In this document: positions 1-64,000 of the stretch, piece by piece | Layout of the letters: every line of letters begins with the position of its first letter | Numbering within the stretch: the first letter of the stretch is position 1 | Origin: Polyangiaceae bacterium | Lineage (GTDB): Bacteria; Myxococcota_A; Polyangia; Polyangiales; Polyangiaceae | Length of the DNA stretch: 64,000 bases | Direction: 5' to 3' | Assembly (NCBI GenBank): GCA_009781005.1 | Contig: WQYX01000017.1 | Coordinates: 1 to 64,000 of the forward strand | Translations under genes and position numbers: made by a program | The notes under the pieces: model-generated | The model's input: only the letters and a program-made list of their open reading frames with translations | Database searches by the model: none | What the model was told of the DNA's origin: nothing

Positions 1-97
1 GATCACGGTTGATCGTCTCTTGCAACCTACTTCGTTATCGGACCCTGCCATGGGTCCAACCCCCGTTCTCCATGACAAATCGACTTGTGTAGGATCC

Positions 98-186
98 TGA
101 GGGCAGGCCCCCGTGCCTGCCCTTCTGATCGATCCGTCAAATGCGTTTGTGTAGGGGCGGGCCCCCGTGCCTGCCCTTCTGATCGA
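98..186. repeat. Two copies of a short GC-rich palindromic repeat
   Basis: Two direct copies (101-122 and 155-176) of a hairpin with arms close to GGGCAGGC and GCCTGCCC around a CCCCGT centre, each followed by TTCTGATCGAT. They are about 54 bp apart. A related hairpin lies at 54292-54319. Only two units are present, so this is a dispersed palindromic repeat rather than a CRISPR array. The second copy lies just downstream of, and runs into the tail of, the minus-strand membrane protein gene and could act as a transcript 3' end. Confidence 0.6.
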
Positions 187-652
187 TTCGTACCCTGCGC
201 ACGAGCAGAGCGACGATGACCAGATTGACGCCGAGGACGAAGAGACGCGTCCACACCCTATGGTGAACGTAGCCAAGGACCTCGAACGGCAGGAGAGAGC
301 CGGTCGTAAAGACGACGACCCACGGTCCCCACCAACGATTGCGCCAGAGGGCCCATGCTTCGAAGGCGCAAAGAACGCTGTCGCTTGCGAGCGCCACGGC
401 CGTAAGAAAGACACCGCGGGGCGTGGTCGCACGAACGAAAAACTCGGCAAGCGCGATGCTCCATCCGCTCGAGACGTGGCGGCGGAGGACGTGGGCGAGC
501 TCGCCGAGACGACTCGACCAGTGGTTGACCACGCTCAGCCAAAGCAAAAGCGCGAACGCGAACTCGAGCGCGCCCTTGATTAGCTTGTAGCCGGCGATCG
601 CTCGCTGCTCGGCGCTCGCGCGGGCGAGCTCGTGGGACGTGCTGCCGATCAC
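137..652 (-). CDS. DUF2127-like small membrane protein
   Basis: About 171 aa with several hydrophobic helices (LEFAFALLLWLSVV near the N-terminus, a central alanine/valine-rich helix, and two C-terminal helices ending in NLVIVALLVRRVR). The YKLIKGALEF stretch near the start resembles the opening of DUF2127 inner-membrane proteins, whose function is unknown. I prefer the GTG at 652 to the ATG at 706, because a start at 706 would put the first codons inside the strong hairpin at 663-697. It follows the GH5 gene on the same strand but is separated from it by that hairpin. The C-terminal residues RHGGPPLHKRI are encoded by the palindromic repeat at 151-186, so the tail may have been altered by repeat insertion. 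Confidence 0.6.
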   Translation of the reverse strand: MIGSTSHELARASAEQRAIAGYKLIKGALEFAFALLLWLSVVNHWSSRLGELAHVLRRHVSSGWSIALAEFFVRATTPRGVFLTAVALASDSVLCAFEAWALWRNRWWGPWVVVFTTGSLLPFEVLGYVHHRVWTRLFVLGVNLVIVALLVRRVRIDQKGRHGGPPLHKRI

Positions 653-662
653 CCTTAACGCG

Positions 663-697
663 CTGCACCGGGCGGTCCAAAGGACCGCCCGGTGCAG
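663..697 (-). terminator. Perfect 16-bp hairpin between the GH5 and DUF2127 genes
   Basis: The arms CTGCACCGGGCGGTCC (663-678) and GGACCGCCCGGTGCAG (682-697) are perfectly complementary around an AAA loop. It lies 27 bp beyond the stop of the GH5 gene. No T-tract follows on the minus strand, so it is a candidate terminator or RNA-stabilising hairpin rather than a textbook intrinsic terminator. Confidence 0.5.
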
Positions 698-723
698 GCG
701 ACGCATATCTTGAAGGCCGGGTG

Positions 724-1878
724 TTAACTATCGGACTTCAAGTATGGCGTGAGCCAGGCCATCTGCGGGCGATCCTGGTTGTTCTGCGGCTCGAGGCTGA
801 AGCCGTAATCGCCCCATCCCGGACCTGCGGCCCACCAGAGCCAGCCTTGGATGACGTCGCTGTCCGTCATCATGGTCTCGACCATGTCCTTCACGGCAGC
901 GTTGCACGTGGCATCGTTGCGGCCGGCGAACTCGCCAACGAAGCCCTTTTTACCGTTCTGGCGGAGCCAGTCGATCCACTGGGCAAGACGCTCGCTGCCG
1001 ATGGTGGTGCTGACGCACGGGCTGCTGGCACTGCCGGCCGAGTTATCGTCGAGGTACTGGTGCACCTCGAAGAGGGAGTTGTTCATGGGGTCATTGATTT
1101 GCAGCATGGCCACGGCGTTCGAGACTCCGCCCGTGTCGTCGTACCAGCTATGCGCACCCGTCCAGTTGTTGCCTGGAACGATGATCGTATTGGTTGCGCC
1201 TGCGTTTCGAATGGCTGAAATTGCAGCATTGGCGGCGCCGACCCACTGGAGCGTGGGGAGGTCGTGCGGTTCGTTGACGAGATTGAACATCACGTTCTCG
1301 TTGCCGGCGTAATGCGTCGCGAGCCGCTGCCAGAGGTTGGCGAAGACGGAGTTCGGAACTTGGTCCGAGCCAACCGTCTGCTCGTAATAGCGCGCGTAAT
1401 TGTGCGGGTTGAGAATGACGTGCGCGCCCTTCGAGGTCGCGTACGTCACGAGCGCGTCGAGCTTGTTGAAGTACGCTGAATCGAACTCGCCGTTGGCAGT
1501 TGGCTGCAAACGCTCCCACAAAAAGCTGATACGGAACGTGTTCATACCCTTCGAGAGGAAGTAGTCGACCTCGTCGGTCGTCGGGAACTGGTAGTCCGTG
1601 CCCTCCTGACCGGGGATCGCCTCACCCCATTCGGCACCCGATAGATTGATGCCGCGGAACGGAACGGCACCGTCGAAGGTCGTTGCCTTCATCTTCGAGT
1701 TCGAGTCCGAAGCTGCCTTTTGCGTGGGGCCCGTCGACGTCACGCCCGTGTCGTTGCTCGAATCGGCGGAGGCGCCGTCTGCAGATCCGCAGCCTGCGAC
1801 GGCGGCAAGAGCGCAAACGGAGACAGCCACACTGGCGTGCTTTTTATTGAGGAATCGGGTGAACGAAGAAAACTTCAT
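724..1878 (-). CDS. Secreted GH5-family endoglucanase-like glycoside hydrolase (lipoprotein)
   Basis: About 384 aa. The start at 1878 gives a basic N-terminus followed by a hydrophobic segment and a lipobox-like AAVAGC, so a lipoprotein signal peptide is expected, then a Ser/Asp/Thr-rich linker. The catalytic domain shows GH5 hallmarks: FRISFLWERLQP after the first strands, NLVNEPHD containing the acid/base Glu, and FVGEFAGRND near the C-terminus with the nucleophile Glu, followed by GWLWWAAGPGWGDYGF. GH5 enzymes of this layout cleave beta-1,4-glucans by a retaining mechanism. The exact substrate cannot be read here. An in-frame start 16 codons upstream (1926) is possible but would put a non-signal sequence in front of the signal peptide. 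Confidence 0.88.
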   Translation of the reverse strand: MKFSSFTRFLNKKHASVAVSVCALAAVAGCGSADGASADSSNDTGVTSTGPTQKAASDSNSKMKATTFDGAVPFRGINLSGAEWGEAIPGQEGTDYQFPTTDEVDYFLSKGMNTFRISFLWERLQPTANGEFDSAYFNKLDALVTYATSKGAHVILNPHNYARYYEQTVGSDQVPNSVFANLWQRLATHYAGNENVMFNLVNEPHDLPTLQWVGAANAAISAIRNAGATNTIIVPGNNWTGAHSWYDDTGGVSNAVAMLQINDPMNNSLFEVHQYLDDNSAGSASSPCVSTTIGSERLAQWIDWLRQNGKKGFVGEFAGRNDATCNAAVKDMVETMMTDSDVIQGWLWWAAGPGWGDYGFSLEPQNNQDRPQMAWLTPYLKSDS

Positions 1879-2244
1879 GCTGTGGTTGGCTCTCTGACGG
1901 TTTGAGGTCAAAACGAGCACGGGCACCCCATCCTCCGCACACCGGCGTGGAGGTGAGGTGCTCGATCTCGCCGCGAAGACCGCGCATGACGTGGTCTCCG
2001 CGAGATCAGATCAACGCAACGGGCGCAGCCTGATCGGATTCGGGTCGGTGCCGTTCAACCGGCCGTCGACCATTCAGACGAGTGCAGCACGCATCCGCCG
2101 ATGCGCAAAGCGCGGCCGAGGAATTAGGAGCGAGAATGGAGACGCATAGCGCACACGCGCGCCGGACCGATGCGTGCACAATGCACGGTCTTGGACACAC
2201 AAAATCTGGGCTTTTCTGGATATTTGGTAGGGTTCGTGGTGACC
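1879..2244. other. Intergenic region between divergent GH5 and lipoprotein genes
   Basis: About 366 bp between two genes transcribed away from each other, so promoters for both should lie here. I see no ORF with recognisable features and no confident -35/-10 pair. An imperfect palindrome GTGCACAATGCAC near 2173-2185 is the only notable structure. Confidence 0.4.
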
Positions 2245-2757
2245 ATGATGCGGAGGTCCCTCGCACCCATTCTTGTTTCGCACGTCGTGCTCGCAGTCAT
2301 CGTGAATGGCTGCGCCGGCGCCGAGGACGAGACGACGAACAACGGTCGCGTATGCACGGACATCGGATGCGCCTACGCATCAACGCTCGATGCGCGCATC
2401 GCAGCAAGTCCGGCCGAACTCGACGGCGCCACGGTGACCGCATGCTGGAGAGAGACGTGCGCAAGCGCGCTCCTTCCCGCATTCGACGAGCACGGGGTGG
2501 CGGCCTTCGTGATGGTTGCAGATGGCGTCTTCGGGCAAGGCACGATCGAGGACGACGGCGACGACACCATGCACGTGCAGATCGCACTCGAACCTCCCGC
2601 AGACTTGGTTGACGGTGACCTTTATCGGCTTCGCGTGATCGACGCGGGCGGACGAATCTTGCTCGATGGGCAGAAGACGACAACGTACGTGATCACCCAT
2701 CCGAACGGGCCTGAGTGCGACCCGACATGCCACTTCGCGACAGTCAGCTTCGACTGA
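2245..2757 (+). CDS. Hypothetical lipoprotein
   Basis: About 170 aa. The start at 2245 (MMRRSLAPIL) opens a signal peptide that ends at VNGC, a plausible lipobox, followed by an acidic linker and cysteine-containing segments (VCTDIGCAYA, TACWRETCA, PECDPTCHF). The body has alternating hydrophobic and charged residues compatible with a beta-sandwich. I do not recognise the family. The six or more cysteines after the lipobox suggest disulphides and an extracytoplasmic location. The stop codon directly touches a fragment of a dispersed repeat at 2758. Confidence 0.55.
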   Translation: MMRRSLAPILVSHVVLAVIVNGCAGAEDETTNNGRVCTDIGCAYASTLDARIAASPAELDGATVTACWRETCASALLPAFDEHGVAAFVMVADGVFGQGTIEDDGDDTMHVQIALEPPADLVDGDLYRLRVIDAGGRILLDGQKTTTYVITHPNGPECDPTCHFATVSFD

Positions 2758-2810
2758 CCGCTTTCGATTTGACACGTAGGACCGCTTTCAAGTTGACGCG
2801 AGGTCGAGGC
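2758..2810 (+). repeat. Deletion derivative of dispersed repeat family C
   Basis: Holds both ends of the roughly 118-bp family C repeat (full copies at 41562-41680 and 59791-59908) with the middle missing: CCGCTTTCGATTTGAC and then ACCGCTTTCAAGTTGACG followed by CGAGGTCGAGGC. The two terminal motifs are nearly adjacent here, as expected after an internal deletion. Confidence 0.65.
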
Positions 2811-2854
2811 ATGAGAGGTGCTTCGTGGCGGCGCGACCATTCAGGAGGATTCTC

Positions 2855-3358
2855 GTGAAACAAACGCCCATCGTCGCACTCGATCACATCAGCGTTCCCG
2901 TTCGCGATCTCGAGGTCGCTCGCAAGTTCTACGGAACTGCGCTCGGAGCTCTCGGCATGCGCATCAACATGGAAGTGTCGAACGCCTTCGGCATGGGCTC
3001 CAAGAAAGAGAAAATCTTCTGGCTGGTGAAGGACAAGAAGGCCGCTGGCGAGGGTCACTATGCACTTCGCGTAAAGAACCGCGAAGAAGTCAACGCCTTC
3101 CACTCTGCGGCACTCAACGCGGGTGGCAAGAGCAACGGCAAGCCGGGCCTGCGTCCCGCCTACGGCCCGAACTACTACGCCGCGTTCGTGCGCGATCGCG
3201 AAGGCAACAACATCGAGGTCGTCTGCTACGCGCGCGGTGTGACGAGCGCAACCCCGCCACGCAAGACGGCAACTGCATCACGAACGCGTACCAAGTCGCC
3301 TGCGTCATCCACCAAGCGAACCACTGCCGCTCGCTCCGTCGGCCAGCGTAATAAATAG
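2855..3358 (+). CDS. VOC-family (glyoxalase/bleomycin-resistance fold) protein
   Basis: About 167 aa. The GTG start at 2855 is chosen because AGGAGG lies 6 bp upstream (2843-2848). The sequence opens with LDHISVPVRDLEVARKFYGTALGALGM, typical of the first beta-alpha-beta unit of the vicinal oxygen chelate fold with a metal-ligand His. It ends the domain with YYAAFVRDREGNNIEVVCYA, carrying the closing Glu ligand. Such proteins are dioxygenases, glyoxalases or resistance proteins; the substrate cannot be told. A basic Thr/Arg/Ser-rich tail of about 40 residues follows the domain and is unusual for a stand-alone VOC protein. Confidence 0.82.
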   Translation: MKQTPIVALDHISVPVRDLEVARKFYGTALGALGMRINMEVSNAFGMGSKKEKIFWLVKDKKAAGEGHYALRVKNREEVNAFHSAALNAGGKSNGKPGLRPAYGPNYYAAFVRDREGNNIEVVCYARGVTSATPPRKTATASRTRTKSPASSTKRTTAARSVGQRNK

Positions 3359-3384
3359 CTTCTCGTCCAGAATTCAGGGGCAAG

Positions 3385-3560
3385 CGCGGGGCGGGCCTGT
3401 CCCTGGATTCCGGACCGAGGCGGCGAGAGCGCGTTTTGCGCGGGATTCGAGGCGCGAGGAGGAGGCGTACTGGAGTACGTCGACGACGAGCAACGAAGAA
3501 GACCGCCAAAACCCGCCGAGTCCGCCGACGTGGAGTCGAATTCAGGGACAGGCCCCAGCC
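3385..3560. repeat. Inverted-repeat element upstream of nrfHA
   Basis: A segment bounded by inverted copies of a CCTGTCCCTG(A/G)ATTC motif (left near 3396-3411, right near 3537-3553 reading GAATTCAGGGACAGG), with a GC-rich interior and no ORF. It abuts a family A palindrome to its right. I did not find a second full copy in the window, so the boundaries are approximate. Confidence 0.4.
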
Positions 3561-3706
3561 CGGACAATTCATGACGCGATTGCGGTAGAAGGCCGAGACC
3601 GCAGCGAGAAGGGCGCACGCCGTACCGCAGGACCGAGGCGTACTGTACGTACGCCGCAGGTCCGAGGAGCGCCGTACGACCTTCGCAGCAAGAGGATCGG
3701 CTCTTC
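3558..3706 (+). repeat. Family A palindromic element, truncated copy A1
   Basis: Closely matches the copy at 28989-29163 and, reversed, the complete copy at 12114-12290. It contains ATGACGCGATTGCGGTAGAA, the internal near-palindrome GGCGTACTGTACGTACGCC, and the closing TCGG..TCTTCTA. The right terminal inverted repeat is missing; the sequence passes straight into a family B terminus at 3707. Not coding. Confidence 0.75.
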
Positions 3707-3745
3707 TAAGAGCGTGTTCGCCAGGGGCCGGCCCCGACGCTCTTC
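3707..3745 (+). repeat. Mini derivative of family B element
   Basis: TAA then GAGCGTG (3710-3716) at the left and GACGCTC (3736-3742) at the right, the terminal inverted repeats of family B, around a short GC-rich core GGGGCCGGCCCC. The roughly 142-bp interior of full copies is missing. It lies just 4 bp left of the FNR-like box of nrfHA. Confidence 0.5.
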
Positions 3746-3748
3746 CAA

Positions 3749-3789
3749 TTGACTACGCTCAATCGACTCTAAAGGGCGCAAGGTATACT
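3749..3789 (+). promoter_or_regulatory. Predicted nrfHA promoter with FNR/CRP-like box
   Basis: TTGACTACGCTCAA (3749-3762) fits the FNR pattern TTGAY-N4-RTCAA except one inner base. A good -10 hexamer, TATACT, lies at 3784-3789. If transcription starts about 7 bp after the -10, the box is centred near -40, where class II FNR activators bind in place of a -35 element, and no good -35 is visible. This fits anaerobic control of nitrite ammonification. The regulator is not in the window. Confidence 0.5.
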
Positions 3790-3825
3790 GAGGAGCGCGA
3801 CTTTCCTCCACCGAGGAGGTGTTAC

Positions 3826-4407
3826 GTGTCCGAGCAATCGTCCCGTGGTTTCTTCAAGGGCATTCTCAACGCCTTACCAAACAAACTCATCGTCCCGCTG
3901 GTTCTACTTGGCGGGGTCGCGTTAGGGCTTGGTGCCTACAACGTACACGTATCGCGGACGCTCTCGTACCTCAGCAACGACTCTGCCCCCTGCGTCAACT
4001 GCCACATCATGTCCGCGGCCTACCAGTCGTGGGACAGAAGTTCGCATTCGAAGTGGACGAACTGCAAGGACTGCCATGTCCCGCACGACAGCAAGCTGTC
4101 TGGGTTGTGGTTCGAAGCGAAGGACGGACTTCACCACGCTGCCGTGTTCATCGAGGGGGGAGAGCCACCCGCTCCGCGACCGGTCCCGGCGTCCGCGAAA
4201 GTCATTCAGGAAAACTGTGTTCGCTGCCATACCCAGCTCACCACGGCAGTGGTGAGGGCAGGCAAGGCGACGCCCAACGATATCCAACACGGTCGTGAGC
4301 AGGCTTGTTGGGACTGCCACAGGCACGTGCCGCACACCAAAAATAGCGGGCTAGCTTCAGCGCCGAACGCCCGCGTGCCCATGCCGCCTGTTTCGCCCCT
4401 GCAGTAG
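3826..4407 (+). CDS. nrfH: Cytochrome c nitrite reductase small subunit NrfH
   Basis: 193 aa with a GTG start and GAGGAGGT at 3813-3820. A single N-terminal membrane anchor (residues about 21-37) precedes four haem-binding motifs: CVNCH (56-60), CKDCH (80-84), CVRCH (131-135) and CWDCH (161-165). The first is followed by IM, matching the NrfH haem 1 pattern CxxCHxM in which Met is an axial ligand. NrfH is the NapC/NirT-type quinol dehydrogenase that anchors NrfA on the periplasmic side of the membrane and passes electrons from menaquinol. nrfA follows 36 bp downstream. A Pro/Ser-rich C-terminal tail extends beyond the last haem. Confidence 0.95.
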   Translation: MSEQSSRGFFKGILNALPNKLIVPLVLLGGVALGLGAYNVHVSRTLSYLSNDSAPCVNCHIMSAAYQSWDRSSHSKWTNCKDCHVPHDSKLSGLWFEAKDGLHHAAVFIEGGEPPAPRPVPASAKVIQENCVRCHTQLTTAVVRAGKATPNDIQHGREQACWDCHRHVPHTKNSGLASAPNARVPMPPVSPLQ

Positions 4408-4443
4408 CGGCAGAGCTCGTCTAGTCATTGGGAGTACAACATT

Positions 4444-6084
4444 ATGAGTAAACTCGCCGAAACCATCAAACGCAGACCATTCCTTGGCTGGCTCTCTTTA
4501 CTCGTTGTCGCGGCAGTCGTCTTCGTGCTCGGGCTGCTCGCAGCTCGCATCACGGCTAGGCGCGCGGAGATCGCCGCTGCCTCCACCAACGTGAGGGAAC
4601 CTATCGTCAGCACTGCACCCACTTTCGTGCCTTCCCAGGAGCCATCCAAAGATCACGACAAGATGAAAGTGGAGATCGCCAAAACCACGCCTGGCATTGA
4701 AGGGCGCAATGACAAATGGGGAATCAATTACCTGCGTGAGTACAGCACCTGGAAGAAAACCAGGGAAACGGACTTCAAAAGCAAGCATCTCGGCAACGCC
4801 GAGGACGACGTGCTCGAAGACAGACCAAACATGGTCGTGCTCTGGGCCGGATACGCATTCTCACGTGATTATTCCGCCCCGCGGGGCCACTGGAATGCGA
4901 TCCACGATATGCGCAAATCGTTGCGCACGGGCGCACCCGGTGTGGGTGAAAACAAAGATTTACAGCCCGCAACCTGCTGGACCTGCAAGAGCCCGGACGT
5001 CCCACGCAAGATGCAGGAGATGGGCGTCGGGAAATTTTACAGTTCCAAATGGAGCTCACTGGGACACGATATCGTGAATCCCATAGGTTGCGGGGATTGC
5101 CACGATCCCAAGACGATGAACCTCACCATCACCCGCCCGGCGCTGGTTGAAGCCTTCAAACGGCGGGGTGAAGACGTCACCACGTCATCCCCGAACGAGA
5201 TGCGTTCTCTCGTCTGCGCCCAATGCCACGTCGAGTACTATTTCGGCGAAGGCGACAACAAATACCTGACGTTCCCGTGGGACAAGGGACTTACCGTCGA
5301 GGACGCAGAACAGTACTATGACCAGCCTATTTTCGGCGAAAAGAAAGAGCCGTACAAGGACTGGGTGCATGCCCTGAGCAAGGCTCCCATGCTCAAAGCG
5401 CAACATCCGGATTGGGAGCTTTACAAGATGGGCACACACGGCAAGCGCGGTGTTTCGTGCGCCGACTGCCACATGCCTTACGTGGCTGAAGGCGGTGTCA
5501 AGTTTTCCAATCACCAGATCATGAGCCCGCTCAAGAACGTTGCCAGGGCCTGCCAAAACTGTCACCGCGACAGCGAGGAAAACCTAAAGAGTTACGTCTA
5601 TTTCAATCAAGACAAGGTCCTTGAAATACGCAATCGCGTCGAACCCGAGCTCGCCAAGGCACACATCATGACAAAGGCGCTCTTGGATAGCGGAAAGGTG
5701 ACTGCCGACAGCGAAGAAATTAAGCCCGTGCATAAACTGCTCCGTGAGGCCGGCTGGCGTTGGGATTATGGTGTCGCCTCTCACGGCGCTTCTTTCCACG
5801 CGCCGGTGGAAACGGCACGCATCCTCTCGGGTGCGCTTGACAGAAGTCTGCTCGCACAGATCGAGGTGCAAAAGCTGCTCACCAAATATGGTGTGCCCGC
5901 GGTGACCTTCCCCGACCTCGATCACTGGAAGAAGGCAGACGCGCAGAAGTATATCGGGCTCAACCCGGATAAACTCAACGCCGACAAGGCAGAATTCATG
6001 AAGACGATCGTCCCCGGCTGGATCGAGAAGGCCAAGGCCGACGGCAAATTGACAGAGCCTGATCTGCTGAATCAATACAAGTAG
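4444..6084 (+). CDS. nrfA: Ammonia-forming cytochrome c nitrite reductase NrfA
   Basis: 546 aa pentahaem enzyme reducing nitrite to ammonium with six electrons in the periplasm. The catalytic haem motif is CWTCK (178-182), with Lys replacing His as in classical NrfA. CxxCH motifs follow at 216-220 (CGDCH), 258-262 (CAQCH), 339-343 (CADCH) and 370-374 (CQNCH). HVEYY (262-266) and SNHQIMSP (His357) provide the expected active-site Tyr and His. The N-terminal helix (about 13-34) is hydrophobic but ends LLAARITARRAE with no clear cleavage site, so it may be a retained anchor. It is the second gene of the nrfHA operon and is followed by an intrinsic terminator. Confidence 0.97.
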   Translation: MSKLAETIKRRPFLGWLSLLVVAAVVFVLGLLAARITARRAEIAAASTNVREPIVSTAPTFVPSQEPSKDHDKMKVEIAKTTPGIEGRNDKWGINYLREYSTWKKTRETDFKSKHLGNAEDDVLEDRPNMVVLWAGYAFSRDYSAPRGHWNAIHDMRKSLRTGAPGVGENKDLQPATCWTCKSPDVPRKMQEMGVGKFYSSKWSSLGHDIVNPIGCGDCHDPKTMNLTITRPALVEAFKRRGEDVTTSSPNEMRSLVCAQCHVEYYFGEGDNKYLTFPWDKGLTVEDAEQYYDQPIFGEKKEPYKDWVHALSKAPMLKAQHPDWELYKMGTHGKRGVSCADCHMPYVAEGGVKFSNHQIMSPLKNVARACQNCHRDSEENLKSYVYFNQDKVLEIRNRVEPELAKAHIMTKALLDSGKVTADSEEIKPVHKLLREAGWRWDYGVASHGASFHAPVETARILSGALDRSLLAQIEVQKLLTKYGVPAVTFPDLDHWKKADAQKYIGLNPDKLNADKAEFMKTIVPGWIEKAKADGKLTEPDLLNQYK

Positions 6085-6123
6085 AAGGGGCTGCCGCGCA
6101 TGACTGCGCGGCGGTTAACAGCC

Positions 6124-6155
6124 AAGAATACCCGCCTTCCGCGGGTATTCTTTTT
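6124..6155 (+). terminator. Intrinsic terminator of nrfHA
   Basis: A 12-bp perfect stem, AAGAATACCCGC (6124-6135) with GCGGGTATTCTT (6141-6152), a five-base loop CTTCC, and a run of T residues. A second small hairpin (CCGCGC/GCGCGG) lies just before it near 6094-6112. Confidence 0.9.
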
Positions 6156-6164
6156 CCATCACCG

Positions 6165-6199
6165 GCCACTTTCGATTTGAGGGCGATCTCCTCGTTGGC
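6165..6199 (+). repeat. Fragment of dispersed repeat family C
   Basis: ACTTTCGATTTG followed by GCGATCTCCTCGTTGG matches one end of the full family C copy at 59791 with a few mismatches. It lies between the nrfA terminator and the 3' end of brxL. Confidence 0.5.
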
Positions 6200-6219
6200 C
6201 AAACCGGCCTTCAACCAGC

Positions 6220-8253
6220 TCAGCCCCCCAGAACCTTCATGGCGGCGGTCTTTGCATCGCCGAAAAAGATCGGGTCGACGTGCTCCATGATGTCGGCGCT
6301 GACGTCAAGGAAGTTCCGCTTGTTCTCGATGGGGATGAGGGCGCGCTTCGCACCGTTGTCCTTGGCCACCTGCAGGGGCTCGGTAAGCGAACGCAGGGGC
6401 TTGATGTTACCCTGGACACTGAGGTCGCCGAGGATGAGGAGCGCGGGGCTGACGGGCGCCTTGCGCAACGCCGAGTAGGCGGCGACGAAGAAAGCGACGC
6501 CGAGCTCGGCCTCGACGCGGTTGGCGAGGAGATCGATGACCTCGACGTGGAGGTCGGAGACGTCGAGGTCGCGCGCGATGCCCAGCTCGGACTTCTTGGT
6601 CTGCAGGAAACTGAAAGCACGCTGGACGGACTCCTTCGTCGCGCCCGCCACGCCACCCGCGAGCTTCAACTTACCCGTGCCCGACGAGACGGAGACCTCG
6701 ACGCGGTAGAGGCCGACGGTGCCGTCGGAGGTGACGCCCGCGCTGTAGACGGTGCCAGGGGCCAAGGGATCGGTGGAAATGAGATCGCGGCCGCCTTGTT
6801 CAGGCACGCCGACGAACTTCTCCTCGCTGGTCTCGTTGTCCGAGTAGCTGAAGGACGTGTGGTAATACTCGAAGGAACCCATCTTCTTGAGCTGCTCCTT
6901 CACGCGGCGGCGGCCTTCGACGGCCAGCTCGAGGATCTCGCCCAGCTCGTCGCGCGTGATCTCTCCGTGCGGGAAAAGGATCTTCATCAGACCCGAGACC
7001 GTCTTGCGCACCGCCTTGCGGTCGCGAGCGTTGAGGTGCGCGCCGAGTGAGAAGTGGCGGTCGATGATCTCGGTGAAGTTGTGCTTCCGCATCTCGCGGA
7101 GCGCTTCGGCGAGGTAGTCGACGACGAAGCCGTAGTGGCTCGTGAACATCTCGTTGCGCATCTTCGGGATCTCCCAACCTGGGAGGTAGAAGTGCATGCG
7201 GTCGATGAAGGCCATGTCGTCACGGATGACGTCAGGCATCGGCGCGAAGAGGTGCCCTGTCTGCACCATCACGTCGACGGGCTGGTTGGTGTTGCCGAAC
7301 ATCGCGATGCTCGCGTCGCCCGAGACCGCCTCCTGCCCGCGCTGGAAGGTGCCGGACTCGCAGTAGGTTTTCATCGTCGTGATGACCTCCTTCGGCATCT
7401 TCTGGAGGTCGGCGACCTCGTCGAACCCGACGACATCCCAGATCTGCACCATGCCCTTCTGCCTGCCATTCATGTGGCCGAAGAGGTTGGCCACAGTCGT
7501 GCCGCCCGTGAGCAGCGCGGAGTACGGTGAGACCTCCTGCACGACGTAGCTCTTGCCGGTGCCGCGCGGACCGAGCTCCACGAGGTTGTAGTTACGCTCG
7601 GCAAGCGGGATGAGGCGCACGAGGAAGAGCAGCTTCAGGCGTCGCGTCATCTCGTTCGGCTCGTAGCCCATGCTGCGCGCGATGAGGTCGAGCCACTCGT
7701 CGAGCGTAAATTCGCTGCGGACGCGACGGTATTCGTCGAGGTCGAAAGTGGCGATCTGAATGGGCGTGAGCCTGTCGATCCAGAACGGGTTCTTGCCCTT
7801 CGACTCCTCGTCATACTCGAAGCGCATGTCGACCTGCGCCCAGACGCCGCCCATCACCAGGCGCTCGAAGTCGCGCACGTAGTGCTCGGGCACGTGAACG
7901 TTCTTGTGACCGAAGTTCGTGACCTCGGCCCAATAGTCGGAGTCGACGAGGCGCACCTTCACCTTGTCGATGAAAGTGTGGCGACCTCGGTCCTTCACCA
8001 TCGCCTGCGCCTTCATCGACTCGTCGGCACGGATGTAGTTGTTCACAAGCGTGTCGCCCACGACCTGGAGCCCCATCTGGATCGCGATCTCGTCGGATGA
8101 TGCGCAGTACTTCCCGAGGAGGAACTCGAGAACGAAGACCGGTACATTGGCGCCAACCTTCACCCGTCGGACGAGGTCCTTGCGCACCACTTTGCCGGCG
8201 AACAGACGATTGACCTTGTCGTCGAGCACATCTCGGGTTGCTCCGTTGCTCAT
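6220..8253 (-). CDS. brxL: BREX protein BrxL (Lon-like AAA+ ATPase)
   Basis: 677 aa. An N-terminal BrxL domain leads into an AAA+ core with Walker A GPRGTGKS (about 228-235), a Walker B-like VVGFDEVADL, and AMFGNTNQP as a sensor-like strand. The C-terminal roughly 180 residues follow the Lon protease fold, but the Ser motif (GPSAG in Lon) is here GVAFF, and the Lys region (GGLKEK) reads RSLTEP, so proteolysis looks unlikely. Known work on BrxL points to a DNA-binding ATPase needed for phage exclusion in type 1 BREX. It is the last gene of the operon, 3 bp after pglZ. Confidence 0.95.
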   Translation of the reverse strand: MSNGATRDVLDDKVNRLFAGKVVRKDLVRRVKVGANVPVFVLEFLLGKYCASSDEIAIQMGLQVVGDTLVNNYIRADESMKAQAMVKDRGRHTFIDKVKVRLVDSDYWAEVTNFGHKNVHVPEHYVRDFERLVMGGVWAQVDMRFEYDEESKGKNPFWIDRLTPIQIATFDLDEYRRVRSEFTLDEWLDLIARSMGYEPNEMTRRLKLLFLVRLIPLAERNYNLVELGPRGTGKSYVVQEVSPYSALLTGGTTVANLFGHMNGRQKGMVQIWDVVGFDEVADLQKMPKEVITTMKTYCESGTFQRGQEAVSGDASIAMFGNTNQPVDVMVQTGHLFAPMPDVIRDDMAFIDRMHFYLPGWEIPKMRNEMFTSHYGFVVDYLAEALREMRKHNFTEIIDRHFSLGAHLNARDRKAVRKTVSGLMKILFPHGEITRDELGEILELAVEGRRRVKEQLKKMGSFEYYHTSFSYSDNETSEEKFVGVPEQGGRDLISTDPLAPGTVYSAGVTSDGTVGLYRVEVSVSSGTGKLKLAGGVAGATKESVQRAFSFLQTKKSELGIARDLDVSDLHVEVIDLLANRVEAELGVAFFVAAYSALRKAPVSPALLILGDLSVQGNIKPLRSLTEPLQVAKDNGAKRALIPIENKRNFLDVSADIMEHVDPIFFGDAKTAAMKVLGG

Positions 8254-8256
8254 GGC

Positions 8257-10815
8257 TCACGTTCCAAGTCGAATAGGGATGTCGGTGGGCGATCGATACA
8301 GCTCCGCGTCAGTCGTCGGATCCTGCACCACGATACGCAACGAGGCAGCGGTCTCATCGTTCAGCAAGAAAGCGATGGTCACAGGCTTGTTCGGTTCGAG
8401 CTTCACGGTGCCCTTCGCGCGGTCGAACTGCGCGTCGACCGCCATGCCTATGGCGCCGACCTGTTTGCCCGCCGCCATCAGAAGCGGGCGCACCTGGATA
8501 CCAGCCGCATCGAGCTGCATCTGCTTTGGGCCGTAAGTGAATGCGACGCTGAAGATGCGGTTGGTCACCGCCTCGGGCAGACCACTCGCTTCGATTTGGC
8601 TCGCAGAGGGCCGCACAGGCTCGCGCGCCTTTGTGCGCACGGCGAGCACGGGGATAACCATTTCTTGCAACGACGGACCGCCGTGATGGAAAGCTAGGTC
8701 GCCGCCTGTCTTGAACACGCCCGTGGACACGGGGAAGACGAACTCGAGATCGGAATCGTAGCCGAGCGACGATGCCGATACGCGCACGCAGCCCGTCGGT
8801 GTGGTGCCGCCGCGCCCGATCCAACAGCGTCTGTGCAGCTCGACGGTGTTACCGCCCGGAGCGTCGGTGCGCATCGAGTCGTCGCGGTCGGTCGCAAAGA
8901 ACAGGTGGCCATGGTCGGCGCTCACCACTGCGTGCTCGATGCCCGCCTTAGCCAGCTTTCCGAGCGCGTGCCTGAGGTTTTTGATGGCGGTGTCCATCAC
9001 CTGCCATGCCTGGTGCGTGAAGCTGCTCTCGCCCGCGTGATCGATCTCCTGCGACCGCACGAGGACCACCTGCGCGCCGTCGACCTTCTTCGCGAGCTTC
9101 GAGGGCTGGAGGCTCAACAGCTCATCGAGAGTGATGTCAACCAGCTTGGGCACACGCGCGGCCACGAACTTCTTTCGAGCAGCGAGATCGGGCAGGAAGC
9201 TGCCCTCGACGCGGGCGCCGAGTTTGCCGCCTCGCTCGACGACCGAGAAGCTCGACGACGCGACGGGCATGAGTGCTGCCATGCCGACGGGCGTGATACT
9301 TGGCAGCGCGCCAACGGCGGCCCGCATGCTGATCTCGGAGTCCTTCAACAGCCCAGACAGCTCGACTCCCATCTCGAAGCGCATGGCGTCGACGAGGAAG
9401 TACGCGACGGGCTTCGGTTTGTTGGCGACGACCTCGCTCCAGATGCGCGTCTGGTGGAGTGCGCCGGGCACGGCCCACCCAGCCTTGCCGAGAGCCTTGA
9501 CGAAACCCTCGGTCATCGCTTGGACGGCATCCTCGTAGGCCCGGCGCACGATGGCAAGCGGGAGCTCCTCGGGCTCCTCATCGCTGAGGCTCGCGACCCA
9601 CGATTCGAGGCTACGCTGGGCCTGGTCGAGGCGGAACCAACCAGCGCCAGATTGCGTCGTGTAGGCGTCGAACCACGCAGCCACATCTCCTGAAGTCCTG
9701 CCGACTGCCGCTTTCACTTGGACCGCCACATTGCCGAGTTCGGCCATGTACCGAGCGGCTTCCCACTGAGCCCACCGACCGACGTCTCGGCCAAGCCAGA
9801 AGCTCTGCTCACGCTCGGCCACGAGATTGAGAGCAGATGCAAACTTGCCAGCCGCAATGAGGTCACCTGCGTGGCGAAGCAGCGCGCGCTCCTCGAAGCG
9901 GAAGGTGTCGATGGCGCCGAGCACGCCATCAGGGAGCTTGGCGTTCTCGAGCCCCAGCTCTTCCTCGACGCGGTCGGCGAGCGCCGCATAGGCATCGGCG
10001 TGATTGGCGCGCAGGCGGCTTGCAAGCTCGCACACGGCCGACTCTTCGTTCTTCGTGGGCGGCTTGGCGACGCCGTCGAGCGACGCAGGCGCATCACAGG
10101 AGAGGTCGAGCCTGAACTCGCCCGCGAGCACGTAGCGCAGCGTGATGGCGCGGAGCTTCGCGAGCTGCGCATTCGGATCGAGGTTGAGTCCAAGACGCGC
10201 CTTCACAAGCTTGGTCAGTTCGCGCGTTGCCTCCTTGTCGACAATCTCCGCGTCGTGCGCGTCGCTCACGAGCCATGCTGTGAGGAGATCATCGTTGTCG
10301 CGCGCGGCGTGGAAGATGCTCTTCAAGATCGACGGCGGCTCCGCGCCCGAGTTGCCCGCCGCCGCACGCGCGAGGTCCTCGTAGGAGACCTTGCGATCGA
10401 AGGGCAGCAACTCATCGACGACGCCAAGCGTGTACTTCCGGAGGAGCACGTCCTTGGCGAGCCGTTTCAGTTCGGGCTTCCAGATGCAGCCCGCTTTCTC
10501 CAGTTCCATCAATACCGAGGCCTTCGCGTCGTGCGCCACGCCGGGGATGTAGAGGACCACGGCGTCTGGCCGGTCCCCGCTGACGTGCGGCTCGACGACC
10601 GCACGCAACTCGAACATCGAGCCCGCGAACTCAGCGAGATGCGCCTTGATACCCGCGACAGCCACCGCCACAGGCTCGCTCGCCACGCGCGGACCACCGC
10701 GAACCTCGTTGACAAAGGGCTGAAACTCGCGGCGCTCGTCGTACCAGACGACGACACGACGTTCTTTGAGCTTGCCTTCGAGCTGCTTCGCCACATAGTC
10801 GTGAAGCGGGTGCAT
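8257..10815 (-). CDS. pglZ: BREX alkaline phosphatase-fold protein PglZ
   Basis: About 852 aa, the usual size of type 1 PglZ. The central PglZ domain shows the alkaline phosphatase-superfamily features FLVDAMRFEMG (metal-binding Asp), PSITPVGMAALMP (nucleophile Thr region), VLVRSQEIDHAGE and VVSADHGHLFF (metal-binding Asp-His). PglZ is essential for BREX defence and modification and is a metal-dependent nuclease or phosphodiesterase in studied cases. The ATG at 10815 is preferred to the overlapping TTG at 10818, as GGAG lies about 9 bp upstream. The preceding gene's TGA (10819-10821) ends 4 bp before this ATG, so translation is probably coupled. Confidence 0.93.
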   Translation of the reverse strand: MHPLHDYVAKQLEGKLKERRVVVWYDERREFQPFVNEVRGGPRVASEPVAVAVAGIKAHLAEFAGSMFELRAVVEPHVSGDRPDAVVLYIPGVAHDAKASVLMELEKAGCIWKPELKRLAKDVLLRKYTLGVVDELLPFDRKVSYEDLARAAAGNSGAEPPSILKSIFHAARDNDDLLTAWLVSDAHDAEIVDKEATRELTKLVKARLGLNLDPNAQLAKLRAITLRYVLAGEFRLDLSCDAPASLDGVAKPPTKNEESAVCELASRLRANHADAYAALADRVEEELGLENAKLPDGVLGAIDTFRFEERALLRHAGDLIAAGKFASALNLVAEREQSFWLGRDVGRWAQWEAARYMAELGNVAVQVKAAVGRTSGDVAAWFDAYTTQSGAGWFRLDQAQRSLESWVASLSDEEPEELPLAIVRRAYEDAVQAMTEGFVKALGKAGWAVPGALHQTRIWSEVVANKPKPVAYFLVDAMRFEMGVELSGLLKDSEISMRAAVGALPSITPVGMAALMPVASSSFSVVERGGKLGARVEGSFLPDLAARKKFVAARVPKLVDITLDELLSLQPSKLAKKVDGAQVVLVRSQEIDHAGESSFTHQAWQVMDTAIKNLRHALGKLAKAGIEHAVVSADHGHLFFATDRDDSMRTDAPGGNTVELHRRCWIGRGGTTPTGCVRVSASSLGYDSDLEFVFPVSTGVFKTGGDLAFHHGGPSLQEMVIPVLAVRTKAREPVRPSASQIEASGLPEAVTNRIFSVAFTYGPKQMQLDAAGIQVRPLLMAAGKQVGAIGMAVDAQFDRAKGTVKLEPNKPVTIAFLLNDETAASLRIVVQDPTTDAELYRSPTDIPIRLGT

Positions 10816-10818
10816 CAA

Positions 10819-12060
10819 TCAGCTCTCCTTCGCGCTTCGGGGCATGATCACTCGGACGTAGTCTTCAGTCGCCTCGAACCGAGCGTCTTCGCCGGTCGCG
10901 GCGCGCACGAGAGGCACGATCTTGCGACGAACCCCCATTCCACGTGCGTCGACATAGCCGTAGTCGCGCATCACTTCCGTTAGGTGAGGATTGCGGGGAA
11001 CGCGTTGGCCCGCGATCATCTTTTCCACCGTCATGGAATTGACAAGGGATCCAGGACTCTTGATTTCGATTCGATCTGAGTAGGCCACAACCTCGACTTC
11101 TGGCATGCGAGTCCAGTCGCGATGCACCAGGGCATTCATGATCGCTTCACGTAGGGCTTCGAGTGGGTAGTGCCATCGGCGCTCCCTTCGCATGGACTCG
11201 ACAGTCGGGACATCGGTCGAGAGGAAGGGCTTGGCGCGTTCCTCGAAACGCTCGATCAGACCCGTCTCGATTCTCTCGCGTCCTCCACCTACGCTACCTT
11301 GGAACAATCCGACCAACGGTCCATCGAGCAAGGCATCGTCCAACGACTGGTACTCCATCGAATCTCCGGCGAAAGCCATCCAACGAATCCCTGCCTGAGG
11401 CAGGTATCGATGGGGTGCGCGGCCGAAGAGGATCAATCCAGAGACGGTGCAGACATGATGCCCGCCGGGCTGCTTTGCCACCCAACCGAGGCCCTCCAGG
11501 CGCTGTTCCCAGCCTAAGTCGTCGGTAGGAACTTCCCTTTCTCCGAACAGATTGAGCAGGTAGTCCTCGAGCCTGGCAACACTCAGATCGCGGAGACTGG
11601 TGCCCGATACGGGCAAGATCTCGGTGTGGAGCAGACCACCCGTCTGGAATAGACGCATCTGTTGCTCACGCGTCGCTTGACGGGTCGTTGACCCGAGTCG
11701 GATATAGATAAATTCACCGCCGTTCTTTCGCACTACATAAGGTTTGGTCGTGCCCTGTGTGAGCGAGATGATGCCTACACGCTTGCCACTCTCAACGACC
11801 ACCTCCTCGTACACAGGGAGAATCATGGGGTGAATATACTTGCCCAAAACCGTGTCCATGACCCACGCCTCGAGATCCTGGCGCGAAGTCCCGACGATGG
11901 TTCCGCTGTCATCCACGCCGAGCAGAATCAACCCACCGTTGAGATTTGCCAAGGCCACGATCTCCTTGGCGAGTTGTTCCGGGCGCACGTCATCGCGCTT
12001 GAATTCGACGCTCGAATTCTCCCCATTGGCGATAATCTCCAATAAATCTGATTTCAACAT
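10819..12060 (-). CDS. AlbA_2/Schlafen-type ATP-binding protein in the BREX operon
   Basis: 413 aa. The N-terminal AlbA_2 (divergent AAA_4/Schlafen-like) domain opens with SSVEFKRDDVRPEQLAKEIV and continues ALANLNGGLILLGVDDSGTIVG. The C-terminal half has a GHKL/HATPase_c_4-type segment, YPLEALREAIMNALVHRDW, then IEIKSPGSL, and a wHTH-like region ending GMGVRRKIVPLVRAATG. Such proteins are predicted nucleic-acid-binding regulators and are common in defence loci; some AlbA_2 proteins control toxin or defence expression. It is translationally next to pglZ, but upstream it is separated from the ATPase gene by a nested repeat whose outer element starts 15 bp before this start codon. Confidence 0.82.
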   Translation of the reverse strand: MLKSDLLEIIANGENSSVEFKRDDVRPEQLAKEIVALANLNGGLILLGVDDSGTIVGTSRQDLEAWVMDTVLGKYIHPMILPVYEEVVVESGKRVGIISLTQGTTKPYVVRKNGGEFIYIRLGSTTRQATREQQMRLFQTGGLLHTEILPVSGTSLRDLSVARLEDYLLNLFGEREVPTDDLGWEQRLEGLGWVAKQPGGHHVCTVSGLILFGRAPHRYLPQAGIRWMAFAGDSMEYQSLDDALLDGPLVGLFQGSVGGGRERIETGLIERFEERAKPFLSTDVPTVESMRRERRWHYPLEALREAIMNALVHRDWTRMPEVEVVAYSDRIEIKSPGSLVNSMTVEKMIAGQRVPRNPHLTEVMRDYGYVDARGMGVRRKIVPLVRAATGEDARFEATEDYVRVIMPRSAKES

Positions 12061-12072
12061 TGCGCCGTCTCT

Positions 12073-12399
12073 TTAGAGCGTGTTTCCCAGCCGTTGCGAG
12101 CGAATCGAGGCTAGCCCGAATCATTCATGACGACTCCGCTTAGAAGGCCGATCCCTTTGCTGCAAAGGTCATACGGCGTTTCTCGGACCTGCGGCGTACG
12201 TACAGTACGCCTCGGTCCTGCGATACGGCGTGCGCCCTTTTCGCTGCGGTCTCGGCCTTCTACCGCAATCGCGTCATGAATGATTCGGGCTAGGGCGGGC
12301 GCGAGGAGCCCGCGTAAGCGTACTCTTCGTACGTGCGCAGGCACCGCAGCGCCCAACCGACGCATCGATTTGCGCAGCAGGCTGGGAAACACGCTCTTA
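12073..12399. mobile_element. Family B MITE-like element B1 interrupted by family A element
   Basis: Terminal inverted repeats GAGCGTGTTTCCCAGCC (from 12076) and GGCTGGGAAACACGCTC (to 12396) are flanked by TTA on both sides (12073-12075 and 12397-12399), a 3-bp TNA target duplication. Without the inner family A insertion it is 142 bp, matching copy B2 at 43287-43429 (143 bp). It has no coding capacity. The right-hand TTA is the stop codon (TAA on the minus strand) of the PHP/ATPase gene. The left end lies 15 bp upstream of the AlbA_2 gene start, so the element forms nearly all of that gene's leader. Confidence 0.85.
12114..12290. mobile_element. Family A palindromic element A2 nested in B1
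   Basis: 177 bp with perfect terminal inverted repeats GCCCGAATCATTCATGAC and GTCATGAATGATTCGGGC, flanked by TA (12112-12113, 12291-12292). The uninterrupted family B copy at 43319-43328 reads GAGGCTAGGG at this point, so insertion at CTAG with TA duplication is directly visible. This pattern is typical of IS630/Tc1-mariner transposition. The whole element is an imperfect palindrome and could fold into one long hairpin in RNA. Confidence 0.88.
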
Positions 12400-15105
12400 G
12401 AATTCATACATTTCCTTGCGTCGCATAAAGGCGGCGCGACCGCCCTCGAGGATCTCCGCGGCCTGCTCTCGGATGGGTGACACATCAATGGATCCTTGAT
12501 GGTCGAGCACACCACAATTTTCGTTCGCCGCGAGCACTCCGATCCATTCCGCATCACCGAAGACGGGGATATTTGCGTTGTGGGTTGAGAAAAAGAACTG
12601 CCGGCGAGTTTTCGCGTCGCGCAACTCACGCACGATGCGCTCCGCGATGAAGGCGTTGTCGAGATTGTCTTCGGGTTGATCAACAACAAGCGGATCCGAG
12701 TTGTCGAGCAAAAGCAGATGGAGAACTGCTGTGCATTGTTGGCCGATGGAAAGGCGTGCGAGGTCCTTGTACTGCTCTACCTCGTCCTCGCCACGCGCGA
12801 CATTGAGCTCGATGCCCACGTCATCTGGCAGCTCGATCGCCTCCAGCTCGAGCAATTTCGAATGGGGGAGCTTCACGAGCGCATCGGCGGTCATGGGAGT
12901 GATGCCATATTCGGAAGCCAGCTTTGCCGCTCCCTCGCGAATGGCGTGTGTGAGCGCTAGAGGCGTAATCTCTCGTTCTTCGATCCATGCCAGGCGCCTT
13001 TCGCCAACCCCCTCCAGCTTGCACCCGACAAGGAATTCCTTCAGCCTGCTGCGATCTCCCTCAATTCGGAGATCCACTCGGAGCTTGCCCTTCAATCGTT
13101 GATTCAACTTGGTTACCGCGGTTTGAAGGTTGCTTACACGCGCGCGTCGTAAATCAGAAAGCTCTGCAATAATCCCCTTCCGCTCTTGCTCGAGGCTTCC
13201 CATGAGCTGCGTGAGGGCACTCTTCTTGGCCTCGAGTGGCTTGATGTGTTCGATCTCTTGGGTGAGTCGACGATAGGCTTCTCCAACCTCGCGGCCACTC
13301 TTGCCCGCCATGCTGGGTAGCCCAACGAGAGCCTTCTCAAGCTCCTGCTCTCCAGACCTCATGGCACTCTGCCACGCAGCCAAAGGAGCATCGAGTGCCG
13401 CTTTGCCGGCCCTGATCGCCTCCTGGAGCGCGCTCTGGTGCCCAATGAATTCATTTCTCAGTTGTTCGAGTTCACCGCGGATCGCGATCAACGGGGAAGC
13501 ATCAGGAAGCCCTTCCAGGGCCTTGTCGTTCAAGAAGGTCAGGTCGGGGACACTCTCGCCGAACGTCCGCAGCCCCTCCTCGAGACCATTAACTTCTCGC
13601 CGAATGCGCTCCACGAGCTGTCGCTCACGTGCATAAAGAGGAATCTTGGCGAGCTTGGCCTCGATGACCAGATCTCGAAAGCCCTTGAGCTGTTCTCCGA
13701 GTCTCGGAAGGCGTGCGACTTTCTCGGTGACTTCGTCCAGGTCAATGCTAGCCTTCACGAGCTTTTGCGCATTGTCCGCGAGCTTTTTCCGAAGGGCCTC
13801 ACGCTGCTCGGAACCCATTGAATCGGCTGGCAAGAAACGCTCGAGCAAACGAGATCGGCTCTGTCCGTCCTGGGCCAGCTCGAAGATCTCGTTCTGACCG
13901 TACACTTCGATCTGCGGAAGGAGATCACGTGGGGCTTGCTGAGAGACCGCACCCTCTGCGTCGCGAACGATCGGAGGTTCGCCGTAACGCCGCGAGATCG
14001 TGAAACGATGGTCATGCTGCGTTGAAGAGCGAATCGTCAGTTCGATGGACCCAGCATGTTTGCCCAAATTTTCTTTGAGCATCTCCTGGTGAAGCTTTAG
14101 CGCCTGTTTGCCTTTGGGCGACAGTTCGAGGACGTAGCGAAGACACTCGATGAGGGTCGACTTACCTGTTCCGCGGCCCCCGATGAGCGCGTTCAGGTGC
14201 TCGGAGAAGCGCACCTCGACTCCGTCGAGATATCCTCCACAGATCCGCATCGATTCGAGCACACTATGCGGCTTGTCAGCCAAAGAAAGCCGGATACGCG
14301 ATTCAGGATCCAAGAATGCAATCTTGAGCGCATCGAGGCTCGGACGCGTCATCTTGATCCAAGTCGAGGCACTCGGGTTTTCCAAGTCGTCAGGCTCGGC
14401 AATATCCTTCGCATTAATGACGACGATCGGGCGTTCGCGACGATAGTCCGGATTCTTGTTTTCGATGATGCTCCGGTAGTTTTCGGGCAGGCTGGTCACC
14501 GGGCCAGGGATCTGCGCAACTCGAACATATTGAGAGTTCTTCCAAATGTGGGCAAGCCCGCCGCCATCCTTGTTCAGCCGGAGTAGTCCGTTGCCATTCG
14601 TGGCATGCGCCGCGTACCAGAAACCACCATGGTCATAGATTCTTTTAGCGAGCTCCAGGCAACCGAGGCGAGACGGACGAGCGCCATCCTCGACATCCGT
14701 CAGGTCTAGATTTCCCAAGTAGCGATTGAGCTGATCCGTGGGGGTCCTTTCTGAAAACAGGCAGACCATATGAATCTTCTCGGTCGATGCGATTTCGAAA
14801 CCGGGGAACACCACGATGCCCTTCGCCGAGAGCACCTCGCGCAGCTTGTCGACGCTCTCGACACTGCCGTGGTCGGCGACTCCGACCACACTGATCTGCA
14901 GCTCGAGGCACTTCTCCAGCAGGGCATGGTTGTAGCCCTCCTCATCGTGACCGTGGTCCTGCCCCCGATACATCCCTTGGTACTTGGAAGGGTTGACCTG
15001 GAGGGCGCATCGCCAAAACCGCGCAAACGAGTACTCTTCCCCCGAGGCAGTGGCTGGTTCTGGGGCGCTGGACGGGCTCTTTGCCGACTGGACTCGCTTG
15101 CTCAT
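12397..15105 (-). CDS. PHP-domain plus SMC/RecN-like ATPase (TrlF-like) in the BREX operon
   Basis: About 902 aa. The start at 15105 has GAAGGAAGG just upstream and overlaps the preceding gene's stop (ATGA). Residues about 25-260 resemble a PHP-type hydrolase domain (GQDHGHDEEGYNHALLEKC, VVGVADHGS, FPGFEIAST). Then come Walker A GGRGTGKST (about 307), a long charged helical region (about 400-720) and a C-terminal ABC-type half with LSIGQQCTAVLHLLLL and LVVDQPEDNLDN (about 805), followed by FFFSTHNANIPV. This layout matches the TrlF-like AAA ATPases. A nuclease-coupled SMC-like sensor is a reasonable guess, not shown. The last codon and stop come from the target duplication of element B1, so the C-terminus may have been trimmed. 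Confidence 0.83.
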   Translation of the reverse strand: MSKRVQSAKSPSSAPEPATASGEEYSFARFWRCALQVNPSKYQGMYRGQDHGHDEEGYNHALLEKCLELQISVVGVADHGSVESVDKLREVLSAKGIVVFPGFEIASTEKIHMVCLFSERTPTDQLNRYLGNLDLTDVEDGARPSRLGCLELAKRIYDHGGFWYAAHATNGNGLLRLNKDGGGLAHIWKNSQYVRVAQIPGPVTSLPENYRSIIENKNPDYRRERPIVVINAKDIAEPDDLENPSASTWIKMTRPSLDALKIAFLDPESRIRLSLADKPHSVLESMRICGGYLDGVEVRFSEHLNALIGGRGTGKSTLIECLRYVLELSPKGKQALKLHQEMLKENLGKHAGSIELTIRSSTQHDHRFTISRRYGEPPIVRDAEGAVSQQAPRDLLPQIEVYGQNEIFELAQDGQSRSRLLERFLPADSMGSEQREALRKKLADNAQKLVKASIDLDEVTEKVARLPRLGEQLKGFRDLVIEAKLAKIPLYARERQLVERIRREVNGLEEGLRTFGESVPDLTFLNDKALEGLPDASPLIAIRGELEQLRNEFIGHQSALQEAIRAGKAALDAPLAAWQSAMRSGEQELEKALVGLPSMAGKSGREVGEAYRRLTQEIEHIKPLEAKKSALTQLMGSLEQERKGIIAELSDLRRARVSNLQTAVTKLNQRLKGKLRVDLRIEGDRSRLKEFLVGCKLEGVGERRLAWIEEREITPLALTHAIREGAAKLASEYGITPMTADALVKLPHSKLLELEAIELPDDVGIELNVARGEDEVEQYKDLARLSIGQQCTAVLHLLLLDNSDPLVVDQPEDNLDNAFIAERIVRELRDAKTRRQFFFSTHNANIPVFGDAEWIGVLAANENCGVLDHQGSIDVSPIREQAAEILEGGRAAFMRRKEMYEF

Positions 15106-17135
15106 GGATCCTTCCTTCGGCGGGCGACTCGCCGGGTTGCTCCAGGTGCGATTGGCGCTTCGAGCAGGCTTTTGAGTGCCGATTTCACGGCGGGCGACGT
15201 GCGCTCCTTCACCAGCTCGTCGACGCTCTTGGTGGGCGTCTTGCGGGCGGTCCACTTGTCGTCTGGGCCCTCGACCCAGAACACGTCTTCGAGGCCGTGG
15301 GCAATGGCGAGACTGCGGTCCTTCGCGCATTTCGGGACCACGCGCTCGGGCCAGAGGTGCATCGCGAGGTGGGCCCAGTCGTACTTGCCCTCCGAGAGGG
15401 CGTCCCAAGTGGCCTTCAGCTCCTTCTGCAAGGACTTGTTCTGGGAGACGAGCCGCCAGAGCGGAGCGAAGTTGATGATGACGCCGTCGTCGAGGTTCGG
15501 GTTCCACAGCGGCGCGACGCGCTTCACCTCATCGAGGAAGGCGCGCAGCTCTTCGACCAGCGCCTCCTGCGCGGCGAGCTGCTTTCGCAGAGCGGCGGTC
15601 GCACTGTCACGCAGCTCGCTGGTGAGTGATTCGAGTCGCCGCTCCTCGTGCGCGAGCTTGGGCGCGACGTAGTCGTTCTGGACGCGGAAGAGCGTGTCCT
15701 TGCTGAAGGCATGAATGTAAAGCCACACCGAGTAGCTCGCCGAGGGCGTCGCGAGCTGCCAGTAGATCGGCGCTTTGCGACGGCTCTTCGAGTACATCTT
15801 GATGTGCAGCGGGAAGAACTCCTTGGCGAGCCACGCGCGGAGGTTCTCGGGCACGTCGACCTTTACGCGCTCGGCGATGGCGGTGGTGCGAGCGGCGAGA
15901 TCATCGGCGTGACCTTCGTCGTCCACGAGGATATCAGGGCGATCGGCGGGCTCTTCGTCCTCCGGGTACATGCCGGGCGAGCGCGCAGGGAGCGGATCGA
16001 AGGGCTCGGGCTCGGGCGGGATGGGGCGCTCGCTGGTGGCGAGACGTGGGTCGAAGCGGCCGAAGGCCACGCCGAGAAGCCAGGAGCAAACCGCGTCCGA
16101 ACCGCCACTCACGGCCGTCTCATCGTCGGCTTCATCAGTGTCGTCGGTGAGCTCGTCCTCATCCTGATCCGAGTCGGAGGTTGTCTGCCTGTTCGGAGCC
16201 TCGATGTTTGCCCGCTCCTCCACGTTGACGCCGTAGAGGCTGAAGGCCGCGTCGTCGATCTGCTTCTGGATCTCACCAAGTTCCCGTTGAACTTCGGCTT
16301 CGTCCAAGCCCGTCACGTTCTCGTTCGGGCCCGGCGGCAGCAGAAATGCGTGAGATGCTTCGTTTCGCGTGTCGAGCGAGCGCTTGAGAGACCACGCTCG
16401 ACGAGCGAGTCGAGTCAGGAGAGTGCCCGCTTCTGCGGGAATCGCAGGCGTCGGCACTCCTTGAATGAGCCCGGATTCATACTGCACGCCGCCAACTTTG
16501 CCGGCGCGAATGCACACCAAGAAGTCGAAGGCTCGACTGTTGAACAGCGCCAACAGCGCCGGAAGGTCAGCCTCGGTAGCGAAGGCCGCCTTGCCTGCCA
16601 TGCTGAAGATCGATCCCCTCGGAAGGGCACTCGCCTGCAGGCGAATCCCTCGAAGCGGCCAGGTCATGCCGGGCGAAAAGTAGAGTTCTTCCTTCTGGAT
16701 GTGCCTCGATGCGGAGCCATAGCGCTGAGCGATGCTCGCCTTCAGTTCGTATCCACCCGACCGCCAGTTGAGAACAGCCGCAAGATCACCGTAGGTCGAG
16801 CCATGTCGCCCGCCACGAGCAAGCGTGGGCCACTCGCGACCCGACGTGATTTCAAACCACAGTCGAACGAAGCGGAAGTCGTCGTTGGTCTGAACGCCAA
16901 CGCCTGCCGTCCGACCGTCGGTTGCATAAGGCGGGAGCGACTTAAAAAGCGCGCGGATCGCGTCGCTGACCCAGTACGCAAAGGGGCTCCCAGGAACCGC
17001 GCTGAAGTCCTCCGGCGCGCAGGAGTACACAGCGCTGTCGAGTTGGCCATGCGTACACAGAGAATTCAGCGCTTCCCGAAGCGCGTCGGCCTTTCGGTCG
17101 ACTTGAGCATCGACTACGCGCAGAAAGAAAGTCAT
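15102..17135 (-). CDS. pglX: PglX C-terminal half (target recognition part of BREX methyltransferase)
   Basis: 677 aa. It corresponds to the C-terminal part of PglX: SAVPGSPFAYWVSDAIRALF, VGVQTNDDFRFVRLWFEI, and a C-terminal block with WLAKEFFPLHIKMYSKSRRKAPIYWQ, a helical segment (about 500-560), then GVIINFAPLW and MHLWPERVVPKC. No SAM motif is present, so it must act with the upstream gene product. Its ATG overlaps the upstream stop as ATGA and has its own GGAGG at 17143-17147, 7 bp before the start. This argues for a working second cistron, although an ancestral -1 frameshift in a single pglX is equally easy to picture. An acidic linker (about 330-350) is rich in Asp and Glu. Confidence 0.88.
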   Translation of the reverse strand: MTFFLRVVDAQVDRKADALREALNSLCTHGQLDSAVYSCAPEDFSAVPGSPFAYWVSDAIRALFKSLPPYATDGRTAGVGVQTNDDFRFVRLWFEITSGREWPTLARGGRHGSTYGDLAAVLNWRSGGYELKASIAQRYGSASRHIQKEELYFSPGMTWPLRGIRLQASALPRGSIFSMAGKAAFATEADLPALLALFNSRAFDFLVCIRAGKVGGVQYESGLIQGVPTPAIPAEAGTLLTRLARRAWSLKRSLDTRNEASHAFLLPPGPNENVTGLDEAEVQRELGEIQKQIDDAAFSLYGVNVEERANIEAPNRQTTSDSDQDEDELTDDTDEADDETAVSGGSDAVCSWLLGVAFGRFDPRLATSERPIPPEPEPFDPLPARSPGMYPEDEEPADRPDILVDDEGHADDLAARTTAIAERVKVDVPENLRAWLAKEFFPLHIKMYSKSRRKAPIYWQLATPSASYSVWLYIHAFSKDTLFRVQNDYVAPKLAHEERRLESLTSELRDSATAALRKQLAAQEALVEELRAFLDEVKRVAPLWNPNLDDGVIINFAPLWRLVSQNKSLQKELKATWDALSEGKYDWAHLAMHLWPERVVPKCAKDRSLAIAHGLEDVFWVEGPDDKWTARKTPTKSVDELVKERTSPAVKSALKSLLEAPIAPGATRRVARRRKDP

Positions 17136-18958
17136 GACCGTGCCTCCAGACAGTACGCGGCGGTCTCCACCATCGCACTATCGAGTACTCCCGCGCCAAG
17201 ATCAGCGAATACGACCGGAGGGGCCTGCTTCAGAAGGATCTCCTCTCGCCACTTTTGGAAACTAGAGAGGAAGAATCCGGTTCTCGAAGTGATCGCGCCG
17301 ACACGCCCACGAGACGACAACAACTCGATGCCTCGCTCCACGAACGCGGCGTACACATCGTTCTTCGTTCGCGGATAGGCGCGTTCGAAGTCCTTTTTTG
17401 CGCGCGTGCTCCCATCTCCGAAGGGTGGATTCATCAACACCACATCAAACTTCTTCTCCGCGACACCGAGTAGCGCTACGCCGTGCGCGGCATCCTCCGC
17501 GAACAGGCGGCGCCGCGTGTTCGTCGCGCTTCCCTCCTCTCGCACGAACCGCTCAAGCGCCGCGCGGATGCGGTCCTCCGGAGGCGCGAAGAGGTTGCCG
17601 GTCTGTCCCCGCTTCGTCTGCCGCGCGACGAGCTGCTCGACGCGCAGGAGCAACCCCAGATCGCCTGCGAGGCTCAGCGACTCGACGAGCGACATGAACA
17701 CCCGCCCCAGCTCCGCGTCGCCCAGCTTCGCGACGAACTCATTGGCGATCTGGTCGTCGGCGACGAGTGGCTCGGCCACGACGATGTTCGACCGTCGGAT
17801 CTGCGGCCGCTCCGCACGCCCGATGCCGAAGTCTCTGTACGCCTTCTGCGTGCGCATCCACAAGGCGAGCTGCGCGATCTGCGCGCAACGCGGATCGATG
17901 TCGACGCCATGAAGATTGTGCGCGAGCACGAGCCCGGGGACCGCCTTCCGAAGCGCGTCGACGCTCGGGTAGTCCTCGGCGAGTGTCTTGCTCGTCGCTT
18001 CGTTCTTCGGGCTCTCCGGGTCGTTCCACGCCTCCTCGTAGATCGCGAGCAGGAGGTCGAACGCGTACAGCAAGAAGTGCCCGCTGCCACACGCTGGATC
18101 GAGCACGCGCAGGTCGCGGGGATCTTTTTTCGTGCGCAGCGCGAGCTCCTCGCCGGGCTTGCGGACCATGTACTCGCAGCGCTCGGCAAGCACCGTCTTC
18201 GTCCCGCGCATCTCGTACCAGATACGCCCGAGCGTGTTGTCGGTGAGGAACTGGACGACGTAGCGCGGCGTGAAGAACTGGTTGCGCACGGCCAGCTCGC
18301 GGCTGTTGCGCGGGGCCTGGCTCTCCTCGCGCATCTTGCGACGCTCGTCCTGGCCGTTGAAGAACTGGTAGACCCAGCCGATGGTCTCGTCCTCGCCCCA
18401 CACGCGCGCAAGCTCAGTGGCGTTCAAGATCTCGAGAAGCTGCTCGAAGGTGGTGCGCTTCGGCCACAGGACGCTCGACGGATCGCGTCGGTCAAAGAGG
18501 ACCTTCACCTCGGTCGACAGCTCGTCGAAGAGCGACTCGATGTAGAGCCGGTAGCCAGTGCTGTCAGGCAAAAGCGGTAGGCCCGGCGCCATGCCGCAAA
18601 ACTCGCGATAGCCCGCCGACTGCTCTCCCTTGGTGATGCACTCCTGCACCAGCTCGCGAGCTTCGAGCATCTTGAGCGCGACGAAGCGGTTAAGCGTGGT
18701 GAAGGCGGCGTCGCGCAGGTAGTCGCGGGCCGCGTCGGCGGCGTTCATGCCAGCCGCGCGTTTGTGCTCGATGGCCGCGACGATGCGCTCGCGCCGGAAG
18801 GCCTGGCGGGCCGAGAGATGCGCACCGGCCTTGGCGGCCACAGCGCCGTCGCAATGCACGTCGAAGTCGCCCTCGAGCTGCGCGGCGAAGTCCTCCTCGA
18901 GGAGCTTTCGCGCCCTTTGGGTGGCGCGTTCGATGGCGTTGCGCGTGTCCTTATCCAC
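17132..18958 (-). CDS. pglX: PglX N-terminal half (BREX adenine methyltransferase catalytic part)
   Basis: 608 aa. It holds the catalytic elements of an N6-adenine methyltransferase: FFTPRYVVQFLTDNTLGRIW as motif X, VLDPACGSGHFLLYAF as motif I (about residue 286) and VVLMNPPFGDGS as motif IV (about 510). The BREX-type insertion between I and IV contains PGLVLAHNLHGVDIDPRCAQIAQLALWMRT. It ends ADLGAGVLDSAMVETAAYCLEARS, where intact PglX proteins run on into the C-terminal part encoded by the next ORF. PglX methylates host DNA at a non-palindromic site so that BREX spares it. It is 18 bp downstream of brxC. Confidence 0.92.
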   Translation of the reverse strand: MDKDTRNAIERATQRARKLLEEDFAAQLEGDFDVHCDGAVAAKAGAHLSARQAFRRERIVAAIEHKRAAGMNAADAARDYLRDAAFTTLNRFVALKMLEARELVQECITKGEQSAGYREFCGMAPGLPLLPDSTGYRLYIESLFDELSTEVKVLFDRRDPSSVLWPKRTTFEQLLEILNATELARVWGEDETIGWVYQFFNGQDERRKMREESQAPRNSRELAVRNQFFTPRYVVQFLTDNTLGRIWYEMRGTKTVLAERCEYMVRKPGEELALRTKKDPRDLRVLDPACGSGHFLLYAFDLLLAIYEEAWNDPESPKNEATSKTLAEDYPSVDALRKAVPGLVLAHNLHGVDIDPRCAQIAQLALWMRTQKAYRDFGIGRAERPQIRRSNIVVAEPLVADDQIANEFVAKLGDAELGRVFMSLVESLSLAGDLGLLLRVEQLVARQTKRGQTGNLFAPPEDRIRAALERFVREEGSATNTRRRLFAEDAAHGVALLGVAEKKFDVVLMNPPFGDGSTRAKKDFERAYPRTKNDVYAAFVERGIELLSSRGRVGAITSRTGFFLSSFQKWREEILLKQAPPVVFADLGAGVLDSAMVETAAYCLEARS

Positions 18959-18976
18959 GGCGCCCCTTCCTCGTCG

Positions 18977-21900
18977 TCACGAGAGCACCACCTTCTTCCC
19001 CGCCCCGATGAGGCGTACGCATTCGTCGCGCAAGCCGGCCAGGGCGGCGTCGAGCTGCTCCTCCGTCTCGATACCGGAGCCGAAGTAAGGTTGGACATGC
19101 ACGGAAGCCAGGCGATCACCTTCGATGACTTCCTGCATCCTTCTGATCGAGCTCTTGAGCCGTGCTTCACATGCATCGCGTTCCGAGCGAAGAAGTGGGA
19201 TCGGCGCCGTTCGCGCCAGCGGCTCTTTGCCGGCGAGGAGTGGGGCAGCGATCTCGCGCTGCGTCTCCTCCGGAATCTCGTGCCAACCAGAGGTTTTCGT
19301 CAGGCTGTCGAGCGCCTTGGAGTAGGCATCGGTGCGAGCCTGCTGCGCATCGTCGAAGCGGCGCGCATATTCGAGCTCAATTGCGCGCGCGTGCTGTTCG
19401 ATCGTCGGGAGCTCTCGATAGAAGGTCTCCCGCTTCAACAGATCGTCGAGCTGTGCGGCCCTGGACTCCAAATCGGGGCCGATCCCCGGCTCGTCCTTCA
19501 AGACGGGCCAAGCGATGGTCATGGCCTGGCGCGCGCGTGCGACGTCGTGGAGGCGGGGCTCGGAGAGCGCTTGCTCCAACTCGACGGCGCGCTTGATGGC
19601 ATCCTTGATGGCGCGGTGGCTCGCGTTGAAGGTCGCGATGGCGTTATCTTCAGGGCCCCGGAGGATGGCTTTCATCTGGCCGATGGCACTGTCGAGCACG
19701 GCGCCACCCGGCAGGCGGTGCGCGGTGACCGTGCCCAGCGCCGAGGCGACGATGTCCTCGTTGCGGGCGACTTCCTTGCGCAACTCGGCGACGACGGTAC
19801 CGGCGCTCAGCTCCTTTACCTCGCTGCCGAAGGTGTCGCGGAAGGCCTCGGAGGCCTTCACCACCTCCTCGAACTCGATACCCTTTTTCGGGCGGAACGA
19901 CGCCTGGCGGAACAGGTTGTTGTTCGAGAACGTGTCGCGCGCCTCGACGCTGGTGGCCGTGTCGAACGTCTGGCCCTTGCTGGTCGCCTGGATCTTGCCG
20001 GCGCGCAATAGCGACAGTACGAGCAGGCGCACCACTTCGAAGTCCCAGCCGAACGGCTCCTTGGCGAACTCGTCGGTGAGGTAGCGGCCACTCGCGGTGT
20101 CGCCGTAGTTGGCGCGTTCCTCGATGCGGTTGAGGATTTCTTTCAGCGCGCCGCTCTCGGTGCGGAAGACGGTCTTGCCCTTCTCGTCGCGCAGGAGGCC
20201 GAGAGCGCCGAACACGCCGAGCAGCCCCTGCAGGTTCTCAGCGATGAACAGGGCATCGGTGCCCTTCTTCACATCCGCCGCCTTGGCGGCCGCTTCCTTG
20301 AAGCGGTCGAAGACCTCTGGCAGCACGGCGCCGAGCACCTCGGCGGCTGTCTTGCCCACGTCGACGGCGCGGTCGGTGGGGCTGCGGTCGTTGCCCCGAA
20401 AGTAGATGCGGCCCGAGAGGGCTGCCGCGCGCAGAAGGCGGCGAAGCTCGCCCTCGTGGCGACGCAGGCGAACGCGCTCCTCGGCAATGAGCGCCGGGGT
20501 ATCCTCGCCCTTCGTCTCGCGCTCCTTGCGGGCGAGCATCTCCTTGCTGCGGAACAGCTCGACGGTCTCGCGATCGATGACGTCGGTCAGCACGACGGCC
20601 CAGAAGACGTGCTTGCGCTCCTGCTGGCTGCGCGTGCGCAGCTCGGCGGCCAGGCCGTCGAAGTCCTTCTCGTCCTCGGCGAGGTGGACCTGAAATATCA
20701 TGTCGCCCACCGTGATCTCGCGGCCGTGAAAGGCGAGTCCTGCCTTGAAGGTCTTGGTATCGAGGAGCGTGTGCGAGGGCTGCGGCTGCCAGAATCCCGA
20801 GAGCACCTCTTGGTAGAGCCGGTGGGAATCGCCGGGCTTCGGGCTGATGCCGTTGCGCAGGCGCTCCCAGTCGTCCTCGGCGGGCGTGGGGATGCGGTAG
20901 CCGTCATCGCCGTGACGCACCTGATGGGCTGCCTCGAGCGCGCGCAGGGCTTCCTTCACGGACGCGAGCTGCGAGTCTCCGCCGACGCTGTCATGCAGGG
21001 CCGCAGCGATGTTCTCGACGCTGCGGTGGACGCTCTTCACGTACTGGAGGAGGCAGATGACCTTGGCGACGGGCTGCGAGAGTGGGTGGTCGACCAGCTT
21101 CGAGATGGCGGCGATCTTCGCGCGTACCTCAGAGCCGATGTTCCCCTCGACGAGATCGTAGACATGATCGAGACGCACGAGGTCGCCGAGCGCGCCGTCG
21201 GCGAGGTTTACGGCGGGGTTGATGAGGAGCTGCTGCGCGAGCTTGATGATGGTGCGGTTCGCGCCGCCGACGTGCTTGCTCGCCCCGCCCTGCGTGCGCA
21301 GGCCCGAGACGACCTGGATGATGAGATCGATCTGGTACGGGAGCAGCGGGTAGAGGTCGATGAAGGCCTCGCGCGTCAGCTCGGGGAGCTTGATGTCGGC
21401 GGTGAACCGCGTGTGCTCGGTGAGGCGGCCACGGTGCTCGTCGAAGAGCCTGCCGAGCACAGTCTGCGCGCCAGCGTTCTTCGAAAGAACACGGCGGCTC
21501 GTGACCTCTGAGATGTCGCTCGGTTCAAGGTGGACCTGCAGCGGGAAGCGGTCCATCAAGCGGGCGAGTTCGATCCTCTTGTCGTCGAGACCCGAGACGA
21601 GCTCGCCGAGCTTTTCCTGCGAGGTGACGACGACCCAGTGCTTGCCGCGTCCTTTCACGCCAAGCTGCTGCACGATGGCCTGCAGGTCGAGCATCTTCTG
21701 GACGTCGCGCGCGACGAACTGGCCGACTTCGTCGACGACGAACATCAGCGAGAGTCCGGGTTTGCGACGCTTCATCAGCTCGCCGGCACGTTCGGCCAGC
21801 TTGCCCGGCGTGATGTCGGTTTTGTTCTTGACGGCCTTCACCCACGAGTCGGCCATCGGGTAGGTGTCGGGGTCGAGGCTGTGCAGCACGCGGCTCGCCT

Positions 21901-22522
21901 CGGAGAGCGCGAAGGCGACCTTGGTCTTCTCGGTTGCCCAATTCTTCCCGAACAGGCGCTTGTACTCGCCCTCGAACTTCTGGAGCTGACCCTTCTCCTC
22001 GAGGCCAATCTCCAGCTCCGAGAGGTCGAGATCTTTCGCATAGCCAAGGCTCTGGAGGAAGAGCCCATACATGATCTCGGTGAGCGTCTGGTTGCCGCTG
22101 CGGATGCCCCGATCCGTCGAGACGTCGAAGACGACTGCGTGGGTTGGAATCTTCTCGTTGATGGCCTTGAGCAGGACCTGGAGCTTCTTGTCGCCCGCGC
22201 GTTCGGCGAAGCGCTCGGCGGCGGACTCACCAGCCACCGTGCGATTCGCGACGGAGATGCCGAGCATCTTCGCAAAACTCGACTTGCCGGAGCCGAAAAA
22301 GCCCGAGACCCAGATGGCGATGCCCTCGTGCGGCTTGTTCGGCGTCTCGCGGTAGGCGTCGAAGACGTCGATGTAGTGCGTGCGGATCGCATCCGTGACG
22401 ACGTACTCGGCGATCTCGTCGCGAATGATCTCTTCGTCGGTCTGGTCGACCTTGATGACCTCTTCGATGCGACGGTGGATGTCGTTCGCAAACAGGATCT
22501 TGATGGGCGTCGTCATCGTCAT
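18977..22522 (-). CDS. brxC: BREX P-loop ATPase BrxC
   Basis: About 1181 aa, the expected size of type 1 BrxC. It opens IKILFANDIHRRIEEVIKVD, has Walker A SGFFGSGKSS (about 73-82) and Walker B-like LSLMFVVDEVGQFV, then a long helical C-terminus with DUF-type BrxC sequence. BrxC is a large ATPase required for both defence and PglX-dependent methylation and probably forms the core of the BREX complex. GAGG lies 3 bp before the ATG at 22522 and 9 bp before a second ATG at 22516, so either may be used. It lies 14 bp after brxB. Confidence 0.94.
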   Translation of the reverse strand: MTMTTPIKILFANDIHRRIEEVIKVDQTDEEIIRDEIAEYVVTDAIRTHYIDVFDAYRETPNKPHEGIAIWVSGFFGSGKSSFAKMLGISVANRTVAGESAAERFAERAGDKKLQVLLKAINEKIPTHAVVFDVSTDRGIRSGNQTLTEIMYGLFLQSLGYAKDLDLSELEIGLEEKGQLQKFEGEYKRLFGKNWATEKTKVAFALSEASRVLHSLDPDTYPMADSWVKAVKNKTDITPGKLAERAGELMKRRKPGLSLMFVVDEVGQFVARDVQKMLDLQAIVQQLGVKGRGKHWVVVTSQEKLGELVSGLDDKRIELARLMDRFPLQVHLEPSDISEVTSRRVLSKNAGAQTVLGRLFDEHRGRLTEHTRFTADIKLPELTREAFIDLYPLLPYQIDLIIQVVSGLRTQGGASKHVGGANRTIIKLAQQLLINPAVNLADGALGDLVRLDHVYDLVEGNIGSEVRAKIAAISKLVDHPLSQPVAKVICLLQYVKSVHRSVENIAAALHDSVGGDSQLASVKEALRALEAAHQVRHGDDGYRIPTPAEDDWERLRNGISPKPGDSHRLYQEVLSGFWQPQPSHTLLDTKTFKAGLAFHGREITVGDMIFQVHLAEDEKDFDGLAAELRTRSQQERKHVFWAVVLTDVIDRETVELFRSKEMLARKERETKGEDTPALIAEERVRLRRHEGELRRLLRAAALSGRIYFRGNDRSPTDRAVDVGKTAAEVLGAVLPEVFDRFKEAAAKAADVKKGTDALFIAENLQGLLGVFGALGLLRDEKGKTVFRTESGALKEILNRIEERANYGDTASGRYLTDEFAKEPFGWDFEVVRLLVLSLLRAGKIQATSKGQTFDTATSVEARDTFSNNNLFRQASFRPKKGIEFEEVVKASEAFRDTFGSEVKELSAGTVVAELRKEVARNEDIVASALGTVTAHRLPGGAVLDSAIGQMKAILRGPEDNAIATFNASHRAIKDAIKRAVELEQALSEPRLHDVARARQAMTIAWPVLKDEPGIGPDLESRAAQLDDLLKRETFYRELPTIEQHARAIELEYARRFDDAQQARTDAYSKALDSLTKTSGWHEIPEETQREIAAPLLAGKEPLARTAPIPLLRSERDACEARLKSSIRRMQEVIEGDRLASVHVQPYFGSGIETEEQLDAALAGLRDECVRLIGAGKKVVLS

Positions 22523-22536
22523 GGTCCTCAGAGCTC

Positions 22537-23118
22537 TCAGAAGATCTTCGGGCGGTAGTTGTGCTCCGCGTCGAGCACGCCCATGAAGCGCAGGCCTGCC
22601 GCGCCATCGAGGTCGCCTGGGTAGAAGAGAACGGTGGGCACGTGGATGCGGCCCTTGAGTTGCTCGAGGAGCGAGAAGGCTCGGTACACGGGGAAGAGCG
22701 CGCCGGTGCGCAGGATGAAAACGATGTCGTGGAGCGGGTTGCCCTCTTCTGTAGAGAGCTGCGAGGCGACGAGGTCCACGAGCGACGGGTCGCCCTCCGA
22801 GAGCACCGCGTGAACTGTCTCGACGACCGTGTCCGTACCAAGCTCGCGCTCGACGTTGAACCACTCGGGCAGCAGGCGCTGGAGGCTCATCGCAGCGTCG
22901 AGGCACTGGGCCAGCGAGATGCGGCGGACACACTTGCCCTTCTGCGAGAGGCGCGTCTTGAGCAGCGTCACCTGCTGCCGCAGCGTGAACTCGTCCTCCG
23001 GGTTGTAGCGGAAGAGCGCGTAGGGCATGTCGTGGTATGCGCTGATGCGCTGTCGGGGATCGGACAGCTCGAGGACGGGCTCGAGATTTTGCTTCAGGCG
23101 TTGTTCGAGGTCGCTCAT
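22537..23118 (-). CDS. brxB: BREX protein BrxB
   Basis: 193 aa, matching the DUF1788 family. Characteristic stretches are MPYALFRYNPEDEFTLRQQV, RRISLAQCLDAAM, DIVFILRTGALFPVYRAFSLLE and VPTVLFYPGDLDG, with RFMGVLDAEHNYRPKIF at the end. BrxB is a small core protein of type 1 BREX; its biochemical role is not settled. The start overlaps the brxA stop by 4 bp (ATGA), so the two are translationally coupled. Confidence 0.93.
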   Translation of the reverse strand: MSDLEQRLKQNLEPVLELSDPRQRISAYHDMPYALFRYNPEDEFTLRQQVTLLKTRLSQKGKCVRRISLAQCLDAAMSLQRLLPEWFNVERELGTDTVVETVHAVLSEGDPSLVDLVASQLSTEEGNPLHDIVFILRTGALFPVYRAFSLLEQLKGRIHVPTVLFYPGDLDGAAGLRFMGVLDAEHNYRPKIF

Positions 23119-23900
23119 GCAACCATCCTCTCTGCGTATTCGCAGGTGCTCGCGCACGGTAGGGAGAGCTGCACGAGACTGCCAGCGACCTGGTATTCGA
23201 GCTTGCGGTACTGATGGAGGCGCAGGAGCTCGTGCTCGACGTCGGCGGGGTGCATCAGGAACAGGCGCCACTTGGGTGAGGTTACGAGCTTCGACGGGCT
23301 CAGCTTCTCGTCGCGCATCGCGTGGAGCAGGTAGAGGAAGCTTCGCTCCGGCAGGTGGAACGAGACGAACTCCTTGGCGATGGATCCGCGCAAGAAGCCG
23401 AAGTCGACGGCGATTTTGAGCAGGCCCGACGCGACGCGTTTGGTGGTCTGTTCGGTCCAAGCGTGTTTCGTCTTGCCTCCGCGCTTGCCAATCTCGCCCA
23501 GGTACTGGGTGACGTCCTCGGTGCGGACGCGGAAGGTGCCCTCCTCGTAGGCGGCGAAGAGCCAGGCTTCGAGGAAGTCGCGGACGAGGAACTCGTCGCG
23601 CGTCATGTGCCAGAGGAGCAGCGGCTTCCACTCGTCGACGGGCAGCCCGTGCTTCGCGAGGACGACGAGCGGGCGATCGCGGTCGACCGGGTCGAAGCGG
23701 CGGTTGAGCACCCTGGCAACGTCGCGCAACCACGCGGCACTGCTCGCGCCGATGAAGTTCTCCTCACGAAGGCGTTCGAGGTTCTGGCGTTTCGAACGCT
23801 CGAAGTTCCAGGCTGCGAACACCGCGTAGGTCTCGTCGATCATCGCGCCCTTCACGACGGTGAAAGACGAGGCTACGTTCGCGCGCGACCTGGCCTTCAT
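23115..23900 (-). CDS. brxA: BREX protein BrxA
   Basis: 261 aa, matching the DUF1819/BrxA family (NusB-like fold, DNA binding in studied members). Recognisable stretches include VVKGAMIDETYAVFAAWN, RLREENFIGASSAAWLRDVARVLNRRF, LLLWHMTRDEFLVRDFLEAWLF and FVSFHLPERSFLYLLHAM. The start at 23900 overlaps the stop of brxE by 4 bp. Second gene of the BREX operon. Confidence 0.93.
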   Translation of the reverse strand: MKARSRANVASSFTVVKGAMIDETYAVFAAWNFERSKRQNLERLREENFIGASSAAWLRDVARVLNRRFDPVDRDRPLVVLAKHGLPVDEWKPLLLWHMTRDEFLVRDFLEAWLFAAYEEGTFRVRTEDVTQYLGEIGKRGGKTKHAWTEQTTKRVASGLLKIAVDFGFLRGSIAKEFVSFHLPERSFLYLLHAMRDEKLSPSKLVTSPKWRLFLMHPADVEHELLRLHQYRKLEYQVAGSLVQLSLPCASTCEYAERMVA

Positions 23901-24493
23901 GCCTCGGCCTTCCGGGCGTAGGGGACGGCAAGCGCCGAGGGCTCGCCGCGCGCGAAGCCGAGCGCTAGGAGCACGACGTCGGCATCGGTGCCGGAGAAGA
24001 TGCCGGGCAGCGAGACGGCGCGACCCTCGGCCGAGCGCTTCAACTTGCCGTAGGCCTCGACGTCGCTGTCGGACACGAGTTCGAACGAGCGCAGGAGCAC
24101 GGTGAGGTCCGTGCCCGAGAGCGACTCGAGCTTCTCGAAGAACGCGGTCCACTCGCTGGCGTGGTCGAGCCAGTGCTCCCAGCGCGCATCGAAGTCCGCC
24201 TCGATCGACTCAGGCAGGTGCCAGAGCGTGACGCAATTCGGGGGCTCGAAGACCTGCGTGCAGCGGTAGGCGGCGACCGCGAACACCGATCGCGCCTGCG
24301 CGAAGCGGTGCGTGCGCGGGAAACCACGCCGGAGGGCAGCAGCGCCGAGGCGTCCGAGCTGGCCCTTGGTATTCCACCACTTGGCAAGGTCCATCTCGCC
24401 GAAGCGGGCGACGACGAGGCGCAGCTTGAGCAAGCGATCGAGGTCGAGATCGATGGGCCCGGGTGGGGCGGGAAGGCAACTGATTGGTTGCAT
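23897..24493 (-). CDS. brxE: BrxE-family protein, first gene of the BREX operon
   Basis: 198 aa. The diagnostic N-terminal segment RLLKLRLVVARFGEMDLAKWWNTKGQLGRLGAAALRRGFPRTH matches the BrxE family over that block (43 residues, positions about 21-63); the rest is DFDARWEHWLDH.. and a C-terminal helix-rich part. BrxE was defined in type 6 BREX, where it opens the operon before brxA, as here; its function is unknown. The ATG at 24493 lies only 5 bp after the stop of the RND adaptor gene and has no visible Shine-Dalgarno, so it is either coupled to that gene or starts a little further in. Confidence 0.82.
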   Translation of the reverse strand: MQPISCLPAPPGPIDLDLDRLLKLRLVVARFGEMDLAKWWNTKGQLGRLGAAALRRGFPRTHRFAQARSVFAVAAYRCTQVFEPPNCVTLWHLPESIEADFDARWEHWLDHASEWTAFFEKLESLSGTDLTVLLRSFELVSDSDVEAYGKLKRSAEGRAVSLPGIFSGTDADVVLLALGFARGEPSALAVPYARKAEA

Positions 24494-24498
24494 TAAGT

Positions 24499-25794
24499 CT
24501 ACTGAATCACTTCTACCTGCCGCCCGTCGACGATCTCGGCGCCTACCAGCCTCACGATGCGCTCGTTGCCGGCGAGACCAGCCGAGATGTCGATGCTGGA
24601 GCCGTTGTCGCGTTCGAGCACGACCGGCACCATTTTGATCTTGTTGTCTTCCGTCACGACTCCAACGCGAACGCCTTGGGCGTCGTTCAAGAGCGCCGTG
24701 GGCGGCAGCTCGAAGACGCGATGGGGGCTCGGCAGAGTCAGCGCGACTTGTGCGTACATGCCGGCGAGAAGCTCGCCCTTTTCGTTAGGCACACGAATCT
24801 CGGTGGTCATGGTGCGCGAAGCCGAGTCGAGCGCACCGGCCGAACGCGCAACTTTGCCGTCGAACTCGCGACCGGGATACTCACGCACCGAGACCTTTGC
24901 CGGCACGTCCAACTTGACGCTCGGTGCGACGTCCTGAGGAACTTGCACGAAGACGCGCACCGGATCGGTTGCCGAGATTCTGAAGAGCGCCGAAGTGGGT
25001 GACACGAGCTGCCCTCGCTCGATCGTGCGCGAGTTGATGGTTCCTGCGAACGGCGCCGTGACGCGCGCGAAGGATTTGAGCTGCGTGAGCCTGCCCACGT
25101 TCGCGAGGGCCGCGTCGATCGCCGCCTGCGCAACTTTCACGTTGGCGTCGTCGACCTCCGACTGCGCCTGCTGCTTGTCCAGCTCCTGCTGCGACGCGAC
25201 GCCTTTCGGCGCGAGCGTTTTGTAGCGCTCGAGATTCGTCTTGGAGAAATCACTGTTCGCCTTCGCTTGCACGATCGCCGCTTGCGCCTGCGCGAGCTGG
25301 GCACGCGCCTGATCGAGCTGCTGATCGACTTCGGGCGTGTCGATCTCCGCGAGGACCGCGCCTTCCTTCACCTTGTCTCCGATGTCGACGGCCCACGAGC
25401 GGATGTACCCGCTCGCCCGCGGATAGATCATGGTCTCCCGCAATGCCTGCACGCTGCCCGGAAGCGTGAGCGCGCGGTCGCTCGATTTCGGTTTCGGTGA
25501 CACCACTTGCACGCGCAAGAGCGCGGTCTCGCGCGCCACCGTGTCCGCGACGAGCGCTTTCTGCGCGCGGTAGCGAGGGAGCCAGCCGAGGAGAAACCCC
25601 GCGCCGATCACCACGAGGGAAGCGACGCCGATCGCGATCGCCTTCCCCTTCGTCATCACCGCGGGCTTCGGCAGATCGAAGCCGAGCTGGCCCGCGTCTT
25701 CGGCGTGTTCATGCACGCCATGCGTGCCCGCGCCCTCTTCGTGTTCACGCTGCTCTTGCAACGATTCGTGACCTCGACTCTCCCGCGTCGTCAT
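24499..25794 (-). CDS. RND efflux periplasmic adaptor subunit
   Basis: 431 aa membrane-fusion protein. A charged N-terminus precedes one membrane helix (AIAIGVASLVVIGAGFLLGW, about 52-71). The biotinyl-lipoyl-like domain has ALTLPGSVQALRETMIYPRASGYI and VKEGAVLAEIDTPEVDQQL. A coiled-coil hairpin rich in Gln/Ala follows (about 160-240), then VTAPFAGTINSRTIERGQLV and beta-barrel segments. It would link the permease in the inner membrane to an outer-membrane channel. Its start overlaps the permease stop by 4 bp. No TolC-type factor is encoded next to it. Confidence 0.92.
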   Translation of the reverse strand: MTTRESRGHESLQEQREHEEGAGTHGVHEHAEDAGQLGFDLPKPAVMTKGKAIAIGVASLVVIGAGFLLGWLPRYRAQKALVADTVARETALLRVQVVSPKPKSSDRALTLPGSVQALRETMIYPRASGYIRSWAVDIGDKVKEGAVLAEIDTPEVDQQLDQARAQLAQAQAAIVQAKANSDFSKTNLERYKTLAPKGVASQQELDKQQAQSEVDDANVKVAQAAIDAALANVGRLTQLKSFARVTAPFAGTINSRTIERGQLVSPTSALFRISATDPVRVFVQVPQDVAPSVKLDVPAKVSVREYPGREFDGKVARSAGALDSASRTMTTEIRVPNEKGELLAGMYAQVALTLPSPHRVFELPPTALLNDAQGVRVGVVTEDNKIKMVPVVLERDNGSSIDISAGLAGNERIVRLVGAEIVDGRQVEVIQ

Positions 25795-28700
25795 GCGGCC
25801 TCCACTTCGGCATTCAAGTCACGCGGCGCTTTGCGGCGCAGAATGCTGTACATCACAGGCACGAAGAAAAGAGTGGTCAGCGTTGCGAGCAGGAGCCCGC
25901 CGATGACGGCGCGGCCGAGCGGCGCATTTTGCTCTCCACCTTCGCCGAGCCCGAGCGACATCGGAAGCATACCGATGATCATCGCGAGCGCCGTCATGAT
26001 GACCGGACGCAGGCGCGTCATGCCTGCCGCGAGTGCTGCCTCCGTTGCGTTGCGAAAGGCGCGCTGACCGTTCGCGAACGTGATGACGAGGATGCTGTTT
26101 GCCGTCGCAACGCCGACGCACATGATCGACCCCATCAAAGCCGGCACGCTCACGGTCGTATGCGTGAGAAAGAGCATCCACGAGATGCCGGAGAGAGCTC
26201 CAGGGAGCGCCATCAGGATGACGAGCGGGTCGAGCCACGACTGAAAATTCATCACCATGAGGAGGTAGACGAGCACCACGGCGAACACGAGGCCGACCGC
26301 GAGCCCGCGGAACGACGACTCCATGCTCTCGACCTGACCCTTGATGCGCACGTCCGTCCCTCGCGGGAAGTTGGGTCTCATCTCGTCGACGATGCGTTTG
26401 ACCGAGGATGCAACGGAGCCGAGATCCGTCCCGTCCACGTTTGCTTGTACATCGTAAGTTCGGAGCGCGTTGTAGTGCGTGATGTTCGCGGGCCCTATCG
26501 TTCGCGATACGCTTGCGACGTTCGACAGGAGCTGCGGCACTTCGCCGGGGCCGACCGACAGCGGAGTCGCCCCGACGTCCGCGATCGAATCGATCTCTCG
26601 CTGAGGCGTCTGCACGGCCACGATGTATTGGATGCCGCGCTTGTAATCGAGCCAGTAGCTCGGCGACACCTGCGAGCTCGACGCGAGCGAGATGAGCAGA
26701 TCGCTCGCCACGTCGCGCACCGTCAACCCTTGCAAGCCCGCCATCGTCCGATCGACGTCGATGCGGAGTTGCGGCGTGTCCAGCACCTGCGCGAGGCGGA
26801 CGTCCACGGCACCCGGGATCTTCTTGATGCGCGCCGCGATCTTGCCCGCAACGGCGTTCGTTGCGGCGTCGTTGCCAATCGCGCCCACCACCTGGATACT
26901 GATCGGCGCAGGCAGTCCGAAGTTGAGCACTTGGGTCGAGATGTCCGGCGCGAGCCAGAAGAACGTCGTGTCGGGGTACGTGTCGTTCAAGACTTTGCGC
27001 AACTTGCGGACGAGGCCAGGCGTTGGCGGATGGTTCTCTTCGAGCGCGATCAAGATCTGACCGTCCGCCGGTGAGATCGACGTCCCTTCGCTGAGCGACA
27101 GATTGATGCCGCTGTAGGGCGTGCCGATGTTGTCGAGCATCGTCTTGATGTCGCGAGGCGGAATGACCGTCTTGATGGTGTTCTCGATGGCGGCAAAGCG
27201 CTTCTCACTCTCTTCGATGCGCGTGCCCGAGGGACCGCGCACGTGAAGTTTGATGAGACCGGCATCCACGCTCGGGAAGAAGTCTTGGCCGTTGAGAAGT
27301 AAGAGCGAGAGCGAGAAGAGCACGAACGCCGCGAAGCTCGGCACCACGAACCTGCGATGCGACAGGGCCCACGCAAGCCACGTTCCGTAGAACCCGCGCA
27401 GGTTGTCGAAGCCGCGATTGAATCCCGCGTGGATCCGACCAAAAATGGAGCGCGGCGCTTCGTTGTCGTGACCGTGGTGCGCTGCGACTTCCTTCTTGAG
27501 GAACATGAGCACGAGGGTCGGCACGAGCGTGCGCGACAAGAAGTAAGACATCATCATCGCGAAAACGACGGCCATCGCGAGCGGAACGAAGAGCGACTTG
27601 GCAGCTCCCGTGATGAACACCACGGGCACGAAGACGATGCAGATGCAGAGCGTGGAGACGAGAGCGGGCGTCGCGATTTCACTCGCGCTGTCGAGAATGG
27701 CCCGTGCGATGGGTTTCCTTTTCGCCGCGTTGCGGTGGAAGTTTTCGATCTCCACGGTGGCATCGTCGACGAGGATGCCGACGGCGAGCGACATCCCTCC
27801 GAGCGTCATGACGTTGAGGCTCTGACCTAGCGCCGCGAGCACGCTGATGGAGACGAGGATGGAGAGCGGAATGGAGATGATGACGATGACCGTGCTCCGC
27901 CAACTGCCGAGGAAGAGCAAGATCATCAGCGCCGTGAGCCCCGCCGCGATCACCGCTTCTTTGACGACGCCGTCCACTGCCGCGCGCACGAACAGCGACT
28001 GATCGAAGAGGAGCGAGACTTTGAGCTCCTTCGGCAGCTTCGCGAGCATGGACGGGAGCATATTTTTGATCTTCGCCGCGATCTCGAGCGTGCTCGCGTT
28101 GCCGTTCTTCAAGATGGACATGAGCACGGAGCGCTTGCCACTCACGTGCACCATGTTCGTCTGCGGCGCGTAACCGTCGCGCACGTTGGCCACGTCGCGC
28201 ATGTAGACGGGCGCGCCATTGACCATCTTGATCGGAAGATCACCGATCTCCTTCGAGAGCTCGGGGCTCGTGTTGACGACGACGGGGTACTCGTTCACGC
28301 CCATCTTCGTGGTGCCGGTGGGCAGGATGACGTTCTGGTTGGCGACGGCGTTGTTCACGTCGCGCGGCGAGAGCCCCCATGCGTACAGACGCGACGGATC
28401 GATGTCGATCATGATCTGGCGCTGCATGCCGCCGTAGGGGAACGGAATCTGCGTGCCTCGAATCGTCACCAGATCGGTACGGATGAAATTCGAGCCGTAG
28501 TCGAAGAGCTGCTGCTCACTCAGCGAATCGCTCTCGAGCACGGCCTGCATGATCGGGACGTTCGACGCGCTGTAGCGGATGATGAAAGGAGGAACCGCGC
28601 CGGGGGGCATCTGTCGCAACACCACTTGCGAGACCGCGGTGACCTGCGCGGTCGCTGCCTCGATGCGCGCGCCCGGCTGAAAAAAGATCTTCACGACCGC

Positions 28701-28970
28701 GATGCCGGTGAGCGACTGACTCTCGATGTGCTCGATATCGTTGACCGACGTCGTGAGCAAACGCTCGTACGACGTGACCATGCGCCGCTCCATCTCTTCC
28801 GGCTGCAGGCCGCTGTAATTCCAGATGGCTGAGATGACCGGGATGTCGATGTCCGGGAAGATGTCGGTCGGCATCTCCGTGATGGAGAAGATGCCCATGA
28901 TGAGAATGAGCATCGACATCACGATGAACGTGTAAGGGCGCGACAGTGCGATCCGTACCAGCCACATCAT
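25791..28970 (-). CDS. RND efflux permease
   Basis: About 1059 aa, normal for this family. It starts MMWLVRIALSRPYTFIVMSM and shows IMGIFSITEMPTDIFPDIDIPV, then two sets of membrane helices around large periplasmic loops. The fourth helix has GILVDDATVEIENF, with the paired Asp residues used for proton coupling in AcrB-like pumps. Substrate is not predictable. Longer in-frame starts (29048) read into a family A repeat and are rejected. GGAG lies about 12 bp before the start, only a few bases outside the repeat, so the upstream regulatory region is almost wholly repeat-derived. Confidence 0.94.
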   Translation of the reverse strand: MMWLVRIALSRPYTFIVMSMLILIMGIFSITEMPTDIFPDIDIPVISAIWNYSGLQPEEMERRMVTSYERLLTTSVNDIEHIESQSLTGIAVVKIFFQPGARIEAATAQVTAVSQVVLRQMPPGAVPPFIIRYSASNVPIMQAVLESDSLSEQQLFDYGSNFIRTDLVTIRGTQIPFPYGGMQRQIMIDIDPSRLYAWGLSPRDVNNAVANQNVILPTGTTKMGVNEYPVVVNTSPELSKEIGDLPIKMVNGAPVYMRDVANVRDGYAPQTNMVHVSGKRSVLMSILKNGNASTLEIAAKIKNMLPSMLAKLPKELKVSLLFDQSLFVRAAVDGVVKEAVIAAGLTALMILLFLGSWRSTVIVIISIPLSILVSISVLAALGQSLNVMTLGGMSLAVGILVDDATVEIENFHRNAAKRKPIARAILDSASEIATPALVSTLCICIVFVPVVFITGAAKSLFVPLAMAVVFAMMMSYFLSRTLVPTLVLMFLKKEVAAHHGHDNEAPRSIFGRIHAGFNRGFDNLRGFYGTWLAWALSHRRFVVPSFAAFVLFSLSLLLLNGQDFFPSVDAGLIKLHVRGPSGTRIEESEKRFAAIENTIKTVIPPRDIKTMLDNIGTPYSGINLSLSEGTSISPADGQILIALEENHPPTPGLVRKLRKVLNDTYPDTTFFWLAPDISTQVLNFGLPAPISIQVVGAIGNDAATNAVAGKIAARIKKIPGAVDVRLAQVLDTPQLRIDVDRTMAGLQGLTVRDVASDLLISLASSSQVSPSYWLDYKRGIQYIVAVQTPQREIDSIADVGATPLSVGPGEVPQLLSNVASVSRTIGPANITHYNALRTYDVQANVDGTDLGSVASSVKRIVDEMRPNFPRGTDVRIKGQVESMESSFRGLAVGLVFAVVLVYLLMVMNFQSWLDPLVILMALPGALSGISWMLFLTHTTVSVPALMGSIMCVGVATANSILVITFANGQRAFRNATEAALAAGMTRLRPVIMTALAMIIGMLPMSLGLGEGGEQNAPLGRAVIGGLLLATLTTLFFVPVMYSILRRKAPRDLNAEVEAA

Positions 28971-28988
28971 GGGCGCGTGTTTTCTCCA

Positions 28989-29163
28989 GCCCGGATATTC
29001 ATGACGCGATTGCGGTAGAAGGCCGAGACCGCAGCGAAAAGGGCGCACGCCGTATCGCAGGACCGAGGCGTACTGTACGTACGCCGCAGGTCCGAGGAGC
29101 GCCGTACGCCCTTTGCAGCAAAGGGATCGGTTCTTCTACGCGGAGTCGTCATGAATCATCCGG
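28989..29163 (+). mobile_element. Family A palindromic element A3
   Basis: About 175 bp, near-identical to copy A1 over the left and middle parts. The terminal inverted repeats are CCGGATATTCATGAC (left) and GTCATGAATCATCCGG (right). Both arms fold on each other through TAGAAG/CTTCTA and AAAGGGCG/CGCCCTTT. It occupies most of the gap between the divergent RND permease and beta-barrel genes. No clear TA duplication is visible at its ends, so the borders may have decayed. Confidence 0.8.
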
Positions 29164-29253
29164 ACGAATCGTGAGATCGATGCGGAACGCACCGACTCGA
29201 AAGAGGCTCCTTTACTCCTAAGCAAGACCAGGAACAGCAAATTCAGTTGGGCC

Positions 29254-30537
29254 GTGCCTTTGGGCCGGTTATGGTGGCGGCACGCGATGCTCCCTTTTCT
29301 CCCCGTGCCGATGGATGTCGGGCAGCAAGGGTACGTACAGATTCGAGCCGAGGAGCGCGTGCGCACCGGCAACGACGTTTCGTCTGAAGAAACGGAGATC
29401 AACCCGCAACTCCGTTACGACGCGATCTGGGACGGCGGCCAAAGCCACTTCGTTGCGCTCTACCAACCTCGCCTCATCTTCACGAACACGTTCAGCAGCC
29501 CGGCGGACGTGGAGGATCCGAACAAGAAACCGTTTTCGCACTTGCACAACGTGGGCGTTGGTCTGGAGCTCATACGACCGCGCTGGCGCCTGTCGGCGTA
29601 CCAGTTCGCCGCGTACGGCCCGGTCACGACGACGGCGCTCTTGGTGCAGGCGCCGTGGACGGGAGAAGGTCCTCCGCCGGATCCGAATCCGATCATCCCG
29701 TCCACGGTCGCGGCGCAATTCACGCTGCTCTTCTTGCAGTCGATGGTCTTCGTGCCGATCAAGATATCGCCGCGCGTCTCGATCACGCCGGGAGTCGTCT
29801 ACAACGCGTTCGGCGGCGCCGACAACAACTCGCGCGTGACGATGGCGTACACGTCGGGCCCCGGGGCGACCCTCGCGCTCGAAGTGGCCGCAACGCAAAA
29901 TGATCGGTTCACCACCACCATTGGCGCGGGCTTCGTGGGCACGTCCTTCGGCGACAATCGCAACGGCGGCACGATCTACCGCGCGGAAGCTTCGCAGGCG
30001 TACAAGCACTGGTTCTCGCGCGGCTTGTCGAGTGAGCTCTCCGTTGGCGGAACGTTCGCGGGCGACCAGATCTCCGGTTCCGCGATTTACGGGACGGGGT
30101 CGGCGGGCCTTTACTTCGACGACTACGGCGCGCCGAAGTATGCGCCCGGGGCCCCTCAGTTCCGCGCCGAGCAAGGCCACGGCAATCGCTTGCAGCTTGC
30201 CATCATTGCCAAGGCCATGCCGTGGATCGACCTCTTCTCCGGCAATCTGGAGGAACGCGCGGTTGGCGTTCTTGCGATGAATTACACGGTGGATCGCACC
30301 CTTCTGAGGGTGCAGGGCTCGGCCGCGAAGGTGTTCAACACGCCGAACACGGTCGCCAAGTACTCCATCGTGCAAGCCGAGGGCGGGCTGCGTTACCGGT
30401 TCTCGCCAACATTCTCCGCTGACGGCGGCGTCCGCTTCGGCGCCCAAAGCATCGACAACGCCATCCGCTACGACAAGACAACGGAAGTGATGGTGTTCGC
30501 GGGATTGCTGTGGGCACCCTTGCCGGCGAGGTTTTAG
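29254..30537 (+). CDS. Outer-membrane beta-barrel protein lacking a recognisable signal peptide
   Basis: 427 aa if started at the GTG at 29254; internal ATG codons at 29287 and 29311 are also possible. The body is a run of amphipathic strands with many Tyr/Phe/Gly (LRYDAIWDGGQSHFVALYQPRL, GVGLELIRPRWRLSAYQF, VSITPGVVYNAFGG, EGGLRYRFSPTFSADGGVRFG), and the last residue is Phe, the signature for BAM-assembled barrels. No signal peptide can be found in frame, and the open frame reads back towards repeat A3, so the 5' end may have been lost or replaced. Its last 77 bp are repeated near-exactly at 31271-31347. Confidence 0.6.
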   Translation: MPLGRLWWRHAMLPFLPVPMDVGQQGYVQIRAEERVRTGNDVSSEETEINPQLRYDAIWDGGQSHFVALYQPRLIFTNTFSSPADVEDPNKKPFSHLHNVGVGLELIRPRWRLSAYQFAAYGPVTTTALLVQAPWTGEGPPPDPNPIIPSTVAAQFTLLFLQSMVFVPIKISPRVSITPGVVYNAFGGADNNSRVTMAYTSGPGATLALEVAATQNDRFTTTIGAGFVGTSFGDNRNGGTIYRAEASQAYKHWFSRGLSSELSVGGTFAGDQISGSAIYGTGSAGLYFDDYGAPKYAPGAPQFRAEQGHGNRLQLAIIAKAMPWIDLFSGNLEERAVGVLAMNYTVDRTLLRVQGSAAKVFNTPNTVAKYSIVQAEGGLRYRFSPTFSADGGVRFGAQSIDNAIRYDKTTEVMVFAGLLWAPLPARF

Positions 30538-30758
30538 CGCGTTGACGTTGACGTAGTCGGCGACGGCGACGTGAACGACTCCCCCGCCCGCGCCGCCTCC
30601 AGGGGAACGCGTGATTGGGGCCTCTTCGTCATCACGCACGCGCACGTCCGATGACGACTTCAACGACCACATCATCGAGACCCCGGTCGTCAAGGCTTCG
30701 AAGAGGTTGCGGGTGCGAGCGGCCGTTCCGTGGTCAGGCCGCTCCGGAGAGCATTCCA

Positions 30759-30938
30759 TGGATTACGTTTGTTTCGATTGTCGAGGCAGCGGTTTCGACC
30801 CGATAACGGCGACTGCGAACGCTGCAATGGTTCGGGCTTCGAGCCGACACATCCGGCGCACGCCGATCGCGAGGCACGTATTCTTGCCAAGCTCGGCGAA
30901 TACGTTTGCGCAAAGCGCGCTCGAGAAGCGTCATAACA
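30759..30938 (+). pseudogene. Small CxxCxGxGF zinc-finger ORF with a frameshift
   Basis: From ATG 30759 the frame reads MDYVCFDCRGSGFDP. From there the -1 frame continues DNGDCERCNGSGFEPTHPAHADREA and ends AKLGEYVCAKRAREAS with a TAA at 30936-30938. Joined, it is a roughly 59-residue protein with two CxxCxGxGF units, as in DnaJ-type zinc ribbons. The break falls in GACCCGAT, where one extra C would restore the frame. It is either a real one-base deletion, a sequencing error or programmed slippage. I do not know a function. Confidence 0.55.
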
Positions 30939-31085
30939 CTACTGCCGGAACTTCGTTCCGGGCTGCGCGTTTCCGCTATGCGGAAACCAGTCGTGTTCCC
31001 TTGTCTCAAGGGGGCACGGCGCCCCCTTTTGCCCGCTTTCGCGGGCAATTCACCCCTCCGAAAAGCCGCTCCCGCGGCTTTGCTA

Positions 31086-31118
31086 GCACTCCTGCCGGAA
31101 TACTTCCGGCAGGAGTGC
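31086..31118. repeat. Family E palindrome
   Basis: Arms GCACTCCTGCCGGAA and TTCCGGCAGGAGTGC are perfectly complementary around TAC. A related hairpin is at 46822-46848, and a degenerate half at about 30944-30966. It could be a transcription-stopping or RNA-processing hairpin. Confidence 0.7.
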
Positions 31119-31270
31119 GAACAGTCTTGCCGCGATGCAGTGGGTGCGGGCCTTCCCCGTTCGTGCGCAGGAAGGCGCGCGCCCTGGCGCGCCTGACGAG
31201 CACGTGACAAGGGGAAGGCGGCCATGGCAAGCCGTAGGCGTAGCCATGGCGGATGGGGCCACAACTAACG

Positions 31271-31347
31271 CCATCCGCTACGACAAGACAACGGAAGTGA
31301 TGGTGTTCGCGGGATTGCTATGGACCCCCCTACCCGCCAGATTCTGA
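31271..31347 (+). pseudogene. Duplicated 3' tail of the beta-barrel gene
   Basis: This stretch repeats 30461-30537 with only a few changes, including about 50 bp of identity (GCCATCCGCTACGACAAGAC onward). It encodes AIRYDKTTEVMVFAGLLWTPLPARF followed by a stop, where the intact gene reads LLWAPLPARF. Nothing resembling the rest of the barrel is present upstream, so this is a remnant of a second copy or the scar of a rearrangement. Confidence 0.8.
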
Positions 31348-31468
31348 TGTATCCAATCTTGCGGCTGCACGGCCCGCGTCGTCGGTCGGCATCGCTCAAA
31401 ATACGTGTAGTATTCCTCGCTCAGCCTTCCTAGCCGCGGGCCGTTCGCTCGCAATCTTGGATACATCA
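31345..31468. mobile_element. Family F inverted-repeat element
   Basis: About 124 bp with terminal inverted repeats TGATGTATCCAA and TTGGATACATCA, continuing inward through TCTTGCG/CGCAA and GGCCCGCG/CGCGGGCC. No ORF. It overlaps the stop codon of the duplicated barrel tail. Only one copy is seen in the window. Confidence 0.65.
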
Positions 31469-31495
31469 CACCTTTCACGCTTCATACGTATTGGG

Positions 31496-32650
31496 TTATT
31501 GTCGCGCGATCTTGCGGATTTTGTTGCTCCCCTGGTCGGCAACATAGATCACGCCGCTCGGATCCATCACCACGCCAACAGGGCAATTGAAGGTTGCCGT
31601 GTCGGCGGGGCCGTCGACGGCGTCAGCTATGCCTGTTCCCGCAATCGTTGTGACTTCGCCGTCTAGCGTGACCCTGCGCACCGCGTTGTTGCCGCAGTCA
31701 CCCACCAAGAGGTTGCCATTTGCGATCGTGACGCCCTCCGGCGCATTGAACGCAGCTTTGGTGCCCGTGCCGTCGATGACAAGTCCAGCGTCACTCGATC
31801 CGGCCAGCGTGGTGACCCAGTTGTCGGCGATTTTACGGATATCGCTGTGCTCGGTCACGTACAAATCCCCATTCACGTACACGACCCCCTGCGGGCCGTT
31901 GAAAGTTGCACTCAATGCCTGACCGTTGGTGTTGCCTGGCACACCGGTGCCCGCGATGGTGGTGACGTTACCGTCCGGATCCACCATTCGGATCTTGTGG
32001 TTGTCCTCCTCGACAACATAAATGTTCCCCGAAGTCGTATCCAACGTCAGACCCAACGGGGAGCTAAAGCTCGCCAAAGAGCCCTTGCCATCGGAATCGC
32101 CCGCATCGCCCCCGCCAGCCAGCGTGCTGACCTGACACGTGGGGGTGCGAGTGATCTTGCGAATGGCATTGCCCGCGATATCGGTCACATAGAAGTTGCC
32201 ATCCTTGTCCACAGCAATGCCATAAGGATTGTTGAAGGTTGCGTTCGCACAGGGGCCATCGGTTACGCCCGGTTCGCCCTTACCTGCGTACGTACTGACC
32301 GTACCGTCAACAACAGCAACTTTGCGGATCATGTTGCTGTTCGTGTCGGCGACGTAAAGGTCGCCATCGGATCCGATGACGATCCCAGATGGAAGGTTGA
32401 AAGTCGCCTCCAAGCCGGGGCCGTCCGTGCCACCCCATTTGCCCGTGCCCGCCAGCGTTGAGACGACATAGCCACCGTCTACGCCAACTTCGGGAACGCT
32501 CGGCTCGTCCGGAAGTCCAGTCTCGGGTGCGTTGGACTCGGGTGCGCTCAAAGGCACGTCGACTCCCGTGCACCCCATGGCGAGCAGCTCGATCCCCGTG
32601 CACACCACAGCGAACAGCGCCAAAAAGGCAAGACTGCGAGCGTGATTCAT
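31496..32650 (-). CDS. NHL-repeat lipoprotein
   Basis: 384 aa. Signal peptide with lipobox LLAMGC (about 22-27), a Pro/Glu-rich linker, then at least five NHL-type beta-propeller repeats recognisable by VSTLAGTG..G..DG....A.FN.P.G and GDLYVADTNSNMIRKV, YVTDIAGNAIRKI, YVVEEDNHKIRMV and YVADQGSNKIRKI. Such propellers usually mediate protein or carbohydrate binding outside the cytoplasm. The gene stands alone between a repeat element and the flippase gene. Confidence 0.88.
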   Translation of the reverse strand: MNHARSLAFLALFAVVCTGIELLAMGCTGVDVPLSAPESNAPETGLPDEPSVPEVGVDGGYVVSTLAGTGKWGGTDGPGLEATFNLPSGIVIGSDGDLYVADTNSNMIRKVAVVDGTVSTYAGKGEPGVTDGPCANATFNNPYGIAVDKDGNFYVTDIAGNAIRKITRTPTCQVSTLAGGGDAGDSDGKGSLASFSSPLGLTLDTTSGNIYVVEEDNHKIRMVDPDGNVTTIAGTGVPGNTNGQALSATFNGPQGVVYVNGDLYVTEHSDIRKIADNWVTTLAGSSDAGLVIDGTGTKAAFNAPEGVTIANGNLLVGDCGNNAVRRVTLDGEVTTIAGTGIADAVDGPADTATFNCPVGVVMDPSGVIYVADQGSNKIRKIARQ

Positions 32651-32765
32651 CTAGGCCTCCTATCGGTGAACAAGACAACGATTCTCACCCCAGTCTCGGT
32701 CGGCCGCAACAGCTACGAGCCGCTCCTCACACGCAGAAAGGGCTTACTGTGGCGGATGGCCTCAT

Positions 32766-34325
32766 CTAAACAGCTTGTTTGCGATTCTTTATCAGCCTGA
32801 AGACTGCTTTCACATCGGAGAGGCGGACGACGCCGGAGACAATGGCAAGTACGCCATACAGTAATACATCCGCGCTGAGACGAAGTGCGGGGTGCATTCC
32901 AATTCGCCGAAGTTGCCAATCGGCAAGACTGACGACAACGCAAATACCGAGTGACTTGAGCATCGACATCGCGCCTCGGCGATCGAGCGCGCGGCTGCGC
33001 AGAAAGCCGAGGAACACGAGGATGACGGCGAGCTCGCGGAGCGACAGCGCCATCGCTACACCCGTGCCCGCGCTGCCGGGACGAAGCGGCGACGAAGTGA
33101 TGGGTACGGCAATCATGATAAAAACCGGCAAAAGGACGAGACCGCCAACCGACACGAGCATGATGGTCCACGACCGATCGAGGATCATGAGCGCCAGCCA
33201 CAAAAGCACGTTCGCGTAGGCGAACACGAAGGTCGGCGCAAGCCATATCAGGCTGCTGGTCGATGGCAGGAATGCGTCTTTGATGGTGATGTGAATCCAA
33301 AACTCTGCGCCGAGAGCAAGCAAAAGCGTCAGCGGAAGCGAGATGACGAAAACACCCTCGAAACCGCGCCGGAGAATCTTGAAAAATTCATCTTCGCTGC
33401 GTGCCTTTGCGCGGCTCATCATCGGAATGAGCACGCCGCTCATGATGGGCGAAAGCAGCATCGACAGGTTGGCGATCTTACGTGCAGCGCTGTACCAGCC
33501 GACCTCCGGGGAGCTCGCAGGCATCAGTTCGCGCAGGACGACGACGTCGATGCTCGAGCCGAGCTGGACGGCGATGTCCGCGATGAAGAAGGGGATCGAA
33601 ATCTTGAGAACTTCGCGCGTTGTTTTCGCGTCGAGCCGCAGCTCGAGATCGATCGCGTTTCTCGTTGCAAAGAAAAGAAAAGCTGCCTTGAAACCTTCGG
33701 CAAAGATCAGCGGCAACGGCAAGACCCAGAACGGCGCCTTCAGCGTAACGGCCGCGAACACTCCTCCGCCCCAGAAGATCTTGGCGACGACGTTCGCCAC
33801 CGCGAGCCCCGAGACCTTCGACGCTGCCTGGAGCGTTTTTTGGAAGGTCTGATTGAGTGCGTAGAATATGTAGGCGATGCCGAATAAACCTCCGGCGATT
33901 TGCTCTTCGGGCTGCTTCGAATGAAGCGTGTAAGAGCCGTAGGCGATGAGCGGAACGAGCATCATCGCGCGCGCCAGCATCACGCCGAGAAAAAATTCGC
34001 TCGCGTGCTTCGGCCGGACAGCAATCTCGCGCTGGATGTACGTGTCGACACCAAGGGTCAAGAACACGGACATCGACAGGGCGAGCTGCTCACCGTAGTT
34101 GAAATATCCAAAGAAAACGGGGCCGAGGTACTTCGGTAACTTGAAGGTAACGATGAGCGTCACGGCCCACGTGAGGATCATCGACGCGGCGAGCTTCAAC
34201 CCGTTGCGTAACGCAAGGCTGCCTTCGTGTGCGGCGTGTTGCGAGACGTGTTTGTCGTGAGGCGCTTGGTCCATGATCTCCTGCGCCGCAGCCTCCTCGG
34301 GCTTATCCACGATCATGAACGACAT
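32766..34325 (-). CDS. Polysaccharide flippase (Wzx/MATE-like)
   Basis: 519 aa with about twelve to fourteen membrane helices after a short cytosolic N-terminus. LRNGLKLAASMILTWAVTLIVTFKLPKYLGPVFFGYFNYGEQLALS is the usual opening of oligosaccharide flippases (residues about 40-85). PGSAGTGVAMALSLRELAVILVF near the end also fits the family. It would flip lipid-linked sugar units across the inner membrane. It is divergent from the kinase gene and the polysaccharide enzymes at 34.5-43.3 kb, with which it probably works. Confidence 0.85.
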   Translation of the reverse strand: MSFMIVDKPEEAAAQEIMDQAPHDKHVSQHAAHEGSLALRNGLKLAASMILTWAVTLIVTFKLPKYLGPVFFGYFNYGEQLALSMSVFLTLGVDTYIQREIAVRPKHASEFFLGVMLARAMMLVPLIAYGSYTLHSKQPEEQIAGGLFGIAYIFYALNQTFQKTLQAASKVSGLAVANVVAKIFWGGGVFAAVTLKAPFWVLPLPLIFAEGFKAAFLFFATRNAIDLELRLDAKTTREVLKISIPFFIADIAVQLGSSIDVVVLRELMPASSPEVGWYSAARKIANLSMLLSPIMSGVLIPMMSRAKARSEDEFFKILRRGFEGVFVISLPLTLLLALGAEFWIHITIKDAFLPSTSSLIWLAPTFVFAYANVLLWLALMILDRSWTIMLVSVGGLVLLPVFIMIAVPITSSPLRPGSAGTGVAMALSLRELAVILVFLGFLRSRALDRRGAMSMLKSLGICVVVSLADWQLRRIGMHPALRLSADVLLYGVLAIVSGVVRLSDVKAVFRLIKNRKQAV

Positions 34326-34478
34326 AAACTACCAGCTCCCACGGCTCGACGTCACCTGACTGTCCTGCTGCACGCAATTCACGTTTGGTTCCGAAGACCC
34401 TACGTGGACTCCGAAACACCGGTTCAGGTTCGCCATTAGGGATCGCTTCACATCCAAACCGCGCGTAGCATAGCGTTT

Positions 34479-35327
34479 GTGCAACTCGTTCCTGGCTCCC
34501 AGCTTGGAGTCTACGTCCTCCAATCGATGCTGGGTTCGGGCGCATTTGGTGTCGTGTGGCTTGCAAGCCGCGCGGACGGAATGCGCGTTGCGATCAAGGT
34601 GCTGCACCCCGAAGCCGCAGTTTCGAGAGAGAGCGTGGAGCGCTTCCGGCGCGAAGCATGGGCGCTCTCGCGTATGCAAAGCCCGCACATCGCGCGAATG
34701 TACGAGTTCCTGACGGGCCCTCCGTTCGGCATGGCATTGGTCATGGAATACGTCGAGGGGGAGCTCCTCTCCGAAGTGTTCAAGCATGGCCGATTCTCGG
34801 TGGAAGACGCCGTCGGCCTCGGGATTGGAATCCTGAGCGGCGTGGCTGAAATGCATCAATTTGGCATCATTCATCGCGATCTAAAGCCCGAGAACGTGAT
34901 CCTGCGGCCTGACTCCCACGGGTGGCATGCGGTCATCTTCGACTTCAATCTGAGTCGAATAAAAAACGACTTATCTTCAAGCAGCCTCACCGCGATGCAC
35001 TCAGCCATCGGCACCGTGCCGTACATGGCGCCCGAGCAGCTCGTCGACGCACGCCGCGTGGTCGAGAGCTCGGACGTGTACTCCGTCGGAGCGATCCTCT
35101 ATCGCGCCGTGTCTGGGGCACCACCCTTCGGCACGAAAGAGAGCCTCCGCGACAAACTCCAGCACGAGGCCCGCCCACTCGATACGGGCAGGTCGGACAA
35201 GGTGGCGAAGGACTTCGAGCGCATCGTAGGACTGGCGCTGCGACGAAAGCCCGCCGATCGTTACGCAAAGGCAAAAGGAATGTTGGACGAGCTTCTTCGG
35301 CTCGTCCCAGGAGCAGCAGGAAAATAG
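34479..35327 (+). CDS. Serine/threonine protein kinase (kinase domain only)
   Basis: 282 aa, GTG start. The kinase fold is complete: LGSGAFGVVWLASR glycine loop, VAIKVL with the catalytic Lys, FGIIHRDLKPENVIL catalytic loop, APEQ and ADRYAKA. The metal-binding motif reads DFN (IFDFNLSR) instead of DFG; the Asp is kept, so activity is still possible. There is no membrane helix or sensor domain. It lies 3 bp before the glycosyltransferase-acyltransferase gene, suggesting that it controls the polysaccharide enzymes of this operon by phosphorylation. Confidence 0.9.
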   Translation: MQLVPGSQLGVYVLQSMLGSGAFGVVWLASRADGMRVAIKVLHPEAAVSRESVERFRREAWALSRMQSPHIARMYEFLTGPPFGMALVMEYVEGELLSEVFKHGRFSVEDAVGLGIGILSGVAEMHQFGIIHRDLKPENVILRPDSHGWHAVIFDFNLSRIKNDLSSSSLTAMHSAIGTVPYMAPEQLVDARRVVESSDVYSVGAILYRAVSGAPPFGTKESLRDKLQHEARPLDTGRSDKVAKDFERIVGLALRRKPADRYAKAKGMLDELLRLVPGAAGK

Positions 35328-35330
35328 CGA

Positions 35331-38300
35331 ATGGCGGCCGACGGAGCATCCACGAACAAGTCACAGGCGGTCAAGCTCACGGAGATTGCGACGAGCGCAA
35401 AGGCGCGCATCGGCGTGGTCGTCGCAGCGCTTGCATTCTACACGTTGTTCATCTTTCGAACGAGCTTCACCATCGGCGGCACGCGCTACTTCGTGCTCTT
35501 CGAAGATGCGATGATCTCGATGCGCTACGCACGCCACCTGGCCGACGGCCATGGGTTCGTGTGGAACATCGGTGAACCGCCCATCGAAGGATTCACGAAT
35601 CTGCTCTGGGTGCTCTGGATGGGCGTGGCCCACGTGCTCGGCTTGTCGGAGTCGAAGATCTCGCTCTTCATCATGCTCACGGGCGTGGCCATCCTCCTTT
35701 CAACGGGCCTCGTCGTCTCGAAGATCGCGCGCAAGATCACGACGGCTCCGTGGGTGCCCGTCGCCGTGCTCGCGGCCACGCTCTTCAATTACCCCCTCGT
35801 CTTCTGGACGTTGCGCGGCATGGAGGTCGGCGCCCTCGCGCTCTTCGTCTACACGATGCTCTGGCTCGCGCTCGAGAACGAAGACGAATTCAGCGTCCCG
35901 CGCTCGATCGCGATGGGCGCGCTCACCGCGGGCGCGCTCCTCATTCGCAGCGACTCCGTCGTGCCCGTTGGACTCATATGCCTTTACGGCTTTCTCACGT
36001 GCTCACGCCGCTGGCTCTTCGCCGTATGTGTCGGCGCGTTCGGGGTGGCGGCGGTGGGCGGGCAAATGCTCTTCCGCAGAGCCTATTTCCACGAGTCCTT
36101 GCCGAATACCTACTTTCTCAAGCTTTATAAAATCTCCACACTCGCGCGCATCAAGCGCGGCGCGTTCGTCGCCCTCGAAGTGCTCGCCATGCACCTCGCC
36201 GTGCCCATCGCCGTCGTGTTCGCAAGCGTCACAGGCATTCGAACGGATTTCTACAAGGACAAGTCTCTTCGCCGTCAGGTCTTGCTCGGCACGCTCTTCG
36301 TCGCGCAGATCGGCTACGCCATCTACGTCGGGGGCGACGCGTGGGAGTGGATGCTCTACGCGAATCGCTACATGTGCGTCGGAATGCCGGCGCTCATCGT
36401 GCTGGTCGCCGTCGTGCTCGCGCGCCTCGTCGACAAGTCAAACAGCGTCTCGCGTGCCTCGTTCGCGAACAGGTTCTCGGTCGGTCTCATCGCTGCGGGC
36501 CTGCTTCTCGCCCTGCTGAATGTCTTTGCGAGAAAGTTCCCCGAGCAGGGCATCGCCGCAACCATGGTCTTCAGCAAGAAGGCCTTTGCCATCGGCGCTG
36601 CCCTCACCTTCGCGGGCTTGCTCTTGCGGCTGCGCGACACGCGCCTCGGCATCAGCGAGGGACTCGTCGGGCTCCGCCGTCGTCTCAGCAGCACGCAGAC
36701 CACGCTCGCGGCGCTCGTGCTGATGGCCCTCGTGTGGCTGCCCGCGCAGCTCTTGCCCCTCGGGCAGTGGGTCACGCAGAATGCTGCACAGTACAAGGAT
36801 GAGGCGAATTACACCCGCCTCGGCTTGCTCATTCGCGAGAGCACGCCACCCGATCTGCGCATGGCCGTCGCTGCCGCCGGTGCCGCGCCGTACTTTGCAG
36901 AGCGCCCCACGGAAGACTTGCTAGGCAAGAATGATCGTCACGTCGCCAAGCTCGCGCCGCGCGGCGTCTTCTCACCCGGCCACGACAAGTGGGATTACGA
37001 GTACAGCCTCGGCGAGCGCGGGTCGCAGCTCATCGTCGAAACCGTCGACGTGGACGAAGCTTCCGAGGCGTACATCGAGGGACTCGGCTTCGACACGCTC
37101 GACAACGGCATGCGCCTGCGAAAGAGCGCTCCGGTCGCTCGCAGAGACGTGCTCGGTCGCGAAATGGTCGACGGGGCAACGCTCTCGGCGTCGCTCTCGG
37201 AGCTCGGCAAGACGCTTCCCGCAGGCTTGAAGGGCATCGACCTCGTGATGATGCTCGCGTTCGGGCTCGTCATCGGCGGAGCGGTCCGCGGCATCGTAAA
37301 AGACTGGGAATCGTACGCCACGCTCGAACCTGAAACGGAAGATCCAACGACAGACTTGCCGTATCGGACCATGGAGCAAGAGGCGGTAGATCCAACCGCA
37401 AAGGCAGCCCTCGCCGGCGCGGACGCGCGCGCGATCCCCGTGCTCGACGGCATGCGCGGCATCGCCGTGATCCTCGTCCTCGTGTTCCACTTTGCTTGGA
37501 CGTTCCCCGGCGACGACGCGGCCGCCGCAACCACGTTCATCGACAAGGTCGCCGTACGCGTGCACGACTTGATCTGGTCGGGCTGGACGGGCGTCGATCT
37601 CTTCTTCGTGCTCTCCGGTTACCTCATCACGCGCGGCCTCGTGGCACCATCGAAGAAGCCGCTCGGCACGCGCATGAAGATGTTCTGGATGCGCCGCGTC
37701 CTGCGCATCTTCCCGCTCTACTACGCATTCATCATCGTCGGCACGATCGCCGGCCTCCTCGTCGGCGCCAGATGGATTCCGGGGCTCTCGTACTGGCTGT
37801 ACATGCAGAACTACGCGCTCGCGTTCAACCCAGACGTCCTGCGCTGGACCGCACACTTCTGGTCGCTCGCGATCGAAGAACAATTTTACTTCATCTGGCC
37901 GATCGTCGCGCTCATGGTCCCGCGACGAAAACTCATCCCGACCTTTCTCGTGCTCGTGCCGGCGGTCGTTCTGCTCCGCAGTCTTCTCATCTTCAAAGGC
38001 ATGCAGCTCCCCGGCGTGGGCTCGCTCTTCCCAGACGCCGAAGGCGTCGCAAAATTCGTGTATCGTGCAACCTTCACGCGCGCCGATGGTTTACTCCTCG
38101 GTGCGTTCGTGGCGGTCACCCAACGCGAAGTCACGCACCCGGTGTCGATCGCATGGCGCCGCCTGCGCCTCCCCGTCTTCATCTCGACGGCGTGCGCCTT
38201 GCTCGGCCTGTACGTGCTCGGGCACGGTCTGAACGACTACGATCGCCGCATGATGAGCATCGGCTACTTCGCCCTCGCGCTCTTCTTCGCGAGCGCGATC

Positions 38301-38594
38301 TCGCTCTGCGCGGACGGCGCGATCCGCGCGCGGACGCGTGCGGCGCTGTCATGGAAGCCGCTCGTGGCGTGCGGGAAAGTCAGCTACGGCATGTACGTCT
38401 TCCACTGGCCTCTCGTTGCTTGGCTCGTGCCGCGGCTCGAAAAGATGCAGACCGGAATGAGCGTGGCGTTGCAGATGGCGCTCAATCTTGGCGTCATCGT
38501 GATCGGCAGCGTCATCGTCTACGTCGCGGCAACCATCAGCTTCCGTTACTTCGAGACACCGTTCTTGAAGCTCAAAGATCGGTTCCACGGTTGA
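35331..38594 (+). CDS. Fused membrane glycosyltransferase and acyltransferase-3 protein
   Basis: 1087 aa in two parts. Residues about 20-640 form a multi-helix membrane protein of the GT39/ZomB-like kind, with FEDAMISMRYARHLADGHGF and PIEGFTNLLWVLWMG near the N-terminus and a soluble stretch around 500-600. Residues about 700-1085 are an OafA-type acyltransferase-3 domain: IPVLDGMRGIAVILVLVFHF, WSGWTGVDLFFVLSGYLITR, LRIFPLYYAFII, FWSLAIEEQFYFIWPIVALM and YGMYVFHWPLVAWLVP. The fusion implies that sugar transfer and O-acylation occur together at the inner membrane. It lies between the kinase and ATP-grasp genes with short gaps. Confidence 0.86.
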   Translation: MAADGASTNKSQAVKLTEIATSAKARIGVVVAALAFYTLFIFRTSFTIGGTRYFVLFEDAMISMRYARHLADGHGFVWNIGEPPIEGFTNLLWVLWMGVAHVLGLSESKISLFIMLTGVAILLSTGLVVSKIARKITTAPWVPVAVLAATLFNYPLVFWTLRGMEVGALALFVYTMLWLALENEDEFSVPRSIAMGALTAGALLIRSDSVVPVGLICLYGFLTCSRRWLFAVCVGAFGVAAVGGQMLFRRAYFHESLPNTYFLKLYKISTLARIKRGAFVALEVLAMHLAVPIAVVFASVTGIRTDFYKDKSLRRQVLLGTLFVAQIGYAIYVGGDAWEWMLYANRYMCVGMPALIVLVAVVLARLVDKSNSVSRASFANRFSVGLIAAGLLLALLNVFARKFPEQGIAATMVFSKKAFAIGAALTFAGLLLRLRDTRLGISEGLVGLRRRLSSTQTTLAALVLMALVWLPAQLLPLGQWVTQNAAQYKDEANYTRLGLLIRESTPPDLRMAVAAAGAAPYFAERPTEDLLGKNDRHVAKLAPRGVFSPGHDKWDYEYSLGERGSQLIVETVDVDEASEAYIEGLGFDTLDNGMRLRKSAPVARRDVLGREMVDGATLSASLSELGKTLPAGLKGIDLVMMLAFGLVIGGAVRGIVKDWESYATLEPETEDPTTDLPYRTMEQEAVDPTAKAALAGADARAIPVLDGMRGIAVILVLVFHFAWTFPGDDAAAATTFIDKVAVRVHDLIWSGWTGVDLFFVLSGYLITRGLVAPSKKPLGTRMKMFWMRRVLRIFPLYYAFIIVGTIAGLLVGARWIPGLSYWLYMQNYALAFNPDVLRWTAHFWSLAIEEQFYFIWPIVALMVPRRKLIPTFLVLVPAVVLLRSLLIFKGMQLPGVGSLFPDAEGVAKFVYRATFTRADGLLLGAFVAVTQREVTHPVSIAWRRLRLPVFISTACALLGLYVLGHGLNDYDRRMMSIGYFALALFFASAISLCADGAIRARTRAALSWKPLVACGKVSYGMYVFHWPLVAWLVPRLEKMQTGMSVALQMALNLGVIVIGSVIVYVAATISFRYFETPFLKLKDRFHG

Positions 38595-38608
38595 ACGAGA
38601 TCAAAGCC

Positions 38609-39862
38609 ATGAGTGTTCTTCTTCTTGGGGCGGACTACTACGGGACGCTGGCTGCCGCGCGCTGCTACGGGAAGAGCGGGATCTCGGTCGCCATGGCCGA
38701 CGACAACCGAAGCGCGCGCGGGCTGTACTCGCGGTGGGTCTCGCAAAAGCTCTCGCACCCATCGATGGCGGAGCCGGCGGCGCTCATCGACTGGCTCGTG
38801 CACTTTGGCGAGCGAAACCCGGGTACCCTTCTCTACCCGCCAAACGATCATCTCTCATGGCTCTTCGCCGAAGAGCGCGAGCGCCTCGGCAAAGTGTTTC
38901 TCATGTACTCGCCAGCGGAGGACGTGATCATCACGTTGCTCGACAAGGCGCGCCTCCACGCGGCTTGCGCGAAGGTCGGTATCGACGTTCCCGAAACGTA
39001 CGAACTCGGTGCACGGGGCTCGAACGCGCCCGTCATCGACAAGCTTCATTTTCCCGTGCTCCTCAAGCCGCGCACGCAGATCTTCATGGAGGGTGGGGTC
39101 AAAGGGATCATCGTTCAGGACGGTGCGTCGTTCGCCTCGGAGCTCGCGCGCTACCAATCCTTGGCACGGTTCAATCGTGTGCTCACCGATCGCCATCCCG
39201 AGATCACGGAGCCCATGGTGCAGGAGTATTTGACCGCGGCGGAGACGAACATCTTCAGCATGTCGGGCTTCGTGTCGGAGGAGGGCGATTTCGTCGCGCG
39301 CGCCGCCATGAAAGTGCTTCAGCGTCCGCGCAAGGTTGGCATCGGACTATGCTTCGAGGGCCGCGAGATCGAACGAGATCTCGCGGACAAGCTCCGTGCA
39401 TTGTGCAAGGAAGTGGGCTACTTCGGAGCCTTCGAATCCGAATTCATCGTCAGCGGTGACAGGCGCTTGCTCATCGATTTCAACCCGCGCTTCTATAGCC
39501 AGATGGGTTTCGACGTCGCCCGCGGTTTGCGTCTGCCCATCCTCGTGGCGCTCGCGGCGCGCGGCGACCGCACGGGCCTCGAAGAGGAGCTCGCGCGCGC
39601 GCGAGCGTGGGAGCCCACGGGCCGCGAAGTCTACTGCCACAAGACCATGCTCGATCTGGTGCTCACGCTTCAAGGCCTCTCCGGCGAGATGTCGCGCGAG
39701 GACGTGAAGAAGTGGCGTCGCTGGGTCTCGGTCAACCGCGTGACCGACGCCGTGCGCGATCGCGACGACCGGAAGCCCGCCCTGGTCGACGCTGCGCAGT
39801 GGGTGCAGCACTTCGCGCGTCACCCGCGAAGCTTCATCCGCAACTTCGTGTTCAACAAATAG
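38609..39862 (+). CDS. ATP-grasp family enzyme of the polysaccharide cluster
   Basis: 417 aa. The N-terminus SVLLLGADYYGTLAAARCYGKSGI is Rossmann-like. The ATP-grasp core shows FPVLLKPRTQ, MVQEYLTAAETNIFSMSGFV and ESEFIVSGDRRLLIDFNPRFYSQMGF, the last giving the metal-binding Glu/Asn set. Relatives ligate a carboxylate to an amine or amino acid, often in cell-surface or natural-product pathways. The substrate is unknown; modification of a sugar carboxylate is a fair guess from context. It begins 14 bp after the fusion gene and ends 2 bp before the next start. Confidence 0.8.
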   Translation: MSVLLLGADYYGTLAAARCYGKSGISVAMADDNRSARGLYSRWVSQKLSHPSMAEPAALIDWLVHFGERNPGTLLYPPNDHLSWLFAEERERLGKVFLMYSPAEDVIITLLDKARLHAACAKVGIDVPETYELGARGSNAPVIDKLHFPVLLKPRTQIFMEGGVKGIIVQDGASFASELARYQSLARFNRVLTDRHPEITEPMVQEYLTAAETNIFSMSGFVSEEGDFVARAAMKVLQRPRKVGIGLCFEGREIERDLADKLRALCKEVGYFGAFESEFIVSGDRRLLIDFNPRFYSQMGFDVARGLRLPILVALAARGDRTGLEEELARARAWEPTGREVYCHKTMLDLVLTLQGLSGEMSREDVKKWRRWVSVNRVTDAVRDRDDRKPALVDAAQWVQHFARHPRSFIRNFVFNK

Positions 39863-39864
39863 CC

Positions 39865-41556
39865 ATGAGCAAAACGCGCATGAGCAAGATCACAGATTCG
39901 TTCGAGCAACGTTTTGGCAGTGATCCGTGGGTCACGGTCATCATCGCAACCTACAATCGAGCAGACTCGCTGAGGCGTCTGCTCGAGCAATTCGATCGCC
40001 AGACGCTCGATCCATCCCATTTCGAAGTGATTGCCGTCGACGATGGCTCACAAGAAGTCGTGGGCGACAAGCTTGCCGATCTCGAGACCCGCTATGCCTT
40101 GCGCATCGAGCGGCAAGCCAATAGCGGCGCCGCCGTCGCTCGCCAGCACGGCGTCTCGCTCGCGCGCGGCAAAATCATCGTCGTCATCGATGACGACATG
40201 CAGATAAAACCCGACTTTCTCGAGCGCCATCTTGACAAGCACGATGGTGACGACACCGTCGTTCTCGGTCGCCTCCGCCCCGACGCGCACCTCGCGGAGA
40301 TGCCGCTCTTCGAGCGATTTTACGCGCGCACGCTCGCTCGCAACGGCGACGCGTTCGCCTCCGGTGAAGAGCCCGTCCGCGGCCACAACATCTACACGGG
40401 CAACGTCTCTTTCCCGCGCGATCTCTTCATGCGCGTCGGCGGCTTCGACCCGCAGTTTCGCGCGCTCGAGGACGAGGAGATCGGCATCCGCTTCGAGAAG
40501 GCCGGCGCGCGCTTCGCCTTCGCGAACGATGCGGAGAGTATGCACGGATCGGACTGGACCTCGATGAGGAAGTGGATGGAGCGCTCGTTCCGCGACGGCG
40601 TCTACCAGACGAAAGTCGCGCACAAACACAAGGACCACTTCGAGAGCCAGCCGTGGCGTCACTGGGCGAACATCAATCCCATGTCACGCCCCATCCTCGC
40701 CTTCGGCATCGCGTCGCCCAAATCCGCCGCAGCGCTCGCAAACGCCGCCATCCGCACGGCGGCGGCGTTCGACAAGATCGGCCTCGAACCCGTCGCACTC
40801 GCGGGCGCCACGTTGGTGTACGGCATCCAGTATTACCGCGGTGTCCGGGCCGAAACGGGCAGCGCACTCGACACCCTGCGCGAGTACCGCGAATTCAAAC
40901 GCGGCATGAGCATGCTTGGCCGCGGCGAGAGCAGCGGCGGCTCGTCTTTCAAGAAGCTCGTGGCCGACATCCGCGAAGACAACCGGATGATCCGGTTTTA
41001 CCAGGACAAATATGACGGCCGCGTGGGAGAGGGTGCGCTCGGCGCGAACGCGAGCCCGAAGGAGCTCGTAGGCGACGGCATTCGCAAGATCGGCTACCAA
41101 ATCATGGTCGCGTACCGCATCATGCGGTTCCTCCGCGATGCAGGGCTCATGCTCGGCGCACAGTTCATGTCACGCCTCATCCGGCATGCCTTTGCGTCCG
41201 ACATTCATTGGGACGCGGAGCTCGAGCCCGGCATCGTGATCATCCACGGTTTCGGCCTCGCCATCAGCTACGCAGCCAAAGTGCGCACGGGCTCGATCCT
41301 CTTCCAGAACATCACGCTCGGCTACGGGCTCGATCCCGACACGAAAATCCCAGGCGCGCCCGTCATCGAAAAGAACGTGCACATCGGCGTGGGCGCAACC
41401 CTCTTCGGCCCCATCACGATCGGCGAGGGAACGAAGATCATGGCCGGATGCGTGATCAACCACAGCGTGCCACCGCGATCGATCGTCGAGGCTTCCATTC
41501 CTCACATCAGCGCGCGGGGGACTCGGAAGCGATCTTCTGACGATGCGCCCATTTAA
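39865..41556 (+). CDS. GT2 glycosyltransferase fused to a hexapeptide-repeat acetyltransferase-like domain
   Basis: 563 aa. Residues about 20-260 are a GT-A glycosyltransferase: VTVIIATYNRADSLRRLLEQ, VIAVDDGSQ, IVVIDDDMQIKP (DxD-like) and GNVSFPRDLFMRVGGFD with ALEDEEIGIRF. Residues about 440-555 resemble serine acetyltransferase-type left-handed beta-helix enzymes: LEPGIVIIHGFGLAISYAAK, GSILFQNITLGYG, PVIEKNVHIGVGATLFGPI and IGEGTKIMAGCVIN. The two parts are joined by a helical linker. A single protein that adds and acetylates a sugar is the simplest reading. Confidence 0.86.
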   Translation: MSKTRMSKITDSFEQRFGSDPWVTVIIATYNRADSLRRLLEQFDRQTLDPSHFEVIAVDDGSQEVVGDKLADLETRYALRIERQANSGAAVARQHGVSLARGKIIVVIDDDMQIKPDFLERHLDKHDGDDTVVLGRLRPDAHLAEMPLFERFYARTLARNGDAFASGEEPVRGHNIYTGNVSFPRDLFMRVGGFDPQFRALEDEEIGIRFEKAGARFAFANDAESMHGSDWTSMRKWMERSFRDGVYQTKVAHKHKDHFESQPWRHWANINPMSRPILAFGIASPKSAAALANAAIRTAAAFDKIGLEPVALAGATLVYGIQYYRGVRAETGSALDTLREYREFKRGMSMLGRGESSGGSSFKKLVADIREDNRMIRFYQDKYDGRVGEGALGANASPKELVGDGIRKIGYQIMVAYRIMRFLRDAGLMLGAQFMSRLIRHAFASDIHWDAELEPGIVIIHGFGLAISYAAKVRTGSILFQNITLGYGLDPDTKIPGAPVIEKNVHIGVGATLFGPITIGEGTKIMAGCVINHSVPPRSIVEASIPHISARGTRKRSSDDAPI

Positions 41557-41561
41557 AAAAA

Positions 41562-41680
41562 CCGCTTTCAAGTTGACGCGAGGTCGAGGCGGGGCCGAGG
41601 AGCGGACCGGAACAGCCTTGAAGGCTTTGAGGACCGCACCGCAGGCCCCGACGATGAGATCGCGGCAAATCGAAAGCGGG
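41562..41680 (+). repeat. Dispersed repeat family C, full copy
   Basis: Begins CCGCTTTCAAGTTGACGCGA and ends GCGGCAAATCGAAAGCGG, so the ends form a partial inverted repeat (CCGCTTTC/GAAAGCGG). The same sequence lies in reverse at 59791-59908. It fills almost the entire gap between the GT2 fusion gene and the export lipoprotein gene. Confidence 0.8.
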
Positions 41681-41702
41681 AAACGTGTATGATGGGTTGG
41701 CT

Positions 41703-42308
41703 ATGTCGACCCGCTCGTTTGCTTCGTGTGCGCTGATCGGTACGTTCGTCGTTGTCTTTGCAGGCGGAGGATGCGGCTCATCGGGGCCGTACGTGTGGGC
41801 CGGGAATCTTCCAACACCGACGGGATCGTCGAGCGACGTCATCATCAACGACGGCGACACGGTGAACGTGCGCGTCTTCAATCAAGATCCGCTCTCCACG
41901 CGCGAGAAAGTCCGAGTGGACGGCAAGATCTCCATGCCGGTGATTGGCGAGGTCATGGCGCGCGGCAAGCGCCCCGCGCAACTTGCCAGTGAAATCCAGG
42001 AGCGCCTCAAGGCCGTCGTCGTTGCCCCCTCCGTCTCGGTGACGATCGAGCAGGGAGTCGAACTCAAGGTCTCGGTCGTGGGCGAAGTGCGTAACTCCGG
42101 TGTTTTTCAACTCGATCCCGGCGCAAATGTCTTGCACGCGCTCGCCGCTGCTGGCGGTCTCAACGACTACGCCGATACCGATAAGATCTTTGTCATTCGT
42201 AAATCGCTGCCGCAACGCGTTCGATTCCGTTATTCTGATTTGCGAGCAGCCGATCCAAAGAGCATTAAGTTCACGCTTCAAGCTGGTGACGTGATCGTCG
42301 TCGAATAA
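41703..42308 (+). CDS. Polysaccharide export outer-membrane lipoprotein (Wza-like)
   Basis: About 201 aa from the ATG at 41703. The signal peptide ends in a lipobox-like AGGGC. Then come a poly-export domain (INDGDTVNVRVFNQDPLSTR, VDGKISMPVIGEVMARGKRP) and an SLBB domain (VVGEVRNSGVFQLDPGANVL, AGGLNDYADTDKIFVIRK), ending LQAGDVIVVE. It is shorter than Wza and has one SLBB repeat. It forms or contributes to the outer-membrane exit for the polysaccharide made by the upstream enzymes. Its promoter region overlaps the family C repeat. Confidence 0.9.
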   Translation: MSTRSFASCALIGTFVVVFAGGGCGSSGPYVWAGNLPTPTGSSSDVIINDGDTVNVRVFNQDPLSTREKVRVDGKISMPVIGEVMARGKRPAQLASEIQERLKAVVVAPSVSVTIEQGVELKVSVVGEVRNSGVFQLDPGANVLHALAAAGGLNDYADTDKIFVIRKSLPQRVRFRYSDLRAADPKSIKFTLQAGDVIVVE

Positions 42309-42326
42309 AGTCGAATAAAGGGTAGA

Positions 42327-43286
42327 ATGCTTCGTATCTTAAGAATATCGTCTCGGATTAGTATTCGTGTTGTTGGTTTTGCGCTCGTGGCGCTCGCCGC
42401 GAGCAGCAGCGGTGGCTGCGGAGGAGGAGGCGGCGGGGGAGCTGGCTCAACGCAGATCACGGGCAGCATCGGTTGCGACGACGGCGGAGGCACGTCACCT
42501 GGAACAACCTCAAGTGGCATCGCCGCAGGAACCGCTACGAGCAAGTCACTGACGGTCAACGGGCAAAATCGTACGTACGTGCTCTACACACCGAGCACCT
42601 ACGACGGGAAAACGCCCTTTCCGGTCATTCTCGCTTTCCACGGCGACGGCGGTGATGGCGCAAGCCTGCGCGCTTGGTTCAACCTGGAGCCCACGGTGGC
42701 CGAGCAGGCAATTATCGTTTACCCCGACGGAATCAATGGAACGTGGGATATCGATGATATCGCTGGGCTCACCAACGACGTTGCATTCGTGGATGCCATC
42801 CTTGCTGATTTGAATAGCAACATGTGCATTGCTCAGCAGCGGCTCTACGCAACAGGCATCTCGCGCGGCGCGTATTTCACCAACCAGATGGTCTGCCGGA
42901 GCAAGAACACGTGGAGAGCCATCGTGACCCACGCGGGCGGCGGCCCGTATTCAGCGATCGATGCGGACGAATACGATTCGAAGGGCAACTTAAAGTGCAC
43001 AAACCAACCGCTCGCTGCGCTTCAAGTGCATGGCGACGCGGATGACGGTGTGGCTGTAAGCGAGGGGATGAAATCGCGGAGTTTCTGGTGCGATGTCAAC
43101 GGTTGCCAGGGCTGCACGTCGGAGTGGAAAGCCTCCCCGGATCCCACTCAGCCCGTGAGCCCCTCGCCATGCATGACCTACGCGGGGTGCTCAAAGCCTG
43201 AAGTATGGTGTGAAATTCCCGGCCTCGGACACACGTTCTGGGACCAGGCCCCACAAGTCACTTGGGGTTTCTTCTCGCAGAACTAA
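42327..43286 (+). CDS. Secreted PHB depolymerase/feruloyl esterase-like hydrolase (lipoprotein)
   Basis: 319 aa, 18 bp after the export gene. The N-terminal signal ends SSSGGC followed by a long glycine run. The alpha/beta hydrolase core has VILAFHGDGGDG (oxyanion region), GISRGAYFTN with the nucleophile Ser, QVHGDADDGV with the Asp and PGLGHTFWDQ with the His, plus several cysteines. Related enzymes are LpqC-type esterases that remove acyl or feruloyl groups or cleave polyesters. It may trim acyl groups from the exported polymer. Its TAA stop is the target duplication of element B2, so the C-terminus ends exactly at the insertion. Confidence 0.85.
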   Translation: MLRILRISSRISIRVVGFALVALAASSSGGCGGGGGGGAGSTQITGSIGCDDGGGTSPGTTSSGIAAGTATSKSLTVNGQNRTYVLYTPSTYDGKTPFPVILAFHGDGGDGASLRAWFNLEPTVAEQAIIVYPDGINGTWDIDDIAGLTNDVAFVDAILADLNSNMCIAQQRLYATGISRGAYFTNQMVCRSKNTWRAIVTHAGGGPYSAIDADEYDSKGNLKCTNQPLAALQVHGDADDGVAVSEGMKSRSFWCDVNGCQGCTSEWKASPDPTQPVSPSPCMTYAGCSKPEVWCEIPGLGHTFWDQAPQVTWGFFSQN

Positions 43287-43429
43287 GAGCGTGTTCTACA
43301 GCCGTTGCGAGCGAATCGAGGCTAGGGCGGAGCGCGAGCACCGGGCGGAACAGGCGTTGATGCCTTTGAGCACGGAGCGCAGCGCCCAACCGACGCATCG
43401 ATTCGCGCAGCAGGCTGCCCTACACGCTC
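43287..43429. mobile_element. Family B MITE-like element B2
   Basis: 143 bp with terminal inverted repeats GAGCGTGTTCTACAGCC and GGCTGCCCTACACGCTC, flanked by TAA on both sides (43284-43286 and 43430-43432), a TNA target duplication. It is the uninterrupted version of B1 and shows the CTAG into which element A2 inserted there. No coding capacity. Confidence 0.85.
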
Positions 43430-43441
43430 TAAGTAGCCCTC

Positions 43442-44947
43442 TTAATGACGGGCGGAGGAGATAGGCAAGAGAATACGAAACGAGGTGCCGCCGCCGTCGC
43501 GCGGTTCGCACGAGATGGAACCGCCGTGCGCCTCGACGATCTGGCGTGTGATGGCAAGACCAAGACCCGTGCCTTCGCCCTTCGTGGAGAAAAATGGATC
43601 GAAGATACGCGAGCGCACGTCGTCGGGGATGCCGCTTCCGCGATCCTCCACCCGAGCGACGACGCTCATGCCCTCGGCATTCACGGAGACATCGACACGT
43701 CCGCCGTCGGGCATGGCCTCGCGCGCGTTGCGGAGCACGTTGAGCAACGCTTGCCGGATCTGTCCTTCGTCGAAGAGCGCAGGCGGAACGACAACGCCAA
43801 TCTCGAGCGCGATTTCGAGCCCTGCGCGCTCCATCTCGGGCTTGGCGAACGCGACGATCTCGCGAATAGCACTCGCGAGATCATCGGCCTCCATACGAGG
43901 CTGAGGAAGGCGTGCAACACGCAAGTATTCCTCTGACAGGTGCTCGAGCCGCTGCACTTCGCGCGTGATCGAGCCAAGGAGAGCCTTCGCTTCGGCGGCG
44001 ACGTTACTGGCCCCGAGCTCTTCTTCGAGCAGCTCGATGTTGAGCCCGATCGACGACAAAGGATTGCGGATCTCGTGCGTGACGTGTGCAGCCATCTTGC
44101 CAATCGCCGCGAGCCGCTCGTTGGCAACGGCGCGGCTCTGCGCGCGGCCAACGGCGGACACCATTCGCTCGAAGGCAGCGGCGAGCTGACCAATCTCGTC
44201 ATCGCTCTCCGTCACGGGCTTCGGAGTCAGATCTCCACGCGCAACGGCCTGTGCGCGTTCGGTCACGCGCTCGAGCGGTCCCAGGATCCGCCGCGTATGC
44301 ACCGCAACACCAATGCCGACCGCGAGAGTGAGTGCTGCAAGCAGCGCGAGCTGGAGGATGGCTCGACGCTCGCGCGCGCGTGTTGCCGAAGACAGATCGA
44401 CCATCGCGCGATCGACGTGCTCGGTGAGAACACGCAGGCGCTTCTCACCATCGTGTTCCATCGCGCCGAGCTGCAAGAGTTCGCGATTGACCGCATCGCG
44501 GTCGCCTGCATCCAGATCGGAGAAGAGTCGATCGATGGAGCCTCTATCGGAGGCAAAGGACGCTTGCACCGCGTCGAGCTCGCCAATCAAATCGAGCGCG
44601 AGTCTCTTGGTCGCATCGTCACCAACGCTGCGGAGGTTCGTCATGGCCGCGCGCGATTCATCGAGCGTGACACGCCGCACGCTCGACAGCGTCTCGAGCA
44701 CGACACGCATCGACAGCGGGTTCTTTTCATCCGGGATGCCGTCGACGAGTGCAGCCAGCGTCGACTGCACGGCACGGAGCTGGCCAATCTTGAGCGCAAC
44801 GGGGACGTAACCCTTGGCGAGCTCGTCGCTGTCGTCGGCCGTACGCTTGAGTGACAGGGCCGAGTAACCGGCGGTGATCGCGAACGCGAGCAACGTGACG
44901 GCGAACGACGCGAGGATGCGCGCGGCAACGGTGCGCCGAGGCTTCAT
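43442..44947 (-). CDS. Orphan sensor histidine kinase
   Basis: 501 aa from 44947. Two membrane helices (about 11-30 and 195-215) bracket a helical periplasmic domain. A HAMP domain follows (RILGPLERVTERAQAVARGD), then the HisKA box with HVTHEIRNPLSSIGLN and the catalytic domain with NVLRNAREAMPDGG (N box), DRGSGIPDDV, FDPFFSTKGEGTGLGLAI and DGGGTSFRILLP. No response regulator is adjacent. Its start overlaps the stop of the Fe-S protein gene by 4 bp. Confidence 0.92.
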   Translation of the reverse strand: MKPRRTVAARILASFAVTLLAFAITAGYSALSLKRTADDSDELAKGYVPVALKIGQLRAVQSTLAALVDGIPDEKNPLSMRVVLETLSSVRRVTLDESRAAMTNLRSVGDDATKRLALDLIGELDAVQASFASDRGSIDRLFSDLDAGDRDAVNRELLQLGAMEHDGEKRLRVLTEHVDRAMVDLSSATRARERRAILQLALLAALTLAVGIGVAVHTRRILGPLERVTERAQAVARGDLTPKPVTESDDEIGQLAAAFERMVSAVGRAQSRAVANERLAAIGKMAAHVTHEIRNPLSSIGLNIELLEEELGASNVAAEAKALLGSITREVQRLEHLSEEYLRVARLPQPRMEADDLASAIREIVAFAKPEMERAGLEIALEIGVVVPPALFDEGQIRQALLNVLRNAREAMPDGGRVDVSVNAEGMSVVARVEDRGSGIPDDVRSRIFDPFFSTKGEGTGLGLAITRQIVEAHGGSISCEPRDGGGTSFRILLPISSARH

Positions 44948-45534
44948 TGCACACCGAGCGCGCGCGCGATGACGGTGACGAGATCGATCGTCCTCGCACC
45001 CTGCTTGCGAAAGCTTCGCGCGCTCGAGGCGCATGCCGTGACCACCATCCCGCCGCCCTGCGCAGCGTGATCGGCAAGGCGTGAAGCGGTCATGGCCTTT
45101 GACACGTCGGGCATCGTCACAGGTAAGAGGCCACCCGCGCCGGAACATCGTGCATCCCTGTCACGTCGCGCGAACTCGTCGGGTGGGCGACCGAGTGCAC
45201 GCGCGAGCAACGCGCGCGGACTGACTTCGGCAAGATCGCCGAGCCTTCGTGCATTTTCGCCGAGCACGCTCGCGCGTTCTGCGAAGCGCTCGATGGTGCG
45301 GATCGCGGCACCCGGCGCGACCCCCGCGGAGACGAGAGCGCTTCGCGCTTCGAAGAGCGTGGACGTCACGTCGTTCCTCTTGCCCCACGGCGTGATCGTC
45401 TCGCGAGGCTCGGCGTTCGATACGGGGCATGCGCTCCGACACAACGTCGGACAGAACACGCAGCGCTCGAGTGCTTCTCTATGCGCCTCGAGTGTGGGAA
45501 GGCGACGGAGAGCGCGCTCGTCAGGTCGGGCCAC
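44944..45534 (-). CDS. Short (Fe-S)-binding protein with CCG-like half
   Basis: 196 aa. The N-terminus has CVFCPTLCRSACPVSN, a ferredoxin-like cluster-binding set, and the C-terminus has CSGAGGLLPVTMPDVS and VVTACASSARSF, resembling the second CCG domain of GlcF/HdrD/LutA-type oxidoreductase subunits, with Ser in place of one Cys of the CCGAGG motif. Typical relatives are about twice as long, so this is either a reduced form or an internal deletion. It sits between the FHA gene (3 bp) and the histidine kinase (4-bp overlap), suggesting a redox-sensing role, which is my inference. Confidence 0.65.
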   Translation of the reverse strand: MARPDERALRRLPTLEAHREALERCVFCPTLCRSACPVSNAEPRETITPWGKRNDVTSTLFEARSALVSAGVAPGAAIRTIERFAERASVLGENARRLGDLAEVSPRALLARALGRPPDEFARRDRDARCSGAGGLLPVTMPDVSKAMTASRLADHAAQGGGMVVTACASSARSFRKQGARTIDLVTVIARALGVQ

Positions 45535-45537
45535 GAT

Positions 45538-46395
45538 CTAGCGATATGTGAAACGTAAATCGTGATCGCAAATGCGGAAAACGTCGCCCTCGGCGATCTG
45601 CTTTCGCGCAATGCGCTGACCGTTGTACTCGACGCCGTTGGTCGATCCCATATCGACGATGAAATAAACGCCATTCTGATATTCGATCATGGCGTGTTGG
45701 CGCGACACGTTGGGGTCCTTCAAGGTCAAATCGCTCGACTGCTTGCCGCGACCGATGACGAATCGATCCTTGTTCACGCCGAATTTATCGCCGTGGTAGA
45801 TGATGCTGAGCGGCGCGTTCGTGGGCGCTGGTACGCCGAGATTCGCGCCGTTGTTGTATCCGCTCGTTGCTGGGTTCGGCGGCATGACCGCCGGCGGCAT
45901 GACCATACGACCGCCAGCCGGAGCTTGTGGAGGAGCGCCGAGCCGCGGCGCCTGCGGCGGAGATGGCGGGCGAGCAGGTGAACCGAGCGGCGATGTGACC
46001 GGGCGCACGGGTTGACCACCGGCGCCGCCCGCGGAAGTGCGCGGAGGAGGCGCAGGCAAACCGCCACCACGCGGAGGCGGAGGCGGAAGAGCGCCTGTAT
46101 TACGCAAGGTTGCCGCGCGCGCGGGAGACGGAGGCACGGGCGCGGGCGGCGACGGCACGTCCGCGGGTCCACCTGCGCCACCTGCACTCGCGCCGCCGCC
46201 AGACTCCGCGCTTCGCGCGGCCGTAACCGGCGGACGTCCGGTTTGACCGCGCTGACGCGCATACTGCTTCATCGCCTCGTTGACGAGGTAGTCGACACTG
46301 CATTCGAGCTCGCGCGCCATCAGCTCGAACGTTTCCCAGAGCATGTCCCGGCATTGAAACGTTCGGGGGCTCTTCTTGTTGGGATCCGAGCTCAT
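45538..46395 (-). CDS. FHA-domain protein with a ribbon-helix-helix-like N-terminus
   Basis: 285 aa from 46395. Residues about 10-50 (RTFQCRDMLWETFELMAREL, then CSVDYLVNEAMKQYAR) look like a ribbon-helix-helix DNA-binding unit. A Pro/Ala/Gly-rich linker covers about 55-200. The C-terminal FHA domain has RFVIGRGKQSSDLTL, NVSRQHAMIEY and DMGSTNGVEYNGQRI, the phosphothreonine-binding residues. FHA domains read Ser/Thr kinase output, so a phospho-controlled DNA-binding protein is plausible. First gene of a three-gene operon with the Fe-S protein and the histidine kinase. Confidence 0.82.
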   Translation of the reverse strand: MSSDPNKKSPRTFQCRDMLWETFELMARELECSVDYLVNEAMKQYARQRGQTGRPPVTAARSAESGGGASAGGAGGPADVPSPPAPVPPSPARAATLRNTGALPPPPPRGGGLPAPPPRTSAGGAGGQPVRPVTSPLGSPARPPSPPQAPRLGAPPQAPAGGRMVMPPAVMPPNPATSGYNNGANLGVPAPTNAPLSIIYHGDKFGVNKDRFVIGRGKQSSDLTLKDPNVSRQHAMIEYQNGVYFIVDMGSTNGVEYNGQRIARKQIAEGDVFRICDHDLRFTYR

Positions 46396-46496
46396 GATCG
46401 ATTTTGCCCTTATAACGCCAAATCGAAAAGTATTGCGAATCCGCCTCTCTGCAAAGCAATTCTTGCAAAGCACCCCAAAAACCCGGACACAGCCTC

Positions 46497-46738
46497 AGAG
46501 CGTGTTCGACAGCCTGCTGCGCGAAATCGATTCGGCTTCGATGGCGCCTTCGGCGCTGCCCGGCCGCCTACGGCGGGACCTCAGGTGGACGCTGCGGTGC
46601 CTGCGCACGTACGACAACAAGTACGCTTGCGCGGGCTCCTGACTTCGCGGTGCGACGGCGTGTGCGTGTGCTATTTGCACACGCACCTCGCGCTCCGCCC
46701 TAACCTCGATTCGCTCGCAACGGCTGTCGAACTCGCTC
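46497..46738. mobile_element. Family B element B3 (242 bp, longer interior)
   Basis: Begins GAGCGTGTTCGACAGCC and ends GGCTGTCGAACTCGCTC, with TCA to the left (46494-46496) and TAA to the right (46739-46741), both fitting TNA. The core shares GCGAGCGAATCGAGG with B1/B2 in inverse orientation but is about 100 bp longer, with hairpins such as GTGCGTGTGCTATTTGCACAC. Confidence 0.7.
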
Positions 46739-46821
46739 TAACGCCGTGGCCATCTTCTCTTCATGTCTTCATGAAGGCACGGACAGGAAAGGCGGCTCCG
46801 ATCCCCCTATTTGCACGAACG

Positions 46822-46848
46822 CTACTGCCGGAATACTTCCGGCAGTAG
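46822..46848. repeat. Family E palindrome, second copy
   Basis: Arms CTACTGCCGGAA and TTCCGGCAGTAG around TAC, followed by TGCGAA as in the copy at 31086-31118. Confidence 0.65.
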
Positions 46849-47029
46849 TGCGAATCCTCACTTATCCATCGACTTATCCATCGAACACCCATCTTCCTTG
46901 TCGCACTCCGAAGAGCGAATAGAGTTCCTTTCAGCACTCTCGATTGTACTCTTAGTGAGAGTACAATCTGTCCACGTTGTTGACCCAGACGCGCAAAACC
47001 CACTAAGTTTTGATGTAGGTCAACGTAGG

Positions 47030-49771
<2,742 letters not shown>

Positions 49772-49773
49772 CG

Positions 49774-49794
49774 ATGCGTGCATGATGCACGCAT
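49774..49794. terminator. Palindromic hairpin between convergent ftsK and kinase genes
   Basis: Perfect 10-bp arms, ATGCGTGCAT and ATGCACGCAT, around a single G. It lies 3 bp after the ftsK stop and before the end of the opposite-strand kinase gene. No T-tract is present, so it is at best a weak bidirectional terminator. Confidence 0.4.
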
Positions 49795-49849
49795 ACAATT
49801 CGTTCACGTCGCCGATCGGGTCAACGCCCACGTCAACGAACCACCAATC

Positions 49850-52800
49850 TCAAGCTCGCTCGAGAATATGGCGAAGCTCGGGGGGAACTTGGCCGTATGC
49901 TTCCGCGGCCGCCAAGAGACCTGCGTTCGATGACACGTGCGTCAGAAACTCTTTTGCGTACGGCGTCCCCGACAGACCGTGAACGCGTGTGACCAGCCGA
50001 GGCACGCCTCGCGCAATGGCTTCCTTCGCGGCGTCGATCCGACCGAGATCGGAACATGCATCATGCAACGCGAGGTACACGGGCGCTTCGTTGAGCAAGC
50101 TCGGTGAACCGTGTTCGAGAAGGTCCGCGGCTTCGGTCGCAAGCTCCATCGCACGTTCCGGATTTCCGCATCGTCGCTCGGCTTCGGCCCAGAGCCCGAT
50201 TGCGACCGGCGTGACGTCGAGCATCTTCGTCGCGCGGTAACCGCCGGCGGCCGTCTTGAGGAGCATGCGCGCCGGCTCGACCCCCACGCTGCGGCTACCG
50301 CTAAGTAATTCCGCGCCTCGATAAAAAAGCACTCCGAGCGATACGCGATCGTGCGGTACCCACCCGCCCGACGCGGCCGCGTCGGCGAACGCACGCGTGT
50401 CTCCGAGCAGCACGTCGATGGATGGATCGGAGCCGAACGCCGCCGCCCAGCAGAGCAAAATCATTTGGCCATGGCGCACCGTGCCCGGCGAACCTACGGC
50501 TTGGCCAAGCGCGATCCCGCCCTCGACGGCAACTCGCGCTTCTTCCTTGGCACCCATCGTGGTGAGCGCGAAGCCCACGTTGATCGTGAGCGTTGCCTCA
50601 CGTGTCTTCAAACCAGCCTCGGCGGCCGCGCGCGCCGAGCTCCGGCGCGCCTCGAGCGCGGCGCCAACGTCGCCGCGTGCCTGGTAGACGACGGCAAGCG
50701 TTTGCCACGCATCGACAGCAGCGCCTGAAATTCCGTGCCTCCGCGAGAGTTCGAGCAACGAATCGGCCCACTCCGCAGCCTTGTCGAGTTCGCCCGCGAA
50801 TGCGTACCGTGAAGCAAGCGCCGCGGCACTCCGAGCCTCTTCGTCGAAGAGTCGCGCCGCCTTCGCACGCGCGATGACGTCTTCGAGCGCCGAGCTCGTG
50901 TCGGGACCGCCGCCACACGCGTCCTCGTAGCGAGCGCGCGCACCCATGGCGCGCACCTCGCTCGCATCGTCGTAGATCGCTTCGTGCATCGCACGGACGG
51001 CCGTGTCGCGTTCGGCGGCGCGCGCATCGAGGCGAGACCATGCCTCGTCGAGAAGCTGTGCACGCGCGAACTGCGTCGGGTGGTCTTCGGCAAACGCGAG
51101 CGATTTGTCTGCGAGCTTCACGGCCTCGCCGAGCGCACTTGCGGCGAGCGCACGCCGAGCCGCTTTTTCTAGATGGTTTGCGGCTGTCACAGCCTCACCT
51201 CCGAGCTCGAGGTGGCGCGCTACGATCGCGTCGTCTTCACCCATCTTCGCGAGCCAGAGTCCTGCTCGCGCATGCAAGATTTTGAGCTCCTCATCACCCA
51301 GCGACGCATACGCGACGTCGTGCGTGAGCGCGTGTTTGAACGCCCACTCGCGCGTGTTCTTGAATCGCGACCCTGCTTGTTCGACGAGCAACTCCGCGCT
51401 CGTCAGCGCTCGCATGACGGCAGGTGCGTTCGAAACACCGAGCGCACCGAGCCCAGCGTCCCAAACCTCTATCCCGAAGACACTGAGCTTCGTCGCAGCG
51501 TCACGAACGTCCTCGTCGAGCGCATCGAGCGATGCCTGGATGGCAGCCTCGATGGTCGGGGCGCTCGCGGCGTCACGACCCTGCTGCGCAAGGCGCGCGA
51601 GTTCCTCAGCAAACAGCGGAGAGCCTGCGGCTTGTGCCGAGATCGATTCGACGAGCTCCGCGCCCTTTTCGCCCTGCGCCCTGTCGCCGAGGATCGCTTT
51701 GGCAATCGCGCGCACCGTTCGGCGCGCGAGCGGACGGAGTTCGATGCGCACGTGATCGCGACCTGAAAAACGCGCTGGATCATCACGGAAGAGCGTTGGC
51801 CGCGCGGTGATCATCACGAAGACCGAATGCCCCGCGGCACGCCCGAGAAGGTGATCGATCCACGCGAGGCTCTCGAGGTCCGCCCACTGCGCGTCTTCGA
51901 GAGAGATGACGAGGGGCCGCTCTTCGGCAACGCGAAGTGCCATGTCCGTAAGAAGCAGCCAGATCGCGTCGCGCGCCGCCCGAGCGTCCGTAGCCGCCGG
52001 CAGCGGTTCGTTCGCCACGAGTCTCGCGACGAGCTCCCGCGTTGCCGGACGGATGCCGTCGACGTGCGCCACGATGGCATCGATCGCGGCGACTGCGTCC
52101 GCGAGCTTGACGCCCTTCGACACACCGGAAAGGCCGCGCGCGATGTCCGCCATGATGCCGAGCGCGTGACTCTTCGCGAAGGACTCCGCACGCACGACGG
52201 CGATGTGCGGCGACGACGCGTGCGAACCGATGCGTGCAATCGCCTCACGGCGCAGACGCGTCTTGCCGATGCCGGGCGCGCCGCTGATCGTGACGACGAT
52301 GGGTGTCTTGTCTTCTTGACATCGCTCGTAGGCACTCACGATCTGTGACAGATCCGCTTCGCGGCCAACGAACGGCGAACCGCCCGCACCTTCCTTCTTG
52401 GCCGCGACCTGCGCGCCAACCACGGCGGTGCCGTCGGGACGGATGGAGAGCTCGAAACGACCGCGCGCGAGCTCGCTCGTCGTCGTGTCCGCAAGGACTT
52501 GTGCCTTGCTCGCGTCACGGGCCAACGCCGCTGCACGATCCACGACCTCACCGGTGGGACGGGTCCTGTCGATCCGCGTGCGCCCCGTGGCGACGCCAAC
52601 ACTGCATCCTGCGCGTGCGAGGCGTTGACCGAGATCGAGCGCGCGGGCGGCCTCGTCGCCGAGCGCCTTCTTCACGCCGAGGTGCGCGACAATCGCATCG
52701 CCGCCGAGCTCCGTGGCCTCGGCGCCGCGTGCACGAAGATGCGCGAGCAGACGCGCGCGCAGAGAACCCTTTGGCACGTGCGTCGCGAGGATGGAGGTGA

Positions 52801-53887
52801 CGAGCCTCGTACCTCCGGATTTCACCATGGAGGAGGCCGCGGGCCCGAGGCTCATCGGCGCAAGATCGGGTGGCTGCGTGCGCGTGGCGCTCGATGCCGT
52901 CGCGAGCTCACGTTCGATGGCGCGCAGGCGGAGCGCGACATCGGACGCGCGCGCGGGCCGGTCCTCCGGATGCGTCGCGAGCATGGCGCCCACGAGCTCG
53001 TCGAGATCCATGGGTGCGTCAGGAAAGATCTCGGTGAGTCGCGGCGCCGGCGTCGTGACGAGGCGCGCGAGAATGGCGATAGGTGTAGGCCCCACGTGCG
53101 GGGGACGACCGGCGATCATCTCGAAGAGCGTCGCGCCAAGCCCGTAGATGTCCGCGCGCGCGTCGACCTCGGTATCACCGCGTGCTTGCTCGGGCGCCAT
53201 GTACGCCGGCGTCCCGATGATCGCTCCGGTGCGCGTCAGGCGCGCGTCCTCGGCCGAGGCCACGCCGAAATCGACGAGCTTCGCCAACAGCGCCGCGCTC
53301 GATGGTCCCGGCGCGGATGGCTCGCCGTTGCCGGAGACGCTCACGCTACCGCTGCCGACCAGGAACACGTTCGATGGCTTGATGTCGCGATGCACGATCC
53401 CGACGCCGTGCGCATAAGCAAGCGCGTCGGCGACCTGCGCGCCGACCTCGACGGCTTGCGCGAGAGTAAGTGGCGCTCGCTTCTGACGCTGCGCGATGTC
53501 TTCGCCGTCGAGCCACTCCATCGCGACGTAGGGGTGACCTTCCTCGAGCTGCCCAAACGCCACGACGCGCACGATTCCCGGATGGCTAAGCCCAGCGAGG
53601 AGGCGCCCTTCGCGATCGAAGCGCGCCTCCTCGCTCGCGTCGACCCCGGGAATCGCGATGACTTTGAGTGCGACGGGCGCCCCCGTCACATGGTCGCGTG
53701 CACGATACACGATGCCGACACCGCCGCGCCCAACCTCGCGCTCGATGACGAAACGTCCTGCAAGAAGGCCCTGAAACGCGGCCAATACCACGGCGCGTGA
53801 GACTACAGGGGCACCGCTACGCGAACAACCGTAACTCGCACGCCGATTGCGTCCGACAGAAGTGCGTTGACCCGTTCGTTGACCCAT
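49850..53887 (-). CDS. Multidomain Ser/Thr kinase with AAA ATPase and TPR-like region (PknK-like)
   Basis: About 1345 aa. N-terminal kinase (about 45-300): VGRGGVGIVYRARD, VALKVI, GIVHRDIKPSNVFLV, LVDFGVASAED and APEQARGD. A segment about 365-500 looks like a worn nucleotide-cyclase-like fold (LGGDAIVAHLGVKKALGDEA, VVDRAAALARDAS). Then comes an AAA/STAND-type ATPase with GAPGIGKTRLRREAIARIG (about 532) and LVISLEDAQWAD. The C-terminal about 450 residues are helical TPR-like repeats. Such proteins integrate signals by ligand or partner binding on the repeats. ATG 53887 is a tentative start; GTG 53791 is an alternative, as neither has a clear Shine-Dalgarno. Confidence 0.88.
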   Translation of the reverse strand: MGQRTGQRTSVGRNRRASYGCSRSGAPVVSRAVVLAAFQGLLAGRFVIEREVGRGGVGIVYRARDHVTGAPVALKVIAIPGVDASEEARFDREGRLLAGLSHPGIVRVVAFGQLEEGHPYVAMEWLDGEDIAQRQKRAPLTLAQAVEVGAQVADALAYAHGVGIVHRDIKPSNVFLVGSGSVSVSGNGEPSAPGPSSAALLAKLVDFGVASAEDARLTRTGAIIGTPAYMAPEQARGDTEVDARADIYGLGATLFEMIAGRPPHVGPTPIAILARLVTTPAPRLTEIFPDAPMDLDELVGAMLATHPEDRPARASDVALRLRAIERELATASSATRTQPPDLAPMSLGPAASSMVKSGGTRLVTSILATHVPKGSLRARLLAHLRARGAEATELGGDAIVAHLGVKKALGDEAARALDLGQRLARAGCSVGVATGRTRIDRTRPTGEVVDRAAALARDASKAQVLADTTTSELARGRFELSIRPDGTAVVGAQVAAKKEGAGGSPFVGREADLSQIVSAYERCQEDKTPIVVTISGAPGIGKTRLRREAIARIGSHASSPHIAVVRAESFAKSHALGIMADIARGLSGVSKGVKLADAVAAIDAIVAHVDGIRPATRELVARLVANEPLPAATDARAARDAIWLLLTDMALRVAEERPLVISLEDAQWADLESLAWIDHLLGRAAGHSVFVMITARPTLFRDDPARFSGRDHVRIELRPLARRTVRAIAKAILGDRAQGEKGAELVESISAQAAGSPLFAEELARLAQQGRDAASAPTIEAAIQASLDALDEDVRDAATKLSVFGIEVWDAGLGALGVSNAPAVMRALTSAELLVEQAGSRFKNTREWAFKHALTHDVAYASLGDEELKILHARAGLWLAKMGEDDAIVARHLELGGEAVTAANHLEKAARRALAASALGEAVKLADKSLAFAEDHPTQFARAQLLDEAWSRLDARAAERDTAVRAMHEAIYDDASEVRAMGARARYEDACGGGPDTSSALEDVIARAKAARLFDEEARSAAALASRYAFAGELDKAAEWADSLLELSRRHGISGAAVDAWQTLAVVYQARGDVGAALEARRSSARAAAEAGLKTREATLTINVGFALTTMGAKEEARVAVEGGIALGQAVGSPGTVRHGQMILLCWAAAFGSDPSIDVLLGDTRAFADAAASGGWVPHDRVSLGVLFYRGAELLSGSRSVGVEPARMLLKTAAGGYRATKMLDVTPVAIGLWAEAERRCGNPERAMELATEAADLLEHGSPSLLNEAPVYLALHDACSDLGRIDAAKEAIARGVPRLVTRVHGLSGTPYAKEFLTHVSSNAGLLAAAEAYGQVPPELRHILERA

Positions 53888-53944
53888 CCACAACCGGCGT
53901 GACGTCGTCCACAGCGCGCGTCACGGGGAGAAGAGGCAGAGATC

Positions 53945-54244
53945 ATGTCCACCATGCACGACCCCTACTTGCGTGACGTTCGCGATGTCCGATTGCGCAA
54001 TACCGAAGAACCTAAAAGGCCGGCAACACCCAAGTGGGTTTGGCCGGTCGTGGCTCTCATTGCGCTTTCCTTGCTCGGATTCTTATTCGCGCGCGCCACG
54101 CATCACACGCCCGTCATGCCAGGACCGACGATGGAGCAACGCATGAACGAACCAATGGGCGTGCCTGATCGTCCGAACGAACCGATGCGTTCGCCCGATC
54201 AACCCGGTCAGCCCGGTTATCGGCAGCCCGGGTACGGACGCTAA
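53945..54244 (+). CDS. Small single-pass membrane protein
   Basis: 99 aa with one membrane helix (WVWPVVALIALSLLGFLFA, about 32-50), a basic/acidic cytosolic N-terminus and a Pro/Met/Gln-rich outer tail (PDQPGQPGYRQPGYGR). A purine-rich ribosome-binding stretch (GAGAAGAGGCAGAG) precedes the ATG. No family is recognised. It is divergent from the large kinase gene and is followed by palindromic repeats. Confidence 0.6.
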   Translation: MSTMHDPYLRDVRDVRLRNTEEPKRPATPKWVWPVVALIALSLLGFLFARATHHTPVMPGPTMEQRMNEPMGVPDRPNEPMRSPDQPGQPGYRQPGYGR

Positions 54245-54323
54245 CTGGGCAGACACCGAGGCCTGCCCCTACAGCCAATAACGCATTCTTCGTAGGGCGG
54301 CCCCCCGTGGCCGCCCTACACTC
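54242..54323. repeat. Palindromic repeats between convergent genes
   Basis: A strong hairpin GTAGGGCGGCC...GGCCGCCCTAC (54292-54319) related to the repeats at 101-176, preceded by a weaker GGGCAG/CTGCCC pair (54247-54270). It lies between the convergent membrane-protein and TrpB-like genes and may serve as a bidirectional transcript end. Confidence 0.6.
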
Positions 54324-54330
54324 GGGGAAC

Positions 54331-55701
54331 TCATTCAACACTCGGCAAGCCGCGGAGTGCCGTCTGGAGCTCGTCTTGGTCATATTCCTGATCGACGAGC
54401 TTGCCGGAAAGGTAATTTTGGTAAGCCGTCATGTCGAAGTGGCCATGACCGGAAAGATTGAACACGATGACTTCGGTGCGACCCTCGTACTTGCAACGCA
54501 GCGCCTCATCCATGGCAGCTTTCACGGCATGATTGGCTTCCGGTGCGGGGACGATTCCTTCATGACGCGCAAACAACACCCCCGCTTCGAAACATGCGGT
54601 CTGGTGATATGCGCGCGCTTCAATCAGGTTGAGCTCCTTCAGGTGACTGACAAGAGGGGACATCCCATGGTAACGCAAGCCACCAGCATGGAATCCGGCC
54701 GGCATAAACGTGGAACCTAGGGTGTGCATCTTGACGAGCGGCGTTAAATGGGCGGTGTCGCCGAAGTCGTAGGCATACTTTCCGCGCGTCAAACTGGGGC
54801 AACCAACGGGTTCCGCCGCGATGACGCGTCGCTTCTTCGAATTCGCACCACCTCGAAGTTGCATGCCAAGAAAAGGAAAGGCCATCCCTGCGAAGTTGCT
54901 GCCACCCCCTGCACATGCAATGACAATGTCAGGGTCTTCGCCCGCGAGCTCGAACTGGCGAATGGTCTCCTGGCCAACGATGGTTTGATGCAGCATGACG
55001 TGATTGAGTACGGAGCCAAGCGCATACTTGGTGTCTTCATGGAGGGCAGCAACTTCCACGGCCTCCGAAATCGCAATCCCGAGCGAGCCAAGGTGATTCG
55101 GATTTTTTTCCAGAATGGCCAAGCCCGATCGGGTGGACGAGCTGGGCGACGGAAGGCATTGCGCGCCGTAGGTCTCCATCAGCGCGCGCCGATATGGTTT
55201 TTGATCGTACGACACGCGAACTTGAAAAACGGTAATGTCCAAGTTGAACAAGCTGCCTGCGAAAGCGAGCGAGCAACCCCATTGGCCTGCACCGGTTTCC
55301 GTTGTAAGCTTCTTGACGCCTGCTTGTGCGTTGTACCAGGCCTGCGGGACAGCGGTATTCGGCTTATGGCTGCCTGCCGGTGATACGCCCTCGTACTTGT
55401 AATAGATATGCGCCGGTGTATCGAGCGCCTTTTCAAGACGTCGCGCTCTGTAGAGGGGGCTCGGTCTCCAAAGCCGAAATACTTCGCGCACGGGCTCGGG
55501 TATTTCGATGGTCCTCTCGACGGAGACTTCTTGTAAAATAAGCGATTTGGGAAATAACGGAGCCAGATCGTCCGGACCCAGCGGCTGCTTCGTGCCCGGG
55601 TGCAGCGGGGGCGGCAATGGCGTGGGCAGATCTGCCACGATGTTGTACCAATCCTTAGGCAGGTCCTTTTCATCGAGCAGAAACTTCGTTGTCGCGGGCA
55701 T
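54331..55701 (-). CDS. TrpB-like PLP enzyme (TrpB2 type)
   Basis: 456 aa. The PLP-binding Lys is in [16 protein letters not shown], with [14 protein letters not shown] after it and the phosphate-binding loop [10 protein letters not shown] near residue 255. The extended N-terminus ([20 protein letters not shown]..) and the R-P-[ST]-P-L substrate-loop segment are typical of TrpB2. TrpB2 enzymes make tryptophan from indole and serine and usually stand outside the trp operon without TrpA, as here. Divergent from thyA. Confidence 0.93.
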
Positions 55702-55802
55702 TGATCTCTCTCCAGCTTTCCGGGTGGGCGAAGTGTATTCGGAAGCCCCAACTTATTTCCAGAACATCGTGGGCCATGTTCCCCACGGACGGTCACCGTG
55801 TT

Positions 55803-56666
55803 ATGTGGGCGCAGGTGGCCCTCGAGCAACCGTACCTCGATCTGCTTCGGCTCATTCTCGAGCGCGGCAAGGATCGTGCGGACCGCACGGGGACGGGCAC
55901 GCGCAGCATCTTTGGCCATCAGATGCGCTTCGATCTGCGTGAAGGCTTTCCGCTCCTCACGACGAAGAAGCTGCACCTGAAGTCCATCATCGTCGAACTG
56001 CTCTGGTTCCTCCGCGGCGAGACGCATGTCAAATCCTTGCAGGATGCAGGTGTCCGGATCTGGAACGAGTGGGCAACGGCTGAGCAGACCGCGCGTTTCG
56101 GGCGGATAGAGGGTGATCTCGGTCCCGTTTACGGCCACCAGTGGCGCAACTTCGGCGCAACCCTACGCAAAGATGGCAGCTACGAGGCGGACGGAGTCGA
56201 TCAACTTGCGCGCGTGCTGCGCGATATCCAACAAACTCCCGAGAGCCGGCGCCTTCTCGTCACAGGATGGAACCCCAAAGAAGCCGACCGCGTCGCGCTC
56301 CCGCCCTGCCATACGCTCTTTCAGTTCCACGTGCACGACGGCGAACTCTCCTGCCAGCTCTATCAGCGAAGCGCGGACGTGTTCCTCGGGGTGCCGTTCA
56401 ACATCGCGAGCTATGCCCTGCTTACGCAAATGGTGGCGCACGTCACGGGGCTCAAGCCAGGCGATTTCATTCATTCCTTCGGAGATGCCCACCTTTACAA
56501 AAACCACTTCGAGCAGGCAAGACTCCAACTTTCGCGCGAGCCTCGCAGAGCGCCGCGCATGATTCTGAATCCACGGGTGACCGACCTGTTTTCGTTCTGC
56601 TACGAAGACTTTACGCTCGAAGCCTACGACCCGCACCCGCACATCCCAGCCGAGGTGTCGGTATGA
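55803..56666 (+). CDS. thyA: Thymidylate synthase ThyA
   Basis: About 287 aa from ATG 55803; ATG 55776 in frame is an alternative. Conserved stretches are [74 protein letters not shown] with the catalytic Cys, [20 protein letters not shown] and GDAHLYKNH. It methylates dUMP with methylene-tetrahydrofolate, giving dTMP and dihydrofolate. The stop overlaps the folA start by 4 bp, so the enzyme that recycles dihydrofolate is made with it. Confidence 0.97.
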
Positions 56667-57142
56667 TCTCGCGCGCACCCCTCGCGCTCATCGTGGCCGT
56701 TGCCGAGGGAGGCGTGATTGGGAAAGATGGGAAATTGCCATTTCGCGTCCCTGAGGACCTGCGCCATTTCAAAAATACGACCATGGGTCATGCCATTATC
56801 ATGGGTCGAAAGACGTACGAGTCCATCGGCAGGGCATTGCCAGGACGGAGAAACATCGTCGTCAGCCGCACACCCGGATATTCTGCGGAAGGATGCGAAG
56901 TTGCTTCGTCGCTCGAAGAGGCCGTGATGCTCGCTCGGACAACCGACGAGGAGCCGCACGTCATTGGCGGAGGCGCAATCTATGAAGCCGCACTGCCATT
57001 CGCGACACGGATTTATCTAACGAGAATACATGCCAGGTACGAGGGTGATACCTTCTTTCCGCCGCTCGATCGAGAGTGGCGCGAAGTTGCCCGTCACCGC
57101 GGCGAGTCGGAAGGGGTGGAGTTCGTCACGCTCGAAAGGTAG
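56663..57142 (+). CDS. folA: Dihydrofolate reductase
   Basis: 159 aa. [33 protein letters not shown] carries the usual N-terminal strand, loop and acidic active-site residue (PEDL), followed by [24 protein letters not shown] and [13 protein letters not shown] for NADPH binding, with D-T-F-F-P near the C-terminus. It reduces dihydrofolate to tetrahydrofolate. GAGGTG precedes the ATG, which overlaps the thyA stop as ATGA. Phe replaces the usual Trp of the LPW motif (KLPFRVPED). Confidence 0.96.
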
Positions 57143-57190
57143 CGTGAGCCCGTCCTCCGCATGCGCCCGATCCTTCCTCTCCACGCCACC

Positions 57191-57514
57191 ATGACGAAAA
57201 GCGTTGCCGCGTTGCTGTCCGTCCTGCTCGTTGCGGCTGCGTGCGTGAGGCCGGAGCCAAAAACGCCGGTCGCAGAGTGCGTGAAGAAGTGCTCGGACGT
57301 CGCGGCGAGCCAGTGTTCGAGCGCCGAATGCGAGCGCGGTTGTGAGTTCATTCTCGACCGAGTCGTCGAGCGTGAGACCAATCAGGTGCTCGCATGCGTT
57401 GCTCGCGGGCCGCGCCGCTGTGGAGACGTCGTGTGGGCCCATTGCGCCGTGCACGTTGGCGTGCATGCCGACGGCGGCCCCCCTGCACCGCCACCACCAA
57501 GTGAGGATGATTGA
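57191..57514 (+). CDS. Small Cys-rich lipoprotein
   Basis: About 107 aa from ATG 57191 (an ATG at 57161 would add ten residues before the signal peptide). The signal ends VAAAC. The mature part has eight cysteines (CVKKCSDV, QCSSAECERGCEF, LACVARGPRRCGD, AHCAV), suggesting disulphides, and ends in a Pro-rich acidic tail. No family recognised. The last codons overlap the TTG start of the next gene. Confidence 0.6.
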   Translation: MTKSVAALLSVLLVAAACVRPEPKTPVAECVKKCSDVAASQCSSAECERGCEFILDRVVERETNQVLACVARGPRRCGDVVWAHCAVHVGVHADGGPPAPPPPSEDD

Positions 57515-58377
57515 TTCTCAGGGTTCAAGACGACAGAAAGCGCGATCTTTTGTTCGGCGCAGCACCGAAGCGCGTGGTGTCGCTCGTGCCGAGTGAAACG
57601 TACAACGTTGCGGCCATCGGTTGTGGCGGCTCGTTGGTTGGGCGCACGGACTATTGCGAGCTTCCGCGAGATCTGTGCGGCGCGCTGCCAAGCGTCGGTG
57701 GACCCAAGAACCCAAGGCTCGAAGCGATCGTCACGCTCGAACCGGATCTCGTTCTGGCCAATCAAGAAGAGAACACGAAGAGCGACCTCGAAGCGCTCGC
57801 GCAACGAGGACTCAAGGTGTTCGTTGCTTTTCCGAGGCGGGTCGCGGACGCCGTGGCGCACCTCGCGCGGCTCGCTCGCATCTTTCGCGTCGATCGCCAT
57901 CCAACCGCGCGCACACTGATCAAACAAGGCTACGAGATGGTCCGCGACGCGGAGGATGCACGCGCGGCGGCTCGCCCGCCAAAGACGTTCTGCCCGATCT
58001 GGATGGAACCACTCGTGACCATCCGAGGCGACACATTCATCAGCGATGTGCTCGATCTCGCGGGAGCCGCCAACGTCTTCGCACGTCGAGAGCGCAACCT
58101 TTCGGTTGCGTGCGATCGCGACGATCGTTACCCGCGCGTGACGATGGAGCAAATCGTGGCTGCTGCGCCCGAACTCGTTCTCCTGCCGAGCGAGCCCCAC
58201 GCATTCACGGAACAAGACGCGGATGTCTTTCGCAAAGCTCCAATCCCTGCGGCGAAACACGGCGCCATCGTGCACGTGGACGGCAAAGATCTGTGTTGGT
58301 ACGGCGCGCGGACCATCGAGGGATTCTCGCGTGTACGCGCCGTCATCGACGCCCACCGCGCCCGCATAAAAGCATGA
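57511..58377 (+). CDS. BtuF-like metal-chelate-binding protein without signal peptide
   Basis: 288 aa from TTG 57511. It has the helical-backbone substrate-binding fold of class III ABC receptors: PKRVVSLVPSETYNVAAIGCGGSLVGRTDYCE, LEAIVTLEPDLVLANQEEN, DVLDLAGAANVFA and EQIVAAAPELVLLPSEPHAF. Relatives bind cobalamin or ferric siderophores in the periplasm, but no signal peptide or lipobox is visible, and no ABC permease or ATPase is adjacent. It may be a cytosolic binding protein, or its export may use the upstream lipoprotein gene's product in some way; both are open. Confidence 0.8.
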   Translation: MILRVQDDRKRDLLFGAAPKRVVSLVPSETYNVAAIGCGGSLVGRTDYCELPRDLCGALPSVGGPKNPRLEAIVTLEPDLVLANQEENTKSDLEALAQRGLKVFVAFPRRVADAVAHLARLARIFRVDRHPTARTLIKQGYEMVRDAEDARAAARPPKTFCPIWMEPLVTIRGDTFISDVLDLAGAANVFARRERNLSVACDRDDRYPRVTMEQIVAAAPELVLLPSEPHAFTEQDADVFRKAPIPAAKHGAIVHVDGKDLCWYGARTIEGFSRVRAVIDAHRARIKA

Positions 58378-58736
58378 AAAGCATGAATCTTGGACGTCGT
58401 CCGATTCATGCTACCGTGACCGTCGTGAACGTCGACAGAGTCGAGAGGCTGATGGAGCAGGTCTTGTCCGAGGTGCAAGATTTTCGTCTGACTACCTCGG
58501 ACCAATTTCATAGACTCGAGATGCGGATCGACAGGCTCGACGCCAAGATCGACCGAGTCCATGAGGAACTGAGCGCCAGGATCGACCGCGTCCATGAGGA
58601 ACTGAGCGCCAGGATCGACCGCGTCGCACAAGACGTGAAGCTGACCCAGCGGGCCGTCTTGGAGGTTTCTGACGAGGTAAAGCGACTCGACAACCATGAA
58701 GTGCGCCTCGTCGCCCTCGAAGGAGCAGCGCAGTAG
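58374..58736 (+). CDS. Small coiled-coil protein with internal 33-bp repeats
   Basis: 120 aa, ATG overlapping the previous stop by 4 bp. Residues about 20-115 are a continuous heptad-rich coiled coil. The unit RIDRVHEELSA is repeated exactly twice (33 bp each) and followed by a diverged third, giving a region of repeating Ile-Asp-Arg and Glu-Glu-Leu. Probably forms a dimeric rod; function unknown. Confidence 0.6.
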   Translation: MKSMNLGRRPIHATVTVVNVDRVERLMEQVLSEVQDFRLTTSDQFHRLEMRIDRLDAKIDRVHEELSARIDRVHEELSARIDRVAQDVKLTQRAVLEVSDEVKRLDNHEVRLVALEGAAQ

Positions 58737-58756
58737 GCCGCTTCAAGTTGACGAAA
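58737..58756 (+). repeat. Fragment of dispersed repeat family C
   Basis: GGCCGCTTCAAGTTGACGA resembles the CCGCTTTCAAGTTGAC end of family C. It overlaps the 3' end of the opposite-strand acetyltransferase gene, whose last codons therefore derive from it. Confidence 0.35.
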
Positions 58757-59336
58757 GCGTGCTGCGGGGATCGGTCAGAAGCAGCCCGAAGACCGCGTGA
58801 TCGAGCCAGCGGCCGTTGCAGCGTTCGGCCTGGCGCGCGATTCCCTCGAAACGGAAACCCAAGCGCGCGATGACGCCGAGCGAAGCGTGGTTGTCGGTCG
58901 CCGCTGCCACACGAATGCGATGCGCGTTGACGGGTCCGAACGTCCAGTCGATGACGGCGCACCCCGCCTCGGTCATCAGGCCCCGTCCGCACAAGTCAAC
59001 GCGAAGCCAGTAACCGAGCTCGACGCTCTCGTGCAAGTGAGCGAAAGACTCCAGACCGATGACGCCAAGAAACTTGCGAGTCATCTTGTCGCGGATGACG
59101 AAGCGGCACGCGCGCGCAGCATCCCAATCGGACGCACTCGCCTCGGCGTAACGTGCGCTCGAATCGAGATCGGTATTGAACGGCACCCATGGCAGCCACG
59201 GCTCGAGGTGCGCGCGCGAGCCCTCGACGGCGATCCAAAAATCGCGAGAGTCCGTCGCGTCGAGTGGATGCATCATGAGCCGCCGTGTTTCGAGCGGCCG
59301 CAAGCGAAGCCCGGATCGAGGGGGGACGACGAGCAC
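58743..59336 (-). CDS. GNAT-family N-acetyltransferase (RimL-like)
   Basis: About 197 aa from GTG 59336; an ATG at 59399 would overlap the upstream gene by 53 bp. LRPLETRRLMMHPLDATDSRDFW, FLGVIGLESFAHLHESVELGYWL, GRGLMTEAGCAVIDWTFGPVNAHRI and NHASLGVIARLGFRFEGIAR are the four conserved parts of the RimJ/RimL-type GNAT fold, the third binding acetyl-CoA. It acetylates a protein N-terminus or small amine; the substrate is unknown. Confidence 0.85.
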   Translation of the reverse strand: MLVVPPRSGLRLRPLETRRLMMHPLDATDSRDFWIAVEGSRAHLEPWLPWVPFNTDLDSSARYAEASASDWDAARACRFVIRDKMTRKFLGVIGLESFAHLHESVELGYWLRVDLCGRGLMTEAGCAVIDWTFGPVNAHRIRVAAATDNHASLGVIARLGFRFEGIARQAERCNGRWLDHAVFGLLLTDPRSTLSST

Positions 59337-59346
59337 GAAAGGGAAC

Positions 59347-59724
59347 CTAAGCGGTATGGGGTCTGCCCCGCAGAGGAGGCAGGCACGGATACGCGTCAAC
59401 CATGGCCTTCGTTGGACGTTCGATGCGCTCGACGGTGCTCGTCACGAGATCGCGTCCGTCGGCGGTGAAGTAAAGCGCCTCGCCCGGGAGGGGATCGCCC
59501 GCGTTCGGGATGATGGCGCCATTGCCGTAAAACTTCAGCCCGCCATGAAGGCGGTGGCGTATCGCGAGGTGGCCGCGCAGAAAATCACCCGAGCGCCGAT
59601 CACGAACGGCAACGCAGAAATCGTCGCGAAAGTGATATTCGGTGTTTCGTGTCACGTAGACGCGATGACGACGGCGTTCGGGGACGCTGCCGTCCCTGCT
59701 TCGAGCCTTTGCGGCTTCTGCCAT
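59347..59724 (-). CDS. Conserved-looking hypothetical protein
   Basis: 125 aa with a strong ribosome-binding site (AAGGAGGAAA, about 8 bp before the ATG). A basic N-terminus leads to VTRNTEYHFRDDFCVAVRDR, GHLAIRHRLHGGLKFY and GEALYFTADGRDLVTSTVERI, a mainly beta-strand pattern. No known family recognised. It precedes the acetyltransferase gene on the same strand by about 10 bp. Confidence 0.6.
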   Translation of the reverse strand: MAEAAKARSRDGSVPERRRHRVYVTRNTEYHFRDDFCVAVRDRRSGDFLRGHLAIRHRLHGGLKFYGNGAIIPNAGDPLPGEALYFTADGRDLVTSTVERIERPTKAMVDAYPCLPPLRGRPHTA

Positions 59725-59790
59725 GACGGATTTCCTCCTTCACGACATCGTTTGCCGGTACGCCTCGCAGGGCCAAATTAGTTGCGTTGA

Positions 59791-59908
59791 CCGCTTTCGA
59801 TTTGCCGCGATCTCATCGTTGGGGCCTGCGGTGCGGTCCTCAAAGCCTTCGAGGCTGTTCCGGTCCGCTCCTCGGCCCCGCCTCGACCTCGCGTCAACTT
59901 GAAAGCGG
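59791..59908 (-). repeat. Dispersed repeat family C, full inverted copy
   Basis: Reverse complement of the copy at 41562-41680 over its whole length with few differences, with ends CCGCTTTCGATTTGCCGCGA and CGTCAACTTGAAAGCGG. It lies between two minus-strand genes. Confidence 0.8.
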
Positions 59909-59923
59909 TTTTATCGAAAGCGA

Positions 59924-60568
59924 TCACGGGCGCATGGATCGAGGATCGATGGATGCGTTCGCCACGGCATTCGAGAACACGATGTCAACGCTGTCGGCCT
60001 TGCCTTCGAACAAGCGCGCACGCATCGGCACGACGAGCCCCTTGTCCATCGTCATGGAGAATCCTCGCACGGCGGCCGCTGTGTCTTTCGCAGTGCCGGA
60101 GATCTCGACGTCACTCGCGCCACGCGAGCCCGAAAGATCGTAGCGTTCCCGCAGCGACGCGAGATCGCCTCCGAGAAGTGCACGAAGATCGGAAAGGCCA
60201 CGCGCAACACGATCGCCGGTGGTAGGCAAAGTCGCCTTCGACGATCGCGTGCGGTACGACAGGCCCTCGGGGCCGACCCAGTAGATGACGTCGTCAGGCG
60301 GCAAGAGCTCCCACCGCAGTCGATCAGGCGCGACCATCGAGAGTTTGCCCGTTGACTTCACGCTCGTCAGAAAAAGGGCCATCTTGCGCTCTTGCGTGAA
60401 GTCGGCTTGCAACGTCTTGACCGACGCGCGAGCCGCGGCGATGTCCGAGAGCACGCGATCGAGCTTTGGGCCCTCGAGCTTTTCGCGCGCGGGCTCGTCT
60501 GCCAACACCTGCGCCGCTGCGAAGAACGCAAGCGCGCCGAAGGTGAACTCACGGCGTCCAAATTTCAT
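59924..60568 (-). CDS. lolA: LolA-like outer-membrane lipoprotein carrier
   Basis: 214 aa. A twin-arginine-like or Sec signal (GRREFTFGALAFFAAAQVLA) precedes the mature protein. VKTLQADFTQERKMALFLTSVKSTGKLSMVAPDRLRWEL is the LolA signature, with Arg/Trp in the strand that lines the lipid pocket. GGAGGT lies upstream. LolA shuttles lipoproteins across the periplasm; a shorter homologue could serve other lipids. Its ATG overlaps the stop of the C45 hydrolase gene. Confidence 0.82.
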   Translation of the reverse strand: MKFGRREFTFGALAFFAAAQVLADEPAREKLEGPKLDRVLSDIAAARASVKTLQADFTQERKMALFLTSVKSTGKLSMVAPDRLRWELLPPDDVIYWVGPEGLSYRTRSSKATLPTTGDRVARGLSDLRALLGGDLASLRERYDLSGSRGASDVEISGTAKDTAAAVRGFSMTMDKGLVVPMRARLFEGKADSVDIVFSNAVANASIDPRSMRP

Positions 60569-62103
60569 CGATCGCTACCTCCCGTGATCTTCTCTTCGCC
60601 GAGCAGCGGCCCCCCCGCGCGCGCGCGACCTTCCGTGTATCTTGCATCATTGAACACCTCGTCCGGACCGATCGCGAGTTCGGTCGCGACGAGCGGTGGG
60701 CCGTCGGTCACGGCGACGATAGGCCCGAGCGCGATCTTCACGAAGCGCCCCGAAAGATGGGGACCTTCGGAGACCCAGAGCGCCTTGTCCGCGAGATCGA
60801 AGACGACGCCGTGGGTGGCGATGAGTGCGTCGACGCTTCTTCGATCTCCGATCTTGCACGCAACGCCGCCTGCGCACGCGTGATCGCGAAGCATCTCGAC
60901 CGCGCGTTCGACCGTTGCGGTCCCCTCCCCGACATCGCGGAGCAACTCGTCGACACGCGCGCGCCGCGCGAGCGTGGTGGTTGTCTGCTCCACGCGCACG
61001 TTGCTCGGATCTTCCGCGAGAGGGCCTTCGAAGTGATTCGTGACAGCCACGCGCGCCGGATCGGCATTGTTGCGGACGAAAGATTCTGCGCCCGGCGCGC
61101 GCTCGACGATCGCGAAGCTCCCTTTTGCATCACCCAAAAAAACGATATGCGAGACCATTACGCTTTGCGCCGAGAGAATGGCAATGGCCTCGGCGGTGTC
61201 GTGCGCTTTCGAGAGCACCTCGCGCAGCGAGAACACGACGGGCATCCCGGTGGTCAGGGGCTCGCGCGCGCGCGCACCGTTGACGGCGACCGCAACGCCC
61301 TCGGCGTTCATGCCCGTGAGCACACCAACGAGCCCCGGCCACGCCACGCTTGCAAACGGAATGCGGCCCTCTTCGCGCACGACGAAGACGGCTTTGTCGC
61401 GATCGAAGATGTCGGCGGCCTCGAAGTCGAATGCGCGCGCGAAAAGCGGGTGGCCATCCGCGGTCGCCGCCGGGCCGAGACCAAACGCCGTGCAACCAGA
61501 CAGTTGCGGTCCGCGTGGCTGATTCTGGCTCGCGGGGCTCGGCCCCGTGCCGAGCAGCGGCGAACGCTCGAAACTCAGGGCGATGTCGTAGAGCGCATGC
61601 AAGAACACCATGCGCGTATACGTTGGCATGTGCGCCGCGTACGGATCGGGCGTAAACGTGTGCGCTTGGGCCGCGAGCTCGCGCTGCCGCGGCTCGGGGA
61701 TGCCTCGCCAGACGTTGCGGTATCGAACGCGGCCAACGTCGAACATCAACGTGCGCACCACACCGATGGGCACGAGGTGCTCGAAGCCGTCCCATAGAAC
61801 AGCCTCGTTCTTCGTCATATGTTCGCGCAAGAGCGCAGTGTGCTCAGCCCCTATCTCCGCAGGCGTACCCGCGAGGTTCACCACGCGAACGCCCCGGCCA
61901 CCGCGATCGCCATAGAGCTTCGTCCAACCTTTGCCTGCGAAGCGAACGGCGCCTTCATCCTTCACCGAGATCGCGACTGGATCCGTCACCGGCGGTTCGA
62001 TTCGCGTTGCGCGATCGATCACGACATGCGCAAAAATCGGCGCGAGAAGCACGAGGCCCAACGCGACGAGTTTCTTTTTATGACGCCGCACGAACACCCT
62101 CAC
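60565..62103 (-). CDS. C45-family acyltransferase/hydrolase with membrane anchor
   Basis: 512 aa, GTG start. An N-terminal membrane helix (KKLVALGLVLLAPIFAHVVI) is followed by the C45 (acyl-CoA:6-aminopenicillanate acyltransferase-like) fold. LSGCTAFGLGPAATADGHPLFARAFDF holds the probable autoprocessing nucleophile Cys, and VLTGMNAEGVAVAVNGAR and IVFLGDAKGSFAIVE are typical of NTN-hydrolases. Translation is coupled to lolA, suggesting a role in lipid or lipoprotein handling in the envelope. Substrate unknown. Confidence 0.8.
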   Translation of the reverse strand: MRVFVRRHKKKLVALGLVLLAPIFAHVVIDRATRIEPPVTDPVAISVKDEGAVRFAGKGWTKLYGDRGGRGVRVVNLAGTPAEIGAEHTALLREHMTKNEAVLWDGFEHLVPIGVVRTLMFDVGRVRYRNVWRGIPEPRQRELAAQAHTFTPDPYAAHMPTYTRMVFLHALYDIALSFERSPLLGTGPSPASQNQPRGPQLSGCTAFGLGPAATADGHPLFARAFDFEAADIFDRDKAVFVVREEGRIPFASVAWPGLVGVLTGMNAEGVAVAVNGARAREPLTTGMPVVFSLREVLSKAHDTAEAIAILSAQSVMVSHIVFLGDAKGSFAIVERAPGAESFVRNNADPARVAVTNHFEGPLAEDPSNVRVEQTTTTLARRARVDELLRDVGEGTATVERAVEMLRDHACAGGVACKIGDRRSVDALIATHGVVFDLADKALWVSEGPHLSGRFVKIALGPIVAVTDGPPLVATELAIGPDEVFNDARYTEGRARAGGPLLGEEKITGGSDR

Positions 62104-62112
62104 GCTTCCCTC

Positions 62113-62146
62113 TATACCGCTTTCAAGTTAACGCGAGGTCGAGGCC
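62113..62146 (+). repeat. Fragment of dispersed repeat family C
   Basis: TACCGCTTTCAAGTTAACGC followed by GAGGTCGAGGCC matches one end of family C. It fills the gap between the GT2 and C45 genes. Confidence 0.55.
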
Positions 62147-62148
62147 GG

Positions 62149-62874
62149 TTAGGCCTGCATTGCGCGCTCGCCGAGAGCGGCAACGACGGTGCGGATGATG
62201 CGCCACGGATCACGCGGAACGCGGAAGTGGGTCACGCGATCTTCGGGGTAGAGGACAAGGATGGACTCTTCGACAATGGGGACACCATCCCAGGCTGCAC
62301 GAAGCAGCACCTCGCCCTCGAAGTCGAAACCATCACCGCGCGCTCCGAGTGCGAGCGTTCGCTGAATGGGATAACGACGCAAACCGCACTGCGTATCGAG
62401 CAGCCGAACCCCCGCGAAGCGCGAGAGGAAGAAATTCGAGATGCCATTGGACATCTGATTTTGCTTCGGCGCGCCCGCTCGATCGAGATCACGAATGCCG
62501 AGCACGAGAGATCCGGGATGGGTCGAAGCCAGAAGGACACGGCGCGCTTCACCTCCCGGATGCTGCCCATCGGCATCCACCGTGAGTGCAACCTCTCGGT
62601 TGCATGCTAACGCCGTGGCGAAGCCAGTTCGCAGGGCTGCGCCCTTGCCTCGATTTCTCCCATGCGAGATGAGCTCGCAGCCAAGCTCCTTTGCAACGGC
62701 TGCCGTGCGGTCCCGCGAGCCATCGTCGACAACGACGATGTTGGACTCGAGCTCTGGGATCTGCGCACGCAAGTCCCGAACGACTGCGCCGAGTGTCTTT
62801 TCCGCATCAAAGGCGGGCACGACCACGCACGCGCGGGCGAGCCACGCGGGGCTCTCGTGAAAAGCATGCGTCAT
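62149..62874 (-). CDS. GT2 glycosyltransferase (dolichyl-phosphate mannosyltransferase-like)
   Basis: About 241 aa from ATG 62874. ACVVVPAFDAEKTLGAVVRDL, NIVVVDDGSRDRT, GKGAALRTGFATAL and VDADGQHP give the GT-A fold with its DxD-type motif, and FFLSRFAGVRLLDTQCGLRRY and GDGFDFEGEVLLRA are typical of DPM1/Ppm-like enzymes. No membrane helices. It probably transfers a sugar from a nucleotide to a polyprenyl phosphate or glycolipid. It is divergent from ybeY. Confidence 0.88.
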   Translation of the reverse strand: MTHAFHESPAWLARACVVVPAFDAEKTLGAVVRDLRAQIPELESNIVVVDDGSRDRTAAVAKELGCELISHGRNRGKGAALRTGFATALACNREVALTVDADGQHPGGEARRVLLASTHPGSLVLGIRDLDRAGAPKQNQMSNGISNFFLSRFAGVRLLDTQCGLRRYPIQRTLALGARGDGFDFEGEVLLRAAWDGVPIVEESILVLYPEDRVTHFRVPRDPWRIIRTVVAALGERAMQA

Positions 62875-62929
62875 CGCCTGCCATTTTCGCACGTTGACCA
62901 TCACATGTGCAAAGGCTAGCCAGCCGCCC

Positions 62930-63487
62930 GTGGCGATCGCACTGACCATTGAGCACGGGCCGCACGCGGGGCTTTCGCGCGCGGAAATTCATAAGCGAAT
63001 CAAATCGATGATTCGAGTTCTTCAATTGAACAAGTTTGACATTTCATTCGTTCTAACAACGGATGAACAAGTGCATCAATTGAACAAGATCTATCGCAAA
63101 AAAGATCGCCCGACGGACGTCCTTGCCTTCGCGATGCACGAAGGCGAGTTCGGTGCTCTCGCAGGCAATGTGCTTGGCGATGTCATCGTGAGCGTCCCAA
63201 CGGCCCGCAGGCAGGCCGAAGCTCGGGGCGTCCGCGTGCTCGACGAGGTGACGATGCTTCTCGCCCACGGGCTCCTGCATCTTCTCGGTTGGGACCACGA
63301 CACCACAGCGAAGGACCGTCGCATGCGCGCCGAAACGGACCGGCTCTGCGCCGCCGCCACGGGCAGCCCCCCTCCGGCGACGAATGCGAAGGCGGTCTCC
63401 AAGGCCTCTTCAAAGGCAGGAGCAGCACGGGGTCTGTTGCAGAAACCTGCGGCGCATCCAAAGCTTGCAAGGCGCAAGGCCCCCTAA
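62930..63487 (+). CDS. ybeY: Endoribonuclease YbeY
   Basis: About 185 aa from GTG 62930; a TTG at 62894 would extend it. The zinc-binding motif is HGLLHLLGWDHDTTAKDRRM, the YbeY signature HGxLHLxGyDH, with DRPTDVLAFAMHEGEFGALAGNVLGDVIVS before it. YbeY is an endonuclease for 16S rRNA 3'-end maturation and quality control. A Lys/Ala-rich tail of about 50 residues (AKAVSKASSKAG and beyond) is an addition not seen in the E. coli protein. Confidence 0.95.
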   Translation: MAIALTIEHGPHAGLSRAEIHKRIKSMIRVLQLNKFDISFVLTTDEQVHQLNKIYRKKDRPTDVLAFAMHEGEFGALAGNVLGDVIVSVPTARRQAEARGVRVLDEVTMLLAHGLLHLLGWDHDTTAKDRRMRAETDRLCAAATGSPPPATNAKAVSKASSKAGAARGLLQKPAAHPKLARRKAP

Positions 63488-63782
63488 CCGCCAAACGCGT
63501 GCAGGCCTCGTCCCTGCCGAAAAACACGGACGTTGATGTGGGCTCGTCTCTCCATAGGCCAGGATGAAAACGCGCGAACGCAGGCGTTTTCCCTTGCGGG
63601 GATGGAACTACGAGGTGTAGCAATGACGGCGAGCATCGGTTCCGACCCTAAAATTCGGTGCCGCGGCGGTGTTCAAGACCTTTCTTCATCCGTTCGCCCC
63701 GGCACTCGTCGGACGATTTGGGTCGATTGAAAGGTGTCTACAAACGACGAAAGATGTCGTAGTTTCGACAGGAGGAATCACA
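63488..63782 (+). other. Intergenic region between ybeY and the HU-like gene
   Basis: Contains a weak hairpin GAAAACGC/GCGTTTTC (63566-63591) that could end ybeY transcription, and AGGAGG at 63770-63775 serving the next gene. No coding sequence with recognisable features. Confidence 0.45.
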
Positions 63783-64000
63783 ATGGCTGCTGCAAAGCGT
63801 ATGACGAAAGCCCAGGTCATCTCGGATATTGCCCAGTACAGCGAACTCGACAAGAAGAGCATCGGTAAGGTCTTTGAGGGCCTCACGGATCTCATCAAGA
63901 AGCAACTCGGACCGCGCGGTCCGGGCGAGTTCGTGATCCCCGGGCTTCTCAAGTTGAAGACGGTCAAGAAGAAGGCAATCCCGGCTGGCGAGCGCCGCAA
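63783..64000 (+). CDS. HU-family DNA-binding protein (cut by window end)
   Basis: The first 72 codons are present: MAAAKRMTKAQVISDIAQYS, then KKSIGKVFEGLTDLIKKQLG, PGEFVIPGLLKLKTVKKKAI and PAGERRK. This is the HU/IHF fold with the dimerising helices and the start of the DNA-binding arm. AGGAGG lies 7 bp before the ATG. Myxobacteria often carry extra HU-like proteins; the N-terminal AAAKRMTKAQ extension and GLLKLK segment match those. The remaining C-terminal arm lies outside the window. Confidence 0.9.
   Translation, partial: MAAAKRMTKAQVISDIAQYSELDKKSIGKVFEGLTDLIKKQLGPRGPGEFVIPGLLKLKTVKKKAIPAGERR

Follow-up and report, generated by a model that had tools for sequence, protein, structure and literature searches.

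A 3-bp TNA duplication is a trait of the IS5-family groups IS1031 and ISL2. As far as the available excerpts of the cited articles describe them, several systems come close to the one reported here. A 3-nt target is mentioned as a trait of the IS1031 group (PMC2516522), and the eukaryotic NuwaII group of PHIS (PIF/Harbinger-ISL2EU-Spy) transposons targets C-TNA-G and duplicates the 3-bp TNA; bacterial IS5 falls within the PHIS tree, with its target given as ANT rather than TNA (PMC4482050). QMITE1 and QMITE2 of Coxiella burnetii form stable hairpins, lie mostly in 3' regions and extend a few base pairs into the 3' ends of genes (kdgK, recN, ruvB), and the direct repeats of QMITE2 measure 7-9 bp and differ for each copy (PMC5896051, PMC10969869). 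The enterobacterial repeats ERIC, RU-1, and RU-2 are short, palindromic, and mobile, and some are found at gene 3' ends (PMC2759123, PMC2229807). MITEAba12 of Acinetobacter is mobilised by an IS that is present alongside it and shares its ends, generates a 9-bp target duplication (TSD) with no clear sequence rule, and is reported to disrupt and truncate genes (PMC6382973).

The family described here, family B, is very probably a non-autonomous MITE on which IS5-family transposases act in trans, inserting at C-TNA-G on or near pre-existing stop codons and leaving the encoded proteins unchanged. Three copies are present in the window, by which we mean the whole 64-kb stretch of Polyangiaceae DNA that was analysed. 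The copies and the genes adjoining them are as follows.

42387..43286, + strand: gene ending at B2, a Peptidase_S9 / extracellular PHA-depolymerase-like esterase of 299 aa, full length by its homologues
43284..43286, + strand: left TSD copy of B2, TAA, also the stop of the 299-aa esterase-like gene
43287..43429, + strand: B2, a 143-bp family B element (GAGCGTG...CACGCTC) with inverted ends GAGCGTGTTCTACAGCC / GAGCGTGTAGGGCAGCC
43430..43432, + strand: right TSD copy of B2, TAA
12073..12075, + strand: left TSD copy of B1, TTA
12076..12396, + strand: B1, a family B element of 321 bp with a second repeat nested inside
12115..12289, strand not given: family A repeat nested in B1, CTAG duplicated (12111-12114, 12290-12293)
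12397..12399, - strand: right TSD copy of B1, TTA, which is the TAA stop of the minus-strand gene
12397..14973, - strand: gene ending at B1, a TrlF-family AAA-like ATPase of 858 aa
46498..46738, - strand: third family B copy, 241 bp, with unequal flanks TCA / TAA, intergenic and off any stop

The coordinates and gene ends bear out the original prediction that the TSD is the exact stop codon of the adjoining gene at both B1 and B2. The length of B1 is due to the family A repeat nested in it. Its host gene matches NF045780 with 522.9 bits (cut-off 350), and the match reaches profile position 943 of 944; the same gene (12397-14973) has a weaker match to a model of the anti-phage protein Ppl and is thus a possible defence gene. 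A 37-bp GGGCAGGCCCCCGTGCCTGCCC repeat also occurs twice, 54 bp apart, at window positions 101-191.

Structure, target site, and putative transposase

The genome under study, that of the window (G000; 4.77 Mb in 199 contigs), contains 456 family B ends at no more than two mismatches, versus 13 for the reversed pattern. The sample in which copies were paired comprised the window and 80 further stretches, 40 picked around perfect ends and 40 not, for a total of 1.654 Mb. It held 85 paired copies, of which 64 have identical TNA flanks, 8 have unequal TNA flanks, and 13 have flanks of other kinds. In another species of the same genus (G009), 34 copies were found in 0.56 Mb picked around ends, 24 of them with identical TNA duplications. 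Copies with a flank other than TNA on at least one side (13/85 in G000, 9/34 in G009) were left out of the counts. Genes were called with our own codon scores on the empty-site sequence rather than with a published gene finder. Family B is mostly 143/144 bp long (47 of the 62 copies flanked by TNA left and right), with longer forms of 188-190 bp and copies of 241-355 bp, some of them carrying a nested repeat. The inverted 17-bp ends read GAGCGTGT....CAGCC, and the 18th base differs, G at one end and T at the other, in 62/62 copies with TNA on both sides. Family B thus has the features of a MITE: it is short, bears terminal inverted repeats and no transposase of its own, has a TSD at most copies, and shares its ends with IS of the same genome.

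TNA triplets make up 2.9% of positions, and the left and right triplets are identical in 64/85 copies as direct, not inverted, repeats, which rules out that the TNA belongs to the element itself. With the copies removed, the consensus of the empty sites is C-TNA-G (C at -1 in 51/72, G at +3 in 59/72). Because TAA, TGA, TTA, and TCA all spell a stop on one of the two strands, any TNA duplication could serve as one. That much is simple arithmetic without biological content; what matters is whether the triplet is the in-frame terminal codon of a real gene. By the same token, TAA and TGA stops in the right context are legal targets. At one gene end (L085:18319-18607) two family B copies lie in tandem, as TAA-element-TAA-element-TAA, an outcome to be expected if insertion regenerates the CTNAG target; this pair was counted once in the site tables (30 distinct stops) and twice in the copy tally (31 stops among 72 sites).

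That an IS5-type transposase elsewhere in the genome probably moves family B, as originally proposed, is well supported by the presence in the genome of IS5-family genes with the same ends and by the shared target. The IS5-type transposase genes located at contig ends terminate in ...GTCGAACACGCTC or ...GGTAAACATGCTC, and the right ends of these IS carry the terminus of family B or the CATG variant of it; in G009 the variant is CACC. TNA follows next in 11 of 16 right ends, of which one side only was read, and G follows in 8 of those 11; in one likely IS copy pair (C75/C85) the duplication appears to be ACA instead of TNA, a point against our best explanation. The scanned transposase fragment, which is 171 aa long and internally deleted, matches the NF033580 IS5 family model (140 bits, cut-off 110, E 9e-41) as well as PF13340 (DUF4096) and PF01609 (DDE_Tnp_1), and transposases of this type were found at six loci in named genomes at 51-62% identity. 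In the draft assembly all copies are cut at contig ends or broken, and among 58 genomes (G000 and 57 relatives) only fragments were found, with neither an intact transposase gene nor a full-length autonomous IS. Contigs that start or end inside an IS5-type transposase gene are C4, C12, C37, C41, C62, C78, C85, C89, C107, C176, and C182 in G000 and C87, C89, and C104 in G009; the draft assembly breaks at these multi-copy elements.

Placement at gene ends

Genome copies and their flanking trinucleotides were tabulated, as the original prediction had suggested, and an excess at stop codons was found in both species. Among the 64 exact-TSD copies of the G000 sample, 28 have the TSD on a stop, and stops account for only 971 of about 47,400 TNA sites. 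Copies occupy 28/971 stop sites, 30/6,876 noncoding sites, and 6/39,544 coding sites (stop versus noncoding, odds ratio 6.8, p 2e-11). The excess is also seen in a test free of gene calling, in which an open frame of at least 200 codons ends at the TSD in 23/64 copies versus 238/3,200 motif-matched controls (7.4%; p 2e-10). In G009, stop-codon placement was observed for 12 of 25 copies with TNA flanks, and a 200-codon frame ends at the TSD in 9/24 versus 58/1,200 controls. The placement of family B on stop codons is beyond chance. Splitting the G000 sample gave 27/62 copies at stops in the chosen half and 3/10 in the unchosen half; relative rates should be independent of the sample choice, though the unchosen half is small (n=10), and its rate was counted against our best explanation. 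The 10/27 CTWAG stops that carry a copy in the G000 sample do not represent genome-wide occupancy, because half of the sample was chosen for having copies.

Comparison of sites with the same motif showed where the preference lies. CTNAG sites are used in 16/74 cases at stops, 7/36 at +1..30 nt, 3/59 at +31..100 nt, 8/237 in other noncoding DNA, and 2/1,115 in coding DNA (G000), and 49 of 72 copies lie within 30 nt of a stop. Across both species, motif-matched stops are much hotter than positions +31..100 nt (pooled OR 5.4, z 5.0) and than other noncoding or remote intergenic DNA (pooled OR 10.1, z 9.6). They show no significant excess over the adjoining +1..30 nt (OR 1.28, z 0.7 in G000; 2.67, z 1.5 in G009; pooled 1.53, z 1.39), where an element aimed specifically at stop codons would use the stops more than their same-motif neighbours. 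That stops act as a distinct signal over and above the adjoining 3' flank is accordingly not shown. The proposed preference for TAA at gene ends therefore holds only in part: copies do cluster at gene ends genome-wide, and what they prefer is C-TNA-G within about 30 nt of those ends, not TAA as a stop.

In the mechanism that we favour, IS5-family transposases with ends of the same sequence would move family B in trans. Insertion at C-TNA-G duplicates TNA, as seen at most copies, the TSD copy beside the gene keeps the stop in frame, and the G...C termini rebuild TAG stops across the junction, as they do in 6/6 cases. In both species, copies gather at stop codons and within the ~30 nt that follow. 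The likeliest cause of the concentration would be a supply of motifs at gene ends combined with loss elsewhere and some real insertion bias toward 3' ends.

Survival and active bias carry nearly equal weight. If insertion took place at CTNAG anywhere and selection removed nearly all copies except those at gene ends, the near emptiness of coding CTNAG sites would follow, as would the contrast among tandem gene pairs, in which stops are occupied in 1/301 cases where the genes overlap or lie less than 30 nt apart versus 15/353 in wider pairs. Survival by itself has a little under an even chance of being the whole account; alone, it leaves unexplained both the scarcity of copies in convergent spacers and the remote placement of another repeat family, family A, which has ends around CCCGGATCATTCATGACG and duplicates CTAG. 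Apart from the copy nested in B1 (12115-12289), its positions in the window are:

3552-3701: family A repeat
28997-29138: family A repeat

Family A lies in remote intergenic DNA in 10 of 14 cases, which indicates that such DNA tolerates MITEs, and within 30 nt of a stop in 2/14 versus 49/72 for family B (p 2.5e-4). It is under the same selection as family B and is without the gene-end bias.

Such tolerance argues for machinery that is attracted to the 3' ends of genes, whether by transcription or translation termination, by supercoiling, or by a host factor, with CTNAG picking the exact base. Convergent intergenic DNA, in which insertion endangers no promoter, points the same way: at more than 30 nt from a stop, G000 has 4 copies where the stop rate predicts 16.4, and G009 has 0 where it predicts 8.0, though these spacers may contain genes overlooked by the gene caller. 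The share of copies on stops is not higher with distant nearest neighbours (8/24) than with close ones (10/29), and in 29 of the 42 stop copies of the two species it is the T-type end that faces the gene (p 0.02). Against active targeting, none of six readable autonomous IS flanks (TTA/TCA) is placed on a stop codon, versus 13/34 for the MITE (p 0.15), and the older half of the copies, by identity to the consensus, is richer in stop copies (11/24 vs 7/29), as survival would give, although this age split is ambiguous. On balance, active targeting is a credible account with somewhat less than an even chance.

A second family, the ACCGCTTTC family of about 121 bp with ends ACCGCTTTCAAGTT / ACCGCTTTCGATTT, is unrelated to family B and likewise found on stops. 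Its positions in the window are:

59790-59909: ACCGCTTTC-family repeat
41558-41685: ACCGCTTTC-family repeat

In this family, 27/52 paired copies lie within -6..+3 of a stop, and in 21/52 the stop consists of a host TG or TA and the element's first A; a consistent target duplication was not seen in the 52 paired copies. Pfam matches were obtained for 9 of the 10 host proteins scanned, several of them complete (Hsp33, acyl-CoA dehydrogenase, YchF). Six matches in G009 were compared: four end no more than three residues from the same place without the element, and two are too distant or cut off. It is tempting, if unlikely on present evidence, to suppose that an IS5-type system is physically guided to gene 3' ends, that a palindromic C-TNA-G target and G...C termini keep all three stops, and that the ACCGCTTTC family arrived at the same solution independently. 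If true, this would amount to a stop-preserving safe-site strategy in bacteria.

A selected function, in which copies are kept because a long 3'-end hairpin acts as a terminator or stabilises the mRNA 3' end, appears improbable. The RNA of B2, folded with its TSDs, forms one long hairpin (-78.5 kcal/mol, z -5.7), and the position of copies within 30 nt of stops and their slight orientation bias would suit such a role; against it, no U-tract is evident in the sequence at either end of B2, and stop copies are no closer to the consensus than other copies.

Host genes and their stops

Family B neither creates stops nor truncates genes; it occupies pre-existing stops, and the proteins are unchanged. 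Since the target duplication copies host DNA, the in-frame stop predates the insertion. Homologues of the gene at B2 end within four residues of its C-terminus at 19/19 loci, none of which has family B at the stop, and the nearest of them (G009, 64% identity) has its TAA at the same place. The three homologues of the gene at B1 (27-40% identity) all end within 8 residues, being 2, 6, and 8 residues further. Six genes end in a TAG made of the TA of the TSD and the terminal G of the element, and in 6/6 the empty site already reads TAG (register -1), so that no stop was created or lost. The terminal bases of family B, G at the start and C at the end, match the flanks of its target, so CTNAG is restored at both junctions and TAG stops are rebuilt; neighbouring proteins are spared because stop codons fit the target and the element ends rebuild the stop.

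Apart from the genes at B1 and B2 there are 28 stop genes, of which 27 were scanned with Pfam (the L085 gene was left out); 18/27 gave matches, several complete to the C-terminus; intact hosts include NusG, RecA with its C-terminal domain, biotin carboxylase, PelG, and a TldD-type peptidase. Among nine G000 stop genes with relatives in G009, five (L079, L083, L099, L112, which is NusG at 96% identity, and L132:3701) have a relative that ends no more than two residues off without an element at its stop. The relative of the L085 gene has a family B copy 25 nt beyond the stop, that of the L101 gene has one at its own stop, and the L094 gene has a distant match only. The relative of L132:8755 is 10 residues longer, with a family B copy 3 nt after the stop, and was counted against the best explanation. 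Sharing of elements between the two genomes is over-counted here, because the G009 DNA was chosen around elements.

The alternative in the original prediction, that family B shortened both genes and supplied their stops, is scarcely credible: its one support, the coincidence of TSD and stop, is not evidence of truncation given that any TNA reads as a stop on one of the two strands, and against it stand the host origin of the duplication, the completeness of housekeeping proteins at such sites, and the C-terminus comparison that had been proposed as its check, which refutes truncation at B1 and B2 as far as homologues of 27-64% identity allow.

Comparison with known systems

In the open-licence literature searched, within the portions of it that were available, nothing was found that describes a MITE placed on stop codons via TNA duplication, and the accessible parts of PMC3196728, PMC4853749, and PMC3119063 hold nothing bearing on stop-codon placement. 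Family B illustrates how a mobile element can spread through a genome dense with genes while doing little damage: the motif it targets overlaps stops, and its termini restore them. It also offers a natural test for gene-end sensing by bacterial transposons.

The family B system resembles the TNA groups of IS5 (IS1031 / ISL2) in its matches to NF033580, DUF4096, and DDE_Tnp_1, its 3-bp TNA TSD, and its ends beginning with GAG; to these it adds the C/G flank preference and the gene-end placement, and it is known here from transposase fragments only. The CTNAG target with TNA duplication is shared with NuwaII, which differs in being eukaryotic and for which stop-codon placement is not reported in the available text (PMC4482050). 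By their description in the excerpts, QMITE1 and QMITE2 are, like family B, bacterial MITEs of 3' regions, for which neither a fixed target triplet nor an exact stop register is reported. The ERIC, RU-1, and RU-2 cases, as far as described in the same form, fuse into the frame and alter the C-terminus, whereas family B leaves the C-terminus unchanged (PMC2759123, PMC2229807). MITEAba12, from the part of the article at hand, is like family B in being mobilised by an IS that shares its ends, but has a 9-bp TSD and is reported to disrupt genes (PMC6382973). The CTNAG/TNA target (NuwaII) and MITEs of 3' regions (Coxiella) are thus already known, and what the present analysis adds is the exact stop register and the preservation of the stop.
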